Positions 1-64,000 of a stretch of DNA of 64,000 bases are shown piece by piece. The stretch is from contig NZ_RBIQ01000007.1 of NCBI RefSeq assembly GCF_003634105.1, forward strand, positions 744,001 to 808,000. The letters run 5' to 3'. The first letter of the stretch is position 1; every line of letters starts with the position of its first letter. Below the pieces are notes generated by a model that was not told the origin of the DNA, made no database searches, and saw only the letters and a list, made by a program, of their open reading frames with translations. A program made the translations under genes and the position numbers. The DNA comes from Maribacter vaceletii (GTDB lineage: Bacteria; Bacteroidota; Bacteroidia; Flavobacteriales; Flavobacteriaceae).

Positions 1-76
1 AATCTTCAACCAAAAAAGGAGCATCAAATTCCTTTTTAGTACTTTTCCTTACTCCTTGAAAGCTTTTAATTCCCAT
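1..76 (-). CDS. partial N-terminus of an unidentified protein running off the left edge
   Basis: An ATG on the minus strand at 76 opens a frame with no stop to the window edge (25 codons, starting MGIKSFQGVR and continuing through FDAPFLVED). The peptide looks protein-like and lacks a signal sequence. Only the start is visible, so no function is offered. It would be divergent from the epimerase gene at 272. It could also be a chance open frame. Confidence 0.4.
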   Translation of the reverse strand, partial: MGIKSFQGVRKSTKKEFDAPFLVED

Positions 77-271
77 ATACGTTATTTTTAGGTTGATTAC
101 TAAAGATATAAAAAAATATGAATTACGCAACAAATATTACTATTAATTGAATTAACATCACCATTAAAAAGATTTTGATACAAAATTCATATTCAAAAAA
201 TATTATACTTACAGTAACATAAAACAACTATATTACCGCTTATATTTACAATAAATAGTACTACAAACTAT

Positions 272-1078
272 ATGAAAAATATTGGAATTTTAGGCTGCGG
301 TTGGCTAGGATACCCACTAGCAAAAGAACTTTTAAAAAATGCGTATACTATATATGGTTCTACAACCACACATAGCAAAGTAGAAAAATTAAAAAATGAT
401 GGAATAAAAGCTTCCAAAATTATATTCTTTGAAAATAAAATTGAAGGAGACATTAGTACCTTTCTAAAACCCTTAGATATAGTAATTATTAATACTCCAC
501 CTAGACTAAGAGGAAAAAACAAAGAGAATTTTGTAAAAAAAATGACTCTCCTCCATAGAGAAATAAAAAAAGTAAAATGTTCTAAAATTATATTTATTAG
601 TAGTACTGCTGTTTACGGGAATGTAAGTGGAACAGTTACCGAAGAAAGTCCAACCCAAGCAAACACGGAATCTGGAAAACAATTACTCGTATGCGAAAAT
701 CTTTTCTTAGATGATCCTGAATTACAAACTACTATTATTAGGTTTGGTGGATTAATTGGACCGGATAGGCATCCTGTAACAATGCTTTCAGGGAAAGAAA
801 ACTTAACTAATGGAAATGCCCCTGTTAATTTAATTCATTTACAGGATTGTATCTCTATTATTAAAACTACTATTAATAAAGGTTGGTGGAATACCATTAT
901 GAATGCGGTACACCCATTACACCCAACTAAAAAAGAATATTATACGCAAGAAGCATTATTAAGGGGCATAAAACCCCCAAATTATATAACTTCTAATGAA
1001 GTAAACAACAAAAAAGTGGACTCTACTTGGCTAATAAATGTTAAAAAATACCATTTTCACACCTCTATTTATAGTTAA
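272..1078 (+). CDS. NAD(P)-dependent epimerase/dehydratase family protein (extended SDR)
   Basis: 268 residues. The N-terminal GILGCGWLG segment (residues 5-13) is the Rossmann dinucleotide-binding glycine motif. It is followed by INTPP (around 74) and by FISSTAVYG (around 107-115), which carries the Ser and Tyr expected at the active site of extended SDR enzymes. A YxxxK motif is not obvious, so catalysis may be atypical, as in the YeeZ-like and SDR_a5-like families that this length resembles. It is a cytoplasmic protein without signal peptide and is probably transcribed alone. The substrate is unknown; a nucleotide-sugar or a small metabolite are both possible. The family call is fairly sure, the function is not. 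Confidence 0.75.
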   Translation: MKNIGILGCGWLGYPLAKELLKNAYTIYGSTTTHSKVEKLKNDGIKASKIIFFENKIEGDISTFLKPLDIVIINTPPRLRGKNKENFVKKMTLLHREIKKVKCSKIIFISSTAVYGNVSGTVTEESPTQANTESGKQLLVCENLFLDDPELQTTIIRFGGLIGPDRHPVTMLSGKENLTNGNAPVNLIHLQDCISIIKTTINKGWWNTIMNAVHPLHPTKKEYYTQEALLRGIKPPNYITSNEVNNKKVDSTWLINVKKYHFHTSIYS

Positions 1079-1201
1079 AACACATCAAAACAAACGTTTT
1101 TCACAACAAAAAGAAGGATTTTGTGTTAATTATATACTTGAAAAACAGAAGTTTATCGATGAAATACATACCTTTATATTATATTTTTAAATATAAAAGC
1201 C

Positions 1202-1576
1202 ATGAAAAATTCAAGTTTAAAAAGGAGAATTTTACTGGATGTAGAAAACTTAATTTCTAGAAGTAGCTCCTTTCAAAAAAGTAGTTCAAAGTTTAACAAA
1301 CTACATGTTGCTATATTAAAAAAGCATTACAATGCAGCAGATGTTTCTATAGATTATAATAGAAACCGTGTTACTATGAATATCATTGTGGATGATAAAC
1401 AATATGATCCAAAAACAATAAATACAAACCTCAGTACAATCTACACAAATTTGTGTTTTGAAAATTTAAAAGATTTTTTAAACTCTTGTATAGAAAAGGA
1501 TACCAAAAGTTTAGCTTTTTATGCCAGCTTACTTAGAGCTTTTACAAAAAAAGAAATAAAACTTAGTGTTGTTTAA
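1202..1576 (+). CDS. hypothetical protein
   Basis: 124 residues, not recognised. The chain is basic at its N-terminus and polar throughout, with a Ser-rich stretch near residues 19-29 and a short beta-like segment (VTMNIIVDD, around 57-65). There is no signal peptide or membrane helix, so it is probably cytoplasmic. The gene stands alone between the epimerase and a TPR gene and is followed by a weak hairpin with a T-run at 1599-1631. Codon use and AT content match the neighbours, which supports a real gene. No function can be offered. Confidence 0.6.
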   Translation: MKNSSLKRRILLDVENLISRSSSFQKSSSKFNKLHVAILKKHYNAADVSIDYNRNRVTMNIIVDDKQYDPKTINTNLSTIYTNLCFENLKDFLNSCIEKDTKSLAFYASLLRAFTKKEIKLSVV

Positions 1577-1598
1577 ATTATTCACTAATAAATTATAG

Positions 1599-1631
1599 AA
1601 AAGGGGGTGCTTAAAGTATCCCTTTTTTTAT
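1599..1631 (+). terminator. weak rho-independent terminator
   Basis: An AAAAGGG / CCCTTTT stem with an imperfect inner stem is followed by a T-run, 22 bp after the stop of the 124-residue gene. Confidence 0.45.
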
Positions 1632-1708
1632 TAAAATGTGTTTTAAAGATAATATTAACAGATTACTCTAAATTATTTAATAGTTTAGTACACTAAATTT
1701 TAACAAAA

Positions 1709-2407
1709 ATGAAAAAGATATTTTTAGCCCTACTATTACTTATAGGCTTTTCTGCTATTGCACAAACTAAAACCGAATTACAAAAGCATTATGAAGCTTT
1801 TTATAAAGAAATGAGGCTACAAGGCGATGTAAATGGTGTTATTAATGCACTTACACATTTAAACGTTATTGCGCCTTCTAAACAAAGAAAAGACACCTTA
1901 GCGTTTATTTATGCTAATGACAATCAACATTTACAAGCATTAAACACCATAGGAATAGAAAAAATAGATACGGATTCTGATTTAGCTGTACAGGTAAAAG
2001 GGATTTCTTTAAAAGCATTAAACCAACCTAAAAGAGCATTAGAACAATTTGAAGTTTTAAACAAAAGGACTCCAAATGTTTATTTAGCTTATGAAATTGC
2101 TGATTTAAAAATACAAACTGGTGATAAAACTGGAGCTGCAACACATATAGAATATGGTATTACTAATGCTAAAGAAGATATGAAATATGCTTTTTATGAA
2201 CGCCAGCAACCTTACGAAGTACCTTTAAAAGCAGCTTTTTTACATTTAAAAGCTTTGGCAATTTATAAAGCAGATATGACTAATGTAGATGAAGCCATAG
2301 CTTTAATTGATCAAGCTCTTGCTATAGATCCAAAATTTAACTTAGCTAGTTTAAGTAAACAAGCCTTGGTAGCCAGAAAAGAAAAACCTACTGAAAATAA
2401 TAAATAA
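1709..2407 (+). CDS. secreted or periplasmic TPR-like protein
   Basis: 232 residues. Residues 1-18 form a signal peptide ending in SAIAQ, the common Flavobacteria cleavage context, so the product is exported. The rest is helical with TPR-like units. One clear example is ALNQPKRALEQFEVL (around 107-121), and another is the last repeat, where EAIALIDQALAIDPK (around 196-210) has the usual TPR Ala and Pro positions. Such proteins are usually protein-interaction scaffolds. It is probably monocistronic, and a strong terminator follows 22 bp after the stop. The partner is unknown. Confidence 0.7.
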   Translation: MKKIFLALLLLIGFSAIAQTKTELQKHYEAFYKEMRLQGDVNGVINALTHLNVIAPSKQRKDTLAFIYANDNQHLQALNTIGIEKIDTDSDLAVQVKGISLKALNQPKRALEQFEVLNKRTPNVYLAYEIADLKIQTGDKTGAATHIEYGITNAKEDMKYAFYERQQPYEVPLKAAFLHLKALAIYKADMTNVDEAIALIDQALAIDPKFNLASLSKQALVARKEKPTENNK

Positions 2408-2429
2408 TAAACACCTATTAATAGGCATT

Positions 2430-2462
2430 AAAAAAGGGAAAAGCTTTGCTTTTCCCTTTTTT
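2430..2462. terminator. strong rho-independent terminator, probably bidirectional
   Basis: A perfect 15-bp inverted repeat (2430-2444 and 2448-2462) with a 3-nt TTT loop, rich in A on the left arm and T on the right arm. It lies between convergent genes (TPR gene on plus, SnoaL-like gene on minus), so it can end transcription from both sides. Confidence 0.9.
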
Positions 2463-2464
2463 AT

Positions 2465-2562
2465 TTACTCGATAATCGAGATTTAAATGCTCCGAGGCTT
2501 GCCTCGAAATCAAAATCAGTTTCCTATAAATACCTCGTGGGCTTGCCCCGAGGTAGTTTACT
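2465..2562. repeat. 98-bp palindromic interspersed repeat, copy 1
   Basis: The first 52 bases (2465-2516) are identical to the reverse complement of 53688-53739, and the rest matches with a few changes and two small indels. The element contains three dyads: CTCGATAATCGAG (2468-2480), CCGAGGCTTGCCTCG (2492-2506) and CCTCG...CCCCGAGG (2533-2553). It lies between two convergent genes, and its right end overlaps the stop codon of the SnoaL-like gene. It resembles REP/BIME intergenic elements. No transposase is present beside it. Confidence 0.9.
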
Positions 2563-3040
2563 TATGTTCTAGAGCAGTTTTCTCTACTTTTTTTAATAAA
2601 ACAACTTCTTTAATTTTCTCATTAGGAATAGTAATAGACAACACATAATGTGCAATTTTCCACTGTCCGCCAACTTTATTTACTACTCCAGAGCCTCTAC
2701 AAATACCCATTTGTGTATTTAAAAGCTCATCAAACCAAGCAATATTCTTTTCTGTGCTATAAATATTTCTTTCTATAGTAGTAAAACTCCAAGCTTTTCC
2801 ATTATTAAAATAGGGCTTGCAAAACTCTTTAAATTCCTTGTTTTGCCAATTCTCAGTAGCATCCGTACCAACAAAAACAGCATCATTGGTCATTTTTCCA
2901 AAATACGCATCAAAATTTGCATCTGCAGCTGCTTGGTGCCATGCAGTTACTAGGGCATTTATTTGTTTTTTTTTAGTTTGTGAAAAAGAATAAAACATTC
3001 CCAAACACATGCACAAAACAAAAAGTAGACTATTCTTCAT
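2558..3040 (-). CDS. exported SnoaL/NTF2-like domain protein
   Basis: 160 residues. Residues 1-20 form a signal peptide ending SFSQ. The body starts with a helix (VTAWHQAAADANFDAYF, around 30-46), continues with the MTNDAVFVGTDATE segment, then reaches a VNKVGGQWKIAHYV strand near 122-135. This is the usual layout of the SnoaL_3/ketosteroid-isomerase-like cone fold. Members often bind small hydrophobic ligands, and many have no known reaction. The start codon lies inside the end of the upstream lipoprotein gene (11-bp overlap), so the two are probably translationally coupled. Its stop codon lies at the edge of the palindromic repeat. Confidence 0.75.
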   Translation of the reverse strand: MKNSLLFVLCMCLGMFYSFSQTKKKQINALVTAWHQAAADANFDAYFGKMTNDAVFVGTDATENWQNKEFKEFCKPYFNNGKAWSFTTIERNIYSTEKNIAWFDELLNTQMGICRGSGVVNKVGGQWKIAHYVLSITIPNEKIKEVVLLKKVEKTALEHK

Positions 3041-3527
3041 CTAGAATAAGTTTATTATTTAATGTATTATTAAGCAACACATTAAATTGATTACGCATAG
3101 CATTATATGCATTTATAAATTCTATGACAGATTCTTCCGCGTTTATTTGGTATTCTAAATCGCCTTTGGTTTTTAATAGATACGTAAGCGCTATTTTTTG
3201 TCTACTCTTTACTTGGGGTAAATTAAACTCTTCTGGATATGTAGATTTTGCTAGTAACTTCTGTTTTTCTATTAAATCTTCTATTATTAAAATTAAATCT
3301 TCTTTTCCTTCTACATCATAAATAGGGTCAAAACTAGAGTCAAAAGCATTAAATTCTGGCCACGCACTTAAAATAGTGGCCGCTTTACTAGCAACAGTTA
3401 GCTTTTTAGGCCATTTTGTAGTTTCTATTTTAACTATCTGATTCTGTGTAGAACTAACTTCTTTTTCTTTAGTGTTACAGCTAAAAAAAGTCAAAAAAAG
3501 AGCTCCTAAAATAAATACGCTTCTCAT
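3030..3527 (-). CDS. small lipoprotein of unknown function
   Basis: 165 residues from the ATG at 3527. A longer frame from a TTG at 3542 is possible, but the ATG puts the signal sequence MRSVFILGALFLTFFSC right at the N-terminus with the lipobox Cys at 17. Past the Cys, KEKEVSS is charged, then comes a helical domain of about 130 residues with no motif I recognise. The product is predicted to be membrane-anchored. It overlaps the SnoaL-like gene by 11 bp and is probably its operon partner. The pairing suggests a shared envelope role, but nothing more can be said. Confidence 0.7.
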   Translation of the reverse strand: MRSVFILGALFLTFFSCNTKEKEVSSTQNQIVKIETTKWPKKLTVASKAATILSAWPEFNAFDSSFDPIYDVEGKEDLILIIEDLIEKQKLLAKSTYPEEFNLPQVKSRQKIALTYLLKTKGDLEYQINAEESVIEFINAYNAMRNQFNVLLNNTLNNKLILDEE

Positions 3528-3583
3528 ACTACGAAGGTACAAATTTTAGGAGCAGATTTAATAATCTTCCTAGTATAGAAATT

Positions 3584-4972
3584 TTATTTTACAGTACTGC
3601 TCGAAAATTTAAGTTTGTTTTCAATAGCAACAATCATACTATTTGCAATATCCTTTCCTGTTGCATTTTCTATACCTTCTAAACCAGGAGAAGAGTTAAC
3701 TTCTAGTAATAAAGGCCCTTTATTAGACCTAATAATATCTACCCCTGCAACAGCAAGTCTTAAGGCTTTTGCAGCTTTAATAGCTAGCTTTTTTTCTTCT
3801 AATGTAATTTTTACAACAGATGCTTTTCCCCCTTGATGAATATTAGCTCTAAACTCTCCTTTTTGTGCTTGTCTTTGCATAGAAGCAACTACTTTACCAT
3901 TAACCACAAAACAACGTATGTCTTGCCCATTTGCTTCTTTAATAAACTCTTGGACTAAGATATTTGTTTGTACACTTTTAAAAGCGTTAATTACACTTTC
4001 TGCAGCTTTATTAGTTTCTGCTAAAACCACACCCTTACCTTGGGTACTTTCTAATAGCTTTATTATTAATGGTGCTCCATTTACCATACGTATTAAGTCT
4101 TTAGTATCCATTGGAGATTTTGCAAAGCCAGTTATTGGTATTTGTATATCATTTTTAGAAAATAATTGCGATGCAAATAACTTATCTCTAGACTGTGTAA
4201 TTGCTTCCGCAGAATTTTGACAATACGCCCCTAAAAAATCGAACTGACGAATAAGTGCACAACCGTAAAAAGTAACTGCTGGTTTAATTCTTGGTATAAC
4301 AGCATCAAAATCATTTAAAATAGCACCTCCTCTATAACGCATTTCTGGAGACTTGGCATCTAATTTCATATATGCCTGCTCTACATTTAAAAATACAATT
4401 TCATGGCCTCTAGCCTCGGCAGCTTCTATAATTCTTTTATTACTATATAACTTTGGGTTACTTGCTAACAGCGCAATTTTTAATCCCGTTTTTTCTTTAA
4501 AATAGGCTTTATACTTTTCATCTATCTCTTCTTTTGTAAAATTTTGGATTAAATAGTTCTCTGCAGAGTTTACCATAAATCTCTGGTTAATTGCTTCTCT
4601 ACCTAAGAGCATTCTAAACTCCATAGTATCTCTATTAGCCAGTGTTAGTTCTATTTCAAAAACTCCATCTCCTAAAGTAACGGCTGTTTTAATTACTAAA
4701 CGCTCTTCAGAAATTCCGGAAGAACTTTTTACCATTCTACGATCTACTAATTTAGCATCACATTCTATAGTTATACTTCTATTTTCCTGAAGCGGATTAA
4801 TATCAAACTTAACCCATTCTTCTGCTCCTTTGGAATACACTTTAATATTTGTGGCTTGTATAGACGAGGTTTTTGCACCAGAATCTACCCTAGCTTTTAT
4901 TGCAGGAACTCCTAAATCTTTAAAAACACACCATTCCTCACTACCTATAATTCCTAAATTACTTACTGCCAT
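3584..4972 (-). CDS. rimK: RimK-type ATP-grasp ligase with N-terminal retropepsin-like (RimB-like) domain
   Basis: 462 residues. Residues 1-140 resemble the RimB-type 'ATP-dependent zinc protease' domain, with the ARVDSGAKTSS segment (28-38) placed like the DSGA motif of retropepsin-like proteases. From about 165 a RimK-like ATP-grasp ligase follows: the pre-ATP-grasp domain (KIALLASNPKLY), the IIKLLESTQGKGV nucleotide-binding loop, VQEFI, DIRCFVVNG and the metal-binding LLLEVNSSPGLEG near the C-terminus. Characterised RimK adds glutamate to the C-terminus of ribosomal protein S6; related enzymes use other acceptors. In many bacteria these domains are separate neighbouring genes. The acceptor cannot be told from the sequence. 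Confidence 0.85.
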   Translation of the reverse strand: MAVSNLGIIGSEEWCVFKDLGVPAIKARVDSGAKTSSIQATNIKVYSKGAEEWVKFDINPLQENRSITIECDAKLVDRRMVKSSSGISEERLVIKTAVTLGDGVFEIELTLANRDTMEFRMLLGREAINQRFMVNSAENYLIQNFTKEEIDEKYKAYFKEKTGLKIALLASNPKLYSNKRIIEAAEARGHEIVFLNVEQAYMKLDAKSPEMRYRGGAILNDFDAVIPRIKPAVTFYGCALIRQFDFLGAYCQNSAEAITQSRDKLFASQLFSKNDIQIPITGFAKSPMDTKDLIRMVNGAPLIIKLLESTQGKGVVLAETNKAAESVINAFKSVQTNILVQEFIKEANGQDIRCFVVNGKVVASMQRQAQKGEFRANIHQGGKASVVKITLEEKKLAIKAAKALRLAVAGVDIIRSNKGPLLLEVNSSPGLEGIENATGKDIANSMIVAIENKLKFSSSTVK

Positions 4973-5180
4973 AAATTATATTCTTAAATTTTATTAAAAA
5001 ATACTCTCTTAAAAGTACTCTTATTTTGTCTAGAAAAACACAAAAAATAGTGTTCCGTTTTTTTTGGCAAATGAAAACAAAAAAAAGGAAATTCAATACT
5101 ATTAATTAAAAAAATGAAGTAATATAATCTTCTCTTAACAAAAGAAAACATAAGAGATAAAAAGTGTTTTATGTATATAA

Positions 5181-5208
5181 AAAAAGGCTGCATAAATGCA
5201 GCCTTTTT
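5181..5208. terminator. strong rho-independent terminator after glpD
   Basis: A perfect 13-bp inverted repeat (5181-5193 and 5196-5208) with an AA loop, flanked by A on the left and T on the right. It lies 18 bp past the glpD stop on the minus strand and so ends the alpha-galactosidase/symporter/glpK/glpD unit. Confidence 0.9.
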
Positions 5209-5226
5209 AAACTTAAAAATAGGAGA

Positions 5227-6876
5227 TTAAAATTCTGAATGTTTTGCTATTTCGGATAACATAGTTTTACGAAACTCTTCTATTTGAGAATCTGAATAAT
5301 TAAAAATTGTACTAAATTCTAGCAGCACTCTTTCTAAATACATTTTTATACTATCTATATCAAAATACAAACGCCCAGTTCTTCTAACAAAAAAATCTAT
5401 TGGTGTTGCTACCATTTCATTTTGCACGCAAAAATCTAATTCTGCTAATAGTAGTTTTTCTTCAATATCCTTTCCTATTTTAGTATTAAAATTAGCTATT
5501 ATTTGTTCCGATTGTTTCCCATAAGTAGTTGTTAAATACCAAGCCGTATAAGGCTCAAAACCGTATTCTTCTAGGTCTTTTGTTAACTTTTTTATGTATT
5601 TTTTTACTTCTTTATATTTTTTCCATGGACCACCGGTTAAAGGTATTTTATCTGTAAATACATCTTTGTAATTTACTTGTGTTTCTTTTTCTAGTTTTTT
5701 CTGAACTTTATCTACAACTCTTTCTGCCATTTTTCTATAACCAGTAAGCTTACCGCCTGCCATACTAATAAGACCCGTATCCGAAATAAATATCTCATCT
5801 TTTCTAGAAAGTTCTGAAGGAGATTTACCCTCTTCATGAATTAATGGTCGTAATCCTGCCCAAGAAGAAGCAATATCTTTACGCTCCAAATTAACTGCAG
5901 GAAACATATTATTTATAGCACTTAATAAATAATCGGCATCTTCTACAGTTGCCATTACTTCATTCTTATCTAAAGTATAATTTGTATCTGTAGTACCCGC
6001 GTAAGTGATTTTACCTCTTGGAATAGCAAACATCATACGGCCATCTGGAATATCAAAATAAACAGATTGTTTTAATGGCAATTTATCTTTTGGAAATACT
6101 AAATGCACTCCTTTGGTAAGGTGTAATTGTTTTCCTTTTTTAGAATGATTAACTTCTCTAAGTTCATCTACCCATGGGCCAGCAGCATTTATAACAAATT
6201 TAGTTTTTATGCTATACTCTTCTCCACTTAATTGGTCTTTAACTTTTACTCCTTTAATTTGCTTCTTAGCATATATAAAATCTTGTACTTGAGTATAGTT
6301 TAAAGGTGTGCTTCCGTAGTTTATTGCTGTTTTAATATTTTCTAAGGTTAACCTTGCATCATCTGTCCTATATTCTGCATAATATCCAGAACCTTTTAAA
6401 ATTTTCTCTGGTAATAATGGCTCTAATTCTAAGGTTTCCTCCTTATTCATCATCTTACGCTTATCATCACCTTCTACATTGGCTAGAATGTCGTAAACTT
6501 TTAATCCAATAGAAGTCATCCACTCTCCGTAAGAACCATTTTCTATTAATGGTAAGAGCATTTTTTCTGGTATAACTAAATGTGGCGCTAGTTTATGAAC
6601 AATAGCTCGTTCTGTACCTACTTCTTTAACCAAAGAAAGCTCAAACTGTTTTAAATATCGCAGTCCGCCATGAATTAATTTTGATGATTTACTACTTGTT
6701 CCTGAAGCAAAATCTCCTTTTTCTACTAATGCTACCTTCATTCCTCTAGAAGAGGCATCTAAAAGTATTCCCGCACCAGTAATTCCGCCACCAATAACTA
6801 CCAAATCGTATTCCTCTTCTTTTAGTTCGGATACAATTTTATCTCTATTAAGATTTGTAAATTTTATATTTTTCAT
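5227..6876 (-). CDS. glpD: glycerol-3-phosphate dehydrogenase, FAD-dependent (aerobic type)
   Basis: 549 residues, near the usual family length. The N-terminal FAD motif GGGITGAGI (around 29-37) is followed by the family-typical GTSSKSSKLIHGGLRYL segment. INAAGPWVDEL (around 228-238) and TDTNY are also typical, and the C-terminal helical domain is present. The enzyme oxidises glycerol-3-phosphate to dihydroxyacetone phosphate and passes electrons to quinone at the inner membrane. It is the last gene of a minus-strand operon, 39 bp after glpK, and completes glycerol assimilation. With the alpha-galactosidase upstream, the glycerol is probably released from a galactosyl-glycerol (inference). 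Confidence 0.95.
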   Translation of the reverse strand: MKNIKFTNLNRDKIVSELKEEEYDLVVIGGGITGAGILLDASSRGMKVALVEKGDFASGTSSKSSKLIHGGLRYLKQFELSLVKEVGTERAIVHKLAPHLVIPEKMLLPLIENGSYGEWMTSIGLKVYDILANVEGDDKRKMMNKEETLELEPLLPEKILKGSGYYAEYRTDDARLTLENIKTAINYGSTPLNYTQVQDFIYAKKQIKGVKVKDQLSGEEYSIKTKFVINAAGPWVDELREVNHSKKGKQLHLTKGVHLVFPKDKLPLKQSVYFDIPDGRMMFAIPRGKITYAGTTDTNYTLDKNEVMATVEDADYLLSAINNMFPAVNLERKDIASSWAGLRPLIHEEGKSPSELSRKDEIFISDTGLISMAGGKLTGYRKMAERVVDKVQKKLEKETQVNYKDVFTDKIPLTGGPWKKYKEVKKYIKKLTKDLEEYGFEPYTAWYLTTTYGKQSEQIIANFNTKIGKDIEEKLLLAELDFCVQNEMVATPIDFFVRRTGRLYFDIDSIKMYLERVLLEFSTIFNYSDSQIEEFRKTMLSEIAKHSEF

Positions 6877-6915
6877 ACCTATGAAACTTATCTAATATAT
6901 AGTTAGACAAGCTAT

Positions 6916-8409
6916 TTATTTTTTGTTATTATCCCAGTTCATTGTACGTTTTACAGCTTTTTTCCAGCCCTTGTACATTTTTTTTCTTTGTTTTTTAGTA
7001 AAGGTAGGTTCAAAAACTTGGTCTACATTTTTACTTTCTAAAACATCTTCTTGCGTCCATATTCCTACTGTTATTCCTGCCATATAAGCTGCTCCTAAAG
7101 CTGTAGATTCTATAGACTTTGGTCTTACAACCTCTTTATTTAATAAGTTAGATTGAAACTGCATTAAATAATTATTTGCTGCAGCACCACCATCTACTTT
7201 TAGTCTTTTTAAATTAAAACCAGCATCGGCCTGCATGGCATCCAAAATATCTCTGGTTTGGTAAGCTAAGCTATCTAGAGTTGCTTTTATAATATGCCTA
7301 GAACCTGTATCTCTCGTTAACCCAAAAATGGCTCCTTTAGAATACATATCCCAATAAGGAGCTCCTAAACCTGCAAATGCAGGAACAACATACACTGGGT
7401 TTTCTCCTTCTAAGTCTTCTGCTATTTGTTGTGTTTCTTTTGCCGACTCTATTAACCTCATCTCATCTCTTAGCCATTGTACTGCTGCACCAGCAATAAA
7501 AATACTACCTTCTAAAGCATAGGTTACTTTTCCTTCTAGTCCCCATGCAATTGTAGTAAGCAAACCATTATTAGAATACTGTGGTTTTTTACCTGTATTC
7601 ATTAGTAAAAAACAACCTGTACCATACGTATTTTTAGCTTCCCCTTTTTTTAAGCAAGCTTGCCCAAATAATGCTGCTTGCTGGTCTCCTAATACACTTG
7701 CAATTGGAATTTTTACTCCTTTAATTTCATACTCTCCAAAAATACTAGAAGACGGTTTTACTTCTGGAAGCATATTTCTTGGAATTTGTAACTCTTCTAA
7801 AAGTTTAGCATCCCAAGAAAGTGTATTTATATTATATAGTAAGGTTCTAGAAGCATTTGTATAATCTGTTACATGCTGCTCCCCGTTAGTTAAATTCCAA
7901 ATTAGCCAAGAATCTACCGTGCCAAAACGTAATTTACCTTGTTGAGCTTTTTCTTTGGATCCCTCTACATTATCTAGAATCCATTTAATTTTTGTTCCAG
8001 AAAAATAAGAATCTACAACTAAGCCTGTATTTTCTCTTATATATTTTGTAAATCCCTTTTCTTTTAAAACCTCACAATACTCACTTGTTCTTTTATCTTG
8101 CCAAACTATAGCATTATAAATTGGTTCCCCTGTATCTGCATCCCAAACTATAGTAGTTTCTCTTTGGTTTGTAATACCTATTGCAGAAATGTTTTTTACA
8201 TCGACTTTAGTGCTCTCTATTAATTTATGACAAACACGTAATTGTGACTCTAAAATTTGCTTAGGGTTATGTTCTACCCATCCAGATTTAGGATAAATTT
8301 GTTCAAATTCTTCTTGTTCTATTTGTATAATTTGCCCATTCTTATCTACCAATAAGGCTCTGGAACTTGTAGTTCCTTGGTCTAAGGAAATGATGTAAGA
8401 ATTTTCCAT
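6916..8409 (-). CDS. glpK: glycerol kinase
   Basis: 497 residues, matching the normal length of about 500. The N-terminal phosphate-binding motif [11 protein letters not shown] (10-20), GITNQRETT (around 83-91), IVWQDKRT, the [13 protein letters not shown] block and the C-terminal [16 protein letters not shown] signature are all typical of FGGY-family glycerol kinases. It phosphorylates glycerol to sn-glycerol-3-phosphate in the cytoplasm. It sits between the symporter (19 bp upstream) and glpD. No GlpF facilitator gene is nearby, consistent with glycerol being made inside the cell from a glycoside rather than taken up free (inference). Confidence 0.96.
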
Positions 8410-8428
8410 AATGAAACTATTATCGGTT

Positions 8429-10084
8429 TTAAAAAATGAAATATGTACTTAAAACTAATATAGAAACTACTATCCCAACAATCATGGCATATTTCCAAGG
8501 TGTAATATCAATTTCCTCTGTAATTTTTGGTATATAAAGGTCCTTTTTAGGATTTACTTTACCTATAATTAGCATAATAATTATGTTAACAGCAAACAAA
8601 ATTCCCATAATATGCAGAAAATGAGGATAGGCTTCTGCCTTAATTACACGTAACTTCTCTGGATCAGTTATACCATTAGATGCAGCTTCTGTTAGCGCTA
8701 TTTCAACAAAATATGGATTAAGCACTAACAAACTAAATAAATACATTGCTACACCTAAAGTAAGTACAATTTTTGCTGCTATAGCCGGTACTTTTTTAGA
8801 AAGCATACCTACTGCTACAACTGCCAAAATAGGAACACTTAAACTACCTAATGATTGTTGTATATAAGCAAATAAGCCATCTGGAGCATTAGCGATAAAT
8901 GGAGCTATAGACATAGATAAAATGGCTAGCACCATACCAAAGGATTTTCCTGCTTTAACAGATTGCATATCAGAAGCATCTTTTTTAAAGTATTGCTTAT
9001 ACAAATCGAAACCAAATAAAGTAGCGCTACTATTTAATAGACTATTAAAAGAGCTTAATACCGCCCCAAATAATACCGCTGCAAAAAAGCCTAAAAAAGC
9101 ACTTGGTAATACTTTTCTAACCAAAGCCGGATATGCTTGATCAGCATTCTCTAAATTCCCTTGAAATAAATGAAAAGCAATTATCCCAGGTAATACTACA
9201 ATAATTGGAATTAAGAATTTTACAAAACCAGCGAGAATCATTCCTTTTTGACCTTCTTTTAAACTTTTAGCACCAAAAACACGCTGTAAAATAGATTGAT
9301 TTGTTCCCCAATAATACATTTGAGCAATCATCATTCCAGTAAATATGGTTCCAAAAGGAATAGATGCCGTAACATCTCCTTTTGCATTAAACTTTTCTGG
9401 GTTACTTTCCCATAAAGTGCTAAGACCTTCTCCAATAGAACCTTCTCCAATTGCCATAAGTCCAAAAACAGGTATTAACAAACCCCCAATTAATAAACCA
9501 ATAGCGTTTATTAAATCGGAAACAGCTACCGCTTTTAGTCCTCCAAAAATTGCATAGATACCCCCAATAATACCAATGGTCCATACAGATATCCAAATAA
9601 CAGAATTTTGTGAAACACCCAATAATTCAGGTAAATCGAACATGGTACTAAACGCTAAAGAGCCAGAATATAATATGGTTGGCAACAATACGATACCATA
9701 AGCGACCAAAAATAAAATAGATAAAATTGCTTTAGTTTGATGGTCAAATCTATCTTGAATAAACTCTGGAATAGTAGTTATCCCAGATCTCATATATTTA
9801 GGTAATAGGAAAATGGCGGTAAAAATCATAGCGATTGCCGCTAATGTTTCCCATGCCATTACAAGAACCCCTTCTGTAAAGGATTGTCCATTTAAGCCAA
9901 CTATTTGTTCTGCAGAAAGATTTGTTAACAACAAAGAGCCCGCTATTGTTATAGCCCCTAAACTTCTCCCTCCTAGATAATAACCATCTGCAGTTTTTTC
10001 ATCGGTGCGCCTTGTTGCATACCATGCTATAAAAGCTACTAGTATTGTAAATCCTAAAAAAGAAACAATGGACAACATTCCCAT
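8429..10084 (-). CDS. sodium/solute symporter (SSS/SLC5 family)
   Basis: 551 residues with about 14 predicted membrane helices. The N-terminal block ([20 protein letters not shown], around 31-50) is the TM1/TM2 signature of SSS proteins, followed by [15 protein letters not shown], which resembles the sugar-transporting SGLT/YidK branch. It moves a small solute into the cytoplasm with sodium. The gene lies 11 bp after the alpha-galactosidase and 19 bp before glpK, clearly in one operon. Since the alpha-galactosidase has no signal peptide, the best inferred cargo is an intact galactosyl-glycerol. Galactose or another small galactoside is the alternative. Confidence 0.9.
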
Positions 10085-10095
10085 ATTTTAAAAAT

Positions 10096-11865
10096 TTAAG
10101 AGGTTATTTTATTAAGTTTAATAATACCACAAGAAGGCACATGTAATGCCAAAACACCTTTTTTTAAATCTATTTTTTGGGTTGATGTAATTTCTCCTTG
10201 GCAATTAAAAATAGTACAATTATAGCTTCCAAAGTTACTACTGCTATTAATTATTAATTGATTTTCTAGTTTTGCATTTAATATATGGATAGTTTCATCT
10301 CCCTTTTCAATAGTAGCCACAACAGGATCGTAAATACCAATAATAGTTTGGTTTCCTTTTGATATTCTTTTGGTTGAATAATTAGCTAATGGTTTTGATG
10401 GTGTAAAATTACCATTCATAAAAATATCTGCATTTTCATTCCAATAATTCGTGTAAAAAGCAATCATTTTTTTCTCTTCGGCTGTTGCTTTAGATAAAAA
10501 TATGGAAAGTTGCGGGACACCAAAAAAAGTATTTATTAACTGTAAAGAGGCAATCTCTAAAGGCTCATTCTTATGCCAAGTAACCATATCTGAATGTACA
10601 GCTGTGTTTCCACATAGCATTTTAATATCTGCTATTCTTATTCTATTCATTGTAGCATCTCCTGGACAATCAAAAGCCCTAAACATATTGCCGTATTTAC
10701 GCATTGCCGGTCCTGTATATTTTTGACGAAATTCTATAAACACATCTGGATTTATTGCTTGTAATGCAGTTGCAACATCGGTTAACAAACGGTCTACTGC
10801 TGCATTAATAGAAGCATAATCTCTACCGTTTTCTTTATGTATTGGTGTGTCTTTATATAATCTAAAATCGTCAATAAAATCTAACTTAAAACCATCTAAA
10901 TTCCAATCTTTTAGAGCATTTGTATAAATATTTATAAGATATTCTCTTACCTCTGGATATCTTGGGTCAAAAACTGGTGCCCAACGGTGATCTTCAGTTA
11001 AAAATTTGCCTTTAAATTTTTTATAAGCTTCCGATTTTTTTCCGCAAAAAGGAACCGAATACCATAAAGCTGCTTTCATTCCTGTTTTATGAATATCGCT
11101 TATATATTCTTTCATATTAGGAATACGGTCTGGTTTCCAATCACCAGTATAATCGTACCCTCTATTGTTATCGTTTGTTTGCCAGCCATCATCTATAATT
11201 ACGGCTTTATATCCTAAATCATAGGCTAACTTGCATTCTTCTAATAATAAATTGCAATCTAAATCTTGATGAAACTGATACCATGTAGAGTACAATGGCA
11301 TTTTTGCTATTGCAGGCACATGTGTTGGCTTTAAATTCTCAAAACTTTCCCACCATTTAGAAACCTCTTTTAAACTTTCCGAAAAATGGATTGGCCTTGT
11401 ATCTAATCTTATTTGAGTTTTAAAGTTTTTTAATGCATAATGCTGTTCCATAAAAAAAGAAATATGACAATAAAAACAATTGTCTTCCTCCCTTAATCGT
11501 GCGTTCATTTCTAACTTATTAATTGCGTTAGAACATGCAAATGTTAGTACATTACTATCCTCATTGCCAAACAAATTAATAATTGGAGCATCTATAGAAA
11601 TTCTAGATTCCATATGGTCTAGTTCCCAATCTGCTTGAATTCTTTTATTAAAATCTGTTGTTGGTTTCCAAACCCCTTTTACATTAACTCCTGGAATTTT
11701 CCATTCTACAGTTATTGGTTTAGGAATAATTTGGTTATCACAGGTTACTTCTAAATCGTATATAAGTACGCCTTCTTCATCTTGCACCTTAGTTAAGGTT
11801 CCATTCATAGATTTTTGTAACCCTTTAATACGCAAATCTTCTATAGGACTAGTAGTTATATTCAT
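10096..11865 (-). CDS. alpha-galactosidase-like glycoside hydrolase (GH36, clan GH-D)
   Basis: 589 residues. A beta-rich N-terminal domain (1-170) leads into a TIM barrel: VIIDDGWQ (after strand 2), KAALWYSVPF, VFDPRYPEVREYL and GFKLDFIDDF, whose Asp329 is the expected nucleophile of clan GH-D. FRAFDCPGD further on probably carries the acid/base Asp. A short beta domain ends the chain. No signal peptide is visible, so hydrolysis should be cytoplasmic. It is first in the operon with the symporter, glpK and glpD, 164 bp after the SusD gene. The context points to alpha-galactosyl-glycerol as substrate (inference). It is shorter than the roughly 700 residues of many GH36 enzymes. A raffinose-type substrate fits the neighbours less well. 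Confidence 0.85.
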   Translation of the reverse strand: MNITTSPIEDLRIKGLQKSMNGTLTKVQDEEGVLIYDLEVTCDNQIIPKPITVEWKIPGVNVKGVWKPTTDFNKRIQADWELDHMESRISIDAPIINLFGNEDSNVLTFACSNAINKLEMNARLREEDNCFYCHISFFMEQHYALKNFKTQIRLDTRPIHFSESLKEVSKWWESFENLKPTHVPAIAKMPLYSTWYQFHQDLDCNLLLEECKLAYDLGYKAVIIDDGWQTNDNNRGYDYTGDWKPDRIPNMKEYISDIHKTGMKAALWYSVPFCGKKSEAYKKFKGKFLTEDHRWAPVFDPRYPEVREYLINIYTNALKDWNLDGFKLDFIDDFRLYKDTPIHKENGRDYASINAAVDRLLTDVATALQAINPDVFIEFRQKYTGPAMRKYGNMFRAFDCPGDATMNRIRIADIKMLCGNTAVHSDMVTWHKNEPLEIASLQLINTFFGVPQLSIFLSKATAEEKKMIAFYTNYWNENADIFMNGNFTPSKPLANYSTKRISKGNQTIIGIYDPVVATIEKGDETIHILNAKLENQLIINSSSNFGSYNCTIFNCQGEITSTQKIDLKKGVLALHVPSCGIIKLNKITS

Positions 11866-11949
11866 GCTCTTCTATTATTATGTAGCTATTTTTTAAACTT
11901 TTAAAAGACTAAAAGTCTCCTCTTTTATGAGGAGTTATATTTAGGAAGT

Positions 11950-11998
11950 TTATTGGTAATAAAAGCCAAGTAGTTCTTTTATATCCTACTTGGCTTTA
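11950..11998 (-). terminator. rho-independent terminator after susD (may be an attenuator)
   Basis: A 12-bp perfect stem (11962-11973 and 11986-11997), followed on the minus strand by a TTTTATTA run. It lies 32 bp after the SusD stop and ahead of the alpha-galactosidase gene. It would lower readthrough from the susCD pair into the catabolic genes. A second small hairpin (CTCCTC...GAGGAG, 11917-11934) follows in the leader of the alpha-galactosidase gene. Confidence 0.75.
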
Positions 11999-12029
11999 TC
12001 AACTCAACAAACCAAAACTCTTTAATAAA

Positions 12030-13619
12030 TTAATACCCAGGATTCTGAACCAAATTAGGGTTAGCATCCAACTCTGAACTTGGTATCCAAACTAGCTCAT
12101 GCTTATTAGCTTGGAATACACCGCCACTTAAAGACTTTGGATTACTACCATGTAAAGAATTAGCTCCTAGGTAATCATCTGCTAATCCCCAACGAACTAA
12201 ATCAAAGAAACGGTGGCCCTCTCCTGCTAATTCCATGGCGCGTTCTTCTATAATAGCAGTTCGCATATCTTCTGGGCTTAAGTTTAAAGAAGCAACACCA
12301 TCTAAGTTTGCTCTTAATCTTACCATATCTAAATACGTAGCAGCATCACCAGTCATATTATCTTCATTTAAAGCCTCTGCTAACATTAGTAAAACATCTG
12401 CATATCTAATAATTCTCCAGTTGTTACCTACATTAGTTCCTAAGAAATCTACTTGATCTCTTGTTCCTAAATCCATTCCAGAATATTTTTTACCAAAAAT
12501 TGGCTCTACTCCTGCTGCTGTAGCAATTGTAATATCTCCTGCAACTGTAGCATTATCCTCATCTGTAGTATCTCCTAAATCTTGAGCAAAAGGAAGTCCT
12601 CCATATCCTGTAGCTCCAGGGTAATCATAAACTAAAGTTTCGTTTCTACGAACCGTATCATTATTAGCTTCAAATAAATCTTTTAACCAAGGGTTAATTA
12701 CGTGTCCTTTATCTGGAGATTTAGATGGTGTTGCGTAATCTATATGATAGTTACCCATTGTACCTGTACCAGGAATATCTGTTCCCCAAATAAAAGTTGT
12801 TTGCCCTAAGAATTGTAATTCAAAAACTGACTCTTGGTTATTTTCATTTACATCAGAAAAGTTATCTCCATAAGCTTCCGCAGGTAATAAGCTGTATTTA
12901 CCTATTAAAGATGCTAATGTTGTTCTTGCATTAGTCCAATCTTTCATGTACAAATAGCTTTTACCTTTTAAAGCTGTTGCAGCACCAGAAGTTGGTCTAC
13001 CAGCATTATCGCCTTCCCAGGTTTCTGGCAACATAGCTTCTGCCATTTCTAAATCTGAAATTATTTGCGCCCAGATTACTGAAGATTCTGCTTGATCTAC
13101 CAAAAGATTATCTAAATCTGGTAACTCTGTAATTAAAGGTACACTACCATAAAGGTTCGTTAAATACCAATAATCAAAAGCTCTTAAAAAATAAGCCTGA
13201 CCAACAAGACCATTACGAACAGCCTCATCTGCAATTTGCTCTTCGCCAATGTTTATAATAACATTATTACAACGTGCAATAGATTTATATAGTTGTTGCC
13301 AAGGTTCTGTTGCCCATCTATCTCCTGGATTTCCTAAAAGAGTAGCCATTGCGGTATTACTTCCAAAAGGAAAAACATTAAACTCATCGGATCTTTGAAT
13401 TGCTCCTGTATGTATAATTCTCCCCCAGAAGAATGTATCTGTTATTGGGTGAAAAGCGCCATTTACAGCAGACTCTACTTCTGCTACTGAGCTACCAAAA
13501 TTGGCAGTAGAAGTAGCATTGTTATTAGATTGATCTAACAACTCTTCGGAACACCCTCCCAACATAACTGCTGCGGCAAGGGTAATAACCATTGGATTAA
13601 ATTTGAATATATTTTTCAT
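12030..13619 (-). CDS. SusD/RagB family surface glycan-binding lipoprotein
   Basis: 529 residues. The signal peptide ends in a lipobox (LGGCSEELLD, Cys23), placing the protein at the outer-membrane surface. The YFLRAFDYWYLTNLYGSVPL segment (around 144-163) is the typical N-terminal SusD TPR region. The IIRYADVLLMLAEALNE block (around 403-419), ERAMELAGEGHRFFDLVRWG (456-475) and the terminal NPNLVQNPGY are SusD signatures. It pairs with the SusC gene 16 bp upstream and captures ligand for the TonB-dependent channel. The locus context suggests a galactosyl-glycerol or related small galactoside as ligand (inference). Confidence 0.95.
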   Translation of the reverse strand: MKNIFKFNPMVITLAAAVMLGGCSEELLDQSNNNATSTANFGSSVAEVESAVNGAFHPITDTFFWGRIIHTGAIQRSDEFNVFPFGSNTAMATLLGNPGDRWATEPWQQLYKSIARCNNVIINIGEEQIADEAVRNGLVGQAYFLRAFDYWYLTNLYGSVPLITELPDLDNLLVDQAESSVIWAQIISDLEMAEAMLPETWEGDNAGRPTSGAATALKGKSYLYMKDWTNARTTLASLIGKYSLLPAEAYGDNFSDVNENNQESVFELQFLGQTTFIWGTDIPGTGTMGNYHIDYATPSKSPDKGHVINPWLKDLFEANNDTVRRNETLVYDYPGATGYGGLPFAQDLGDTTDEDNATVAGDITIATAAGVEPIFGKKYSGMDLGTRDQVDFLGTNVGNNWRIIRYADVLLMLAEALNEDNMTGDAATYLDMVRLRANLDGVASLNLSPEDMRTAIIEERAMELAGEGHRFFDLVRWGLADDYLGANSLHGSNPKSLSGGVFQANKHELVWIPSSELDANPNLVQNPGY

Positions 13620-13635
13620 TTTTTTGTTTTATGAA

Positions 13636-16600
13636 TTAGAATTTAGCCTGTACTCCAAACATGAATGTTCTAGCATTTGGATATGCTCTAGCATCTAGAC
13701 CTCTACCTAAAAGAGGGTTAACTTGAGCTCTTAAACCAGGAACGCCTGTATTTCTGTTAGCACGACCACCATTTGTTGAAGAAACATCTGGATCGTAACC
13801 ACTATAATCTGTAAGTACAAATACATTCTGAATATTAAGTGATACACGTAGACTTTTTACCCAGTCTAAACCTAATGTACCTTCTTTAAAGTTATAGCCT
13901 ATGTCTATATTCTTAAGTCTAAAGTAAGAACCGTCTTCTACGAAAAATGAAGAAGGTGCTTTGTTCCCTGCTGCATCAGAAATAGATGCTCTAGGAATAT
14001 TTGTATCTGTATTAGAAGGTGTCCATGAATTTAAAACTTCTGAAAGTTTACCACCATCTTGCCATAAAACACTATAGTATCTACTTAAGTTGTAAATTTC
14101 ATTACCTTGAACCCCATTAAAGCTTAAACCAAAATCAAAGTTTTTATACTCTCCATTAAAGTTAATACCATATGTAAAATCTGGTGTTGGATCTCCAATA
14201 TTTGTAATATCATCTGCAGTAATTCCTGCAACACCATCTGTATCTATTCTAACAAAATCTCCTGTAGCTGGATCTACTTTATTTTCTACTCTGTATCCAT
14301 AAAATGCACCTATTGGTTGGTTAGCTCTTGTTGCATTTACTACACGTAAATCTTCATCAATTGCTGGACCTAAAATTGTGTTAGGAATATCTCCTGCTTC
14401 ACTTTTTAAATTAAAAGAGAAATTAGTACCTGCAGTAAAAGTAAAGTCTCCATCTGTTTTACGGTAAGCTAAATCCCATTCTAAACCTTTATTAATTAAT
14501 GTACCTGCATTTCTTGTTACAGGTAAACTAACACCACTAGTAGAGGGAACATTAATTGCTACCAATACATCTTCTATATCCTTAGTATAATAATCCATAG
14601 AAAAAGTCATTCTATTATCTAAGAATCCTAAATCTACACCGATATCAAAAGTTTTTGTTGTTTCCCAAACTAAGCTTGGATCTGCCAAAGTAGTTTGTGC
14701 AAGACCATTTGCTAAACCTCCACCAAAAGAAGTATTTGATGCATTAGCTGCAAAAACTGCTTGTGTAGGGTAAAAAGTATCTGGATAAGAACCTAATTCC
14801 CCGTAAGAAGCACGAAGTTTAAAATAATTTACGGTTTCAGATTTCCAAAAGTTTTCATCACTTATATTCCAACCTGCAGAGAAAGAAGGAAAATAACCCA
14901 CTCTATTTTCTTCTGCAAAACGAGAAGAAGCATCTCTCCTAAGCGTAGCAGAGAATAAATATTTACCATCATACCCATAATTAAGTCTACCAAAATAAGA
15001 CTGTAATGCTGCATTGTTGTTTTCTCCTAATAACACCAATTGATCACTAGATGGTAATGCACCTACATTTCTTATTACGTTAGATGGAGTTCCTTGGCCA
15101 AAAACACCATTACTTTTCTGAGTCTCCTTAAAGTATGTATATCCTAATACAGCAGCTACCTTGTGCGCATTAAATTCTTTTTCGTAAGACAACGTTGGCT
15201 CTACTTGAACATTAACATCTTCTTGCCTATGATCTGTAAGATCATTCTCTGTATTAACATTTAATACAGCATCTACAGTACTCATAAAATATGTTGGTGT
15301 AAATTGATACGAATTTCTACTTGTATAATCAATACCAAAATTTACAGATGCTTTTAAACCTTCTATAATTTCATAATCTAATTTTGCGCTTCCAAAAATA
15401 GTCCTTGTAGTAACTTGGTTATCTTCTAAACTTGCTAAAGCAAATTGATTAACACCACCTGGACCATGTATTGCAGAAGAAGGTCCTTCAAAACCACCAT
15501 CATTAGCACTATTTCTAAAAGCTAAAGTTGGTGCAGATGCTCCATCCCAACCATACCAGTTATTTTCTTGAAGCTTTCCTTCTGTAATACCTAAAGATTC
15601 TGTTAAAGTAAATTTTCCAAAATCGAACCTACTGTTTAATCTAAAGTTAATTCTCTTAAAACCTGAACCAACCAAAATACCGTCTTGGTTAAAATAATTT
15701 CCAGAAGCATAGAATGAAGAATTTTCTCCTCCTCCAGATACAGAAACACCAATCTCTTCTACAATTCCAGATTTTAAAGATTCATTTTGCCAATCCGTAT
15801 CTACACCATTCCATGTAACAGAATTTGCTTCGCCATCATTTATGAAACGTTGGTTTAGATAATCTGCATATTGTGAACCATTAATATAATCTAGTTTCTT
15901 ACTAGGGGTATCAAAACCAATTCTAGTATTTAAAGTAACCTCTGTAGCTCTATTTTTTTGACCATGAGTTGTTTTAATAAGAACTACACCATTGGCTGCT
16001 CTAGCACCATAAATAGCAGATGCAGCTGCATCCTTTAATATAGAAATATCTTGAATATCGTTTGCATTAACGTAATCCATGTTATCTACAAAAAGGCCAT
16101 CTACAACAAATAAAGGAGAAGCATTACTTAAAGAGTTTACCCCTCTAATAAAAACATTTGCTTTACCACCTGGTTGCCCACCAAAACTTTCTACTTGTAT
16201 ACCAGATAACTTACCTTGTAATGCCGTAGTTGGGTTACTTGCTACTACATTTACAATAGCATCTTTCTTAATTGTAGAAACAGAACCCGTTAGTTCTCTT
16301 TTGTTTGAAGTACCGTAACCTACGATTACTACTTCATTTAACGCCTGTGCATCTGCCTGTAAAGTTACACTTAAGGTCGTTTGTCCGTTTACAGCTATTT
16401 CTTGAGTAGCATACCCAATATAACTAAAAACAAGAACACCGTCTTCGGCTACGTTAGCAATAGTGTAATTACCATCAAAATCTGTAGTAACACCATTTGT
16501 AGTTCCTTGCACTACAATGTTAACACCTGGCAAAGGACCATCTACGTCTGATACTGTACCCGAAACCTGTGTAGTCTGCGCAATTGTGATGTAACTGAGA

Positions 16601-16647
16601 AACATCATTGCCAAACCCATAATTTGTTTGCGTGTTTTTCTGTTCAT
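13636..16647 (-). CDS. SusC/RagA family TonB-linked outer-membrane transporter
   Basis: 1003 residues. A signal peptide (ends ITIAQ) is followed by a carboxypeptidase-regulatory-like domain (27-105, GPLPGVNIVVQGT), a TonB-box region (NEVVIVGYG, around 104-112), the plug (VRGVNSLSN..LFVVDGLFVDNM and AAASAIYGARAANGVVLI) and a 22-stranded barrel ending in Phe. This is the energy-coupled channel of the SusCD complex. It is first in its operon and preceded by a candidate flavobacterial promoter and a dyad that could serve the adjacent GntR regulator. Confidence 0.95.
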   Translation of the reverse strand: MNRKTRKQIMGLAMMFLSYITIAQTTQVSGTVSDVDGPLPGVNIVVQGTTNGVTTDFDGNYTIANVAEDGVLVFSYIGYATQEIAVNGQTTLSVTLQADAQALNEVVIVGYGTSNKRELTGSVSTIKKDAIVNVVASNPTTALQGKLSGIQVESFGGQPGGKANVFIRGVNSLSNASPLFVVDGLFVDNMDYVNANDIQDISILKDAAASAIYGARAANGVVLIKTTHGQKNRATEVTLNTRIGFDTPSKKLDYINGSQYADYLNQRFINDGEANSVTWNGVDTDWQNESLKSGIVEEIGVSVSGGGENSSFYASGNYFNQDGILVGSGFKRINFRLNSRFDFGKFTLTESLGITEGKLQENNWYGWDGASAPTLAFRNSANDGGFEGPSSAIHGPGGVNQFALASLEDNQVTTRTIFGSAKLDYEIIEGLKASVNFGIDYTSRNSYQFTPTYFMSTVDAVLNVNTENDLTDHRQEDVNVQVEPTLSYEKEFNAHKVAAVLGYTYFKETQKSNGVFGQGTPSNVIRNVGALPSSDQLVLLGENNNAALQSYFGRLNYGYDGKYLFSATLRRDASSRFAEENRVGYFPSFSAGWNISDENFWKSETVNYFKLRASYGELGSYPDTFYPTQAVFAANASNTSFGGGLANGLAQTTLADPSLVWETTKTFDIGVDLGFLDNRMTFSMDYYTKDIEDVLVAINVPSTSGVSLPVTRNAGTLINKGLEWDLAYRKTDGDFTFTAGTNFSFNLKSEAGDIPNTILGPAIDEDLRVVNATRANQPIGAFYGYRVENKVDPATGDFVRIDTDGVAGITADDITNIGDPTPDFTYGINFNGEYKNFDFGLSFNGVQGNEIYNLSRYYSVLWQDGGKLSEVLNSWTPSNTDTNIPRASISDAAGNKAPSSFFVEDGSYFRLKNIDIGYNFKEGTLGLDWVKSLRVSLNIQNVFVLTDYSGYDPDVSSTNGGRANRNTGVPGLRAQVNPLLGRGLDARAYPNARTFMFGVQAKF

Positions 16648-16716
16648 AAGAATTAATTGTTAATAGATTATTTAAAAAGTTAGTTTAGTTCTGTAGCAAA
16701 AAACATTTTTTATATT

Positions 16717-16736
16717 ATACTATGATAGTCTATGCT
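16717..16736. promoter_or_regulatory. candidate operator dyads upstream of susC
   Basis: Two overlapping odd palindromes, ACTAT-G-ATAGT (16719-16729) and ATAG-T-CTAT (16725-16733), lie just downstream of the putative -7 element, between the GntR regulator gene and the susC start it probably controls. This placement suits a repressor site. The assignment is an inference. Confidence 0.35.
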
Positions 16737-16742
16737 ACTTTG

Positions 16743-16750
16743 CAAATATA
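16743..16750 (-). promoter_or_regulatory. candidate Bacteroidota -7 promoter element for susC
   Basis: On the minus strand the bases read TATATTTG, an exact match to the Bacteroidota TAnnTTTG consensus, about 95 bp upstream of the susC start. A TTG at -33 is not evident, so the call is tentative. Confidence 0.4.
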
Positions 16751-16867
16751 TATTAAAATTGCACATATAAAAATATTTATACATAAAAATTAATTATATG
16801 TTAAAATTTTGGTGTTAAAAATGTAAATTTAACGTTTATTGCAATTGCAGGTATAATAAGGCTTACT

Positions 16868-17881
16868 TTACAAAGAATTTCTCTTTATTAAATTAGAAGG
16901 CATAATTATTTTTGTGGTTTTTTGCAATTTAATATGATTGGCTGCTTCTCTGGCCATTTCTTTAAAATCTGTAGATATTGTAGTAATGCCGCCAAAAACT
17001 ATTTCTTTTACAACATGATCGTTATGCGAAAGTACACCAACATCTTTCCCAACCATGTATTCATTATTTTTAGCATCCCTTAAAACTTCCCATAAAAAAG
17101 TATCACTTATAAAAAAGTAAAGGTTTCCTTTTTTTATAGAACTTGCCTTATATTTTGCTTCTACTTTACCAGAAATAGTATAGTCTTTACAAAACCTATT
17201 AAATGCATTTAAAATACCTATTGGGTAATCTGCATCATCTCTATAAAATAAAATAAATTTTTTATAGGCCGATATTTGTGGGAGCAAATCTACCAACTTA
17301 TTATAAGTAGACTCTTCAAACTCTTGAGAAATATAAGAGTATCCATTTCCTAAGTTTATATACCTATCTATTATTAATAATTTTTTTGGGTCTATAGTTT
17401 TAATAAGAGGAATTAAAGTGGTATTAGGTATTGGTGCAATAACATACATACCATATTTTCCACGAATTGTATTTAGTACGCCCTCAAAAACAGATCTGTT
17501 ATTGTGGTGAAAAAACACATCTATCTGGTATCTTTTTCCTAACTCTTTTCTAAAAGCATTATAAAACTCTTCCTGAAAGCGCTGTAAAGAAAACAATAGT
17601 AATGCAATTTTTAAAGTAACTTTTGTTTCTTGACTTATAATAAAATACCCTTTAAGCTTTTTAGACTCTACTAACCCTCTTTCTTTTAGTTCTTCATATG
17701 CTTTTACAATAGTTTTACGCGCATACCCTAATTCTTTTACCATTACATTAATAGATGGCAATTTATCGCCAATACCTATTATTCCAGAATCTATAGATTC
17801 TATAATACCATTTACTAATTGTTCATGTTTAGACAAACTATTAATTCCTTGTAAGCTTTTAATTTTTGCAATTAGGGACAT
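16868..17881 (-). CDS. GntR-family transcriptional regulator with LacI-type sensor domain
   Basis: 337 residues. The N-terminal winged helix (20-85) includes IGDKLPSINVMVKELGYARKTIVKAYEELKE, the GntR signature, and ends in GLVESKKLKGYFI. From about 95 a periplasmic-binding-like ligand domain (KIALLLFSLQRFQEEFYNAF) follows, typical of Bacteroidota GntR/LacI-like regulators that sense a sugar. It lies upstream of the susCD-alpha-galactosidase-glp genes on the same strand and is divergent from the second SusC gene at 18256. It is the likely controller of the former and possibly of the latter. The ligand is unknown. Confidence 0.9.
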   Translation of the reverse strand: MSLIAKIKSLQGINSLSKHEQLVNGIIESIDSGIIGIGDKLPSINVMVKELGYARKTIVKAYEELKERGLVESKKLKGYFIISQETKVTLKIALLLFSLQRFQEEFYNAFRKELGKRYQIDVFFHHNNRSVFEGVLNTIRGKYGMYVIAPIPNTTLIPLIKTIDPKKLLIIDRYINLGNGYSYISQEFEESTYNKLVDLLPQISAYKKFILFYRDDADYPIGILNAFNRFCKDYTISGKVEAKYKASSIKKGNLYFFISDTFLWEVLRDAKNNEYMVGKDVGVLSHNDHVVKEIVFGGITTISTDFKEMAREAANHIKLQKTTKIIMPSNLIKRNSL

Positions 17882-18255
17882 AATGAAAAGAATATAACTG
17901 TGTAATGATATGAAAATTAAACGATTTTAAAAATCTTTTTAGAAAAAAGGGATTATCCAAATTTAAAATTACAATCTGTATTTACACTAATTTTTATTTG
18001 ATAAAAAATTTAGAAAAAGACCATTAGAACATCCTATTTAACCAAATACCACCATTACATAAAAACCTATTAAAACGCTATAAACAAGCTAATTAAAACA
18101 AATTACCTCATTATTTCTGAATTTAATAAAAAAACAAAACGGAACATTTGTTCTGTGATTCGGTACATCTGAAACCTTAAAATAATCTTAATGCTTTGAT
18201 ATTTGTTTAACAAAACTTTAGTGTTTGTTTAACTAACTTAAATTCAATAAAAATT
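17882..18255. other. 374-bp divergent intergenic region (GntR gene / second susC)
   Basis: Very AT-rich, with no plausible gene. It must hold the promoters of both flanking genes. The only clear structure is the pair of direct repeats at 18140-18171 and the dyad GAACA-TT-TGTTC (18142-18153) within the first of them. Confidence 0.6.
18140..18171 (+). promoter_or_regulatory. candidate activator site: two 11-bp direct repeats spaced 21 bp
   Basis: CGGAACATTTG (18140-18150) and CGGTACATCTG (18161-18171) match at 9 of 11 positions with a 21-bp start-to-start distance, about two helical turns. AraC-type proteins typically bind such direct repeats. They lie 85-116 bp before the SusC start. The hybrid two-component regulator at 28087-32319 has an AraC-type output domain and could be the binder (inference). 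Confidence 0.4.
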
Positions 18256-21200
18256 ATGAAATTTCAATTAGTATTTAGTTGGAAATCCAAGGTTTGCCTT
18301 ATGACTCTAATAGGGTTTTTAAGCTTTGGTATTTCACACGCTCAAACAAAGACCATTTCGGGGACAATCTCTGCTGATGGCACACCATTACCGGGTGTAA
18401 GTGTTGTGGTAAAAGGCACACAAAATGGTGCTGTAGCAGATTTCGATGGAAATTATTCCATTGAAGCAAATTCTTCTGATGTACTAGTCTTTAGTTACAT
18501 TGGATACGCAACAAAACAATTAAAAGTAGGTAACAATGCAATATTAAATGTTACTCTAGCAGAAGATGTTTCTGCTTTAGACGAAGTTGTTGTTATTGGT
18601 TATGGTACTTCTAAAAGAAAGGATTTAACAGGTTCTATTGTTTCTGTTAAAGCAGAAGAACTTAACAAGATTAAACCTGTATCTTTTGAAGCTGGTTTAG
18701 CAGCAAGAGCATCAGGTGTACAAATTGTTACTTCTGAAGGTGGCCCTGGAGCTGGTTTTAAAGTACGTGTTCGTGGTGGTACTTCTTTAACTGCTGGTAC
18801 AGACCCATTATATGTAATAGATGGTTTTGCATTACAAGGTTCTCCACAGGGTACTGGGGTAGGTCTTGGAAATAGTACTACTAGTCCTTTAGCATCTTTA
18901 GACCCAAGTACTATAAAATCTATAGAGGTTTTAAAAGATGCTTCTGCTACTGCAATTTATGGTTCTCGTGGAGCTAATGGTGTAATTATAATTACAACAA
19001 AAGGTGGTAAAAAAGGAAGATCAACATTGACCTTTGATACGTATACATCTATGTCTACTCTAGCAAGAAAAATAGATTTACTGAATGGACAAGAATTTGT
19101 TGACTGGAGAAATGAATATAATCCTTGGGACCCAACAAGTAATGAACCAGTAAATTCAGCTTATAGAGATCAATTTGGTAATGATTTAAGTCTAAATGAT
19201 CCTCGTGTAATTTTAACAGATTGGCAAGATGAAGCTACAAGAACCGCAGTAACCAAGAACTATAGTTTATCTTTAACCGGAGGTAGTGAAAATAATTCTT
19301 ATTCCGCTTCATTTTCCTATTTAGATCAAGAAGGTATTGTTCTTAATACCAATTTTGAAAGATATAATGCAAGTTTAAGACTGGATCAAAATATTTCTGA
19401 CAAAATAAAAGCAGGAGTAAATGTTAATTTAGGTATTGTTAATAATAATGGAATAGTATCTGCTGCTACCTCTAATGCAAATGGTAGAAATGGTATTATA
19501 ACAAATACATTACTCTTTAGCCCTGTACAAGGAATTACTCAATATGAAGATGCAGAGTATGATGAGAATGGTTTAATTCTTAGTTTACGTGATGGGGATA
19601 TAGTTAACCCTATCAGAAGGCTTCAAGATGATAAAAATGAAAGCGTTAGGTTTAATACTTTTGGTAATGTTTATGTACAATACCAAATTGCAGATGGTTT
19701 AACATTTAAGTCTTCCATTAGAGGGAATTTTAATACTACTAAAGGAAAAGCCTATTTTACAGAGAAATTTGGATGGGGAAAAATTGTTGGTGGTAGAGCC
19801 TTTATTAACACTTCCCAAGGTTCTGGTATAACTACAGAACAAAACTTAAATTTTAATAAAACATATGGAAAGCATAGATTAGGTGCAACTGCAGTATATG
19901 AGCAACAACAAACCTCATTTGAAACTGTTAGATCTGGAGCTACTGGTTTTGACATTCCAAATGTAAATTTGGATAATTTAGGGTCTGCTAAAGAAACTAT
20001 AATAAACACTACAACATTTTCTCCAAGTACTTTAAAATCTTATCTAGGACGTATACAATATGATTTTGATAATCGTTTTGTTTTAAATTTAAGTGCACGT
20101 TATGATGGTTCTTCAAAATTTGAAGAAGGTAGTAAATGGGGATTCTTCCCTTCTGCAGGTTTAGCATGGAAAGTTTCTAATGAACAGTTTTTAAAAAATA
20201 ATAAAATAATAAGTAATTTAAAGTTAAAAACTAGTTATGGAGAAACAGGAAATACTGCAATACCATCATTTAGATCCTTACCACGAACTACAGGCACTAA
20301 TACCATTTTTAATGGAAATGAATTAGGTATAGGTCTTTCTGTAGATAATATTATTGCTCCTGGATTAACATGGGAAACTACAACACAAATAGATGCAGGA
20401 ATTTCTTTAGGGTTATTTAATAATAGAATATCAATTGAAGCAGATTACTATAATAAAGAAACTACAGATTTATTGTTAGAACAACCTATCCCAGCAACTT
20501 CTGGCTTTGATGTAGTTTTTACAAACGTAGGAAGTCTTGTTAATAAAGGATATGAATTTGCAATTAATACTACTAATATAGATTCTGAAAAATTTACTTG
20601 GTCAAGCAGTTTTAATATTAGTTTTAATGAAAATGAAATTACAGATTTAGGTGGTGCTGATGAGTTTTTTAGAACAGCAATTGGAGACAACCAAATAGGA
20701 AGTGATTATGTGGTTCGAGTAGGAGAACCATTAGGAACTGTATTTGGAATCCAAGAAGATGGTTTATACCAATATTCTGATTTTGTTGATTTTGATGGGC
20801 TATCTGCTCAAGAATCTTATGAAAAAATTACGTCAGATGCAGCAGATCAAGATACACCATACTATGAATTAGAGTACCAATTAAAAGATGGTGTTGTTGT
20901 TTCTTCTGGTAAACCAGACAGCTCAACGTATAGACCAGGATTGCCTAAGTTTAAAGATCAAATTACTGTAGACACAGATGGTGATGGTATTCCAGATAGT
21001 GGAGATGGCATTGTTAATTCTGATGATAGAACAATTATTGGGCGTACTGTTCCTAAACATTTTGGAGGATTTACAAATAACTTTACATACAAAAATTTTG
21101 ACTTATCTGTTTTAACTTCTTGGTCTTACGGCAATGATGTTTATAATAAAAACAGAGTTAGAGGTAATGGTCAAAACATCCCATTTTTTAATAAATATGG

Positions 21201-21555
21201 AAGTATTAGAGATAGATGGACTCCTGATAACCCTAATACAGATGTAGCAAGCATTTTGGGTTATGCTAATGCTGGTATTAGCGGTAATTCATATTCTTCT
21301 TATATCGAAGATGGGTCATTTTTTAGACTAAGTAATATAACTTTAGGATATAAATTACCTCAAGAACTTATTAAAAACATTGGAATAAAATCATTTAGAC
21401 TATATGCCGCTGCAGATAATATTTTTGTTTGGACAAAATATACTGGTTATGATCCAGATGTTAATGTTGGAACAAATCAATTAACACCAGGTTTGGATAC
21501 CGATTCATACCCGAGAGCTAGAACATTTAGAATAGGACTTAATGTTGGTTTTTAA
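18256..21555 (+). CDS. SusC/RagA family TonB-linked outer-membrane transporter
   Basis: 1099 residues. The long N-terminus carries a signal peptide ending SHAQ (around residue 30), then a carboxypeptidase-regulatory-like domain (GTPLPGVSVVVKGT), the TonB-box region EVVVIGYG, the plug (VRVRGGTSLT, PLYVIDGFALQG, DASATAIYGSRGANGVIIITT) and a beta-barrel ending in RIGLNVGF. It is first in an operon with a SusD (11 bp downstream) and a PKD-type lipoprotein. It imports an oligosaccharide of unknown nature. No glycoside hydrolase is directly joined to this operon, so its substrate is unclear. It differs clearly from the other two SusC proteins in the window. Confidence 0.95.
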   Translation: MKFQLVFSWKSKVCLMTLIGFLSFGISHAQTKTISGTISADGTPLPGVSVVVKGTQNGAVADFDGNYSIEANSSDVLVFSYIGYATKQLKVGNNAILNVTLAEDVSALDEVVVIGYGTSKRKDLTGSIVSVKAEELNKIKPVSFEAGLAARASGVQIVTSEGGPGAGFKVRVRGGTSLTAGTDPLYVIDGFALQGSPQGTGVGLGNSTTSPLASLDPSTIKSIEVLKDASATAIYGSRGANGVIIITTKGGKKGRSTLTFDTYTSMSTLARKIDLLNGQEFVDWRNEYNPWDPTSNEPVNSAYRDQFGNDLSLNDPRVILTDWQDEATRTAVTKNYSLSLTGGSENNSYSASFSYLDQEGIVLNTNFERYNASLRLDQNISDKIKAGVNVNLGIVNNNGIVSAATSNANGRNGIITNTLLFSPVQGITQYEDAEYDENGLILSLRDGDIVNPIRRLQDDKNESVRFNTFGNVYVQYQIADGLTFKSSIRGNFNTTKGKAYFTEKFGWGKIVGGRAFINTSQGSGITTEQNLNFNKTYGKHRLGATAVYEQQQTSFETVRSGATGFDIPNVNLDNLGSAKETIINTTTFSPSTLKSYLGRIQYDFDNRFVLNLSARYDGSSKFEEGSKWGFFPSAGLAWKVSNEQFLKNNKIISNLKLKTSYGETGNTAIPSFRSLPRTTGTNTIFNGNELGIGLSVDNIIAPGLTWETTTQIDAGISLGLFNNRISIEADYYNKETTDLLLEQPIPATSGFDVVFTNVGSLVNKGYEFAINTTNIDSEKFTWSSSFNISFNENEITDLGGADEFFRTAIGDNQIGSDYVVRVGEPLGTVFGIQEDGLYQYSDFVDFDGLSAQESYEKITSDAADQDTPYYELEYQLKDGVVVSSGKPDSSTYRPGLPKFKDQITVDTDGDGIPDSGDGIVNSDDRTIIGRTVPKHFGGFTNNFTYKNFDLSVLTSWSYGNDVYNKNRVRGNGQNIPFFNKYGSIRDRWTPDNPNTDVASILGYANAGISGNSYSSYIEDGSFFRLSNITLGYKLPQELIKNIGIKSFRLYAAADNIFVWTKYTGYDPDVNVGTNQLTPGLDTDSYPRARTFRIGLNVGF

Positions 21556-21566
21556 AAAATAAAAAG

Positions 21567-23108
21567 ATGAAAAAAAAGATGAAAAAATACATAAAGCTAT
21601 TTTCAGTATTGACAATGGCAACAGCAGTAACATCATGTAGTGATGATTTCTTGAAAGAAAATCCTACAACTTTTGCATCACCATCAACACTTTTGGTTAG
21701 TGAGCAAGGAGCAGAAATATATTTAACAGGATCATACGGATCATTACAACGTACAATTGCACCTGGGGGGTCACCAGATATGTCTATATATTGGGGAACA
21801 CTTGGGACTGATGAAGTTGTTGTGCCAAATTGGGGTGGAGAGCGTAAATTGGTTTATTTACAACAAGTAACACCATCAACAACATCAATTAATACATTAT
21901 GGGTGAATCTATACGAAGCCTTGAATAGAACTAATAGTGTTGTAGATAGAATTGGGGCTATGACAGAGGATCAAATTGATACAGATGTTAAGAATAAATT
22001 TATAGCAGAAGCTAAATTTTTAAGAACTACCATAAATTTTGCATTAGTATCTGCATGGGAAAATGTTCCTCTTATTAAAAACGAAGTTATATCTGTAGAT
22101 GATTTAAATGTTTCACAAGCCACTACAGAAGAGGTCTACGAATATATGATCGCAGATTTAAAAGCAGCAATACCTTTATTACCAGAAGAGCAAGGTGGTG
22201 GGCGTGCTACGGCAGGTGCAGCTAAAGCATTATTAGGCAGAATATATCTTCAAATGACTGGTTTTCCTTTAAACCAGACCGATAAGTTTGCTCTAGCAGA
22301 AAACATTCTAAAAGAAGTTATGGATAGTGGAACTTACGATTTATTACCTACATATGGCGATGTTTTTAAACTAGATTTTGAACAAAGTAAAGAGATAATT
22401 TTTTCTGTTGGTTTTGATGGTCCTACTTTAAATGAAGGCGGATTATTAAGTACATTTTACGGCCCTAATGGTAGTGTTAATCAAGGCGGAGGATGGGGAA
22501 CTTGCTTTATTAATCATGGGTTAGCAGATGCCTATGAAGATGATGATGCTCGTTTTTTGAATAATGTTGCAAGACATAATGCAAATAACTTTACTCCAGA
22601 AGAAGGAGCGACAGACCCTGCATCATGGACCGTTGGAAAAAATACATGGAGAGGTTGGAAATGGCATGCAGCTAAACCTAACTCCTATCCAAACGATACT
22701 CCTTTTGATTATATTTATTTAAGATATGCAGATGTTTTATTAATGTATGCAGAGGCATTAAATGGTCAAAATAAATTAACTCAAAATGACCTTGATAATA
22801 CCGTAAATAGATTAAGAAGTAGAGCAAGATTAGAAGCTACTGCAGTAGCTCCTATGGTTCTTGGGTCTCAAGAAGATAATAGTATTGCTTTATTAGACGA
22901 AAGAAGAAAGGAACTATGTTTAGAAGGATGGAGACGTAATGATTTACTCCGTTTTGGTAAATATGAAGAAGCTATCTCTGGAATTACTCAGGGAGGACCA
23001 AATGCAGGTGATCCAATTACAGAATTTCAAGATTATGAAATTAGATGGCCAATTCCTGAATTACAACTTCAGACAAATGAGAACCTTGTCCAAAATCCTG
23101 GATACTAA
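21567..23108 (+). CDS. SusD/RagB family surface glycan-binding lipoprotein
   Basis: 513 residues. The signal peptide ends in a lipobox (AVTSCSDDFLKENP, Cys24). AEAKFLRTTINFALVSAWENVPL is the N-terminal SusD helix region, and YIYLRYADVLLMYAEALNGQNK, RRKELCLEGWRRNDLLRFGKY and the terminal ENLVQNPGY are family signatures. It is the surface partner of the SusC gene 11 bp upstream. The chain is full length for the family. Its ligand is unknown. Confidence 0.95.
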   Translation: MKKKMKKYIKLFSVLTMATAVTSCSDDFLKENPTTFASPSTLLVSEQGAEIYLTGSYGSLQRTIAPGGSPDMSIYWGTLGTDEVVVPNWGGERKLVYLQQVTPSTTSINTLWVNLYEALNRTNSVVDRIGAMTEDQIDTDVKNKFIAEAKFLRTTINFALVSAWENVPLIKNEVISVDDLNVSQATTEEVYEYMIADLKAAIPLLPEEQGGGRATAGAAKALLGRIYLQMTGFPLNQTDKFALAENILKEVMDSGTYDLLPTYGDVFKLDFEQSKEIIFSVGFDGPTLNEGGLLSTFYGPNGSVNQGGGWGTCFINHGLADAYEDDDARFLNNVARHNANNFTPEEGATDPASWTVGKNTWRGWKWHAAKPNSYPNDTPFDYIYLRYADVLLMYAEALNGQNKLTQNDLDNTVNRLRSRARLEATAVAPMVLGSQEDNSIALLDERRKELCLEGWRRNDLLRFGKYEEAISGITQGGPNAGDPITEFQDYEIRWPIPELQLQTNENLVQNPGY

Positions 23109-23127
23109 TAATTAAAAACCTATTAAA

Positions 23128-24615
23128 ATGAAAAATAAAATTTATTATATAGTTGGGATAATATGCTTATGCCTAACAAGTTTTTTTACAGCTTGTGAAG
23201 ATGACTTAGGTGTAAGGGATGGTATTAGAGAAGTAGAATTTAAGGCAACAGCTGACACAAGAACAATTACTGCAGGAGAATCCATAGTTTACATAGATTC
23301 GTCTCTTAATGTAGCAAGTAGATTATGGACCTTTTCAAATGGAGATATTGAAACATCCGATTTAGAAACAGTTGAAGTTAATTATCCTGTTGGACAATCC
23401 TTAAATGCTGAAAATGCTCTTCCAAGTTATCTTACAAAACTAGAAGTAACTTATGATGATGGATCCGTAAAGAAAGGTGAGTTTTTAGTTGGAGTTTATG
23501 AAAAGGTAATTGTTGATTTTACTGCTGAAGAAACAGAAGTTTTTATGGGAGGAAGAACTACTTTTGAAAGTCAGGTAGAAAATTTGAAATCTCTTTTCGA
23601 AGATGCTAGAGATATGGATACTTTAGAGTGGACATTTGAAGGTGGTGTACCTGCAACATCTTCAGATCCAAATCCTGTTGTTACTTATAATACTTTAGGT
23701 ACTTATAGAGTAACATTATCGGCACACAGACAATCTCCATTAAGTGAAGCAACTAAAACAGTTGAAGGGTACATTACAGTTGTAGAGCCTACTCCTTTAG
23801 TGCCAGATTTTGCTGCAGAATTAGAAGATGAAACAATAAGCATTTCTTTTAATGGTGATTTTGAACCTATTACAGATCAAGAATCTTTTATTGAAGTTAA
23901 AGTTAATGGTGTTGATTTTGCTGTGGAAAGCTTATCTGTTGATGAAACGGACACGGGCATGCTTAACATTAAGCTACAAGAACCAATTTATCAAGACGAT
24001 GATATTACTGTATCTTTATTACCAGGAAGTAGTATTGTAGCGATAGATTCAAGAGCTCCAGAGACCTTTACAGACTTACCTGTAGAATCGTTCGTAGAAC
24101 AATTTTTGCTTTCTGAAGGACAATTTGAAGAAGCATTAGATACTGATTGGATTAAATTACTTCAAAATGCTACTATTGATGGGATTACAGAAGTTCTTAT
24201 AGTTGATCCTCCAACAGGTGGTGTACCAACGGGTGTAACTCCTTCTGGCAAAGTAATTAATTTAGCTTTAAATAGAAATGGAGGTGCCACACTAGGTAAT
24301 GTTATTAATCAAACGGCTACTGCTGAAGTTAATTTAGTAGCAGGTAGAAATTATGTTATAAAATTTAAACGTTATATGACAGCAGGTACTCCTAATATTT
24401 TATTCCGTTTTAATAACCAAGGAGGGGCAAATCAACTTGCCTTTAATCCTGAGGCAGGAGACCCAAATAATGTGGACAGATGGATTGAATCAGAACTTAA
24501 ATTTACAGCACTAGCAACACACGCTGGGAATTTTAACATAGCATCAGCTTGGGCTGCCTATGCAGATTTCTATATTGACGATATAGTAATAGAATCTGAT
24601 GAAGCAAGACCATAG
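23128..24615 (+). CDS. PKD-domain surface lipoprotein (SusE-position glycan-binding candidate)
   Basis: 495 residues. The signal peptide ends in a lipobox (SFFTACEDDLG, Cys23). An N-terminal Ig-like region (35-120) is followed by a PKD-type domain (about 130-215, with the strand pair PVVTYNTLGTYRVTLSA). A middle Ig-like domain (220-325) and a C-terminal jelly-roll (about 330-495) end the chain. Sited right after SusD, it holds the place of SusE/SusF-type surface glycan-binding proteins. Its architecture parallels the lipoprotein at 37926-39530 in the third set. Binding is inferred from position and fold, not from a known motif. Confidence 0.75.
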   Translation: MKNKIYYIVGIICLCLTSFFTACEDDLGVRDGIREVEFKATADTRTITAGESIVYIDSSLNVASRLWTFSNGDIETSDLETVEVNYPVGQSLNAENALPSYLTKLEVTYDDGSVKKGEFLVGVYEKVIVDFTAEETEVFMGGRTTFESQVENLKSLFEDARDMDTLEWTFEGGVPATSSDPNPVVTYNTLGTYRVTLSAHRQSPLSEATKTVEGYITVVEPTPLVPDFAAELEDETISISFNGDFEPITDQESFIEVKVNGVDFAVESLSVDETDTGMLNIKLQEPIYQDDDITVSLLPGSSIVAIDSRAPETFTDLPVESFVEQFLLSEGQFEEALDTDWIKLLQNATIDGITEVLIVDPPTGGVPTGVTPSGKVINLALNRNGGATLGNVINQTATAEVNLVAGRNYVIKFKRYMTAGTPNILFRFNNQGGANQLAFNPEAGDPNNVDRWIESELKFTALATHAGNFNIASAWAAYADFYIDDIVIESDEARP

Positions 24616-24641
24616 CAAAAATTTTATATTCAAATAGATAT

Positions 24642-24677
24642 AAACTGTCTGAAAAGTAATTTTCAGACAGTTTTTTT
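24642..24677 (+). terminator. strong rho-independent terminator
   Basis: A perfect 14-bp stem (24642-24655 and 24660-24673) with a 4-nt loop, followed by a T-run. It lies 26 bp after the stop of the PKD lipoprotein, so the SusC/SusD/PKD unit ends here and the FG-GAP gene is probably transcribed separately. Confidence 0.9.
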
Positions 24678-24714
24678 ATTTATCTTACATCTAAAGTATA
24701 TACCATTCTAAATA

Positions 24715-27700
24715 ATGAAATACAAGTATTTAATATTAATATTTTCTTTACTTTTCTTATGCTGTAATGAAGCTACAATAAAGCAAGATTCAGAAAAAAA
24801 AAATCAAGATTCTGTTTTATTTGATTTAGTTAATAATGATATAAGTGGTATAACATTTAATAACCATATAGAAGAAAATTTTAAAAACTTTTTTGCCATA
24901 TTTAATTATGTATATAATGGTGCAGGCGTTGCTATTGGTGATATTAATAATGATGGCCTTTCTGATATTTATTTTGTAGGTAATGAAGTTCCCAACAAAC
25001 TGTATTTAAACAAAGGAGATTTTAAATTCGAGGATATATCTACACAAGCAAAAGTAAGTGCCCATAAAGGCTGGCATAATGGCGTTGTAATGGCCGATGT
25101 TAATGGAGATAACTTACAAGACATATATGTTTGCCGCGGTGGTTATAATGATACTGATAACAATCGAGAAAACTTACTTTTTATTAATCAAGGAGATTTA
25201 ACTTTTAAAGAAGAGGCTGCATCATATGGACTTAATGATAAAGGATATTCCATAATGGCTTCTTTTTTTGATTATGATAAAGACAATGATTTAGATGTAT
25301 ATATTACCAACCGGCCAAATAAATTTTTCATGGGGTACCAACAGGTACTGCAAGGAAAACAAAAGGAAGAAGATTTATTCCGTGATAAATTATATGAAAA
25401 TGTAAACGGAAAATTTATAGAAGTAAGTCTTAATGCTGGTATTAAAAATAATTTTGGTTATGGCTTAGGTATAGCAACTACCGATATTAATAGCGATGGA
25501 AATACAGATATTTTTGTTTCTAACGATTATTTAGAAAGAGATTATTTGTATCTAAATCAAGGAAATAAAAAGTTTAAAGAGGAGTTAACCTCTCGTTTTA
25601 ATCATATTCCGTTTTATGCCATGGGTGTAGATGTTGTTGATTTTAATAATGACGGTTTTGAAGATATAATACAATTAGAAATGTCCCCTGAAGATTATGA
25701 AAGATCTAAAACTACTATGGCTTCCATGAATACAAAGCTATTTAATGACATGACAACAAATGGCTTTCACTACCAATTCATGCATAACCATTTACACCTC
25801 AATAGAGGGAACGGTATTTTTAGTGATATTTCCCAGTTATCAGGAATAGCTAAAACAGATTGGAGCTGGTCTTGCTTAGGTAGTGATTTTGATAATGATG
25901 GCTATAGAGATTTATATATAACCAACGGATTTAAAAGAGATGTATGGGACAAAGATGCCAATGCTGCATTTAATGCGTTTATGAGAAGCCCAGTCTCCAG
26001 ACAAAATACCAACGAACAAAATGCCCAGCATATAATTAGCTTATTTAAAGAAAATAAAATCCCTAATTATATATATAAGAATAATGGAGATTTAACTTTT
26101 TCCAAAAAAACAAACGAATGGGGCGTACATCAAAATAGTTTTTCTAATGGTGCTGCTGTAGCAGATTTAGATAATGATGGCGACTTAGATATTGTAGTAA
26201 ATAACATTAATCAGCCCGCATTTATATATAAAAACAATGCTGAAAAAAATGACAATAATTTTCTGAAAATTAAACTAAATGGACCAACACAAAACACTAC
26301 TGGCTTAGGTGCTAAAGTTACCATAAACTACAACTCCAAAAAACAATTTCATGAGTTTAAAACCGTAAGAGGCTATTTGTCCTCTGTTGAACCATTAATT
26401 CACTTTGGACTTGGAAAAAATAAAGTAATAGATAGTATTAAAATAGTATGGAATGATGGAAAAACAGATAAAATTAAGAATGTAAAATCTAATCAGCTAC
26501 TCCATATTAATTATAAGGAAGCTACAAATTCTATAGTAACACAAAAAACTGCCACTACCCTATTTACAGAAAAAACAAAAAAACTAATTACTCCTACTTT
26601 TGTACACAAAGAAAATGAGTATAATGATTTTAAAGACCAAATATTACTTCCTCATAAACTATCTAATAACGGCCCTTGTATAACTGTAGCCGATATTAAT
26701 AATGACGGTCTGGAAGATTTTTACGTTGGTGGAGCCTCTGGGCAAACTGGAGCATTATATACACAAAATAAAAAAGGAACATTCAAAAAACTAAACCAAG
26801 ACCCCTTTACTCTAGATAAAGAAAAAGAAGATGTAGGAGCTGTTTTCTTTGATGCAGATGGGGATAATGATAAAGACTTATATGTTGTTAGTGGTGGTTA
26901 TGAATTTACCCCTAATTCTCCCCTTTTAAAAGATAGACTGTACTTAAATGATGGGAAAGGTAATTATACAAAAACCAATACGCTTCCAAATATTTACGAA
27001 AGTGGCTCTATTGCCGTACCTCTAGACTATGATGCAGATGGTGATTTAGATTTATTTATTGGTGGTAGGTTAGTTCCTAAAAATTACCCTTCTGCTCCTA
27101 AAAGCTATATTCTAAAAAATGAAAACGGAAAATTTATAGATGTAACTACTACTATTGCTCCAGAGCTTAGTACTATTGGCATGGTAACCTCAGCCGTTTG
27201 GAGTGATATTGATGGCGACAACAGTAATGAGCTTATCGTAGTTGGAGAATGGATGCCTATTTCTATATTCAAAATAAGTAATGGCGCTTTTATTAATAGC
27301 ACTAAATCTTACCATTTAGAAAGTACAAATGGTTGGTGGAATAAAATTGTTGCCAACGATTATGATAACGATGGCGATATGGATTTTATAGTGGGTAACT
27401 TAGGTTTAAATTATAAGTTTAAAGCTAGTCAAGAAAATCCTTTTTTAGTTTACGCTAATGATTTTGATCACAACGGAACCAAAGACATTTTTCTTGCTAA
27501 AAAATACAAAGACAGAGAGGTTCCTATTAGAGGGCTGCAATGCACATCGGAACAAATGCCAACAATTGGAAAAAAATTTAAAAGTTATTCCGAATTCGCA
27601 AAAGCCGATATAAAAGAAATAGTAGGTGATAATTTAAAATCAGGAAATGCATACCAAGTAAAAGAATTTGCTAGCGTTATTTTAGAAAACAATAATGGAA

Positions 27701-28032
27701 AACTAACCCTTAAAAAACTCCCTACAGAGGCTCAATTTTCTGTAATAAATGGCATTATTGTAGATGACTTTAATAAAGATAGCATTCCAGACATACTAGT
27801 TGCTGGCAATAAATTTGAAGCAGAAATAGAAACCACACGGGCAGATGCCTCCATAGGCTTATTATTACTTGGTAGCAAAAATGGTGTTTTTAACCCTGTT
27901 AATTATCTAGATAGTGGTTATTGCTTGCCGGTTAATGTAAAGGATATTCAGAAAATAGATATTGGCAATAACAAAAAAGGAGTACTCACTGCCATAAACA
28001 ATAGTACTTTAAAACTGCATGTAGTTAATTAA
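24715..28032 (+). CDS. FG-GAP/VCBS-repeat lipoprotein with ASPIC/UnbV domain (CRTAC1-like)
   Basis: 1105 residues. The N-terminus is a lipoprotein signal (FSLLFLCCNEATIK). Two sets of FG-GAP/VCBS repeats, with calcium-binding-type D-x-N-x-D-G loops (for example GDINNDGLSDIYF near 80 and ADLDNDGDLDIVVNN near 484), lie at about 70-505 and 640-1040. Between them an ASPIC/UnbV-type domain occupies about 515-600 (LNGPTQNTTGLGAKV, HFGLGKNKVIDSIKIVWNDG). Such proteins are common beside SusCD pairs in Bacteroidota and are predicted to form surface beta-propellers that bind ligands. It follows the second SusCD set after a terminator. The role is unknown. Confidence 0.85.
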   Translation: MKYKYLILIFSLLFLCCNEATIKQDSEKKNQDSVLFDLVNNDISGITFNNHIEENFKNFFAIFNYVYNGAGVAIGDINNDGLSDIYFVGNEVPNKLYLNKGDFKFEDISTQAKVSAHKGWHNGVVMADVNGDNLQDIYVCRGGYNDTDNNRENLLFINQGDLTFKEEAASYGLNDKGYSIMASFFDYDKDNDLDVYITNRPNKFFMGYQQVLQGKQKEEDLFRDKLYENVNGKFIEVSLNAGIKNNFGYGLGIATTDINSDGNTDIFVSNDYLERDYLYLNQGNKKFKEELTSRFNHIPFYAMGVDVVDFNNDGFEDIIQLEMSPEDYERSKTTMASMNTKLFNDMTTNGFHYQFMHNHLHLNRGNGIFSDISQLSGIAKTDWSWSCLGSDFDNDGYRDLYITNGFKRDVWDKDANAAFNAFMRSPVSRQNTNEQNAQHIISLFKENKIPNYIYKNNGDLTFSKKTNEWGVHQNSFSNGAAVADLDNDGDLDIVVNNINQPAFIYKNNAEKNDNNFLKIKLNGPTQNTTGLGAKVTINYNSKKQFHEFKTVRGYLSSVEPLIHFGLGKNKVIDSIKIVWNDGKTDKIKNVKSNQLLHINYKEATNSIVTQKTATTLFTEKTKKLITPTFVHKENEYNDFKDQILLPHKLSNNGPCITVADINNDGLEDFYVGGASGQTGALYTQNKKGTFKKLNQDPFTLDKEKEDVGAVFFDADGDNDKDLYVVSGGYEFTPNSPLLKDRLYLNDGKGNYTKTNTLPNIYESGSIAVPLDYDADGDLDLFIGGRLVPKNYPSAPKSYILKNENGKFIDVTTTIAPELSTIGMVTSAVWSDIDGDNSNELIVVGEWMPISIFKISNGAFINSTKSYHLESTNGWWNKIVANDYDNDGDMDFIVGNLGLNYKFKASQENPFLVYANDFDHNGTKDIFLAKKYKDREVPIRGLQCTSEQMPTIGKKFKSYSEFAKADIKEIVGDNLKSGNAYQVKEFASVILENNNGKLTLKKLPTEAQFSVINGIIVDDFNKDSIPDILVAGNKFEAEIETTRADASIGLLLLGSKNGVFNPVNYLDSGYCLPVNVKDIQKIDIGNNKKGVLTAINNSTLKLHVVN

Positions 28033-28086
28033 TCTGCTAACAAAAAAATATTTGGGTCTTGTTTTATTACCTTAAAGCAAGTTAAG

Positions 28087-31000
28087 TTATTCTTCTATTG
28101 ATGTATTAGTAGGTTTTTTTCTAACATATTGGCTCGGGGTAACTCCAAATTGTTTTCTAAAACATTTAGAAAAATATGAGGATGTATTAAAACCAGTTTT
28201 GTACATAATATCTTTAACAGGCAAATCACTATTTTCTAATAACTGCACAGCTCTTTTAAGACGTACATTACGAATAAACTCTCCTGAAGACAAGCCTGTA
28301 AGTTCTTTAAACTTCATATAAAGATTGGTGCGGCTATGCCCCATTTCTTTTACTAACATTTCTACATTAAACTCTGTATTCATCATATGTTTTTCTATAA
28401 TGTCCATAGCTTGTTGTAAAAATTTTTCATCTAAAGAGGTGACTGCAACTTCTTTTGGTTGTAAAATAATTTCTTTATTAAAGCGCTCTCTAAGCTTCTC
28501 TCTACGTTTTATTATATTATTAATTTTAAGTAATAAGAGTTCAACATCAAAAGGCTTCTTTAAATAATCATCCGCTCCTATTTGTAATCCTTTCAGCTCA
28601 TTTTCTTGCGATGATTTTGCGGTTAATATTATAATAGGAATATGGCTTGTTTCGCGTCCATTTTTCATCCGCTTACAAAACTCCAAACCATCCATTATAG
28701 GCATAAGAACATCACTTATAACAATATTAGGCATTACTTCATGAGACACTTCTAACCCTCTCTCCCCGTTTTCGGCCTCATAAATAGTATAACTATCCTC
28801 TAAAACGTCTCTAATAAAATCTCTTATCTGCGCATTGTCATCTACGACTAATAATGTTGGTTTTTCTGTGCTTTTTTGAGATAAAATATCATCATCAATT
28901 TCATCGTTTAAATCTTTTGCAAAAGATTCGGCTTCCGATGATCTAATTAAAAAATCATTATCGGTTTCTTCTTTACACGTAATTTCTTCACTATTAAGAT
29001 ATGCTTCTTTATTTTTAGGAAGCATAAAAGCAAATTCAGAACCTTTATCCGGTTCTGTAATAACTTCAATAGATCCCTTGTGTAGTTCTATTAAATTTTT
29101 GGTGAACGCTAGACCTATACCTATGCCTTCTGAATTCATTTTTCCTTTCCCTTTTTCGGAGTGGAATTTTTCAAATATACTTTGTAATTTTTCCTTTGCT
29201 ATTCCTATGCCGTTATCTTTAATTTTAACTACTATATACTCTATGTTATTTTTTTTGTCTTGAGAAACTTCAATCTCTATAGTACCATTTTTATTCGTAA
29301 ATTTAAAAGCATTGGAAAGAAGATTATTCATTATTTTCTCTAAAGCATCATGATCTAACCAAGATTTAATCGGGTCTTTAAGAACCTTTATTTTAAAATT
29401 AATTAATCTTCTAGATGCCTGGAATTGAAAAGGCTCTGCTATTTCTTTTATAAAAGCTACTGTGTTCGTAGGACGAACAACCAACCTCATTTTTCCTTGA
29501 TTAATTTTCCTAAAATCTAAGAGTTGGTTTACAAGTCTGTGTAAATAATCGCTATTCTTTTTTATAACCTTAAACTGCTTCTGCACTTTATCAGATTCTA
29601 GCTCTTCATAGTTTTTTTGCAAATATTCTAAAGGGCCTTTTATTAAAGATAAAGGCGTTCTAAATTCATGAGAGACATTTGTAAAAAAATCGAGTTTAAT
29701 TCTGTTTAATTCCTCAGACTTTTCTCTTTCCAGAAATTCGTATTCTAATTGTAATTTTTTTGTTGTCCTAATAAAAGTATATCTCCAAAATAGCCACAAA
29801 AGCCCCATTATTAAAAGACCATAAACTACATAAGCTATTGTATTTCTCCACCAAGGTGGTATTACTTTAATTTTTATTTCCGAAGGCGTTACATCAGAAT
29901 AACCATCGTTGTTAAATGCTTTTACTTTTAAAGTATAATCTCCCGGTTCTAAATTAGTATAAGTCGCAAAACGTTTATCTGACGTAGTTTTAATCCAATC
30001 CGAATCAAAATTTTCTAGCATATAAGCAAAACTATTTTTCTCTGGAGCAGCAAAATGCAAGGCAGAAAACTCAAATGAAAAACTATTCTCACTATATTTT
30101 AACTCAATTTCTTTTAACTGGTCTATATTTTTATCTAAAATTACTCGCCCATTAATCTTTTCCCCTATTTCAACTTGTTCATTAGAAATGAAAAAATCCG
30201 TAATTACAGTCTCCGCAGCTATCCTGTTTTCTTTTATATTTTCAGGGTAAAAAGCATTAAATCCATTTACACCACCAAAAAGCATTTCGCCATCCTTTCG
30301 GCGTAAAGCCGCTAATTCTTGAAACTCATTATTTTGTAATCCATCATTTACATCATAATTCTTAAATGTTTTATCTAAGGGGTTAAACCTAGACAATCCT
30401 TTATTTGTAGATAACCATAAATTACCTTCATCATCTTCTAATATTCCTTTTATAACATTATTTGGCAATCCGTCTGCTTGCGTGTAGGATACGAATTTCT
30501 CCTTTTCTCCATCCTTTCCTGGAACTAACTTATTAAGTCCTCCTCCAAAAGTACCTACCCAAAAATCCCCTGCTTTACTTTCATGTAATGCTAAAATATA
30601 ATTATGACTAATGGAATTTATCTCACTAGATTCATTCTTATATACTATAAATTTTGGCTCTTTTTTATATTTTTCCTCAGGAGTTAACTTATTTAATCCG
30701 CTAGCGGTGCCAAGCCAAATATTACCTTTACTATCTTCATAAATACTACGAATTATATCATCAGAAATAGTATTAGTCTTATATTTTATATTTTTAAAAT
30801 TTTCATTTATATATGCATTTGTTTCTTCATTTATTGTCCATCTAAAAACTCCTTCTCCATAAGTGCCTATCCAAATATTTTGTTTTTTATCTGTTAGAAG
30901 AGAAAAAACACTTCTATCTATATTTATAACTTCATTTATGTCTTTTTGCTTAACATTTTTTGGATTCGTAATATCAAATTGAAGAAGACCAGGGTATCCT

Positions 31001-32319
31001 TCTACTCCTACAAAAAGAGTTTTTTTACCATCTTTTATAGTCTCATTTATTGCAAAAGGTTTTTTTATATTCGGAAAAATTTGAAATTTATCATACTGCC
31101 CATTATCATCTTTTTTTAGAAGCATATTTAAACCTCCACCCTCTGTTCCTATCCATAAAGAACCATTACTATCTTCATAAATAGACCTAATTTTATCATA
31201 ACTTAAGCTATTAGGATTTAAATTTTTCTTAAAATGTTGAAATTGTTTCCGCTCCGCATCATACTTATTAACACCACCACCGTTAGTCCCTACCCAGATA
31301 ATGCCGGTTTTATCCATAAATAAAGACTTTACAACATTCTTACTTAAGCTATAGGTATTTCTAGAATCATAGGTATAATGTCCATTTAATTTTGGCAATG
31401 CATCTTTATCATGATTTTCAAAAGATAGTAACCCATCATTAGTACCTACCCATATACCATTTGTGTTATCTATCAATACATCATTACAAAATACTCTATA
31501 TACTAATTCAACTTTAGATTTAGTAGCATCTTTACTAATATATATCCCATCACCACTGCCTATAATAAGTCTTCCAAATTTATCTTCTCCTAGACCGCCA
31601 ATAACTGTTCTAGGCAAACCAAAACTCCATTCTAATTGATTCATATAATAATCTCCATCTTTATTGCGAGACATTACGAATAAACCGTTTAAGGTTCCTA
31701 TCCAAATTTTTCCATTCCTATCTTCATAAATAGAACTAATAGTAGTAGACTTGGGAAATCTCTTATTTACACTCTGTTCAGGATAAAAATGATTAAATTT
31801 CAGAATACTGTTAGATTTCTCTAAGTCCACCATATTTAATCCTTCCGAAGTACCTACCCATAATCTATTTTTACTATCTAATAACATGGTAGTTACATAA
31901 TCATTAATCAGGCTAAAACTATCATCATCATTATGCTTGTATTGGGTAAATGTTTCTGTTTCTTGATCAAAATAGTTAAGACCGCTACCGGTAGTTCCAA
32001 CCCATAGATTTCCTTTCTTTTCTCCAACAATGTTATAAACAAGATTACTACTTATACTAAGAGAATCCTTGGCATTTGGCAAGTATAGTGTAAACCCGTA
32101 ACCATCATATTTATTAAGACCATCATGGGTGGCAAACCATAAAAATCCTTTACTGTCTTGGTATATGGCATTTACATCGTTTTGAGAAAGCCCATTTTGA
32201 GTTGTAATGTGCTCAAATTTAATTGCTTCTTGAGCTAAACATGTATTACTATATAAAAAAATTAAAACCAGTATGCAGACTAGTCTAATTGACTTATTAT
32301 CATAAAAAACATTCTTCAT
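28087..32319 (-). CDS. hybrid two-component system regulator (one-protein sensor kinase plus AraC output)
   Basis: 1410 residues. In order: signal peptide (1-29), two seven-bladed propellers of Reg_prop repeats with recurring IWVGT / LWIGT motifs (about 35-745), a Y_Y_Y domain (around 775-835), a single membrane helix (about 840-862), a HisKA domain with phosphoacceptor His884 (NVSHEFRTP), an HATPase with DNGIGIA and GIGLAF, a receiver with Asp1203 (VISDVLMP) and a C-terminal AraC-type HTH (about 1310-1405). It senses an oligosaccharide in the periplasm and binds DNA directly. It is divergent from the third SusC gene (763 bp apart), which it most likely activates. All catalytic residues are present. 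Confidence 0.97.
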   Translation of the reverse strand: MKNVFYDNKSIRLVCILVLIFLYSNTCLAQEAIKFEHITTQNGLSQNDVNAIYQDSKGFLWFATHDGLNKYDGYGFTLYLPNAKDSLSISSNLVYNIVGEKKGNLWVGTTGSGLNYFDQETETFTQYKHNDDDSFSLINDYVTTMLLDSKNRLWVGTSEGLNMVDLEKSNSILKFNHFYPEQSVNKRFPKSTTISSIYEDRNGKIWIGTLNGLFVMSRNKDGDYYMNQLEWSFGLPRTVIGGLGEDKFGRLIIGSGDGIYISKDATKSKVELVYRVFCNDVLIDNTNGIWVGTNDGLLSFENHDKDALPKLNGHYTYDSRNTYSLSKNVVKSLFMDKTGIIWVGTNGGGVNKYDAERKQFQHFKKNLNPNSLSYDKIRSIYEDSNGSLWIGTEGGGLNMLLKKDDNGQYDKFQIFPNIKKPFAINETIKDGKKTLFVGVEGYPGLLQFDITNPKNVKQKDINEVINIDRSVFSLLTDKKQNIWIGTYGEGVFRWTINEETNAYINENFKNIKYKTNTISDDIIRSIYEDSKGNIWLGTASGLNKLTPEEKYKKEPKFIVYKNESSEINSISHNYILALHESKAGDFWVGTFGGGLNKLVPGKDGEKEKFVSYTQADGLPNNVIKGILEDDEGNLWLSTNKGLSRFNPLDKTFKNYDVNDGLQNNEFQELAALRRKDGEMLFGGVNGFNAFYPENIKENRIAAETVITDFFISNEQVEIGEKINGRVILDKNIDQLKEIELKYSENSFSFEFSALHFAAPEKNSFAYMLENFDSDWIKTTSDKRFATYTNLEPGDYTLKVKAFNNDGYSDVTPSEIKIKVIPPWWRNTIAYVVYGLLIMGLLWLFWRYTFIRTTKKLQLEYEFLEREKSEELNRIKLDFFTNVSHEFRTPLSLIKGPLEYLQKNYEELESDKVQKQFKVIKKNSDYLHRLVNQLLDFRKINQGKMRLVVRPTNTVAFIKEIAEPFQFQASRRLINFKIKVLKDPIKSWLDHDALEKIMNNLLSNAFKFTNKNGTIEIEVSQDKKNNIEYIVVKIKDNGIGIAKEKLQSIFEKFHSEKGKGKMNSEGIGIGLAFTKNLIELHKGSIEVITEPDKGSEFAFMLPKNKEAYLNSEEITCKEETDNDFLIRSSEAESFAKDLNDEIDDDILSQKSTEKPTLLVVDDNAQIRDFIRDVLEDSYTIYEAENGERGLEVSHEVMPNIVISDVLMPIMDGLEFCKRMKNGRETSHIPIIILTAKSSQENELKGLQIGADDYLKKPFDVELLLLKINNIIKRREKLRERFNKEIILQPKEVAVTSLDEKFLQQAMDIIEKHMMNTEFNVEMLVKEMGHSRTNLYMKFKELTGLSSGEFIRNVRLKRAVQLLENSDLPVKDIMYKTGFNTSSYFSKCFRKQFGVTPSQYVRKKPTNTSIEE

Positions 32320-33082
32320 AAATAAAAAAGATATTTAACTAAATATACCAAAATATATACTGAAGAAGTATGACATATATTCATAATCAAGATAAATAGA
32401 ATCATATTTAAAAGAAAAAGTAGCATTATCGAAAAACTTCTTCCTACACTTTATTAAAATTAACTTTAATCCAACCATCCTTTATAGTTAAAATATCAAA
32501 TTCGAATTCACTCTAACCATATTGATTTAATGTTTTATAAATAGAAAAAAAACTAAAAAACTTCAATTATATGAGCTTAAACATGCAAAGTCGTTGTCTA
32601 GAATAAAGATTTGACATGCTTAAGCACAAAAAAAATATTGATTTAAATTGAATAAACTATCCTATTAAACACAAATATTCTTGTAAAATAAAATTCTGAT
32701 CAAAAACTGAACACATATTATTTAAAAATAGACTTAGTCATTTCTTCTCATAATCCTTTTCTACATAAAGTACTTTAAAATAATATAAAACCCATAATTA
32801 AGACAGTTTCTTATTACTATAAAAACTCTACAATTGAATAAAAAAGGCAGGTAAAAAAGTTTTTTTTCAACCTCTTAAAGAAAAATATTTTTTTGACAAA
32901 AAAATCAAACAAAGGCATTCCTAAAATACATGTCTATTTTTTATTCAGGGTACATTTTACATTCTAAAAATGATAATTATATAATTTTATCGACATATAA
33001 TTATAAATAACTTAATAATTAACATTTTTAATATCAATTTAACAATGCGGTATTAAAAAAACTAACTTCCTAACTCGTCATT
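32320..33082. other. 763-bp divergent intergenic region (hybrid regulator / third susC)
   Basis: Extremely AT-rich, without a believable gene on either strand. It holds an imperfect inverted repeat (32573-32586 and 32613-32627, G-GCTTAA-CATG core) and a TACAT-rich stretch at 32927-32962 near the SusC side. The latter recalls the direct repeats before the second susC, but it is not regular enough to call. The promoters of both genes must lie here. Confidence 0.5.
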
Positions 33083-36000
33083 ATGAAAGGACAAAAACTA
33101 AAATTTATTAAAGTATGCGCTCTGCTACTATTCCTTACTCAAGGAATAAGTTGGGTACATGCGCAAGAAACAATTTCTGGTATTATTACAGATGAACAAA
33201 AGACTCCTTTACCCGGAGTATCTATTATTGTTCAAGGTACCAAAAAGGGTGCCGTAACAGATTTTGATGGTAAATATTCCATCAATGCAACTATTGGAGA
33301 AACCCTGGTATTCTCCTATCTAGGCTTCAAAGATGAAAAACGTACTGTTTCTGTAAACAACAACACAATAAGTCTCTACATGAGAGAAGACTCTCAACAG
33401 CTAGAGGAGGTTGTTGTTGTAGGTTATGGTACACAGAAGAAGAAAGAGGTTACCGGGGCTGTCGCCAAAGTAGCATCTGAGGAACTAGTAAAAGTTGCCG
33501 TATCGGATATAGGAGCTGCTATACAAGGTAAAGTTGCTGGGGTAAACGTCCAAGCAGCCAGTGGGCGTCCAGGTGAGGCTGCTAACGTACAAATTCGTGG
33601 ATTAGTTTCCTTAAATGGAGGAGAGCCGCTGTATGTTGTGGATAACATACCTCAAGAAGGAAACCCGAACCTCGCTCCTGAACAAATTGAATCTATCGAT
33701 ATTCTTAAAGATGGTGCATCAGCTTCTATTTATGGAGTGCGTGGTGCAGGGGGTGTAATTTTGATTACAACAAAACGTGGTAAAAAAGGTAAAATGAAGG
33801 TAGATGTAAATATGTTTACAGGTATCCAAAACATTACTTCGGGAACTCCATTATCAAGCACAGCCGATTATCTCTACGTTAGAGAGACTTCTGATGAAGT
33901 AAATGGTGTTGAGCCACAAACATTTAGAATAAATTCTAACGCCTTAGATTTTGACACAAACTTTGTGGATGAAGTACAAAATGACAATGCTGTTGTACAA
34001 AATTTTAATGTAAACTTATCTGGAGGTTCTGAAAACCTAACCTATAATTATAATACTACCTATTACAAGCAAGAAGGTACTATCATCAATTCAGATTTTG
34101 ATCGTTTAACAAACCGTATTACTGGGCAGTTTACTAAAGGAAAATTTAAAGCTTTTGCATCTGCTAGTTTAACAACAGAAAACCGTAAGCAAGAACCATG
34201 GAATATCTTTGGATTTGCTATAGGTAATCCTCCCCACACAGCTCCTTTTAGTGCATTTGAGACTGATGGCCAAAATACAGTTCAATTAGATAATGTGGAT
34301 AACGCTATATTTTATGGCTTTTTAGCACGTCAGTTAGATAATACTGATGATAGAGAAAATAAAAGCAGTAGTATTTCTTTAAATGCGGAGTACGAAATTT
34401 TAGATGGATTGAGTTACAAATTAAATATTGGCCGTAATGAGGGTCAGTATTTTAGAAAATTCTTTCAACCGCAGTATATAGCTTTAGACCGCAACGGAGA
34501 TGAGGTTATATCTGGTTCCACACCACAGGCTAGTTTGCAATACAATCAATGGTTTTCTAAGAGAGAGACTATTGAACATATTTTAAATTATAAAAAATCT
34601 TTTGGAAAGCATAATTTAGATTTATTAGCAGTAGCTTCTTACGAAAAGTATCAATATAGAACCTTAAATACAGGTACGGTTTTTTCTAGGGATGCATCCA
34701 ATGATGTACAGGTGTTAAATGCCGGATCCAGCCCACAGACTCCAAGTGAAAATAGAGAGGCGAATACTTTGGCAGGTAAATTAGGTAGAATACAATATAA
34801 TTATGATGGCAAGTATCTTTTCAGTGCCAGTATTAGACGTGATGGTTCATCTAAATTTCCTGCAAAGAATAGATACGAAAACTTTTATGGTTTTTCTGCA
34901 GGATGGAATGTAAGCGATGAAGAATGGTTTAATGTAGATGCTATTAGCAATTTAAAAATTCGTGGTAGTTGGGCACAAGTAGGATTTAACGGTATTCCAG
35001 ATTATGCATTTATACCCGTAATTGAATCTGGGGTAAATTATCCTTTTGGTGTTGATGAAAATTTACAGAACGGTTTAGTGCAACGTAGATTTGCAAATCC
35101 TGATGTACAATGGGAAACTCAAGTTTCTTCAAATATTGGCTTTGAGTTGGGCTTATATAAAAATAAGTTAAACATTACAGCAGATATTTATAAAAATGAC
35201 AAGGAAGATATGCTACTTAATCAACTAACTGGTCCTTCTGCTGGTTTGTGGCAACCAGGTCATGCAAATGAATATGGGTCTATACCTGTCAATGCCGGTA
35301 ATATGGTGAATAAGGGTGTGGAAGTTGCTGTTAACTATAAAGGTACAATAGGCGAAGATTTTAAATTTGGAATTTCTGGAACTTGGACTCTTAATGATAA
35401 CAAGATTACCAATTTAAATGGTAAAGAACTTGGTCCTAATGGAGGTAGAATTAGGAATTTTGATGGTAGTACTAGTAATCTTGCAACAACTATTTTAAAA
35501 TTAAATGATCCAGCTGGGTCTTTCTATTTATACCAACATGATGGCGTAATAAAAACACCAGAACAACTAGCTGAGTATCAACAATTAAATACATCTTCTA
35601 TTGGTTCTCCTGAATTGGGAGATATAAGGTTTAAAGATCTTAATGGTGATAATAAAATTGATGATCAAGATCGTAGATTCTCTGGCTCTGGTATTCCACA
35701 ATGGGAAGCTGGTTTAAATCTTGATTTTAGCTATAAAAGTTGGGATTTCGCCGTACAAGGTTATATGGCATACGGTACAGAAATATATAATGGTAATAAG
35801 GTGCTAGCTTATCAGGGCGGGCGTCATCAAGATCAAGTATTTCAATGGACCCCTCAGAATGCAAATTCTGATATTCCTACCTATAGAGGTAACCAACACT
35901 TTAACGTGCAACCATTTTCAGATTGGTTTTTAGAAGATGGTACGTATTTGCGTATTAGAGCCATGTCTTTAGGGTTTACTGTTCCAAACACACAAGATTA

Positions 36001-36172
36001 TGGATTAGATAAAATTAGATTATACTTATCTTCTGTAAATCCTTTTACGTTTACCAATTATACGGGTTATGATCCTGAGGTAGGTGGTGATAGCCTATTT
36101 AATAGAGGAGTAGATAATGGAAATTATCCAATCGCTCGTCAATTTTTGATGGGAGTTCAATTAAGTTTCTAA
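33083..36172 (+). CDS. SusC/RagA family TonB-linked outer-membrane transporter
   Basis: 1029 residues. The signal peptide ends WVHAQ, followed by a carboxypeptidase-regulatory-like domain (KTPLPGVSIIVQGT), the TonB-box region EEVVVVGYG, the plug (VQIRGLVSLNGGEPLYVVDN, DGASASIYGVRGAGGVILITT) and a barrel ending in LMGVQLSF. It is first of a three-gene operon with a SusD (11 bp later) and a lipoprotein, divergent from the hybrid two-component regulator. Its place upstream of GH117 and GH16 genes suggests that it imports agar- or porphyran-derived oligosaccharides (inference). The protein appears complete. Confidence 0.95.
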   Translation: MKGQKLKFIKVCALLLFLTQGISWVHAQETISGIITDEQKTPLPGVSIIVQGTKKGAVTDFDGKYSINATIGETLVFSYLGFKDEKRTVSVNNNTISLYMREDSQQLEEVVVVGYGTQKKKEVTGAVAKVASEELVKVAVSDIGAAIQGKVAGVNVQAASGRPGEAANVQIRGLVSLNGGEPLYVVDNIPQEGNPNLAPEQIESIDILKDGASASIYGVRGAGGVILITTKRGKKGKMKVDVNMFTGIQNITSGTPLSSTADYLYVRETSDEVNGVEPQTFRINSNALDFDTNFVDEVQNDNAVVQNFNVNLSGGSENLTYNYNTTYYKQEGTIINSDFDRLTNRITGQFTKGKFKAFASASLTTENRKQEPWNIFGFAIGNPPHTAPFSAFETDGQNTVQLDNVDNAIFYGFLARQLDNTDDRENKSSSISLNAEYEILDGLSYKLNIGRNEGQYFRKFFQPQYIALDRNGDEVISGSTPQASLQYNQWFSKRETIEHILNYKKSFGKHNLDLLAVASYEKYQYRTLNTGTVFSRDASNDVQVLNAGSSPQTPSENREANTLAGKLGRIQYNYDGKYLFSASIRRDGSSKFPAKNRYENFYGFSAGWNVSDEEWFNVDAISNLKIRGSWAQVGFNGIPDYAFIPVIESGVNYPFGVDENLQNGLVQRRFANPDVQWETQVSSNIGFELGLYKNKLNITADIYKNDKEDMLLNQLTGPSAGLWQPGHANEYGSIPVNAGNMVNKGVEVAVNYKGTIGEDFKFGISGTWTLNDNKITNLNGKELGPNGGRIRNFDGSTSNLATTILKLNDPAGSFYLYQHDGVIKTPEQLAEYQQLNTSSIGSPELGDIRFKDLNGDNKIDDQDRRFSGSGIPQWEAGLNLDFSYKSWDFAVQGYMAYGTEIYNGNKVLAYQGGRHQDQVFQWTPQNANSDIPTYRGNQHFNVQPFSDWFLEDGTYLRIRAMSLGFTVPNTQDYGLDKIRLYLSSVNPFTFTNYTGYDPEVGGDSLFNRGVDNGNYPIARQFLMGVQLSF

Positions 36173-36183
36173 AAAAAATAACT

Positions 36184-37914
36184 ATGAAATCAATGAATAA
36201 AATAATAATTAAAAGTCTTGCACTTCTTGCGCTAGTTATTACTAGTTGTAACGAAAGTACATTTTTAGACGAACAAAATCCAAATGCGCTTACAGAAGCT
36301 AACTTTTGGAAAACAGAGACTGATTTTAATTCTGCACTTACTACAGTGTATGGTGCTTTACAGTACCGAGGAGTGAGTGGATCAGAATTGGTACAGGAGT
36401 TTGTACTAGGAGATATAGCTGGTACGCAACCTTGGTATCGTCCTTCTCCATTTAGAAATTTAACGTATAATAACGCTCAAAATCACGTTACGAACAAGTG
36501 GGAAGAGCTATATGTTGGTGTTTTTAGAGCAAACAGCATACTTTCTCAGTTAGAAATAGTTGAGGAAGATATTTTAAATGATGAGGCTAAAGCAAAAATT
36601 GAAGCGGAAGCTAGATTTTTGAGAGCGTTCTTTTATTTTCAAATTGTACACACCTATGGAGGTGCAATGATTCATGATGGAGTTGCGGAAACTTTGGCAG
36701 AATTGGACCAACCCCTATCAAGTATGGCTGATGTAAATACGCAGGTAATTATTCCAGATCTTGAATTTGCCATGAATAACTTACCTGAATCATGGGAAGC
36801 AGATCAAGTAGGTAGAGCTACATGGGGTGCGGCAACATCACTATTAGGCAAAGTGTATTTATATGACCAACAATGGGGTGAAGCAGCAACTTTATTCAAA
36901 GAAGTAATAGATTCTGGCATATATGGTTTAACACGTAATATTGAAGATAATTTTACGCACTTTAACGAATATAATGAAGAATCTATTTTTGAAGTAAACT
37001 TCTCATTCGATTTAGCCCCAGGAGCTGGTGGTGCCACTAAAGATAATACTACACAAGGCGGTCCAGCAGCTGAGGCAACTGCTATGTCTAATGAAATAGG
37101 TACCCTTGCACATGGTGCTTTTAACACGGTTCTTACTTCATATAGTTTGCATGAATTGTTAGTGCATGATGAGGTAGATCCAAACAACCCTATTAACGAC
37201 GGTAATGTAGAATCTCGTAGAATGAATTATACCATTGCTCCAAAAAATGGGGAAGGTGATTATTATTTAGAACCATTTGCTGAATCTAAAGCTAGCTGGG
37301 GTGGTGGAATAAGTGCATACGTAAAAAAACATTCTAACTGGTATCATATGGAATCAGAGCCTTTAATGGGACGTAGTGGAATAAACTTTAGACATATTCG
37401 TTATGCAGATGTTCTATTAATGTATGCTGAAGCTATAATCAATGATAGTGGTGATCATATGACTGCCATTCAATATATCGATATGGTAAGAAGTCGTGCA
37501 GGTGTGTATACCTTACAACAGTATATGGATATGAATGGCGGAATGTTTCCAGCGTTTCATGTGAGTCCACAAGTTAATGATGGGAATCTAACTTTTGTTG
37601 CTCCTAATGCACAAACAGTGATGGAACATATTCAAAAAGTAGAGCGAAAAATAGAGCTTTGTTTTGAAGGGCACCGTTACAAAGATTTAGTTCGATGGGG
37701 CATCGTTAAAGAGGTTTTTGATGAATTACGTGCAGATGAAGTTTGGAGAAATGAGAATTTAGATATTTCTGGTGATGGTGTAGCTCCTTTATATATACCA
37801 GGATTTGTTCGACAAGATTTTCTGCTTTCTTCTGACAACTACCAATCGGATCAACACGACTATTTCCCAATCCCTACAGGAGAAGCGTTAAATAATCCAA
37901 ATTTTAATAATTAA
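36184..37914 (+). CDS. SusD/RagB family surface glycan-binding lipoprotein
   Basis: 576 residues. The signal peptide ends in a lipobox (LALVITSCNESTFLDEQNP, around Cys22). AEARFLRAFFYFQIVHTYGG is the typical N-terminal region, and INFRHIRYADVLLMYAEAI and ELCFEGHRYKDLVRWGIV are SusD blocks. The end differs slightly from the other two (YFPIPTGEALNNPNF rather than LVQNPGY). It pairs with the SusC gene 11 bp upstream. It is the longest SusD of the window, with extra loops at about 270-320 (GA-rich) that could bear on ligand choice. Confidence 0.94.
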   Translation: MKSMNKIIIKSLALLALVITSCNESTFLDEQNPNALTEANFWKTETDFNSALTTVYGALQYRGVSGSELVQEFVLGDIAGTQPWYRPSPFRNLTYNNAQNHVTNKWEELYVGVFRANSILSQLEIVEEDILNDEAKAKIEAEARFLRAFFYFQIVHTYGGAMIHDGVAETLAELDQPLSSMADVNTQVIIPDLEFAMNNLPESWEADQVGRATWGAATSLLGKVYLYDQQWGEAATLFKEVIDSGIYGLTRNIEDNFTHFNEYNEESIFEVNFSFDLAPGAGGATKDNTTQGGPAAEATAMSNEIGTLAHGAFNTVLTSYSLHELLVHDEVDPNNPINDGNVESRRMNYTIAPKNGEGDYYLEPFAESKASWGGGISAYVKKHSNWYHMESEPLMGRSGINFRHIRYADVLLMYAEAIINDSGDHMTAIQYIDMVRSRAGVYTLQQYMDMNGGMFPAFHVSPQVNDGNLTFVAPNAQTVMEHIQKVERKIELCFEGHRYKDLVRWGIVKEVFDELRADEVWRNENLDISGDGVAPLYIPGFVRQDFLLSSDNYQSDQHDYFPIPTGEALNNPNFNN

Positions 37915-37925
37915 AATTGCTAGAC

Positions 37926-39530
37926 ATGAAACAAAATAAATTTTTAAGTATGCTTTTTATTCTAACGCTACTGTTTGTAGGTTGTGAAGAGCAAGAAGAT
38001 TTGAATATAACTGATGTGAGCCATCGAGTTATTGTAACCTCCGAAATGAACTTTGAAAACAAAGTAATTGTTGGTGGAGATATTGATTTTGGGGATATAT
38101 CCCGTGGTGTTGAATCTAGAACATGGACTTTACCTGCAAATGGAAACATTGTCGATGGAGGAAGTGGACAGACATCATCCGAAAATGTTATTAAAGCAAA
38201 ATTTAATAAAGCAGGTGTTTATGATGTTGTACTTAATCAAAAATTCAAAGGAAATGTTTTTCGCAATGAAGATAGTAGTGAACCTAGCGATACTAGAGAG
38301 TTAGATACTACAATTGTAGTAACCGTACTAGACTCCATCTCTTCAGTATTAAAGGCACACCGTGTTAATCCAGATGGTAGTACTGGTACGGAGCTAAATT
38401 TAGCAGATAATGCCGAACATGAATTAGAAGCGAGTAATTTCATTCGATTAAGTTATACAGCAATTGGAGAACCTCAGAATATAAATTGGTCTTCTGATGG
38501 TGGAAAGCCCAATAAAATTAGTCATGAGCTTACAGATGATTTTGTAGATATGAAATTTAGCAAGTTAGGTTCTTGGGATTTACAATACATAGCTGATAGA
38601 TTTCGCCCTACCGACGCCGATACCCTTTTCTTTGAAAAGTTAATAAAGGTGATTCCTTCTACTGCTCCCGTTACTCTGGATAGAGTTGCTGAAAGAGAGG
38701 ATCTAATTACTTTAGAATTTAGTAGAGAAATAGATGCTGCAACGGTAAACGCTAATGATTTCGCGGTTCGTATAGAAAATAACACAGACGAAATGAATCC
38801 TATTGTGCTTACTCCTACAGTTGCATCTGTAAGTGTTGACAAAGATGAAGCTACTATTGTTATTTTAGAACTAGATGGAACACAACTTTATAACGATGAC
38901 CAAGTTTATGTAAGTTATACTCCCGGAGCCCTAAGAACAACTGATGAAGTTGCATCTGAAGGTTTTACAGATGTACTATTAACAGATTTTGACCCTCTTA
39001 TTAATATCTACCCTAATACCGCATATGATCACAGTTTTGAATCAACAGATGTTAGCAATTATCCTTATCAAAATTGGGGAGCTCCTTGGGATGGATTTGA
39101 TATAAGTATGGACTTAGAGACTCCTCGCACAGGAGAGAAAAGTCTTAAGGTTAACTTAAGACCTAATGGTGGTATGATTGTTAGACCTGAGTCTGGAGGA
39201 AACCCTATTACTTTTCCAATAGAAACTGGTAAAAGATATGAATTTGGCTACTGGATATACATCGAAAGTGATTTAACTGCACTTCCAACTGGTAGTGAAT
39301 CTGCAGATATTCAACTTTATGCGCATGACTGGAGTGGACCAAATCTGGTGCCAACTACATTTACTTCTGACATGCCTACAGGGGAGTGGTTTTACCAAAG
39401 TCAAATATTCGATGCAGGAGCTGGTCGTGACATAACTTGGTTAATTAGAGGATTTAACGAATTTCATGATAATGCTCTTGTCTTCTATTTAGATGACTTT
39501 TTCTTAGCTGAGGTTCCTGTTAGACCATAA
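37926..39530 (+). CDS. multi-domain surface lipoprotein with PKD-like and carbohydrate-binding-like domains
   Basis: 534 residues from the ATG at 37926. A TTG at 37917 is a less likely start, being only three codons longer with no gain. The lipobox is LLFVGCEEQED (Cys19). A PKD-like domain (about 30-115, SRTWTLPANG and FNKAGVYDVVL), a second Ig-like domain (135-235), a SwmB/Big_5-type domain (about 240-350, LEFSREIDAATVNANDF) and a C-terminal jelly-roll of CBM type (about 360-534, SFESTDVSNYPYQNWG) follow in order. It stands in the SusE position, 11 bp after the SusD stop, and probably binds algal galactan at the cell surface. Confidence 0.75.
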   Translation: MKQNKFLSMLFILTLLFVGCEEQEDLNITDVSHRVIVTSEMNFENKVIVGGDIDFGDISRGVESRTWTLPANGNIVDGGSGQTSSENVIKAKFNKAGVYDVVLNQKFKGNVFRNEDSSEPSDTRELDTTIVVTVLDSISSVLKAHRVNPDGSTGTELNLADNAEHELEASNFIRLSYTAIGEPQNINWSSDGGKPNKISHELTDDFVDMKFSKLGSWDLQYIADRFRPTDADTLFFEKLIKVIPSTAPVTLDRVAEREDLITLEFSREIDAATVNANDFAVRIENNTDEMNPIVLTPTVASVSVDKDEATIVILELDGTQLYNDDQVYVSYTPGALRTTDEVASEGFTDVLLTDFDPLINIYPNTAYDHSFESTDVSNYPYQNWGAPWDGFDISMDLETPRTGEKSLKVNLRPNGGMIVRPESGGNPITFPIETGKRYEFGYWIYIESDLTALPTGSESADIQLYAHDWSGPNLVPTTFTSDMPTGEWFYQSQIFDAGAGRDITWLIRGFNEFHDNALVFYLDDFFLAEVPVRP

Positions 39531-40070
39531 TTTTGAACGCGAAATTAGTAAAGCACTAATTAGAAATATTAGATGACTTATTAAAATAGCGTTATAAAGT
39601 TTAGTATATAAAAAAGGGGTAGTAATTTTAAATTACTACCCCTTTTATTTATCCCTTATTTCTGCAATTCCAATTTTAGTTAAGGATTTACTATGACAAT
39701 ACATAGAATTAGATCAAAGAGGTATTCTTATATTGTAAATTATCGTATTATTACTAATGACACATATTTTAAACTTGAATTTAAATAGTATAATCTATTA
39801 ATTCTTATTGGTCTTAACATTAGGCCTATACAATCCTCTCACAGTATTTATATATAGATTTTAATTTCTAATTATGCCACAAATAACCCTTTCTAAAGCT
39901 TTTAAAGGACTTTTTGTATTTAATATATACATTATACATTACGACTCAAATATTTTGGATTAAGCATATATATCTTGGGCAAAAAAAGGACGCTTTCTTT
40001 TAGGAAGAAAAATGGGAGTAACTTTCTCTTTTAATAAAAGTCTAGGCTAACTAAATGTCATTTATAATCC
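39531..40070. other. 540-bp gene-poor region
   Basis: The region begins with the terminator of the third SusCD operon. Beyond it I find only a 31-codon ATG frame at 39693-39788, which is not convincing. The rest is AT-rich sequence on the 3' side of both flanking genes (the TPR-LuxR gene on the minus strand ends at 40071). Confidence 0.6.
39611..39650. terminator. strong rho-independent terminator
   Basis: A perfect 17-bp stem (39612-39628 and 39630-39646) with A on the left and T on the right, 82 bp past the stop of the lipoprotein gene. It ends the SusC/SusD/lipoprotein operon and could also stop transcripts from the other side. Confidence 0.88.
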
Positions 40071-41657
40071 TTAAAATTTTGTCATAAACTTAACAAGGTT
40101 AGTTCCTTTTTTTAAGTTTAATTTTTTTCTTAGTCTATACCTAGATGTATGGGCACTTTCTATTGTAATTCCCAATAAAGAAGACATTTCTTTACTAGAA
40201 AAACCAAGTTTAAGTAAGGCGCATAGCTTTAAATCTGTTTGACTTAAGGTTGGGTATTTATTTTGAATATTCTTGTAAAAATTTTGATTTACAGAAATAA
40301 ACCTAGTTTCAAACTCTTTCCAGCTATCTCCAATAGAGTTTTGAAAACTATTAACCATACTATGTATTGCCCTAACATCAATATCTTCCCCTTTGGCAAT
40401 ACTATTTTTTAATTTAACTATAAACTCTTCCTTTTCTATTAATTGCAGTACAGAAGTTGTAAGTTCTCTATTCTTTAACTTCATAACCTCATTAATTTTT
40501 TCCTTTTCCAAATTATTTTTTCTTCTTAGATTTCTAAAAAAAAGAAAACCATACAGTAACAAAAAAACAATGACCGCTGTCATTAAAATATTTCGTAAAA
40601 AACTAATTCTTTTTTGGGTTTCAAGTTTTTGAATTTTTGCCTCATTAAGCATTTCTATTTCCTTTTCTTTTTGAAGCCTATATTTATCCTTTATTTCTAT
40701 TAAATGCTTATTGTTTTTACTACTTCTTCCAAATATTTTTTCATTTAATTTTTCAGCTTTATCTTTATACATAAACGCTTCTTTATAATTACCACTATTA
40801 TAATATAGTTCTGATAAAATATCATAATTAAATAATTTATATCCTAAATGCTTATTATACTTTTCAGAGAAAGCAAGAGAGTTTTTAAATGAATTTATTC
40901 CTTTACTATAATCCCCTTTATGCGTATATATTTTGCCAAAAAGAAAATGAATAATGGATAGATATGAAGGGTCTTTTTTTGCAAAATAATCTTTAGCTTT
41001 ATTTAATTTACTAAGAGATTCTTTGTAATCTTTTTTTACAATTGCATTATAATAAGCAACTTCGGACTCTACATAAATGGATTTTTCATTAGGCCCTATT
41101 TCTTTTAAGGTTACCTTGCAGCTGTCTAAATAAACTTTAGCCATTTTTAAGTTATTATTTACTCGGTAACAATTAACTATTGCAAAATAGTTACTAACTA
41201 AATAATCATTTCCAATTTTTTTTTGCTTAACCAATTTTTTTTTAAGCTTTAAAGATCTATTAAAATAATCTAAAGACTCTTGTTCCCTTCTATAGGAATT
41301 ATATAACCAGCCTAATTCCTGATAAATCATAGACTTAGAAATAGTATCACTAGACAAATCGGCAAGAATTAAAGCATCCCAATAACCGTCATAGGATTTT
41401 CCATAATCTAATATATTACTGTAAAGTGCAGATAGTTGACATAAACTATTAATCAAGTTTAATGTGTCTTTTTCTTTACTATAATTATCAATACCCCTAT
41501 TTAAATAATAAACAGCACTATCTATATTTTTTTCTGTTAACTGCCTTGCCTTTTCAATATACTTATTTGTTACATAAGGTTCTTGCCCATTTGCATATGT
41601 ACATAATATGCATAAAATAATGATGAACACTTTTTGTAACCCCATACCATTTTTCAT
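40071..41657 (-). CDS. TPR-containing membrane regulator with LuxR-type HTH
   Basis: 528 residues. The signal peptide (ends TYANGQ) is followed by TPR-like repeats (about 40-330, for example SLDYFNRSLKLKKKL and GINSFKNSLAF), a helical linker and one membrane helix (around 352-372, MTAVIVFLLLYGFLFF). A cytoplasmic coiled coil and a C-terminal LuxR/GerE-type HTH (about 470-525, LSQTDLKLCALLKLGFSSKEMSSLLGI) end the chain. It has no receiver or kinase domain. It lies next to and divergent from the GH117 gene and may sense an envelope or sugar signal and control the agar genes (inference). Confidence 0.85.
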   Translation of the reverse strand: MKNGMGLQKVFIIILCILCTYANGQEPYVTNKYIEKARQLTEKNIDSAVYYLNRGIDNYSKEKDTLNLINSLCQLSALYSNILDYGKSYDGYWDALILADLSSDTISKSMIYQELGWLYNSYRREQESLDYFNRSLKLKKKLVKQKKIGNDYLVSNYFAIVNCYRVNNNLKMAKVYLDSCKVTLKEIGPNEKSIYVESEVAYYNAIVKKDYKESLSKLNKAKDYFAKKDPSYLSIIHFLFGKIYTHKGDYSKGINSFKNSLAFSEKYNKHLGYKLFNYDILSELYYNSGNYKEAFMYKDKAEKLNEKIFGRSSKNNKHLIEIKDKYRLQKEKEIEMLNEAKIQKLETQKRISFLRNILMTAVIVFLLLYGFLFFRNLRRKNNLEKEKINEVMKLKNRELTTSVLQLIEKEEFIVKLKNSIAKGEDIDVRAIHSMVNSFQNSIGDSWKEFETRFISVNQNFYKNIQNKYPTLSQTDLKLCALLKLGFSSKEMSSLLGITIESAHTSRYRLRKKLNLKKGTNLVKFMTKF

Positions 41658-41933
41658 TTTCTAAAATTTTACTTCATATCTATTTATATGACAGTACTAT
41701 CCAAATTTAATACTGAACAAATTCAATGCTGTTAATGTCTAACTCAATATAATATTTGATTAGTTATAATCCATTATAATTACACTCCTTTTTAGGAATG
41801 TTCAGTTTTAATTCATCAAAAAATAAGGGTTTTTCACCTTATTAAATTCATTTTTGTATAAAAAGAAGTTAAAAAAATATCAATATAGCAATGACTATTA
41901 AAATCCTATTAGAAATAATTTAAATAAATCAAA

Positions 41934-43154
41934 ATGAAATTAAAAAAAAGAATACTCACTTTTCTGTCCCTTTCAACGTTACTAATTACGACTTATTCTA
42001 CTGCACAAAATACATCCTCTACAAATTCCCAAAAATTAGAAATCTCTAAAATAAGCAAAGAACAAATAGATCATTTAGGCATAACAGATGTAAACCATTT
42101 AAGCGCAGCATCTAAAAGAGCTTTAAAGTGGCCTACAGACCTTGGCAACGAATGGTTTGTAGAGTTTTCTAACCTAAGTCCCTTAAAAGGAGATTTAGCC
42201 TATGAAGAAGGGGTAGTACGTAGAGATCCTAGTGCCATGATAAAAGAGAATGGCAAATATTATGTATGGTATTCTAAAAGTACCGGGCCAACACAAGGGT
42301 TTGGAGGCGATGTTGAAAACAAAAAAGTTTTTCCTTGGGATCGTTGCGACATTTGGTATGCAACTTCTGAAGATGGAGAAACATGGAAAGAAGAAGGCCT
42401 AGCTGTTGCTAGAGGAAAAAAAGGAGAATATGATGACAGGTCTGTGTTTACAGTTGAGATAATGAAACATGAAAACAAATACTATTTATCTTATCAAACC
42501 GTAAAATCTCCATATACAGTTCGAGTAAAAAACCAAATAGGATTAGCTTGGTCTAATTCTCCAAATGGTCCATGGACAAAAAGTAAAGAACCTATACTTA
42601 GCCCCGCAGATAATGGAATATGGAAAGGAGAAAAACAAGATAGATTTGCTGTAGAACAAAAAGGTGATTTTGATAGTCATAAAGTACATGACCCTTGTAT
42701 AATACCTTATAAAGGTAAATTTTATCTTTATTATAAAGGGGAGCAAATGGGAGAAGAAATTACTTTTGGAGGTAGGCAAATACGTCATGGTCTTGCCATA
42801 GCAGATAAGCCAGAAGGCCCTTATATAAAATCTCCTTACAACCCAATAAGTAATAGTGGACATGAAATTTGTGTTTGGCCATATAATGGAGGTATTGCGG
42901 CATTAATAACTACAGACGGTCCAGAAAAAAATACTATTCAATGGTCTCTAGATGGTATAAATTTTGAAATAATGTCTGTAATACCAGGAGTAAAAGCTCA
43001 TGCAATTGGCCTTAACAGAGCAAGTGATAATGAAAAAGAGCCAACAGAAATATTAAGATGGGGCTTATCTCATATGTATAATAGCTGGGACTATCAAAGT
43101 ATTATGAGTTTTACATCAAAAACAAAAAAACAGCATAGAGCTAAAGGAGAGTAA
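41934..43154 (+). CDS. ahgA: GH117 3,6-anhydro-alpha-L-galactosidase (neoagarobiose hydrolase)
   Basis: 406 residues, with a signal peptide ending YSTAQ. The five-bladed propeller carries the family blocks RRDPSAMI (Asp98), WDRCDIWYATSEDG, YDDRSVFTVE, KVHDPCIIPY (Asp253) and NSGHEICVWPY (His310, Glu311). These correspond, with a constant one-residue offset, to the catalytic Asp97, Asp252 and Glu310 recalled for the Zobellia enzyme Zg4663. It releases 3,6-anhydro-L-galactose from the non-reducing end of neoagaro-oligosaccharides, the last step in agar breakdown. It is exported, probably periplasmic. A terminator follows at 43173-43213, so it is transcribed alone. Confidence 0.95.
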   Translation: MKLKKRILTFLSLSTLLITTYSTAQNTSSTNSQKLEISKISKEQIDHLGITDVNHLSAASKRALKWPTDLGNEWFVEFSNLSPLKGDLAYEEGVVRRDPSAMIKENGKYYVWYSKSTGPTQGFGGDVENKKVFPWDRCDIWYATSEDGETWKEEGLAVARGKKGEYDDRSVFTVEIMKHENKYYLSYQTVKSPYTVRVKNQIGLAWSNSPNGPWTKSKEPILSPADNGIWKGEKQDRFAVEQKGDFDSHKVHDPCIIPYKGKFYLYYKGEQMGEEITFGGRQIRHGLAIADKPEGPYIKSPYNPISNSGHEICVWPYNGGIAALITTDGPEKNTIQWSLDGINFEIMSVIPGVKAHAIGLNRASDNEKEPTEILRWGLSHMYNSWDYQSIMSFTSKTKKQHRAKGE

Positions 43155-43172
43155 CTACAAAAAATAATGAGC

Positions 43173-43213
43173 AAAAAGGGTAGTTTCTAAAAATAGTTAC
43201 TACCCTTTTTTTA
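43173..43213 (+). terminator. rho-independent terminator
   Basis: A 12-bp perfect stem (43173-43184 and 43199-43210) with a 14-nt loop and a T-run after it, 19 bp past the GH117 stop. It separates this gene from its GH117-like neighbour. Confidence 0.85.
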
Positions 43214-43317
43214 TTACATAACTAACCTTAAAGATAAACTATATAAAAAAAACAACTACTAAATAAGCAATACTATAGATATATAATTTCAGTATAAAAG
43301 TAAACGCAACTTGTATT

Positions 43318-44565
43318 ATGATAAGAAAAACAAATAGAAAGAAAGAAATGAATTTTGTCTTAGTCCTTATTATACTAGGTCTGTTTTCATGTCAAAACAA
43401 AAAATCAGAAAAATACGAAAGTGCATCCTATAAACGATTTCGTGAAAACAAGGTAGTCTATGAAAAATATAATGAGTTTAACACCCAATTTACATTTAAA
43501 AAAATTGAAGGTTTTGATTTTGAAAAAGGAGTGGAGCGCTATTACCCCTCAAGTATTATAAAAAAAGATAGTACATACTTCATGTGGTATTCAAAACCTA
43601 AATTAAATACTAAAGTAGTTGGACCAAACAACGCAAATGACAGTTTAAGAGCTTTTCATTGGGATTTATGTGATATTTGGTATGCAACATCTTCCGACGG
43701 ATTTAAATGGGAAGAACAAGGTGCAGCTGTTTCTCGTGGCAAAGTGGGCAACTATGATCATCGTAGTGTATTTAATCCAGAAATATTGTTTGCTAATGGC
43801 AAGTACTACTTAGCTTATCAGGCGGCTAAAAGTATAAAAGATGCTCGATGGTCCAAATTATTTATTACATCAGGAGATTTTACCCCAAATGTTATTGGGA
43901 TGTCCGTAGCAGATTCCCCGAATGGTCCTTGGAAAGCCTTAGATGAACCCATTCTACAACCAGGCTCACAAAAGGAATGGGATGCAGAAGTTATACATGA
44001 ACCTACTTTTTTTGTTAAAGGAGGACAATACTTTCTATATTACAAAAGTCATGGGCGACTACCGTGGACTACTAATATTTCTCCAGGAGAATATAATAAA
44101 GAACATGCAGACATACCACTTTCCACTGGCGTTGCCATAGCAAATAATCCAGAAGGTCCGTATGTTAAATCTAAATATAACCCAGTCTTAATGGGTGGTC
44201 ATGGTAGTATGGTATGGCCATATCGTAATGGTGTTTGTGCAACATTACCCGAGGGGCCAGAAAGAAATAGTATCCTATTTGCTGAAGATGGAATAAATTT
44301 TTATCCTGTTATTCAGGGGCTTACCATTCCTAAAGGTGGTGGAACATATAGACCCGGAAAATTTACAGATGTTAATGTAGAACCAGGACAAGGTATAACC
44401 TGGGGAATTAGCCATAAGTTATTTCCTTACTATCATTTTGTACGTTTTGAGTGTAATTTATCTTTAGAAAATGGCAATAAAGTTAGAGAAAAGCATAATA
44501 TGATTAAGGATTATAAAAATAGTATCGACTATAAATATGACTCTCGATTAAAGACTACAAATTAA
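43318..44565 (+). CDS. GH117-like lipoprotein with replaced catalytic acids
   Basis: 415 residues. A lipoprotein signal (LIILGLFSCQNKK, Cys25) anchors the protein. The ATG at 43318 is used here; one at 43348 would give a shorter n-region and is possible. The propeller matches the upstream GH117 closely (WDLCDIWYATSSDG, YDHRSVFNPE, SPNGPW, AIANNPEGPYVKS, GGHGSMVWPY). However, the three catalytic acids are changed: Asp98 aligns with Tyr76, Asp253 with Glu228 and Glu311 with Gly296. Only the His (His295) is kept. GH117 has divergent clades, at least one without activity on neoagarobiose. The function is unknown: binding, another substrate, or another mechanism. Confidence 0.9.
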   Translation: MIRKTNRKKEMNFVLVLIILGLFSCQNKKSEKYESASYKRFRENKVVYEKYNEFNTQFTFKKIEGFDFEKGVERYYPSSIIKKDSTYFMWYSKPKLNTKVVGPNNANDSLRAFHWDLCDIWYATSSDGFKWEEQGAAVSRGKVGNYDHRSVFNPEILFANGKYYLAYQAAKSIKDARWSKLFITSGDFTPNVIGMSVADSPNGPWKALDEPILQPGSQKEWDAEVIHEPTFFVKGGQYFLYYKSHGRLPWTTNISPGEYNKEHADIPLSTGVAIANNPEGPYVKSKYNPVLMGGHGSMVWPYRNGVCATLPEGPERNSILFAEDGINFYPVIQGLTIPKGGGTYRPGKFTDVNVEPGQGITWGISHKLFPYYHFVRFECNLSLENGNKVREKHNMIKDYKNSIDYKYDSRLKTTN

Positions 44566-44584
44566 AACTAAACCATAAAAATTA

Positions 44585-44614
44585 AAAAGGGCATAACATT
44601 ATGCTATGCCCTAT
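44585..44614 (-). terminator. rho-independent terminator of the minus-strand GH16 gene
   Basis: An 8-bp stem (44588-44595 and 44605-44612). On the minus strand it is followed by TTTTTAATTTTTA, so it serves the GH16 gene whose stop is at 44652. On the plus strand the T-run is missing. Confidence 0.75.
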
Positions 44615-44651
44615 ACTCAAAACTAAACTTAACTCAAATTCTTAATATATT

Positions 44652-45635
44652 CTACTTATCATTTAACTTCCATGTACGTACCCAATCTACACGCATAGTA
44701 TTTTTAGAATCATTGTTTAATTCTTCTTTTTGCGGTAGACCTCCCAAATAACATTCTGTAGAAGTCCACATATCAAATATTAACTCTAAATCTCTTGTAA
44801 AATCTTGATTAGTTGTAACAGTACCAGCTTCTTCCCCATTTAAATAAAATTGCACAGTTCTAGCATCTTTCCACCAGGCGCCTACAATATGGTATGTTTC
44901 ATCCCAAGTTTTGTCTTTATTAGGATTGGCATCAGATAACATCCTAGTATCAAAATTATCTTCATGCCTTTCCGTTACACCTGATTTAGCAATAAAGTAT
45001 TGTGAATTCATCTGTGTAGGGAAATCCCAAGGTGTCCATGGAAAATTACTTGGTTTTGTTGTTTGATCGCTACATTCTGGCGTTGGGTTCGCATTATTCT
45101 CAACAACATCAATCTCATCCCTATTATCTATATCTCCATTATTTAACCAAAAAGTATTAAAAGCAGAAATACTAGAAGTTTTCATACTACATTCTGTGTA
45201 CATTGGGTAACTAATTTGAGTTTTTGAATGTACACGGGCAGTTTGAAACCAGTTAGAAGGATCATCTCGAAGTGTAGCCTTAATACAAAGTTTACCGTCT
45301 TCTACAAAAGAATTTTCCTCGCGCATCCATACCGGCGTATTACCGTAATTCCAAAAAGAATTAAACCACTTATCCTCATCCCAAGCATCAAATTCATCTG
45401 ACATTTCTTCTACCTTTTCCCATTTTTTACCTTCTGGGGTTTTATCTATAACAGAAACAAATGACGGTAAATTAGGGTCTAAATCTGAAAGTTCAAATGG
45501 TTCAATAGTATCCTTATCGTCATCTTTTACAGGATCTTTAACCTCTTTTTTCTCTTCCTCTCCATTTTCTGAACTAGAGGAACAAGAAAAAAAAAGACCT
45601 GTAATAGCAAAAAATGCAATTAAATATATTTTCAT
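44652..45635 (-). CDS. GH16 endo-hydrolase lipoprotein (beta-agarase/porphyranase type)
   Basis: 327 residues. The lipobox (GLFFSCSSSSENG, Cys18) is followed by an acidic linker (25-55, rich in E, K and D) and one GH16 jelly-roll domain. The catalytic signature DEIDVVEN has Glu174 as nucleophile, Asp176 and Glu179 as acid/base. PVWMREENSFVEDGKLCIKA and TARVHSKTQ are typical of the agarase/porphyranase branch. It cuts internal beta-1,4 bonds of agar-type galactans at the cell surface. It is followed by a minus-strand terminator and shares an operon with the DUF1080 lipoprotein (11 bp apart). Agarase and porphyranase cannot be told apart by eye here. Confidence 0.9.
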   Translation of the reverse strand: MKIYLIAFFAITGLFFSCSSSSENGEEEKKEVKDPVKDDDKDTIEPFELSDLDPNLPSFVSVIDKTPEGKKWEKVEEMSDEFDAWDEDKWFNSFWNYGNTPVWMREENSFVEDGKLCIKATLRDDPSNWFQTARVHSKTQISYPMYTECSMKTSSISAFNTFWLNNGDIDNRDEIDVVENNANPTPECSDQTTKPSNFPWTPWDFPTQMNSQYFIAKSGVTERHEDNFDTRMLSDANPNKDKTWDETYHIVGAWWKDARTVQFYLNGEEAGTVTTNQDFTRDLELIFDMWTSTECYLGGLPQKEELNNDSKNTMRVDWVRTWKLNDK

Positions 45636-45646
45636 GCTTATTAATT

Positions 45647-46543
45647 TTAAAAAAGTTCTTTTTGTTGTTGTGTTAGTGAATCTATCTCTCTTATCTTAAT
45701 ATCTTTAAAAAACACTTCGGCAGCTTCACTTTGTAATTGTATTTTACCTTTAGTCAATGGTATTGCTTTCCCATTTTCATCTATATATCTAGAGTTTTTT
45801 AATATCATTACAACTTCTCCATTAACTACGTGCAAACTTTTACCTTCAAAACAAATTAAATCGATTGTATTCCATTCATCATGTTTTTTTTCAAAGTCAC
45901 CACTACGTAAACAGTAATTTTTATAAGGGCTACCCATACCAATTGGTAAAAAGTCTTGATTCTTATTTGCAGACGGATCTAAAACAGACTCGGGTTTATA
46001 TGCTCTAATATCTATAGCAGAATTTGCTTGACTCCAAAAATCTCCAGTATGCCCTTCCATAATTTGAAACTCTTGAGATAACATCCATGAGCGCCAATAC
46101 TCTACAGCCATTGGGCCTATAGAATGATATAAAATACCAGAATCTTTGAGCAAATCTTTACGATAAGCCCATTTTTGATTTCCCCATTTATATTTTAACT
46201 GAAAATGGTAATTCTTATATTCTTTTTTTGTTATTAAACAGCCATAATATTCCCCTGTATTTTTTATAATAGTATCTTCCCCTTCTTGTAAAGTTGTAAA
46301 AACACTATAACCTTTATTGTTTATACCTATAGGCATAATTTCTTCACCATTCTTATCTTTTGGCACCGAACCATCATAACCAACTTGGTGTTGGTAACTT
46401 AAATAAGTATCCCACTGTGTTAATTCTTTATCTATTAATTCTTCCCACTCATAAACCTCATCAAGATTTTGTTTTTCTTTTTTTTCTTGATTACAAGAAA
46501 TTAAAAGTAAAAGTATAGGCAAAACGTTTTTACAAAGTTTCAT
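45647..46543 (-). CDS. DUF1080 (3-keto-disaccharide hydrolase family) lipoprotein
   Basis: 298 residues. The lipobox (LLLISCNQEKK, Cys17) is followed by a jelly-roll of the DUF1080 family: YGCLITKKEYKNYHFQLKYKWG (around 98-119), DSGILYH (around 134-140), EFQIMEGHTGDFW and VEYWRSWMLSQ, then EWNTIDLICFEG and the last strand AEVFFKDIKIREID. Family members have been linked to hydrolysis or elimination on 3-keto-glycosides, and some also act as lectin-like domains. It is first in the operon with GH16 (11 bp). Its pairing with agar enzymes and with the TIM-barrel lipoprotein nearby suggests a modified galactan-breakdown step (inference). Confidence 0.85.
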   Translation of the reverse strand: MKLCKNVLPILLLLISCNQEKKEKQNLDEVYEWEELIDKELTQWDTYLSYQHQVGYDGSVPKDKNGEEIMPIGINNKGYSVFTTLQEGEDTIIKNTGEYYGCLITKKEYKNYHFQLKYKWGNQKWAYRKDLLKDSGILYHSIGPMAVEYWRSWMLSQEFQIMEGHTGDFWSQANSAIDIRAYKPESVLDPSANKNQDFLPIGMGSPYKNYCLRSGDFEKKHDEWNTIDLICFEGKSLHVVNGEVVMILKNSRYIDENGKAIPLTKGKIQLQSEAAEVFFKDIKIREIDSLTQQQKELF

Positions 46544-46852
46544 ACTATTAATTAGTTAATTATTTAAAGTTAAATTCTATTGAAGAAAAATAAATATGTT
46601 ATTCTGCGAACTATAAAATGTATTACTACAATACATATTTTAATAAAATATACTCTAGTAATATTACAAAAAAACCTAGCAAAGCTTACTATAATACAGT
46701 AGTTTAAGTGTGTTGTCTAGTTTTTATTCATGGAAAAAACTAACAACAGCAAAAACAGCAATTTTAAAATTTAATATATTCAGTTTTTATCTATGTATGT
46801 TTAGCTGCCAACTTTAATAATTTGTTTTATTTTTAAGAAAACAATATTTAAT
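46544..46852. other. 309-bp divergent promoter region
   Basis: AT-rich, with no gene seen. It lies between the minus-strand DUF1080/GH16 operon and the plus-strand VOC gene and must hold promoters for both. I see no clear repeat or operator. Confidence 0.55.
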
Positions 46853-47398
46853 ATGAAAATTTATAGTAGTAAGAGTAAAAAAGAAAAAGGTTGGGCAAAC
46901 ACTATTTTAAAATGTTGTTTTCTAACAATGTTTATTTTTTTAGGAACAAATAATATTTTTGCTCAGAGTAAGGATGCAAAAATTACAACTAAAGAAGAGA
47001 AAACAAAGGCAAGAGTTATTGGTTTAAAAAATATTTGTGTACACGTACTTCAACTAGAAAAAACTCTAAAACTTTACCGCGAAATTCTTGGTTTTAAAAT
47101 GGTTGATGCAGAAGTTTTTCACGGACCTGGTCTTGAAGGTATGTTAGCGATGAAGTTAAAAGCCGATGATTTAACTATTGGATTATCACTTACTTCTCCA
47201 GAATTTATAGATACCATTGGCCCTATAGGAAACACGAACCACAATCACTTTATGCTTAAAGTAAATGATATTGTGCCTATTGGAGATATGTTAAAAGAAG
47301 AAGGTTACGAGTTAGAAAATGAAAATTATGCTAAAGATAAATACACCTTTTTTGTAGGTCCAAATGGAGAAATCATTGGTTTATCTGCATGGGATTAA
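46853..47398 (+). CDS. exported VOC-family (glyoxalase/bleomycin-resistance-like) protein
   Basis: 181 residues. A charged n-region and a hydrophobic stretch (21-35) ending IFAQ form a signal peptide, so the product is exported. The VOC fold shows the typical first half NICVHVLQLEKTLKLYREILGF (His64 a metal ligand candidate). The second half is GNTNHNHFMLKVNDI and PNGEIIGLSAWD (Glu as another ligand candidate). VOC enzymes bind metals and catalyse isomerisations, epimerisations or ring cleavage. Export is unusual for this family. It lies 123 bp upstream of the TIM-barrel lipoprotein gene in the galactan locus. The reaction is unknown. Confidence 0.85.
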   Translation: MKIYSSKSKKEKGWANTILKCCFLTMFIFLGTNNIFAQSKDAKITTKEEKTKARVIGLKNICVHVLQLEKTLKLYREILGFKMVDAEVFHGPGLEGMLAMKLKADDLTIGLSLTSPEFIDTIGPIGNTNHNHFMLKVNDIVPIGDMLKEEGYELENENYAKDKYTFFVGPNGEIIGLSAWD

Positions 47399-47521
47399 TA
47401 CTAGTAGCATTACAGTAGTAAAAACAAAAAATATTATAAAAGCCTTTACAATTTTGTAGAGGTTTTTTGTTTATTATATTCCCTACAATTACAAAACATA
47501 AAATTTAAAACTAATATACTT

Positions 47522-48385
47522 ATGACTTCTAAAAATAAATTTATCCTCTTTATATTATTATCCATCATAATTTCTTCTTGCAACTCCCAAAAAAAAGTTG
47601 GCGGTTTAGCACTCTATACTGTTAGAGATGCTATGGGAGTAAATGCTAAAAACACCTTAAAAGAAATTGCAAAAACCGGTTATAAAAATATAGAAGCTGC
47701 AGGATACAATGATGGAAAGTTTTATAATATGACTCCTAAATATTTTAAAACATTTTTAGAAGAAATACAATTAAACCCAATTAGTAGTCATCATAGTAGT
47801 GTTACTCTTGAAAACGCAGATAAAATGATGGCAAATGTTAAAGCTGCAGGCTTTAAGTATTTTGTAGTGCCTATACCTCCTATGGGAATGTTCCAATACA
47901 ACAATTCGAATAATACTATGAGTATGAAAGGAACCGCTGCAGAATTGGCAAACATTTTGGATACTTTAGGAAAAAAAGCTAATGCAGCTGGTTTAGAGTT
48001 ATTATATCATAACCATGATTTTGAATTTAAAAAAAATAGTAATGGCGTTGTTATTATAGACTATTTATTAAAGAACTGTAACCCTGAGTATGTTAATTTT
48101 CAAATGGACCTTTTTTGGGTTACAAAAGCTGGAGCAGACCCTATAGTGTATTTTAATAAATATCCTGGAAGGTTCATAATATGGCACGTTAAAGATATGG
48201 ATGCACAAGGAAGATTTGCTCCAGTGGGTAAAGGGTCTATAGATTTTGCACGTATTTTAACTCAAAAAGAAGCTTCTGGCATGAAATATTATATGGTAGA
48301 ACAAGATGCTACATATGATAATTTAAAACCCATAGAAGCCATAAAAATAAGTCATAAAGCACTTAGTAATATTGGTTTTGAGTAA
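47522..48385 (+). CDS. sugar isomerase/epimerase-like TIM-barrel lipoprotein
   Basis: 287 residues. The lipobox is ILLSIIISSCNSQ (Cys20). The barrel belongs to the xylose-isomerase-like/AP-endonuclease-2 family: GYKNIEAAGY, GFKYFVVPIPPMG, LLYHNHDFEF (around 158-167), VNFQMDLFWVTKAGAD (around 188-203), IIWHVKDMDAQGRFAPVGKGSIDF and YYMVEQDATYDN. The metal ligands of the family (Glu, Asp, His, Glu) all seem present. Exported members often sit with DUF1080 proteins and are implicated in reactions on 3-keto-sugars. It is placed near the agar genes; the substrate is unknown. Confidence 0.85.
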   Translation: MTSKNKFILFILLSIIISSCNSQKKVGGLALYTVRDAMGVNAKNTLKEIAKTGYKNIEAAGYNDGKFYNMTPKYFKTFLEEIQLNPISSHHSSVTLENADKMMANVKAAGFKYFVVPIPPMGMFQYNNSNNTMSMKGTAAELANILDTLGKKANAAGLELLYHNHDFEFKKNSNGVVIIDYLLKNCNPEYVNFQMDLFWVTKAGADPIVYFNKYPGRFIIWHVKDMDAQGRFAPVGKGSIDFARILTQKEASGMKYYMVEQDATYDNLKPIEAIKISHKALSNIGFE

Positions 48386-48489
48386 GATTATTATTTTATA
48401 ATTAAAATTTATAAATTAAACTTAAATATCAATATGGTATATGTTTTCTAAATCCTGAAATATATAAGTCAATTTATTCAAAACTTACT

Positions 48490-48529
48490 AAAAACAAAAA
48501 AATCCAATCTAAATAAATAGATTGGATTT
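48490..48529 (-). terminator. terminator downstream of tRNA-Asn
   Basis: An 11-bp perfect stem (48500-48510 and 48519-48529) with an 8-nt loop, followed on the minus strand by TTTTTGTTTTTAG. It lies 9 bp past the 3' end of the tRNA gene. Confidence 0.85.
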
Positions 48530-48538
48530 CGCTTTTTG

Positions 48539-48612
48539 CTCCCCCTCTTGGGCTCGAACCAAGGACCCTCTGATTAACAGTCAGATGCTCTAACCAACTG
48601 AGCTAAGGAGGA
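48539..48612 (-). tRNA. tRNA-Asn (anticodon GTT)
   Basis: The 74-nt minus-strand sequence folds as a cloverleaf. A 7-bp acceptor stem (TCCTCCT with AGGGGGA), a D-arm (GCTC...GAGC), an anticodon arm with loop CTGTTAA reading GTT, and a T-arm with TTCGAGC are all present. CCA is not encoded. It lies downstream of rseP on the same strand. Confidence 0.95.
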
Positions 48613-48693
48613 GTGTTATTTTTGCTTTAGTAACCCAAAGCGGGTGCAAATATAAATGTTTTTTCAAATTCACCAAACAATTTTTTATTGTTT

Positions 48694-50049
48694 TTATTTT
48701 ACAAGCCATTTATATAAATCATTACCATTGGCAAACAATAATAAAGCTATTAAAATAAAGAAGCCTGTCATTTGTGCATACTCCATAAATTTATCACTAG
48801 GCTTTCTTCCAGTAATCATCTCATATAATAAAAACATTACGTGTCCGCCGTCTAAAGCTGGTATAGGTAATATGTTCATAAATGCCAAAATAATAGAAAT
48901 AAACGCTGTTGCGCTCCAAAAAGCTGGCCAGTTCCAAGCATCTGGAAAAATACCTGCAATTGCAGCAAAACCACCTACTCCTTTATAAGCTCCTGTTGAA
49001 GGGTTAAATATTTTTTTCATCCCCTTTATATAATCCGACAAGGTTTTTATTCCTTTATCTATACCTGCTGGTATAGATTCTACAAAAGAATACTTTACTT
49101 TCTCTATCTTAAAATATCCTTTGTCCTGGTATTGTTGCATTGTCATTGCTCCTAATGCAACACCTAAAGTTGCTTCTGAACTTACTTTTGCAGCAATAGT
49201 CTCTACATCGCCACCTTCTCTTTTTAAAGTTACTTGTATGTCTTTTCCTTTATTTTCTTCTAATAATGGTTTTACTTGATCTAAATAAGTAACATCTGTA
49301 TCGTTTATTTTTAAAACAACATCATTTTTACGAAAATCTGTGTCTTTATTTACAGACCCCTCTGAAATTTCATTTACTATAAATGGTTGCCTTAAGCTTA
49401 GAAAACGCATTTTATCTTCGTCTTCTATTAATTTAGCAATAAAATCTTCTGGGATTTCTTGCTCAAAAGTTTTACCGTCTCTTTTAATAGTAATAGTATT
49501 ACCATAAGCAATACCACCAACCATACTACTAAACCTTTCTATCTTAACACCATCTATTGCTACTATTAAATCTCCTGTTTTAACTCCTAATTTATCTCCT
49601 ATAGCTTGTTCTGTTACCCAAAAACCATCTTTTAAACTGGTAGCAGAAATATACTCATCGCCATAAGACCATGCCATTCCTATATATATTATTACCGCCA
49701 ATATAAAATTAACTGTTACCCCACCTAACATAATAATTAAGCGTTGCCAAGCTGGTTTGCTTCTAAATTCCCATTCTTTTGGTTCTTCGGCCATGGCCTC
49801 TGTGTCCATACTTTCATCAATCATCCCAGATATTTTAACATACCCACCTAAAGGCAACCAACCTATCCCATATACGGTTTCTCCTATCTTCTTCTTAAAC
49901 AAAGAGAACTTAACATCAAAAAACAGATAAAATTTCTCTACTCTAGTTTTAAATAATTTAGCTGGTATAAAATGCCCCAATTCATGCAATACAATCAATA
50001 GAGATAGACTTAAAAAGAATTGGATAGTTTTAATTAAAATTGGATTCAT
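48694..50049 (-). CDS. rseP: RIP metalloprotease RseP-like (site-2 protease, M50)
   Basis: 451 residues, the usual RseP length. The zinc motif HELGH (His22-His26) lies in the first membrane helix, and the third ligand region near the C-terminus is NILPIPALDGGHVMFLLYE. The central part carries PDZ-type domains (about 130-320). It cleaves membrane-anchored substrates such as anti-sigma factors and remnant signal peptides within the inner membrane. It is divergent from the SCO1 gene, and a tRNA-Asn follows on its strand. Both catalytic regions are complete. Confidence 0.93.
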   Translation of the reverse strand: MNPILIKTIQFFLSLSLLIVLHELGHFIPAKLFKTRVEKFYLFFDVKFSLFKKKIGETVYGIGWLPLGGYVKISGMIDESMDTEAMAEEPKEWEFRSKPAWQRLIIMLGGVTVNFILAVIIYIGMAWSYGDEYISATSLKDGFWVTEQAIGDKLGVKTGDLIVAIDGVKIERFSSMVGGIAYGNTITIKRDGKTFEQEIPEDFIAKLIEDEDKMRFLSLRQPFIVNEISEGSVNKDTDFRKNDVVLKINDTDVTYLDQVKPLLEENKGKDIQVTLKREGGDVETIAAKVSSEATLGVALGAMTMQQYQDKGYFKIEKVKYSFVESIPAGIDKGIKTLSDYIKGMKKIFNPSTGAYKGVGGFAAIAGIFPDAWNWPAFWSATAFISIILAFMNILPIPALDGGHVMFLLYEMITGRKPSDKFMEYAQMTGFFILIALLLFANGNDLYKWLVK

Positions 50050-50211
50050 TTTTGTTTTGTATCGTTAAAATCGGCTCAAAAATACATCTTTACAAAGTCT
50101 TAAAAAAAGAAACTACCTTTAGGGCAGCGTTTTTATGATATTATTAGCAACAATATAACTTTCTTTATTTGGATTACTAAACCACGCTAATGTACCTTTG
50201 TATAAAAAATT

Positions 50212-50886
50212 ATGCTTTCTTTTTTTAGTAAATACAAGTTATTTGGATTAGTTATGCTAGCACTTTCTGGTATAATAATTTACTTGTTTTATACGGCGCT
50301 AACTCCTAAAAAAACACTTCCAATTTATCAACCAGCTATGGTTAACTCAGAATTAGTAGATAGTACACTACAGTATGTAAAAAAATACCACAGCATAGCT
50401 AACTTCTCGTTAACTAACCAAAATGGGGAAACAATTACGCAAGAAAATTATAAGAACAAAATTTATATAGCCGATTTCTTTTTTACCACTTGCCCCACTA
50501 TTTGCCCTATAATGACCAAAAACATGGGCGTAATACAATCTAAAATAGTAAAGGACACCGATGTTTTACTACTATCCCACTCCGTAACTCCAGATATAGA
50601 TTCTGTTGCACAATTAAAAAAATATGCACTAGAAAAAGGAGTAATAGATACTAAATGGAATTTAGTTACTGGCAGTAAAAAAGAAATCTACGATTTGGCA
50701 AGAAAGTCTTATTTAGCCGTTAAAACAGATGGAGATGGCGGCCCTTTTGATATGATACATACAGAGAATTTTATACTTGTAGATAAAGAAAAGCGTATAA
50801 GAGGTTTTTATGATGGTACAAAAACTGAAGACATAGAGAAATTAGTATCCGATTTAAAGATTCTTAAAAAAACCTACATAGAATAA
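50212..50886 (+). CDS. SCO1/SenC family copper chaperone
   Basis: 224 residues. One N-terminal membrane helix (about 10-30) anchors a thioredoxin-like domain on the periplasmic side. The copper-binding motif TTCPTICPIM has Cys94 and Cys98, and His183 (MIHTEN) is the third ligand. The family matures the CuA site of cytochrome c oxidase. It is divergent from rseP and upstream of the Feo genes, with a gap of 93 bp. All three ligands are present. Confidence 0.92.
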   Translation: MLSFFSKYKLFGLVMLALSGIIIYLFYTALTPKKTLPIYQPAMVNSELVDSTLQYVKKYHSIANFSLTNQNGETITQENYKNKIYIADFFFTTCPTICPIMTKNMGVIQSKIVKDTDVLLLSHSVTPDIDSVAQLKKYALEKGVIDTKWNLVTGSKKEIYDLARKSYLAVKTDGDGGPFDMIHTENFILVDKEKRIRGFYDGTKTEDIEKLVSDLKILKKTYIE

Positions 50887-50979
50887 AAGCTTCTCAAGAA
50901 ATTTTACATATTGCCTTATTAGAATTCGGGTTTTTGACTTACTTTTGCTCTTAATTAAAATGAATCTAAATAAACATTA

Positions 50980-51210
50980 GTGACTACAGTTGCAAACTTA
51001 AAAAGAGGAGAAAAAGGTATTATCAAAGATTTTGCTTATGATTCTCTTCCTATAAAATTACTAGAACTTGGTTGTTTACCAGGTAATATGGTAGAGCTTG
51101 TACAAGTAGCCCCACTAAAAGACCCTATTTATATAAATGTAAATGGTTCTCATATTGCTATAAGACGCGCTATGGCTTTAAAGATTAAGTTAGATCTTAT
51201 AGAAGAATAA
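50980..51210 (+). CDS. feoA: ferrous iron transport protein A
   Basis: 76 residues from a GTG start. The small SH3-like fold has VANLKRGEKGIIKDF (4-18), LELGCLPGNMVELVQVAPLKDPIY (around 28-51) and HIAIRRAMALKIKLD, typical of FeoA. It is thought to modulate FeoB. It lies 3 bp upstream of feoB and is cotranscribed with it. No ATG fits the frame upstream, so the GTG is taken as the start. Confidence 0.9.
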   Translation: MTTVANLKRGEKGIIKDFAYDSLPIKLLELGCLPGNMVELVQVAPLKDPIYINVNGSHIAIRRAMALKIKLDLIEE

Positions 51211-51213
51211 CCT

Positions 51214-53451
51214 ATGAGTAAACAAATAAATGTAGCCCTCATAGGCAACCCTAATACAGGAAAAACCTCAGTTTTTAACCAACTAACAGGATTAAACCAA
51301 AAAGTTGGTAATTATCCGGGCATAACGGTAGAAAAAAAAGAGGGAGTTTGCAAACTACCAAGAGGAGTAAAAGCACATATAATAGATTTACCTGGCACCT
51401 ACAGTTTAAACACTACTTCTTTAGATGAAAGTGTAGCGGTAGAGTTATTGTTAAACAAGAACGATAAAAACCACCCAGATTTAGCCATTGTTGTTTCTGA
51501 TGTAGAAAACCTTAAACGAAATCTTTTACTTTTTACGCAAATAAAAGACCTTAAAATTCCGACCCTTTTAGTCATTAACATGGCAGACCAAATGGCCAAA
51601 AAAGGGATTGTTATTGCTATAGAACTTCTAGAAAAAAAATTAGACACTAAAATTGCACTAGTAAGTTCTAGAAAAGGAACAGGAATAGACAAATTAAAAG
51701 AGCTTATAACAGATTATAAAAATTTGTCTACAACACCTTGCCTAGATACTACCAAAATTGATGCTCAGTATTTTAACAACTTACAACAAGCTTTTCCTAA
51801 AGAAGATTTATACAAACTTTGGTTAGTTATTACGCAAGATGTAAACTTTATGCCTATTGAAAAAAAGGTAATACCAGATACATCTTCTTTTTCTACAAAA
51901 TCTAAATCAGAACTTAAAAGGCTCCAACAAAAAGAAACTATTTTAAGGTATAAATTTATAAATGAAACCTTAAAAGAAGCCTATCATGTAGATGTTAATG
52001 CTGCTACTGGAGTGAGAGCTAGCTTAGATAAAGTGCTTACTCATAAAATATTTGGGTATGTAATTTTCTTTCTTATCCTTCTTCTTATTTTCCAAGCAAT
52101 TTATGATTGGAGTAGTTACCCAATGGATTTTATAGACGAATTTTTTGCAACAGCTAGTGAATGGGTTAAAAACACATTACCACAAGGAGCATTTACAAAT
52201 TTAATTGCCGAAGGTATATTAGCTGGTATTGGTGGTATTGTAATTTTCATACCCCAAATTGCCTTTTTATTTTTATTCATTGCCCTATTAGAAGAAACAG
52301 GTTATATGAGTAGAGTTGTTTTTTTAACAGACCGTATAATGCGTCCTTTTGGATTAAGTGGTAAGAGTATAGTACCACTAATTTCCGGGACTGCATGTGC
52401 AATTCCTGCTGTAATGGCCACAAGAACTATAGAAAACTGGAAAGAACGTTTAATAACCATCTTAGTAACTCCTTTTACAACTTGTTCTGCGCGTTTACCA
52501 GTATATTTAATAATTATCTCTCTTGTAATTCCTGAAGGAAGGTTTTTAGGCCTAAGTTACCAAGCCTTAACGCTAATGCTACTTTACTTATTAGGGTTTG
52601 CAGCATCTATAGTATCTGCAATGATATTAAACAAAATATTAAAAATTAAAAGTAGGTCTTTCTTTGTAGTAGAAATGCCAAATTACAAACTTCCCTTATT
52701 TAAAAACGTAGCACTTACTGTTTGGGAAAAAACCAAAAGTTTTGTATTTGGAGCAGGTAAAATTATTTTAGCTATTTCTATAATTATTTGGTTTTTAGGG
52801 TCTAATGGCTTTTCTGAAAATTATAAAAATGCAGACACAATTATAGAAAATAAAATAGAAAAAGAAGGATTATCTTCTTTTAATCAAGAAAGTATTGTAG
52901 AAAATTTAGCAATCTACAAAAAAGTTTTACTAGAAAGTAAAGACAAAACACTTTATAAAACAAACCCAGCATTATTAAAAGATTCCCTAAAACTAAAAGG
53001 TATAGAACTTTACAAGCAAGCTAAAAACCAAGAAATAGCAAGTTATAAATTAGAAAACTCCTATATGGGGTATCTTGGGAAAGCCATAACACCTGTTGTA
53101 GAACCATTAGGTTATGACTGGAAAATAGGAATAGCTGTACTAACCTCCTTTGCTGCCAGAGAAGTATTTGTAGGTACTTTAGCAACCATTTATAGTGTTG
53201 GTAGTGATGAAGAAAATACTATAAAAAACCGAATGGCAGCAGAAATTAATCCTGTAACTAAAAAGCCTTTATTTAATCTTGCCTCTGGGGTTTCTCTACT
53301 TTTATTCTATGCTTTTGCAATGCAATGTATGAGTACTTTAGCTATTGTAAAAAGAGAAACAAACTCCTGGAAATGGCCTGCAGGACAACTAGTTTTTATG
53401 AGCATTTTTGCTTATATTGTAGCTTTAGCAGCATACCAAATATTAAATTAA
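51214..53451 (+). CDS. feoB: ferrous iron transport protein B
   Basis: 745 residues. The N-terminal G-domain has GNPNTGKT (11-18), NYPGITVEKKEG and DLPGTYSLN, with NMAD in place of NKxD-type guanine recognition (NxxD kept). The membrane part begins around 280 and includes the Gate/Core repeats (GTACAIPAVMATRTIENWKER and ITILVTPFTTCSARLPVY), typical of FeoB. A hydrophilic insert (about 535-620) lies between the core helices. It imports Fe(II). The operon is feoA-feoB followed by the Cys-rich membrane protein gene, which starts 2 bp later. Confidence 0.96.
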   Translation: MSKQINVALIGNPNTGKTSVFNQLTGLNQKVGNYPGITVEKKEGVCKLPRGVKAHIIDLPGTYSLNTTSLDESVAVELLLNKNDKNHPDLAIVVSDVENLKRNLLLFTQIKDLKIPTLLVINMADQMAKKGIVIAIELLEKKLDTKIALVSSRKGTGIDKLKELITDYKNLSTTPCLDTTKIDAQYFNNLQQAFPKEDLYKLWLVITQDVNFMPIEKKVIPDTSSFSTKSKSELKRLQQKETILRYKFINETLKEAYHVDVNAATGVRASLDKVLTHKIFGYVIFFLILLLIFQAIYDWSSYPMDFIDEFFATASEWVKNTLPQGAFTNLIAEGILAGIGGIVIFIPQIAFLFLFIALLEETGYMSRVVFLTDRIMRPFGLSGKSIVPLISGTACAIPAVMATRTIENWKERLITILVTPFTTCSARLPVYLIIISLVIPEGRFLGLSYQALTLMLLYLLGFAASIVSAMILNKILKIKSRSFFVVEMPNYKLPLFKNVALTVWEKTKSFVFGAGKIILAISIIIWFLGSNGFSENYKNADTIIENKIEKEGLSSFNQESIVENLAIYKKVLLESKDKTLYKTNPALLKDSLKLKGIELYKQAKNQEIASYKLENSYMGYLGKAITPVVEPLGYDWKIGIAVLTSFAAREVFVGTLATIYSVGSDEENTIKNRMAAEINPVTKKPLFNLASGVSLLLFYAFAMQCMSTLAIVKRETNSWKWPAGQLVFMSIFAYIVALAAYQILN

Positions 53452-53453
53452 TT

Positions 53454-53609
53454 ATGAATACAATTATCCAAGATATCTTAGTTTTTGCAACATTATTTCT
53501 TGCTATTGGTTTTTTGGTTAAAAAATTCTTTCTTCCTAAACCAATAAAGGTTACCAAAAACAAATTTACTAAATCTTGTGGTCAAGAAGGTGGCTGTGGT
53601 TGTAGTTAG
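53454..53609 (+). CDS. small FeoB-associated Cys-rich membrane protein
   Basis: 51 residues from the ATG at 53454. A longer overlapping frame from 53325 lies within feoB and is not believed. One hydrophobic helix (6-24, LVFATLFLAIGFLV) is followed by a basic stretch and a Cys-rich tail (SCGQEGGCGCS) with three Cys. It corresponds to the small FeoB-associated Cys-rich proteins seen after feoB in other bacteria. It may bind iron or partner FeoB; the role is unproven. It starts 2 bp after the feoB stop. Confidence 0.85.
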   Translation: MNTIIQDILVFATLFLAIGFLVKKFFLPKPIKVTKNKFTKSCGQEGGCGCS

Positions 53610-53641
53610 CCTTATACTGCTTAATTTATTCTCTCCAGATT

Positions 53642-53739
53642 AGTAAACTAACTCGGGGCAAGCCGCGAGGCATTTATTTGGAAACTAATTTTGATTTCGA
53701 GGCAAGCCTCGGAGCATTTAAATCTCGATTATCGAGTAA
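53642..53739. repeat. 98-bp palindromic interspersed repeat, copy 2
   Basis: In inverted orientation to copy 1 (2465-2562). The block 53688-53739 is identical to its partner over 52 bp, the rest differs by a few substitutions and two small indels. The dyads CTCGATTATCGAG (53724-53736) and CGAGGCAAGCCTCGG (53698-53712) are intact. It lies between the feo operon end and the 510-residue gene, in a 266-bp gap that holds nothing else. Confidence 0.9.
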
Positions 53740-53875
53740 CAAAACTTTGTCGTATTCGTCTACAAGACAGTCACGCTTCTTAAAAAAAAGATAAAACTGT
53801 ACTAAAGAAATTAAAAAAAGGCTGCTGATTTGTTTCTCTTTCCTTTAGTTTGTAATACAATCAACACAACTTTGT

Positions 53876-55408
53876 ATGGAAAAAATTACTTTTTGGGTTA
53901 TTTCTATAGTTATTTCTGCTATTTGTTCTAATAGCCAAGCACAATCTTTAACCGCAACAATTGTAGACTCTGCCACACAAAAACCAATACCTTATGTTAC
54001 TGTAAAATTAATTAACAAAGGTGTAATTACGAATGAAGAAGGGCGTTTTAGCTTTCTATTAAACAAAGAAATTAAAGAGACCGATTCTCTATTTATATCC
54101 TGTATTGGGTATGCAACATTAGGAAAACCCATAAAAGAATTTACCGAGACTACTATTTCTTTAACTCCTATGGCAATAGAGCTTAACCCGGTTATTGTAA
54201 CAAATAAAAACTATACTCCAGAAGAAATACTTGAAATTGTAGAAGACAGTATTTTAAAAAATTACAATCTAGGGTTTGCCAAAAAAAGAGTTTTTTTAAG
54301 AGAAACCTATAATAATAGAATCTTAAAGACAGATTATACATTAAAGAAATCTACCATAAAAGCCTTTAACAAAAAATTTATAGATGACCTTATTAGTCAA
54401 ATACCAAAAAACAATACAGTTTACAATGAAGCTCTAGGAGATTTATATGGCGCGGGAGATAGTGAAGAACAAAAGCTAAATCTTATTAAAGCATCTGAAC
54501 TATATGATAAAAGTATGGAGCTAGATTTTGAGATTCTAGAGGAAAAGTTCAATAAAATTATGCAAGAAAATGTAAAAACGGACTCTTACTTTAAAATTAA
54601 ATCTGGGCTTTTTGGAACTAAAGTAGATGCTGATGAAATGTTTGAATCTGAAGTAGACTCAACAGATGTTGCTGCATTAAATAAAAAATTAGCAGACGAA
54701 AAAAAGAACAAAGAAGAACGAAAAAAGTTTTTTGCAAAATATAAAAGAGAAACAATGGGTAAACTCTACGAGAATCTTCCTGTTTATGAAAGCTCTGATT
54801 ATAATGTACTTTTTAAACCTGGAAGATATAATTTAGCTCTTGAAGATTTTACTTATTTAGGAGATGCTGCCGTATATGTTATTACGTTTAAACCAAAAAG
54901 GTCTGAAGATTACCAAGGAAAGCTTTATATAAATTCTGATGATTTTGCATTAATTAGAATGGATTTTGAGAATGTAAAACCTTTGCGTGACTTTGGATTA
55001 CTTGGAGTATCTATGAAAGAATATTTAGCCGCTGGTAAAATTATTTTTAGCAAAGGAAAAGATAAAAAGTATCACTTAAGTTACTATGATATATCTAAAG
55101 GAATTAAAGCTGGTTTTCGCAGACCACTGAAAATCATTGAAAAGAATAAAAACGTAAAAGGCCGTAGAAAACAAAATGAACTGTCCTTAAAAGTAGATTT
55201 TGATTTTGGGAATATAAATAGATATGAACTTGTTGTTTTTGATGAAACTACCATAAGCAACTCCCAATATAATTCCTTTAAAGAAAACAACACTATATTA
55301 CCTACATATATGCCCAACTATAATCCCGATTTTTGGAAAGGTTATGATATAATAGAACCTAACCAAGCTATTCGCGATTTTATTTCGGATACAGAAATTA
55401 TAGAATAA
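53876..55408 (+). CDS. carboxypeptidase-regulatory-like domain protein, exported
   Basis: 510 residues. The signal peptide ends SNSQAQ (around residue 23). Residues 25-105 form a carboxypeptidase-regulatory-like beta-sandwich (TQKPIPYVTVKLINKGVITNEEGRF and SCIGYATLG). The rest is a long mixed domain with a helical part (about 110-290) and a beta-rich part (about 300-450) including RSEDYQGKLYINSDDFALIRMDFENVK, which recalls Flavobacteria outer-membrane proteins of unknown function. No barrel ending is apparent. The last 11 bp overlap the convergent DUF423 gene. The role is unknown. Confidence 0.75.
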   Translation: MEKITFWVISIVISAICSNSQAQSLTATIVDSATQKPIPYVTVKLINKGVITNEEGRFSFLLNKEIKETDSLFISCIGYATLGKPIKEFTETTISLTPMAIELNPVIVTNKNYTPEEILEIVEDSILKNYNLGFAKKRVFLRETYNNRILKTDYTLKKSTIKAFNKKFIDDLISQIPKNNTVYNEALGDLYGAGDSEEQKLNLIKASELYDKSMELDFEILEEKFNKIMQENVKTDSYFKIKSGLFGTKVDADEMFESEVDSTDVAALNKKLADEKKNKEERKKFFAKYKRETMGKLYENLPVYESSDYNVLFKPGRYNLALEDFTYLGDAAVYVITFKPKRSEDYQGKLYINSDDFALIRMDFENVKPLRDFGLLGVSMKEYLAAGKIIFSKGKDKKYHLSYYDISKGIKAGFRRPLKIIEKNKNVKGRRKQNELSLKVDFDFGNINRYELVVFDETTISNSQYNSFKENNTILPTYMPNYNPDFWKGYDIIEPNQAIRDFISDTEIIE

Positions 55409-55775
55409 AAGTATATAGTAACATTCCCCAACCTATAACTAAAAGTAGCCCTCCAAGTGGAGTAATAGGCCCTAAGAACTTTAGTTTTTTGCCTCTTGCA
55501 GCACTTAAAACAAGGCCATAAATACTAAATGAGAATAGAATAACCCCAACAATTATAAAATACACTAAAGTACGTTCTAAAACTGTTTCCAGCCTTAGAT
55601 TAAATCCTAAAAGTAATAATAACAAGGCATGGTACATTTGGTATTTTACACCTGTCTCAAAACTCTTTAGCTGGTCCTCGTTACATATTTTCTTTAATGC
55701 ATGCGCTCCAAAAGCGCCAAAGATAATTGCCAACATTCCAAATAAAGCGCCAAAAATTTGTGCTACACCAACCAT
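55398..55775 (-). CDS. DUF423 family small membrane protein
   Basis: 125 residues with four predicted membrane helices. The conserved FGAHALKK segment (22-29, FGAFGAHALKKI) and YQMYHALLLLLLG (around 45-57) are typical of DUF423 (YgdD-like) proteins, as is GLVLSAARGKKLKFLGPITPLGG near the C-terminus. The function is not established. The end overlaps the convergent 510-residue gene by 11 bp. Confidence 0.9.
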   Translation of the reverse strand: MVGVAQIFGALFGMLAIIFGAFGAHALKKICNEDQLKSFETGVKYQMYHALLLLLLGFNLRLETVLERTLVYFIIVGVILFSFSIYGLVLSAARGKKLKFLGPITPLGGLLLVIGWGMLLYTFIL

Positions 55776-55825
55776 AAATTCATTTTAAGAAACGAATATA
55801 GCTATATCTTAAATATCTTCTTTAT

Positions 55826-56338
55826 CTAATTATAAGTATTCACAGCGACAGTATGCGCTTCTTTGTTTGCTAAATATATAGGGGAGGTAATAAAAAGGTT
55901 TTCTACCTGGTTTTCCCAATCGTTAGCAATATTAAAATAACTAGTATTGGTTACCGCCATAATTTCATTACAGTCTTGGCAGGTGTGTTTATAGTCTAAA
56001 AAATGATGCGCAAATTCATGAAAAGCTACTACTTTAAGAATTTCTGGGTCTAACATTGCAGCCCAATTAATTAATATTTCATCTACCATACCAGCTTCAT
56101 TACGAGATACTTTCCCAAGTACCGTATTTCCTTCTTCAAGCGGTAAATTATTAACTATATCAATATTTTTTAATTCAAATAATTTGGAATGATACTCTAT
56201 TCCATACTTTTTACATTCTTCAAAAAAATCATTTAAAATAGGCTGTAAACGACCATCTATATCTACACTTTTTTGTGCTTGTAAATAGGAAGTAACACTA
56301 AGAATAAAAACAAAAAATACAGATAGATGCTTTCTCAT
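55826..56338 (-). CDS. exported HExxH-motif protein, putative zinc metalloprotease
   Basis: 170 residues. The signal peptide ends YLQAQ (residue 22). A zinc motif VVAFHEFAHHF (His107, Glu108, His111) fits a gluzincin/metzincin-like active site. His118 is a possible third ligand, seven residues past His111, followed by a CxxC pair (Cys120, Cys123). The remaining chain is short for a protease domain. It could be a small metalloprotease or a zinc-binding remnant. It is probably monocistronic. A hydrolytic function is inferred from the motif only. Confidence 0.65.
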   Translation of the reverse strand: MRKHLSVFFVFILSVTSYLQAQKSVDIDGRLQPILNDFFEECKKYGIEYHSKLFELKNIDIVNNLPLEEGNTVLGKVSRNEAGMVDEILINWAAMLDPEILKVVAFHEFAHHFLDYKHTCQDCNEIMAVTNTSYFNIANDWENQVENLFITSPIYLANKEAHTVAVNTYN

Positions 56339-56483
56339 TGTAGGTGGTTTTAGAATGTTAGATTTGGTTTAGCTAAATGACCTTTAAAGGAGGGAACTTG
56401 TGTCTTTTGCTATTTATGTTCTAACGGAAAATCACCCGAAATATTTCTAATTATCTGAATTTTAACTTTTTGTGTTAAAAAAA

Positions 56484-56915
56484 CTAGTCCTTAGTTTTTA
56501 TTTTACTTTTAAGAAGAGACACTAAGCTTAATGTCTCTAAACTATCTTTATAATTAAAAAATAGCTTTGAAGAATCTTGGTATACTATTTTAATTTTCTG
56601 CTGTTCAAAATTATCAACAAAAACATGTACTTCTTTATTGGTAAGAGAATCTTTAAACTCCCTATATAAGCCATTACCTTTAGATAAAGCAGAAAAACCA
56701 TTTAAACGTTCCATAGGGGGTATTCTATCTACTAAAGACACACTATCTACTTCATTAAATTTTATCTCTTTATAATATATTCCAGAGACCATTTTAATAC
56801 CATCTGGCTCTATTTTTGTCCAGTTTTTATAGTGAACAACAAAGGCTAACAAACACACAGCTAATGTTAGTATTAATATTAAATTCCATAACCAGTGTCT
56901 TTTTTTTGTTGCCAT
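56484..56915 (-). CDS. small single-pass membrane protein of unknown function
   Basis: 143 residues. One hydrophobic helix (about 10-28, LWNLILILTLAVCLLAFVV) follows a basic N-terminus (MATKKRHW), suggesting a cytoplasmic N-terminus and external tail. The tail is beta-like (GIYYKEIKFNEVDSVSLVDR) and resembles PH-like domains seen in small Bacteroidota membrane proteins, though I do not assign a family. It lies between the HExxH gene and the Pel-like cluster, 62 bp from the latter. Confidence 0.6.
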   Translation of the reverse strand: MATKKRHWLWNLILILTLAVCLLAFVVHYKNWTKIEPDGIKMVSGIYYKEIKFNEVDSVSLVDRIPPMERLNGFSALSKGNGLYREFKDSLTNKEVHVFVDNFEQQKIKIVYQDSSKLFFNYKDSLETLSLVSLLKSKIKTKD

Positions 56916-56976
56916 AAAAAGGGTTTTAGTCTATACCTTGTTAATTAAAACAATAGAAGCTACAAGATAGTTTCTT

Positions 56977-59900
56977 TTATTTAAAATTATAAATTAACCC
57001 AAACTGAATAACATTAGAATAGAAATTTTTAATAGTGTAAAATTCATATCCAAGGTTAATCTTTGTAAAGTCTGTTATTCTATAAGACATATCTCCTATA
57101 TATCTTTGAAAAGTAGGCTCATTTTTTTCTAAAAAGAAACCAAAGTCTGCAGAGAAGTTAAATTTACTTTTATCTGAACCTAACACTACTAAAGCTCCTG
57201 CACCTCCATAAATTCTTTCTTTAGCCATCCAATATGGGTAACCAGACCTACGGTCTGTACTACCAATACCCCCTGCCCCTTCTATCATTGGGTTAAGCTT
57301 AAATTTATTAAATTTAATAAATTTGTACTCTAACCTACCCATTAGCATGTGGTCATTTTCTTTATCTGTATAATAATTAGACTCTAATGAAATTATAGGC
57401 ACAAACTTCTTGCCTATTACCATTTCTTTATAACCATTAAACTGTACCCTGTAAATATCTAAAGAATAACCTGGCCCGGATCTTACTGGAAAAGCGTCTA
57501 ATTGAAAAGCCGTGAAATTATCTTTCTTAGAATAGTTTAATTCTGCTCCTGCTTGAAAAAAGAACTCTCCAAAATTGTCTCTCTCTGCTCTTCCTTTTAA
57601 AGCATATTTATATTTTTTACTAGACTTTTTTGTAAATCTATATTCTGCCCCTATTAAATCATGACCTACATTAGATCTTCTTCTACGAAAACCATCTAAT
57701 TTATACATAGTACTTTGTACAAAAGAAAAGCTATGCATATCGCCTTTAGTGCTATGAGTACTATAGGTTAGGTTATTTGTTAAAGCATTAAGTCTTAACT
57801 TATCATTAATACTAAAAGAACCAAAACTTATAGAAGAGCCTCTTTCTTGTCTCATTTTCTTTGCAACTTGTTTGCCAATTTCAGGGTCTAATAAATCGCC
57901 ATATTTTCTAAAAATCACTAATTGTTCTTTAAGCTCTAAGTCTTTTACTTCTTTATTAAGAGCTCTTTTATATTTTTCATCAATTTTATCACTTGGTATA
58001 CTAAATGCTATTCTAGCAGATTCCTCTATTTTTCCTTCATACAACATTATAGTAGCCATAAAAGAACGAACCTCATAATCTTTTGTATTAGCTGCTATAT
58101 ATGTGTTAAAAACCTCTTTTAACATGCTTATATTATTTGTTTCATATAGCCAAGACATTTTATCTTTAATAGCAATATTATCTGCACATTCTGCCCATTT
58201 TAATGCTTTTTTATAATTTCCATAATCTGCAAAAGACGCTGCTATTTTATTAGATAAGTGTTTTAATTCTTTAGAACAACTTTCTTCATTTTTAAGTTCT
58301 TGAACAGCCTTTCTTGTATCATTTGCTAATAATAAAGCTATGTAATATGGAAAGTCTTTTTCTTTCATTCTTTCAAAATCAGAAGAACTTAATACCCAAA
58401 AGTCTTTTGTTTCTTTATCTATTCCTTTTGCACATTTTTCCCATTCTAAAGCCTTATCAAACCTAAGATTATCTGCAAAAGTCCAAGCAATAGTACTTGC
58501 TAATTCTTCGTATTCCTTTTCACAAGACTTTAATTGTAATAATTCATCTATTAAATCTTTATCCTTAGTATCTATTAAATGATTTATATAAAGTGATGCG
58601 TTTTTAGAATTTGGCTGTATAGTTACTAACCGCTTTAATACTTTTTTTATTTGTTTATAATCTTGAGGTTCATTAAAATAATCTACATATTCCGTTAAAA
58701 CATTAGCATCTTTAGTTTTCCATTCTATTTGTCTTGTAAGCCATTGTTTACGAACTATGTTATTAGGATAACCTGCTATTGTATGTACTTTTCTAGATAT
58801 ATCTGCAGTATTTTTAGATTTGAATCTTAGGTAATACTTGTTTAAATTAACCCAAATTTCTTTTTCTCTTTTTTGCCAAACCATGTATGTTGCATACTCT
58901 TTCCATAAATCTGAACTTGCATTTGGGTTTGTTTTAAAATTTTCTTCTATTAAATCTGTAGCTTTTTTTAATTCTCCATCCGCAACAAATCTATTAACCA
59001 AATCTGCCATTGGAGCCATTAATTTTTTGTTATGCAAATACAATTCGTAAGCCTTATTTACCTCTGAAACCACAAGATTATCTGGTTTGTTTACACCTCC
59101 AGATTTACCAAATAAATCTGGCACAGAGATAGATGGGTTTCTTGTTTTTATAGAGAATAAAAAGCCATCTAACATTGCGGTTTTTTTAACTTCAACTTCC
59201 TCACCAGCTAAAAGTTCCTCTACTAACTTAATGTTTGCATTGTCTACATACATTAACCAAAAATTACTCTTATCCTTGTTTCTTGCATTATTACTCTCAA
59301 CTTCATAGAAACCATCAAAATTAGAATGTCTATAATACGCATAACGCCAATCCATGGTTTTTTCAGATGCTTTGGTTGCATTTATAAACCTTGAAAATGG
59401 ATGATCTCTCTTATATTCATAAATATGATCCTTAAAAGTATCTAACATACCTTTTTTACCATTTTTAGAATACCAGTTTAACTTGTGTTTATTTCTGTAA
59501 CTAAAATGACCACTAGTTGCAGCATTTGATGCATCAGGAATTTGATAAACATCATCTGGATGCACAAAATGTGTCCATATACCTGTACATATATACATAG
59601 ATTCTATAGCCCAAGTATTTGTTTTTTCTAATACATAACCACTACTTATTCTAGGAAAATCAAAAAACTTATCATTATAAGGTTCTGGATCAAACTCTCT
59701 ATTACCGCCCTCTTCTTTTGTTCCTAAATAAATACTTTGCATGTATTTAAGACTTGGCATTCCTTCATGTAACTTTGCTAACCCAACACTATCTATATAG
59801 TTTGATGGCGGCACATAAGAAGTTGGCAAATTTTTAAAGTCTAATACTTTCCATTTTTTTTCGGCAGCATCTAATCCTGTAACTATATATTTTGGATTTT

Positions 59901-60981
59901 TCCAATCCGATTTTAATAAGGAGACATGGTTATACCCATGAAAACCTAGTTCATGTCCACTTTTAAGTACATCTCTGGCAATCCAAGCACTAAGTTTTTG
60001 TGTAGCCCCATTTTTTACAACAGTATTTCTATCCCATTCTTTAAAAGTAAAAGGTGGTATAACATGTGCATTATAATCAAATGTAACATAAGCAGTATAC
60101 TCCATGTTTTGTTCTGATGCAAATTTTTTCATATCGGGCCACCAAACATCTTTTACGTAATCTGTTACCGTTATATTAAGTTCTGATTTAATAGGTTCTT
60201 TATAAATATTATAGGTAGGAGCTGGAAAATCATCTAAAAATATTGTTGCCACATTTGCTATTGGGTAAGGAATGCCTTCTAAACCTTTAAGGATACTAGA
60301 AAACATGAAACCACGCATACTTTTATTTAATAATGTGGCAGAATTAAAGAGTATAACTCTTCCTTTACCAATCTTATTTTCTAATAAAACAGGATAATCA
60401 TTATTATTAGTAGCACTTACTAAAACCTGCGCATTATCCGAAAAATTACGTCCAGAGAAGCCTAAATGTAATCCATCATCATTATACTTTAGCCCCTGCT
60501 TACCTGGAAAAATAGGAGATAAAAGATTGTATCCTTGTGCCGTTAAATTAGTTTCCCAATTTGCATCTGGATTAAGTCCTAATAAAAAAGCAATACGATT
60601 ATCTTTAATTGCTTTTGTTACATATAATGTTCCTCCTTTAGCAACAAAATTAATTAGTGATTTAATAGCTTTATCATTTAAAGGAGTGGTTTCATATATA
60701 CATAATACTCTAGTAGTTGGCGCAATTTTAGGAACCTCATTAAAGTCTTTAACATATAAATTTTTATAAGGTATTTTAGTATAATCTAATGCTTTATATA
60801 AATTTTTACTTTCTATAGCATTGCTATATTCATTTTTACTAACTAAAAACTGCACTAATGGAAGTTCTTTACTCTTTTCTGGAATACTAAACTCGTGTGT
60901 AAATCTGTATATATCTCTTTGGCAACCTATTGTTAATCCTAATAATAAGATTACTAAACCAAATTTTATATTTTGAATCAT
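56977..60981 (-). CDS. fused Pel-type deacetylase (DUF2194) / TPR / outer-membrane barrel protein
   Basis: 1334 residues. A lipobox-like signal (LLLGLTIGCQRD, Cys20) is followed by a ThuA/DUF2194-like N-terminal domain (40-235). A NodB-like deacetylase domain has IFLDDFPAP (Asp250, Asp251) and HGYNH (His348, His352), the metal-binding Asp and HxxxH expected. Then come helical TPR-like repeats (about 640-1040) and a C-terminal outer-membrane beta-barrel (about 1045-1334) ending in GLIYNFK. In Pseudomonas these roles lie in PelA (deacetylase) and PelB (TPR-porin). Here they are in one chain, which would join polymer deacetylation to export. The start overlaps the preceding membrane-protein gene by 4 bp (ATGA). 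Confidence 0.85.
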   Translation of the reverse strand: MIQNIKFGLVILLLGLTIGCQRDIYRFTHEFSIPEKSKELPLVQFLVSKNEYSNAIESKNLYKALDYTKIPYKNLYVKDFNEVPKIAPTTRVLCIYETTPLNDKAIKSLINFVAKGGTLYVTKAIKDNRIAFLLGLNPDANWETNLTAQGYNLLSPIFPGKQGLKYNDDGLHLGFSGRNFSDNAQVLVSATNNNDYPVLLENKIGKGRVILFNSATLLNKSMRGFMFSSILKGLEGIPYPIANVATIFLDDFPAPTYNIYKEPIKSELNITVTDYVKDVWWPDMKKFASEQNMEYTAYVTFDYNAHVIPPFTFKEWDRNTVVKNGATQKLSAWIARDVLKSGHELGFHGYNHVSLLKSDWKNPKYIVTGLDAAEKKWKVLDFKNLPTSYVPPSNYIDSVGLAKLHEGMPSLKYMQSIYLGTKEEGGNREFDPEPYNDKFFDFPRISSGYVLEKTNTWAIESMYICTGIWTHFVHPDDVYQIPDASNAATSGHFSYRNKHKLNWYSKNGKKGMLDTFKDHIYEYKRDHPFSRFINATKASEKTMDWRYAYYRHSNFDGFYEVESNNARNKDKSNFWLMYVDNANIKLVEELLAGEEVEVKKTAMLDGFLFSIKTRNPSISVPDLFGKSGGVNKPDNLVVSEVNKAYELYLHNKKLMAPMADLVNRFVADGELKKATDLIEENFKTNPNASSDLWKEYATYMVWQKREKEIWVNLNKYYLRFKSKNTADISRKVHTIAGYPNNIVRKQWLTRQIEWKTKDANVLTEYVDYFNEPQDYKQIKKVLKRLVTIQPNSKNASLYINHLIDTKDKDLIDELLQLKSCEKEYEELASTIAWTFADNLRFDKALEWEKCAKGIDKETKDFWVLSSSDFERMKEKDFPYYIALLLANDTRKAVQELKNEESCSKELKHLSNKIAASFADYGNYKKALKWAECADNIAIKDKMSWLYETNNISMLKEVFNTYIAANTKDYEVRSFMATIMLYEGKIEESARIAFSIPSDKIDEKYKRALNKEVKDLELKEQLVIFRKYGDLLDPEIGKQVAKKMRQERGSSISFGSFSINDKLRLNALTNNLTYSTHSTKGDMHSFSFVQSTMYKLDGFRRRRSNVGHDLIGAEYRFTKKSSKKYKYALKGRAERDNFGEFFFQAGAELNYSKKDNFTAFQLDAFPVRSGPGYSLDIYRVQFNGYKEMVIGKKFVPIISLESNYYTDKENDHMLMGRLEYKFIKFNKFKLNPMIEGAGGIGSTDRRSGYPYWMAKERIYGGAGALVVLGSDKSKFNFSADFGFFLEKNEPTFQRYIGDMSYRITDFTKINLGYEFYTIKNFYSNVIQFGLIYNFK

Positions 60982-62957
60982 AAATCAAAAATTAAATCGT
61001 TCAATTTTGAAGCATTTTCTTTGTTTATTATTTCATAAACGGTTAAAAAATCATCTTCAAAATATACCTTTACCTTACGTCCCCTATTTTTAAGAATATT
61101 TATTTGCGCATCTGTTTCTAAAGCGGTTTCTTTTTTAATTATAAAATTTTCATCGATAGAATTAGAATTGTTTTTTGGAATAAAAACAAAAACACTATTG
61201 GGTAAAATATTACTAGAATTCTTCTTCATTAATTCTTCATCATCCTTTATAGTTTGATAGATAGAATCTCTCTTAGAATATAATTTTGTAAAAATATTAT
61301 AATTGATAAAGTGATGCTCACTTTTACTAATACTACGCCCGTAATCTTGATTTACAACGGCATAAGAAAACGGCAAGTAATTACTAGACAAGTCATTATA
61401 AACTAATAAAATGTCTGTTTTAAGTTCATCTGTTTTTTTAAAATCATATTTAAAAAAACTATTTGTAAAATAGGATACAGAAATAAAAACGATAAAAATA
61501 CTTGCTATACTAATAATTCTTAAATTTCTTTTTTTAGGAACAGAAAGTTTAAAATAATATACCAATACACCACATACTATTCCTATAAGAATAACAATTA
61601 ATACGGACATAGATTGATAGTATAAATCTATGTCTATCCATGACAATTTTAACCATTTCAAAGCAATTATGGCATTAAAGAAAAGTAGAAATACCATAGC
61701 TGGATTCCATTTTTCTCTATTTTTTATAAATAATGGTAAAAGAACTAAAATTGTAATGCCTCCTAATAAAGAATATACAAGAACCAACTCATCTATACTA
61801 ATTATTAATTGGGGAAAATAAGTGTATACATCCACTAATATTATATTTTCTCTTAAAAAAGAGAAAAAAGAAGTTCCTGTATACCAACATGCTATTACAT
61901 GTACAATAGAAATTAAACTAATTGCTGAAACATAGCTTAATATACTCCTTAGAATATATGGCAAATTTTTCTTAGTAAATAAAAGTATTGCTATTACTAA
62001 AAAAATTGGCATAATTATTAAAGCCACAAATAAATTTATTAACCCTAAAGCAGTATAAACAATAAAGAACAGTGTAAAAAACTTGCGCTTTTCGTTTGTA
62101 AGCAATTCTGGTTTTACAGTAAATAACATAAGCGGTAACGCAAAACAAATAGCCATATATAAGGCATTATGCTCTAGTAATAAGTTTATGTTTATTGGTA
62201 AATATTTGTAAAAGAAGCCAAAGAATAGAACCCCTATCATGGGCGCTAAAAAATTAGATTTAGTGATTTTAGCTACTACCCAATATAGAATTAAACTTAC
62301 TGCAAAAGTTTCTAACAATCCAAAAGAATGTACTGCCATTTCTTCACTAATGCCTGTTATTTTGCTATAAAAATTTATTAAAGCATTTTCTCCTAGCATA
62401 ATAAAGCCAGGAGTAAACCATTTATTTTCATTAAACTGTTTTACAAATTCTAAATTCTGAATCCACAATCCAGATAATGTATATAAATCATTTTTTAGAA
62501 ATAAATATCTTGAAACAAAACAAGCAAAAGAAACTAAAAAAGCTGTTAAAACTTTAAAATTAATCCTCTTAGGAATAAAAAAGTTTTTACTCTTTTTTAC
62601 TTGCTTAGAAATATTTGGTCTTTCTTCCATAAACTTAAAAAAAGAAAGAAGAAAAGCTTTTCTCTTTTTTTGAATTTGACTAGCAGAATTATGAAAGCTT
62701 CCTAAATCTAAATATAAATAAAGAAGTAATCCTATGAACAAAGAGATTAATGTAAAAACATCATACATCTTAAAATGTACTAGTGCAAAAATTAATAATA
62801 ATATTGCACTCCCAAAGAATATAGAACGCTTTACTACATAATCTAAATTATAGGTTTTTATTGGTTGCTTTGTAACTATTTGATGTACAAAAAGTACTCC
62901 TAAGAAAAGTAGTAAAACCCTAAAAGGGCCTAATAGAACATTATCTAGAATTACCAT
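60978..62957 (-). CDS. polytopic membrane protein in Pel-like cluster
   Basis: 659 residues with about 14-16 hydrophobic helices (1-500) and a C-terminal soluble region (about 510-659, KKTDELKTDILLVYNDLSSN..). Charged loops are few. I do not recognise a family; the layout could be a GT-C-like or other polymer-linked integral membrane protein, or a replacement for PelD/PelE functions. It starts 3 bp after the stop of the GH114-type gene and overlaps the fused deacetylase gene by 4 bp, so it is part of the same operon and of exopolysaccharide synthesis or export (inference). Confidence 0.7.
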   Translation of the reverse strand: MVILDNVLLGPFRVLLLFLGVLFVHQIVTKQPIKTYNLDYVVKRSIFFGSAILLLIFALVHFKMYDVFTLISLFIGLLLYLYLDLGSFHNSASQIQKKRKAFLLSFFKFMEERPNISKQVKKSKNFFIPKRINFKVLTAFLVSFACFVSRYLFLKNDLYTLSGLWIQNLEFVKQFNENKWFTPGFIMLGENALINFYSKITGISEEMAVHSFGLLETFAVSLILYWVVAKITKSNFLAPMIGVLFFGFFYKYLPININLLLEHNALYMAICFALPLMLFTVKPELLTNEKRKFFTLFFIVYTALGLINLFVALIIMPIFLVIAILLFTKKNLPYILRSILSYVSAISLISIVHVIACWYTGTSFFSFLRENIILVDVYTYFPQLIISIDELVLVYSLLGGITILVLLPLFIKNREKWNPAMVFLLFFNAIIALKWLKLSWIDIDLYYQSMSVLIVILIGIVCGVLVYYFKLSVPKKRNLRIISIASIFIVFISVSYFTNSFFKYDFKKTDELKTDILLVYNDLSSNYLPFSYAVVNQDYGRSISKSEHHFINYNIFTKLYSKRDSIYQTIKDDEELMKKNSSNILPNSVFVFIPKNNSNSIDENFIIKKETALETDAQINILKNRGRKVKVYFEDDFLTVYEIINKENASKLNDLIFDL

Positions 62958-62960
62958 TTT

Positions 62961-63776
62961 TTAATTACTTTTAAATTTTGGAATAGTTTGTAAATCTATT
63001 TGTCCTACAAATGATGAAAACCCCATTTTTTTTAACTCCTTATTAATAATCGTTTTCATCTCCAAAGTTTCGGCATATTCTATTATATATATTGGTTTTT
63101 TTACTTGTTTTTTTGTTGCTCTTAAATTTTCTACAATTTGTTTTTTAGTAACCTTATCTCTTAACTTATATTCTTTTTTTTCAAAATTATAAGAGCTAAT
63201 AACAGATTCTATAAGGATAGCATTAGTTATGTTTTTAAAATCTTTAGCTAAAAAAAGACCTCCATTTTGAACCAAATAAATGTCTTTGTTTTTACTTTTA
63301 AGATTCTTTAAAAAACTTATAAATTCTTCTTTTTGATTATATAAGTTTCCCCACTTAGAAACATTATCTAAATTATCTAAAAACAAACCTTGAACGCCTT
63401 TTTTTTGCATTCTATTAATTTCATTTAATAATACCTGTTGTGCGTTCTTATTCTTTATATCAATGAAATGACTATTCCAAGTATCATTTTTCCCTAAGGT
63501 ATATGGTTTAATCTCTTTATAAAAAGAAGCATATTCATTTACTTCGGATAAGCTTAAATAAGCTACAACCTTTTTATTATTTTTATTAAATACAGCAATT
63601 TCTGATGAAGAATAATGTCCCGATTCTATAATTACTAAAGCATAGCCTTTTACTAATTCTGGATTTACTTTACCATAACAAACAAACAATTTCTCTTGTA
63701 TAGAATTATCCTTAGTATGCATCTGTGACACACCTAAAAAAGGTAATAAAAAGTAAAACATACTAATAAGCTGCAT
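62961..63776 (-). CDS. GH114-type endo-alpha-1,4-polygalactosaminidase (PelA hydrolase domain equivalent)
   Basis: 271 residues. A signal peptide (about 1-17) is followed by one TIM-barrel-like domain. VVAYLSLSEVNEY (69-81) and GVQGLFLDNLDN (around 128-139) match the conserved GH114 / PelA hydrolase motifs, and VQNGG follows later. In Pseudomonas this domain is the N-terminal half of PelA and cuts the Pel polymer. Here it is a stand-alone protein. It overlaps the PelG-like gene by 14 bp and precedes the membrane protein by 3 bp. It is probably periplasmic. Confidence 0.85.
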   Translation of the reverse strand: MQLISMFYFLLPFLGVSQMHTKDNSIQEKLFVCYGKVNPELVKGYALVIIESGHYSSSEIAVFNKNNKKVVAYLSLSEVNEYASFYKEIKPYTLGKNDTWNSHFIDIKNKNAQQVLLNEINRMQKKGVQGLFLDNLDNVSKWGNLYNQKEEFISFLKNLKSKNKDIYLVQNGGLFLAKDFKNITNAILIESVISSYNFEKKEYKLRDKVTKKQIVENLRATKKQVKKPIYIIEYAETLEMKTIINKELKKMGFSSFVGQIDLQTIPKFKSN

Positions 63777-64000
63777 AATAATGATAATCTAGTTTTTTAA
63801 AAAAGATAATAGTTTCTCTCAAAGTTAATAGCATAAAAAGCCCTGCTCCTACTAGCATACCTACAACGCTATATTCATAACTTATTACCCTACATAAAAT
63901 AAAGCCTACTATTAAATTAGCCAAACAAGCAATTAGTATAGAACGTAATGGTCCTTTTGGAGCATCTAGTGTAAATAGATATAAAGAGTTAAGCATACCC
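63763..64000 (-). CDS. pelG: PelG-like exopolysaccharide transporter, C-terminal part (cut by window edge)
   Basis: The frame stays open to the right edge of the window; the Met at 63996 is inside the chain. The visible 77 residues hold two membrane helices (LRSILIACLANLIVGFILC and VGMLVGAGLFMLLTL) and end FFKKLDYHYYAAY, which resembles the PelG C-terminus (LDY-type ending). PelG is a polytopic inner-membrane protein of the Pel export system. The rest, and probably PelF, lie beyond 64000. The call depends on the fragment and on its PelA/PelB-like neighbours. Confidence 0.65.
   Translation of the reverse strand, partial: GMLNSLYLFTLDAPKGPLRSILIACLANLIVGFILCRVISYEYSVVGMLVGAGLFMLLTLRETIIFFKKLDYHYYAAY

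Follow-up and report, generated by a model that had tools for sequence, protein, structure and literature searches.

How would a bacterium deacetylate a Pel-like polysaccharide and pass it through the outer membrane if a single polypeptide carried out both tasks? The question is raised by a locus of Maribacter vaceletii, probably a marine bacterium, at the end of the 64,000-nucleotide stretch of DNA analysed here (the window). We consider it likely that this locus encodes a Bacteroidota version of the Pel machine in which deacetylation and export reside in one polypeptide, the hydrolase is a separate protein and a 659-residue membrane protein is a further part.

Operon layout and Pel-type components

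The genes form a minus-strand operon in the order GH114 lipoprotein, pelF, pelG, PelA-type hydrolase, 659-residue membrane protein and 1334-residue protein. Genes past the window end were read from a longer locus (L003, where window position equals L003 position plus 53999), and all coordinates below follow window numbering.

56977..60981, minus strand: 1334-aa fused deacetylase/repeat/outer-membrane exporter protein (ORF, DUF2194, 9ZAU homology, AlphaFold2 (AF2) model and Foldseek)
60978..62957, minus strand: 659-aa polytopic membrane protein, predicted GT-C-like fold plus C-terminal alpha/beta domain (ORF, AF2, Foldseek)
62961..63776, minus strand: 271-aa GH114/PelA-type hydrolase, apparently secreted (PF03537, PelA structures)
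63763-65370, minus strand: PelG-like transporter, 535 aa, of which the window holds the C-terminal end (63763-64000)
65397-66908, minus strand, beyond the window: PelF (NCBIfam NF038011)
67046-68113, minus strand, beyond the window: GH114-type lipoprotein ORF, 355 aa from TTG

The exporter gene and the 659-residue gene overlap by 4 bp, the latter is separated from the hydrolase gene by a 3-bp gap, and pelG overlaps the hydrolase gene by 14 bp, in agreement with the overlapping or near-touching frames on one strand reported by the initial annotation. It had also called for a look beyond the window for pelF and the remainder of pelG, and both genes are present upstream of the hydrolase gene.

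Is the cluster of Pel type, as that annotation held? The presence of PelF and PelG upstream upholds the assignment, with PelF scoring 157.8 bits against the curated NCBIfam model NF038011 (cut-off 100), at only 26% identity to the PelF of Cetobacterium somerae. The identity of PelG is supported, at the level of homology, by a chain that runs through its relatives. The window protein lies under the curated Pfam cut-off (PF16933, 10 bits against 29), a PF16933 search of its own genome for the PelG family gave no match at E≤0.001, and hhalign of the window PelG family against the Cetobacterium PelG found nothing. Two of the seven relatives scanned exceed the PF16933 cut-off, namely those of loci L066 (34.2 bits) and L144 (29.8 bits), and the window PelG aligns with the L144 protein over its full length (BLASTP E=5e-61).

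The 271-residue hydrolase exceeds the cut-off of PF03537 (61.2 bits) and matches the PelA structures 9cgy (E 9.8e-12) and 5tcb (E 5.3e-11), so the stand-alone GH114-type hydrolase proposed earlier is of PelA type. Its residues D134 and E190, which we take to be the catalytic positions, are kept in all 63 operon copies aligned, the window copy among them. The upstream GH114 lipoprotein is 30% identical to the GH114 protein of the Cetobacterium somerae pel operon. Because it aligns over its length with that protein and its TM1410-like segments stand in swapped order, we do not favour the view that this ORF was truncated by mutation.

A CE26-type deacetylase domain in the 1334-residue protein

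The fused protein divides into the following regions, all on the minus strand.

60277..60879: N-terminal (CBM114-like) region, residues ~35-235, aligned from residue 48 to the 9ZAU N-terminal domain
59362..60276: CE26-type NodB-fold de-N-acetylase domain, residues ~236-540, by 9ZAU alignment
59104..59334: beta-rich stretch, residues ~550-626, from AF2 strands
57841..59082: helical TPR-type repeats, residues ~634-1047, from AF2 secondary structure and profile matches to repeat proteins
56980..57834: predicted 16-stranded outer-membrane beta barrel, residues 1050-1334, from AF2 and Foldseek

Pfam DUF2194 matches residues 32-480 (244.7 bits, cut-off 30.4), and the protein is homologous to the solved Bacillus cereus deacetylase PelA_DA (PDB 9ZAU, E=2.6e-40). 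The NodB-like metal residues D250, D251, H348 and H352 that the initial annotation had pointed out are real; together with R444, H474 and D477 they align with the zinc-binding and catalytic residues D262, D263, HxxxH, R458, H488 and D491 of the B. cereus enzyme, numbered as in the available text of PMC13254593. Homology to PelA_DA and these seven residues identify, by alignment, a CE26-type deacetylase domain. Of 80 homologues, 71 retain all seven. The remaining 9 constitute one Maribacter clade that has lost three catalytic residues and keeps the fusion despite this loss; PelF is absent from all five genomes of this side clade that were tested.

The CBM114 residue Asp231 of B. cereus is not conserved: the window has N219 there, and of 81 sequences 29 have D or E. 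Outside this position the CBM114-like region aligns with 9ZAU. We infer that the beta-rich stretch (~550-626) matches the third domain of PelA_DA; in two homologues the DUF2194 match extends to residue 556-576. A lipobox-like pattern occurs in 73 of the 80 sequences judged, including the window copy (Cys20), and the fused protein is probably a lipoprotein.

Predicted repeats and export barrel

The remainder of the chain is predicted to hold PelB-type repeats and a 16-stranded porin. In the AF2 model the barrel region forms 16 strands with block pLDDT of 82-97, and a low-confidence stretch lies near residues 859-872 within the helical repeats. The placement of the domains relative to each other is uncertain (whole-chain pTM 0.46). 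Foldseek ranks 1-5 for the barrel are all polysaccharide exporters: three BcsC entries, a chain of the PelBC complex 9h80, and 4y25, which carries the database title polysaccharide outer membrane secretin and is presumably PgaA. General porins such as OmpG appear from rank 6. Homology to 9ZAU, the predicted barrel and its exporter matches thus bear out the claim that deacetylase, helical repeats and export barrel share one chain.

The accompanying expectation of DUF2194, TPR and porin matches in that order held in part. The distant homologue at L144 shows DUF2194, TPR and PgaA_barrel in order, the last with E=0.0064 and below the Pfam cut-off, whereas in the window copy repeats and barrel are weak by sequence, with TPR_14 at E=0.094 and no barrel match in Pfam. 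PelF and PelG being present, a barrel being predicted and a deacetylase being recognisable by homology, none of the findings named beforehand as speaking against the proposal was encountered.

Recurrence of the fusion in Bacteroidota

Could the fused gene have arisen from an error of sequencing or assembly, or could the barrel be something other than an exporter? The low whole-chain pTM and the general porins in the match list could be read in this way. The complete five-gene order, however, occurs in 59 of 80 retrieved loci, so that the fusion is not due to chance, and of 296 phylum genomes the same 23 carry the exporter, PelF and the 659-residue family. In all 23 the exporter ORF measures 1268-1349 aa, and for 21 of them the match extends into the barrel region. 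Of the 80 loci, 73 have an uninterrupted frame of 1200 aa or more, and six of the other seven lie on short or cut contigs. This recurrence across loci and genomes rules out an artefact or a chance fusion, and with the five best structural matches being polysaccharide exporters, the alternative as a whole is highly improbable. The search for the same fusion across Bacteroidota, suggested by the initial annotation, thus shows that it recurs.

Comparison with known systems

How did the two functions come to be joined? The initial annotation had proposed that the deacetylase moved from the hydrolase to the porin. In P. aeruginosa, PelA combines a CE21 deacetylase with a GH166 hydrolase and is separate from PelB, on which it docks (PMC12022489, PMC12141448), and this docking affects deacetylation (PMC12022489). 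The PelA-PelB-PelC system shares with the Maribacter locus a deacetylase, an exporter of TPR and 16-stranded-porin type, and a GH-type hydrolase (PMC12022489, PMC12141448); here, in contrast, a CE26-type deacetylase and the porin share a chain, and the hydrolase stands alone. PelA_DA is assigned to CE26 and set apart from the Pseudomonas PelA in CE21 in the text available of PMC13254593. The B. cereus protein (9ZAU, CE26/CBM114) has the same N-terminal and CE domains and the seven zinc/catalytic residues, yet it stands alone and is tethered by a transmembrane helix (PMC13254593), whereas the protein described here is a probable lipoprotein fused to repeats and barrel that does not keep Asp231 of the CBM.

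The pel operon of Cetobacterium somerae (L151) likewise unites GH114, DUF2194, PelF and PelG, but its DUF2194 protein is stand-alone with 609 aa, and the operon also encodes a GAF protein plus hypothetical proteins of 292 and 305 aa, none of 659-residue length. The proposed move is therefore not supported: PelA_DA and the 609-residue Cetobacterium protein are both stand-alone homologues of the domain, which is of CE26 type and not of CE21. Since this Gram-positive CE26 type stands alone elsewhere, the deacetylase need not have left a Pseudomonas-type PelA, and fusion of an already separate deacetylase would be the simpler history. The joining of a polymer-processing enzyme with an exopolysaccharide exporter has a precedent in Zymomonas BcsZ-BcsC, which differs in belonging to a cellulose system and in carrying a hydrolase instead of a deacetylase (PMC7112194).

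The word Bacteroidetes is missing from the main text of PMC7112168 and PMC7112194, as is Bacteroid from the text available of PMC13254593 and PMC12141448. A count of full-length PelA in 16 phyla does not have Bacteroidota among those named in the main-text section of PMC12022489. No description of a pel operon with PelF/PelG in Bacteroidetes/Bacteroidota was found in the literature searched, subscription papers and preprints being outside its scope.

The 659-residue membrane protein

What is the 659-residue component? Its AF2 model has a pLDDT of 84.9 and a pTM of 0.86, and the first 15 Foldseek matches are GT-C enzymes without exception (OST, DPY19, PglB, AftD, ALG12, AftA, AglB and ArnT) at probability 0.99-1.00 and E 3.0e-5 to 2.6e-2. 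TM-scores by query length over these ranks are only 0.34-0.39, and the protein resembles the GT-C fold at the superfamily level only. Sequence searches gave nothing above the curated cut-off in Pfam, no match in NCBIfam or PDB sequences, nothing at E≤10 in a PDB profile search with the family, and scattered weak Pfam matches only among its relatives.

On one reading the protein works as a GT-C glycosyltransferase and transfers a lipid-linked sugar to the polymer in the periplasm, making the product a decorated Pel-like polymer instead of Pel. It would explain the uniform GT-C matches, 8 of them at E≤0.001, and the presence of the family in 23 of 23 genomes with PelF. GT-C enzymes typically carry a catalytic acid in the first periplasmic loop, at a position like that of D157, which sits directly after a predicted helix and, with D442, is unchanged in all 66 close relatives, the window protein among them. 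The low TM-scores, the want of any notable sequence-family match, the replacement of D157 in each of 8 homologues taken from other families and the absence of the D442xD444 pair from one of these (L144) argue the other way, and we regard an active enzyme as plausible, if somewhat short of an even chance.

The other reading, to which we give a similar chance, is a non-catalytic scaffold derived from GT-C that stands in structurally for PelD/PelE and links PelF/PelG with the fused exporter. No acidic residue is invariant across 20 sequences from four families, the gene overlaps that of the exporter and co-occurs with it in 23 of 23 genomes, GGDEF is absent from the host, and no PelD- or PelE-like gene was seen by eye in the operons read; the invariance of D157 and D442 in the 66 close relatives is harder to reconcile with a scaffold. 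The initial suggestion of a PelD/PelE role was not sustained by comparison: the predicted fold is GT-C-like, and two of the three additional Cetobacterium proteins, the GAF protein and the hypothetical protein encoded between DUF2194 and pelF, showed no similarity to the 659-residue protein in single-sequence comparisons, an insensitive method that also missed the PelG relation. In function, the protein may replace PelD/PelE.

Of 16 carriers tested, 13 lack GGDEF domains, this genome among them, no gene for a PelD-type c-di-GMP receptor was seen in the operon, and reading of the operon revealed no apparent PelE or PelC. A PelD_GGDEF search of 8 genomes had no match, but its positive controls were also silent and it is uninformative. 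Input from c-di-GMP is not likely in this host.

Proposed mechanism and implications

Gene set and order, homologies, conserved residues, predicted folds and co-occurrence were computed, and the substrate, locations, direction of flow, activities, coupling of deacetylation to export and role of the 659-residue protein are proposed from them. In the likely Pel-type machine, PelF would polymerise a chain, probably of GalNAc, in the cytoplasm and PelG would carry it over the inner membrane. The 1334-residue lipoprotein would then, in the periplasm, partly de-N-acetylate the chain with its CE26-type domain, guide it along the helical repeats and release it through its own 16-stranded barrel. The separate GH114-type hydrolase would trim or clear polymer, and the 659-residue GT-C-like protein would be a fixed inner-membrane part that either decorates the polymer or serves as a scaffold replacing PelD/PelE.

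Might the polymer not be Pel? The PelF and PelG relatives could make a different amino-sugar chain to which hydrolase and deacetylase are suited, as the low identity to Cetobacterium PelF, the divergent PelG and the unconserved CBM residue would allow. A rough estimate from sequence makes the barrel's inner face only weakly acidic (-4 in the window, mean -1.3, negative in 34 of 59), so the interior, not clearly acidic, lends little support to a cationic polymer. Both processing enzymes, however, come from families with characterised members that act on alpha-1,4-GalNAc polymers, and we consider a non-Pel polymer unlikely.

We tentatively extend this to a broader hypothesis, held with less than even confidence, of a rebuilt Pel system across Bacteroidota. 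The GT-C-fold protein would replace PelD/PelE and work on the emerging chain, deacetylation and export in one molecule would feed back on synthesis, and control would have passed from c-di-GMP to family-specific modules (HD-GYP-like proteins, response regulators, SpoIIE/STAS). Some Maribacter, having lost pelF, would have retained the exporter as a catalytically inactive porin put to another purpose.

The locus is a recurrent variant of the Pel system for which we found no description in the literature searched. It adds a 659-residue membrane component, with none like it found in the parts of the Pel literature searched, and widens the range of Pel-type machines to include Flavobacteriaceae and other Bacteroidota, in genomes of which most of those tested (13 of 16) have no GGDEF proteins. 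How Pel systems tie deacetylation to export is a standing question; in Pseudomonas the docking of PelA to PelB is involved (PMC12022489), and placing both functions in a single chain gives a fixed geometry that is solvable and testable.

Operon organization

The 1334-residue protein is encoded at the end of an operon that begins beyond the window, where the upstream genes were read from L003, a stretch reaching past the window end (window numbering equals L003 numbering plus 53999). In the order of transcription, the operon encodes a GH114-type lipoprotein, PelF, PelG, a 271-residue GH114 hydrolase, a 659-residue membrane protein and the 1334-residue protein, referred to here as the exporter. 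Features with coordinates in window numbering are:

68113-67046 (L003:13047-14114), minus strand, GH114-type lipoprotein ORF, 355 residues from a TTG start
66908-65397, minus strand, PelF, beyond the window
65370-63763 (L003:9764-11371), minus strand, PelG
62961-63776, minus strand, GH114 hydrolase
56977-60981, minus strand, exporter

The PelG and hydrolase genes overlap by 14 bp, the hydrolase and 659-residue protein genes are separated by 3 bp, and the latter overlaps the exporter gene by 4 bp. The exporter gene has its closest public counterparts in records of uncultured Maribacter (L042 and L039, 92-93% identity), which makes a Maribacter host very likely.

PelF of this operon scores above the curated cut-off of its family profile, and PelG of the window falls below that of PF16933 (10 bits vs 29 bits). 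Among seven PelG proteins scanned, those of L066 and of the distant homologue locus L144 exceed the cut-off, with 34.2 and 29.8 bits, and the window PelG is 29% identical to the L144 protein over its length (E=5e-61). PF16933 matches 24 of 37 PelG family members at E<=1 (best 3.1e-13), and alignment of the family to Cetobacterium PelG by hhalign gave no match. The window protein is taken as a divergent PelG. The PelG proteins of the window operon, L066 and L063 carry ~70-80 residues ahead of the PF16933 match that extend beyond what the profile covers.

The upstream lipoprotein contains TM1410-like segments in swapped order, and a protein encoded in a Cetobacterium pel operon is 30% identical to it. 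At 59 loci with the other five genes in complete order, its gene lies upstream on the same strand at 21, on the other strand at 2 and downstream at 2, and it was not found at the remaining 34.

Architecture of the exporter and the 659-residue protein

Residues 48-486 of the exporter align with the Bacillus cereus deacetylase PelA_DA (PDB 9ZAU) with E=2.6e-40, or 3.3e-76 by profile. PelA_DA is reported to deacetylate alpha-1,4-GalNAc oligomers and is named the founding member of CE26 and CBM114 (PMC13254593). Its residues D262, D263, HxxxH, R458, H488 and D491 correspond to D250, D251, H348/H352, R444, H474 and D477 of the exporter, the exporter positions being numbered from the 9ZAU alignment with an offset of 25, and all seven zinc and catalytic residues are conserved in 71 of 80 homologues. 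Residue D231 of the PelA_DA carbohydrate-binding module aligns with N219, in a variable column where 29 of 81 sequences have an acidic residue (D or E). A lipobox-like pattern close to the N terminus is present in 73 of the 80 sequences judged, that of the window included; one more sequence was too short.

AlphaFold2 modeling of residues 242-1334 with 59 sequences gave a pLDDT of 86.2 and a pTM of 0.46, such that local folds of the model are trustworthy and the relative placement of domains is not. Predicted helices occupy ~634-1047, where confidence drops near 859-872, and are followed by 16 strands in residues 1050-1332. The first five Foldseek matches are BcsC (three times), 4y25 and one chain from 9h80, a PelBC complex; TPR proteins and general porins, OmpG among them, rank after these. 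For 4y25, which we take to be PgaA, the listed description is "bacterial polysaccharide outer membrane secretin" and the TM-score by target length is 0.69. Pfam resolves the L144 homologue into DUF2194, TPR and PgaA_barrel, in that order, the last under its cut-off. By a crude estimate the barrel interior is only weakly acidic, which lends no weight to the idea of a cationic polymer.

Sequence-family searches with the 659-residue protein gave no match of note. Its AlphaFold2 model (pLDDT 84.9, pTM 0.86) retrieved GT-C glycosyltransferases at all of Foldseek ranks 1-15, eight of them at E<=0.001. The model would thus place the protein in the GT-C fold, a call made at superfamily level because TM-scores by query length for these 15 matches are just 0.34-0.39. 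D157 and D442 are unchanged in all 66 close relatives, window included; in eight homologues from other families D157 is always replaced, and D442xD444 is missing in one. The protein may be either an enzyme or a scaffold.

Recurrence and control

How widely does this arrangement recur? Scanning species genomes turned up 134 encoded relatives of the exporter, and 80 were retained. The complete order pelF-pelG-GH114-659-exporter occurs at 59 of the 80 loci; ten hold partial operons (nine cut by contig ends, and L115 with broken or merged frames), and the exporter is alone at 11 (three on short contigs, eight with ~10 kb either side). Frames of at least 1200 residues are open at 73 of these 80 loci. 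In a phylum-wide sample of 296 genomes, PelF (E<=1e-60) and, both at E<=0.001, the exporter and the 659-residue family occur in an identical set of 23; exporter frames span 1268-1349 residues in all 23, and in 21 the exporter match runs on into the barrel region. Six of 120 genomes sampled within the family match the exporter, four at full length (own genome included) and two weakly over short stretches.

Individual loci depart from the common gene structure. At L115:4049-9852 (Flavobacterium davisii), PelF occupies two open frames, the 659-residue gene three, and PelG and the hydrolase a single one; at L147:9952-10815 the hydrolase gene is in two. L114, in a record titled Bifidobacterium breve MAG, holds a Flavobacterium-like operon copy and is probably a wrongly binned contig.

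Of 16 carriers tested for GGDEF domains, 13 gave no match, among them the genome of the window, by a search that was positive in eight of 14 control genomes. The positive carriers are two genomes of family f12 (six matches each) and one of f30, and none of nine tested f23 genomes gave a match. Among eight operon neighbourhoods read from these three other Bacteroidota families, seven (L142, L143 and L145-L149; five f23, two f12) encode a ~540-residue protein between pelG and the hydrolase gene. Both copies scanned are HD_5 by Pfam, and the remaining copies align with them, sharing the motif H(H/Q)EWx(N/D)GxG, which we regard as reminiscent of HD-GYP domains. A weaker second PelF-like frame precedes pelF in all eight (DUF3492 in the two scanned), and response-regulator-like frames precede the operon in seven, one confirmed by Pfam. 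In the eighth neighbourhood, at L144:8962-12895, SpoIIE phosphatase, GAF-HD and STAS genes sit between the 659-residue and exporter genes, a set that suggests partner-switching control. From gene content, control of the operon seems to vary by family.

A Maribacter clade with an altered active site

All nine exporter copies of one Maribacter set carry H348R, H352D and H474N:

L051, L052, L053, L056, L058, L060, L065 and L112, around 10000-13900, altered exporter copies standing alone with ~10 kb both sides
L084, altered exporter copy on a short contig

No pel genes lie within ~10 kb of the exporter at the eight stand-alone loci, and no PelF at E<=1e-30 was found in five altered-copy genomes (G075 and G412-G415, with completeness known for G075 only). 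In the tree the nine copies form a single clade (support 1.0) nested in Maribacter operon copies. Among the eight stand-alone copies L058 is broken, and the other seven are full-length. The full-length copies differ mainly at third codon positions (e.g. by 9.5% at the first position, 3.9% at the second and 39.3% at the third), which suggests purifying selection; each would apparently be a porin that has kept an inactive enzyme. Across this set of exporters predicted catalysis tracks PelF, such that where pelF is absent catalysis is predicted to be lost and the porin kept.

Model for polymer modification and export

In the portions of the literature searched, no description of the fusion, the 659-residue protein or a Bacteroidota Pel operon was found, and Bacteroidetes are not mentioned in the main text of two Pel surveys (PMC7112168, PMC7112194). 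Stand-alone DUF2194 proteins are encoded beside PelF and PelG in Bacillus, where the protein is PelA_DA (PMC13254593), and adjoin PelF and PelG in Cetobacterium. In Fusobacterium nucleatum, one list of down-regulated genes includes a DUF2194 protein, pelF and pelG (PMC9848294). According to PMC12022489, Pseudomonas PelA binds the repeats of PelB and its deacetylase activity increases upon binding. This contact would be built into the fused protein of the window. In the proposed model, PelF would make the chain, PelG would pass it on, the hydrolase would trim it, and one fused protein would carry out both deacetylation and export.
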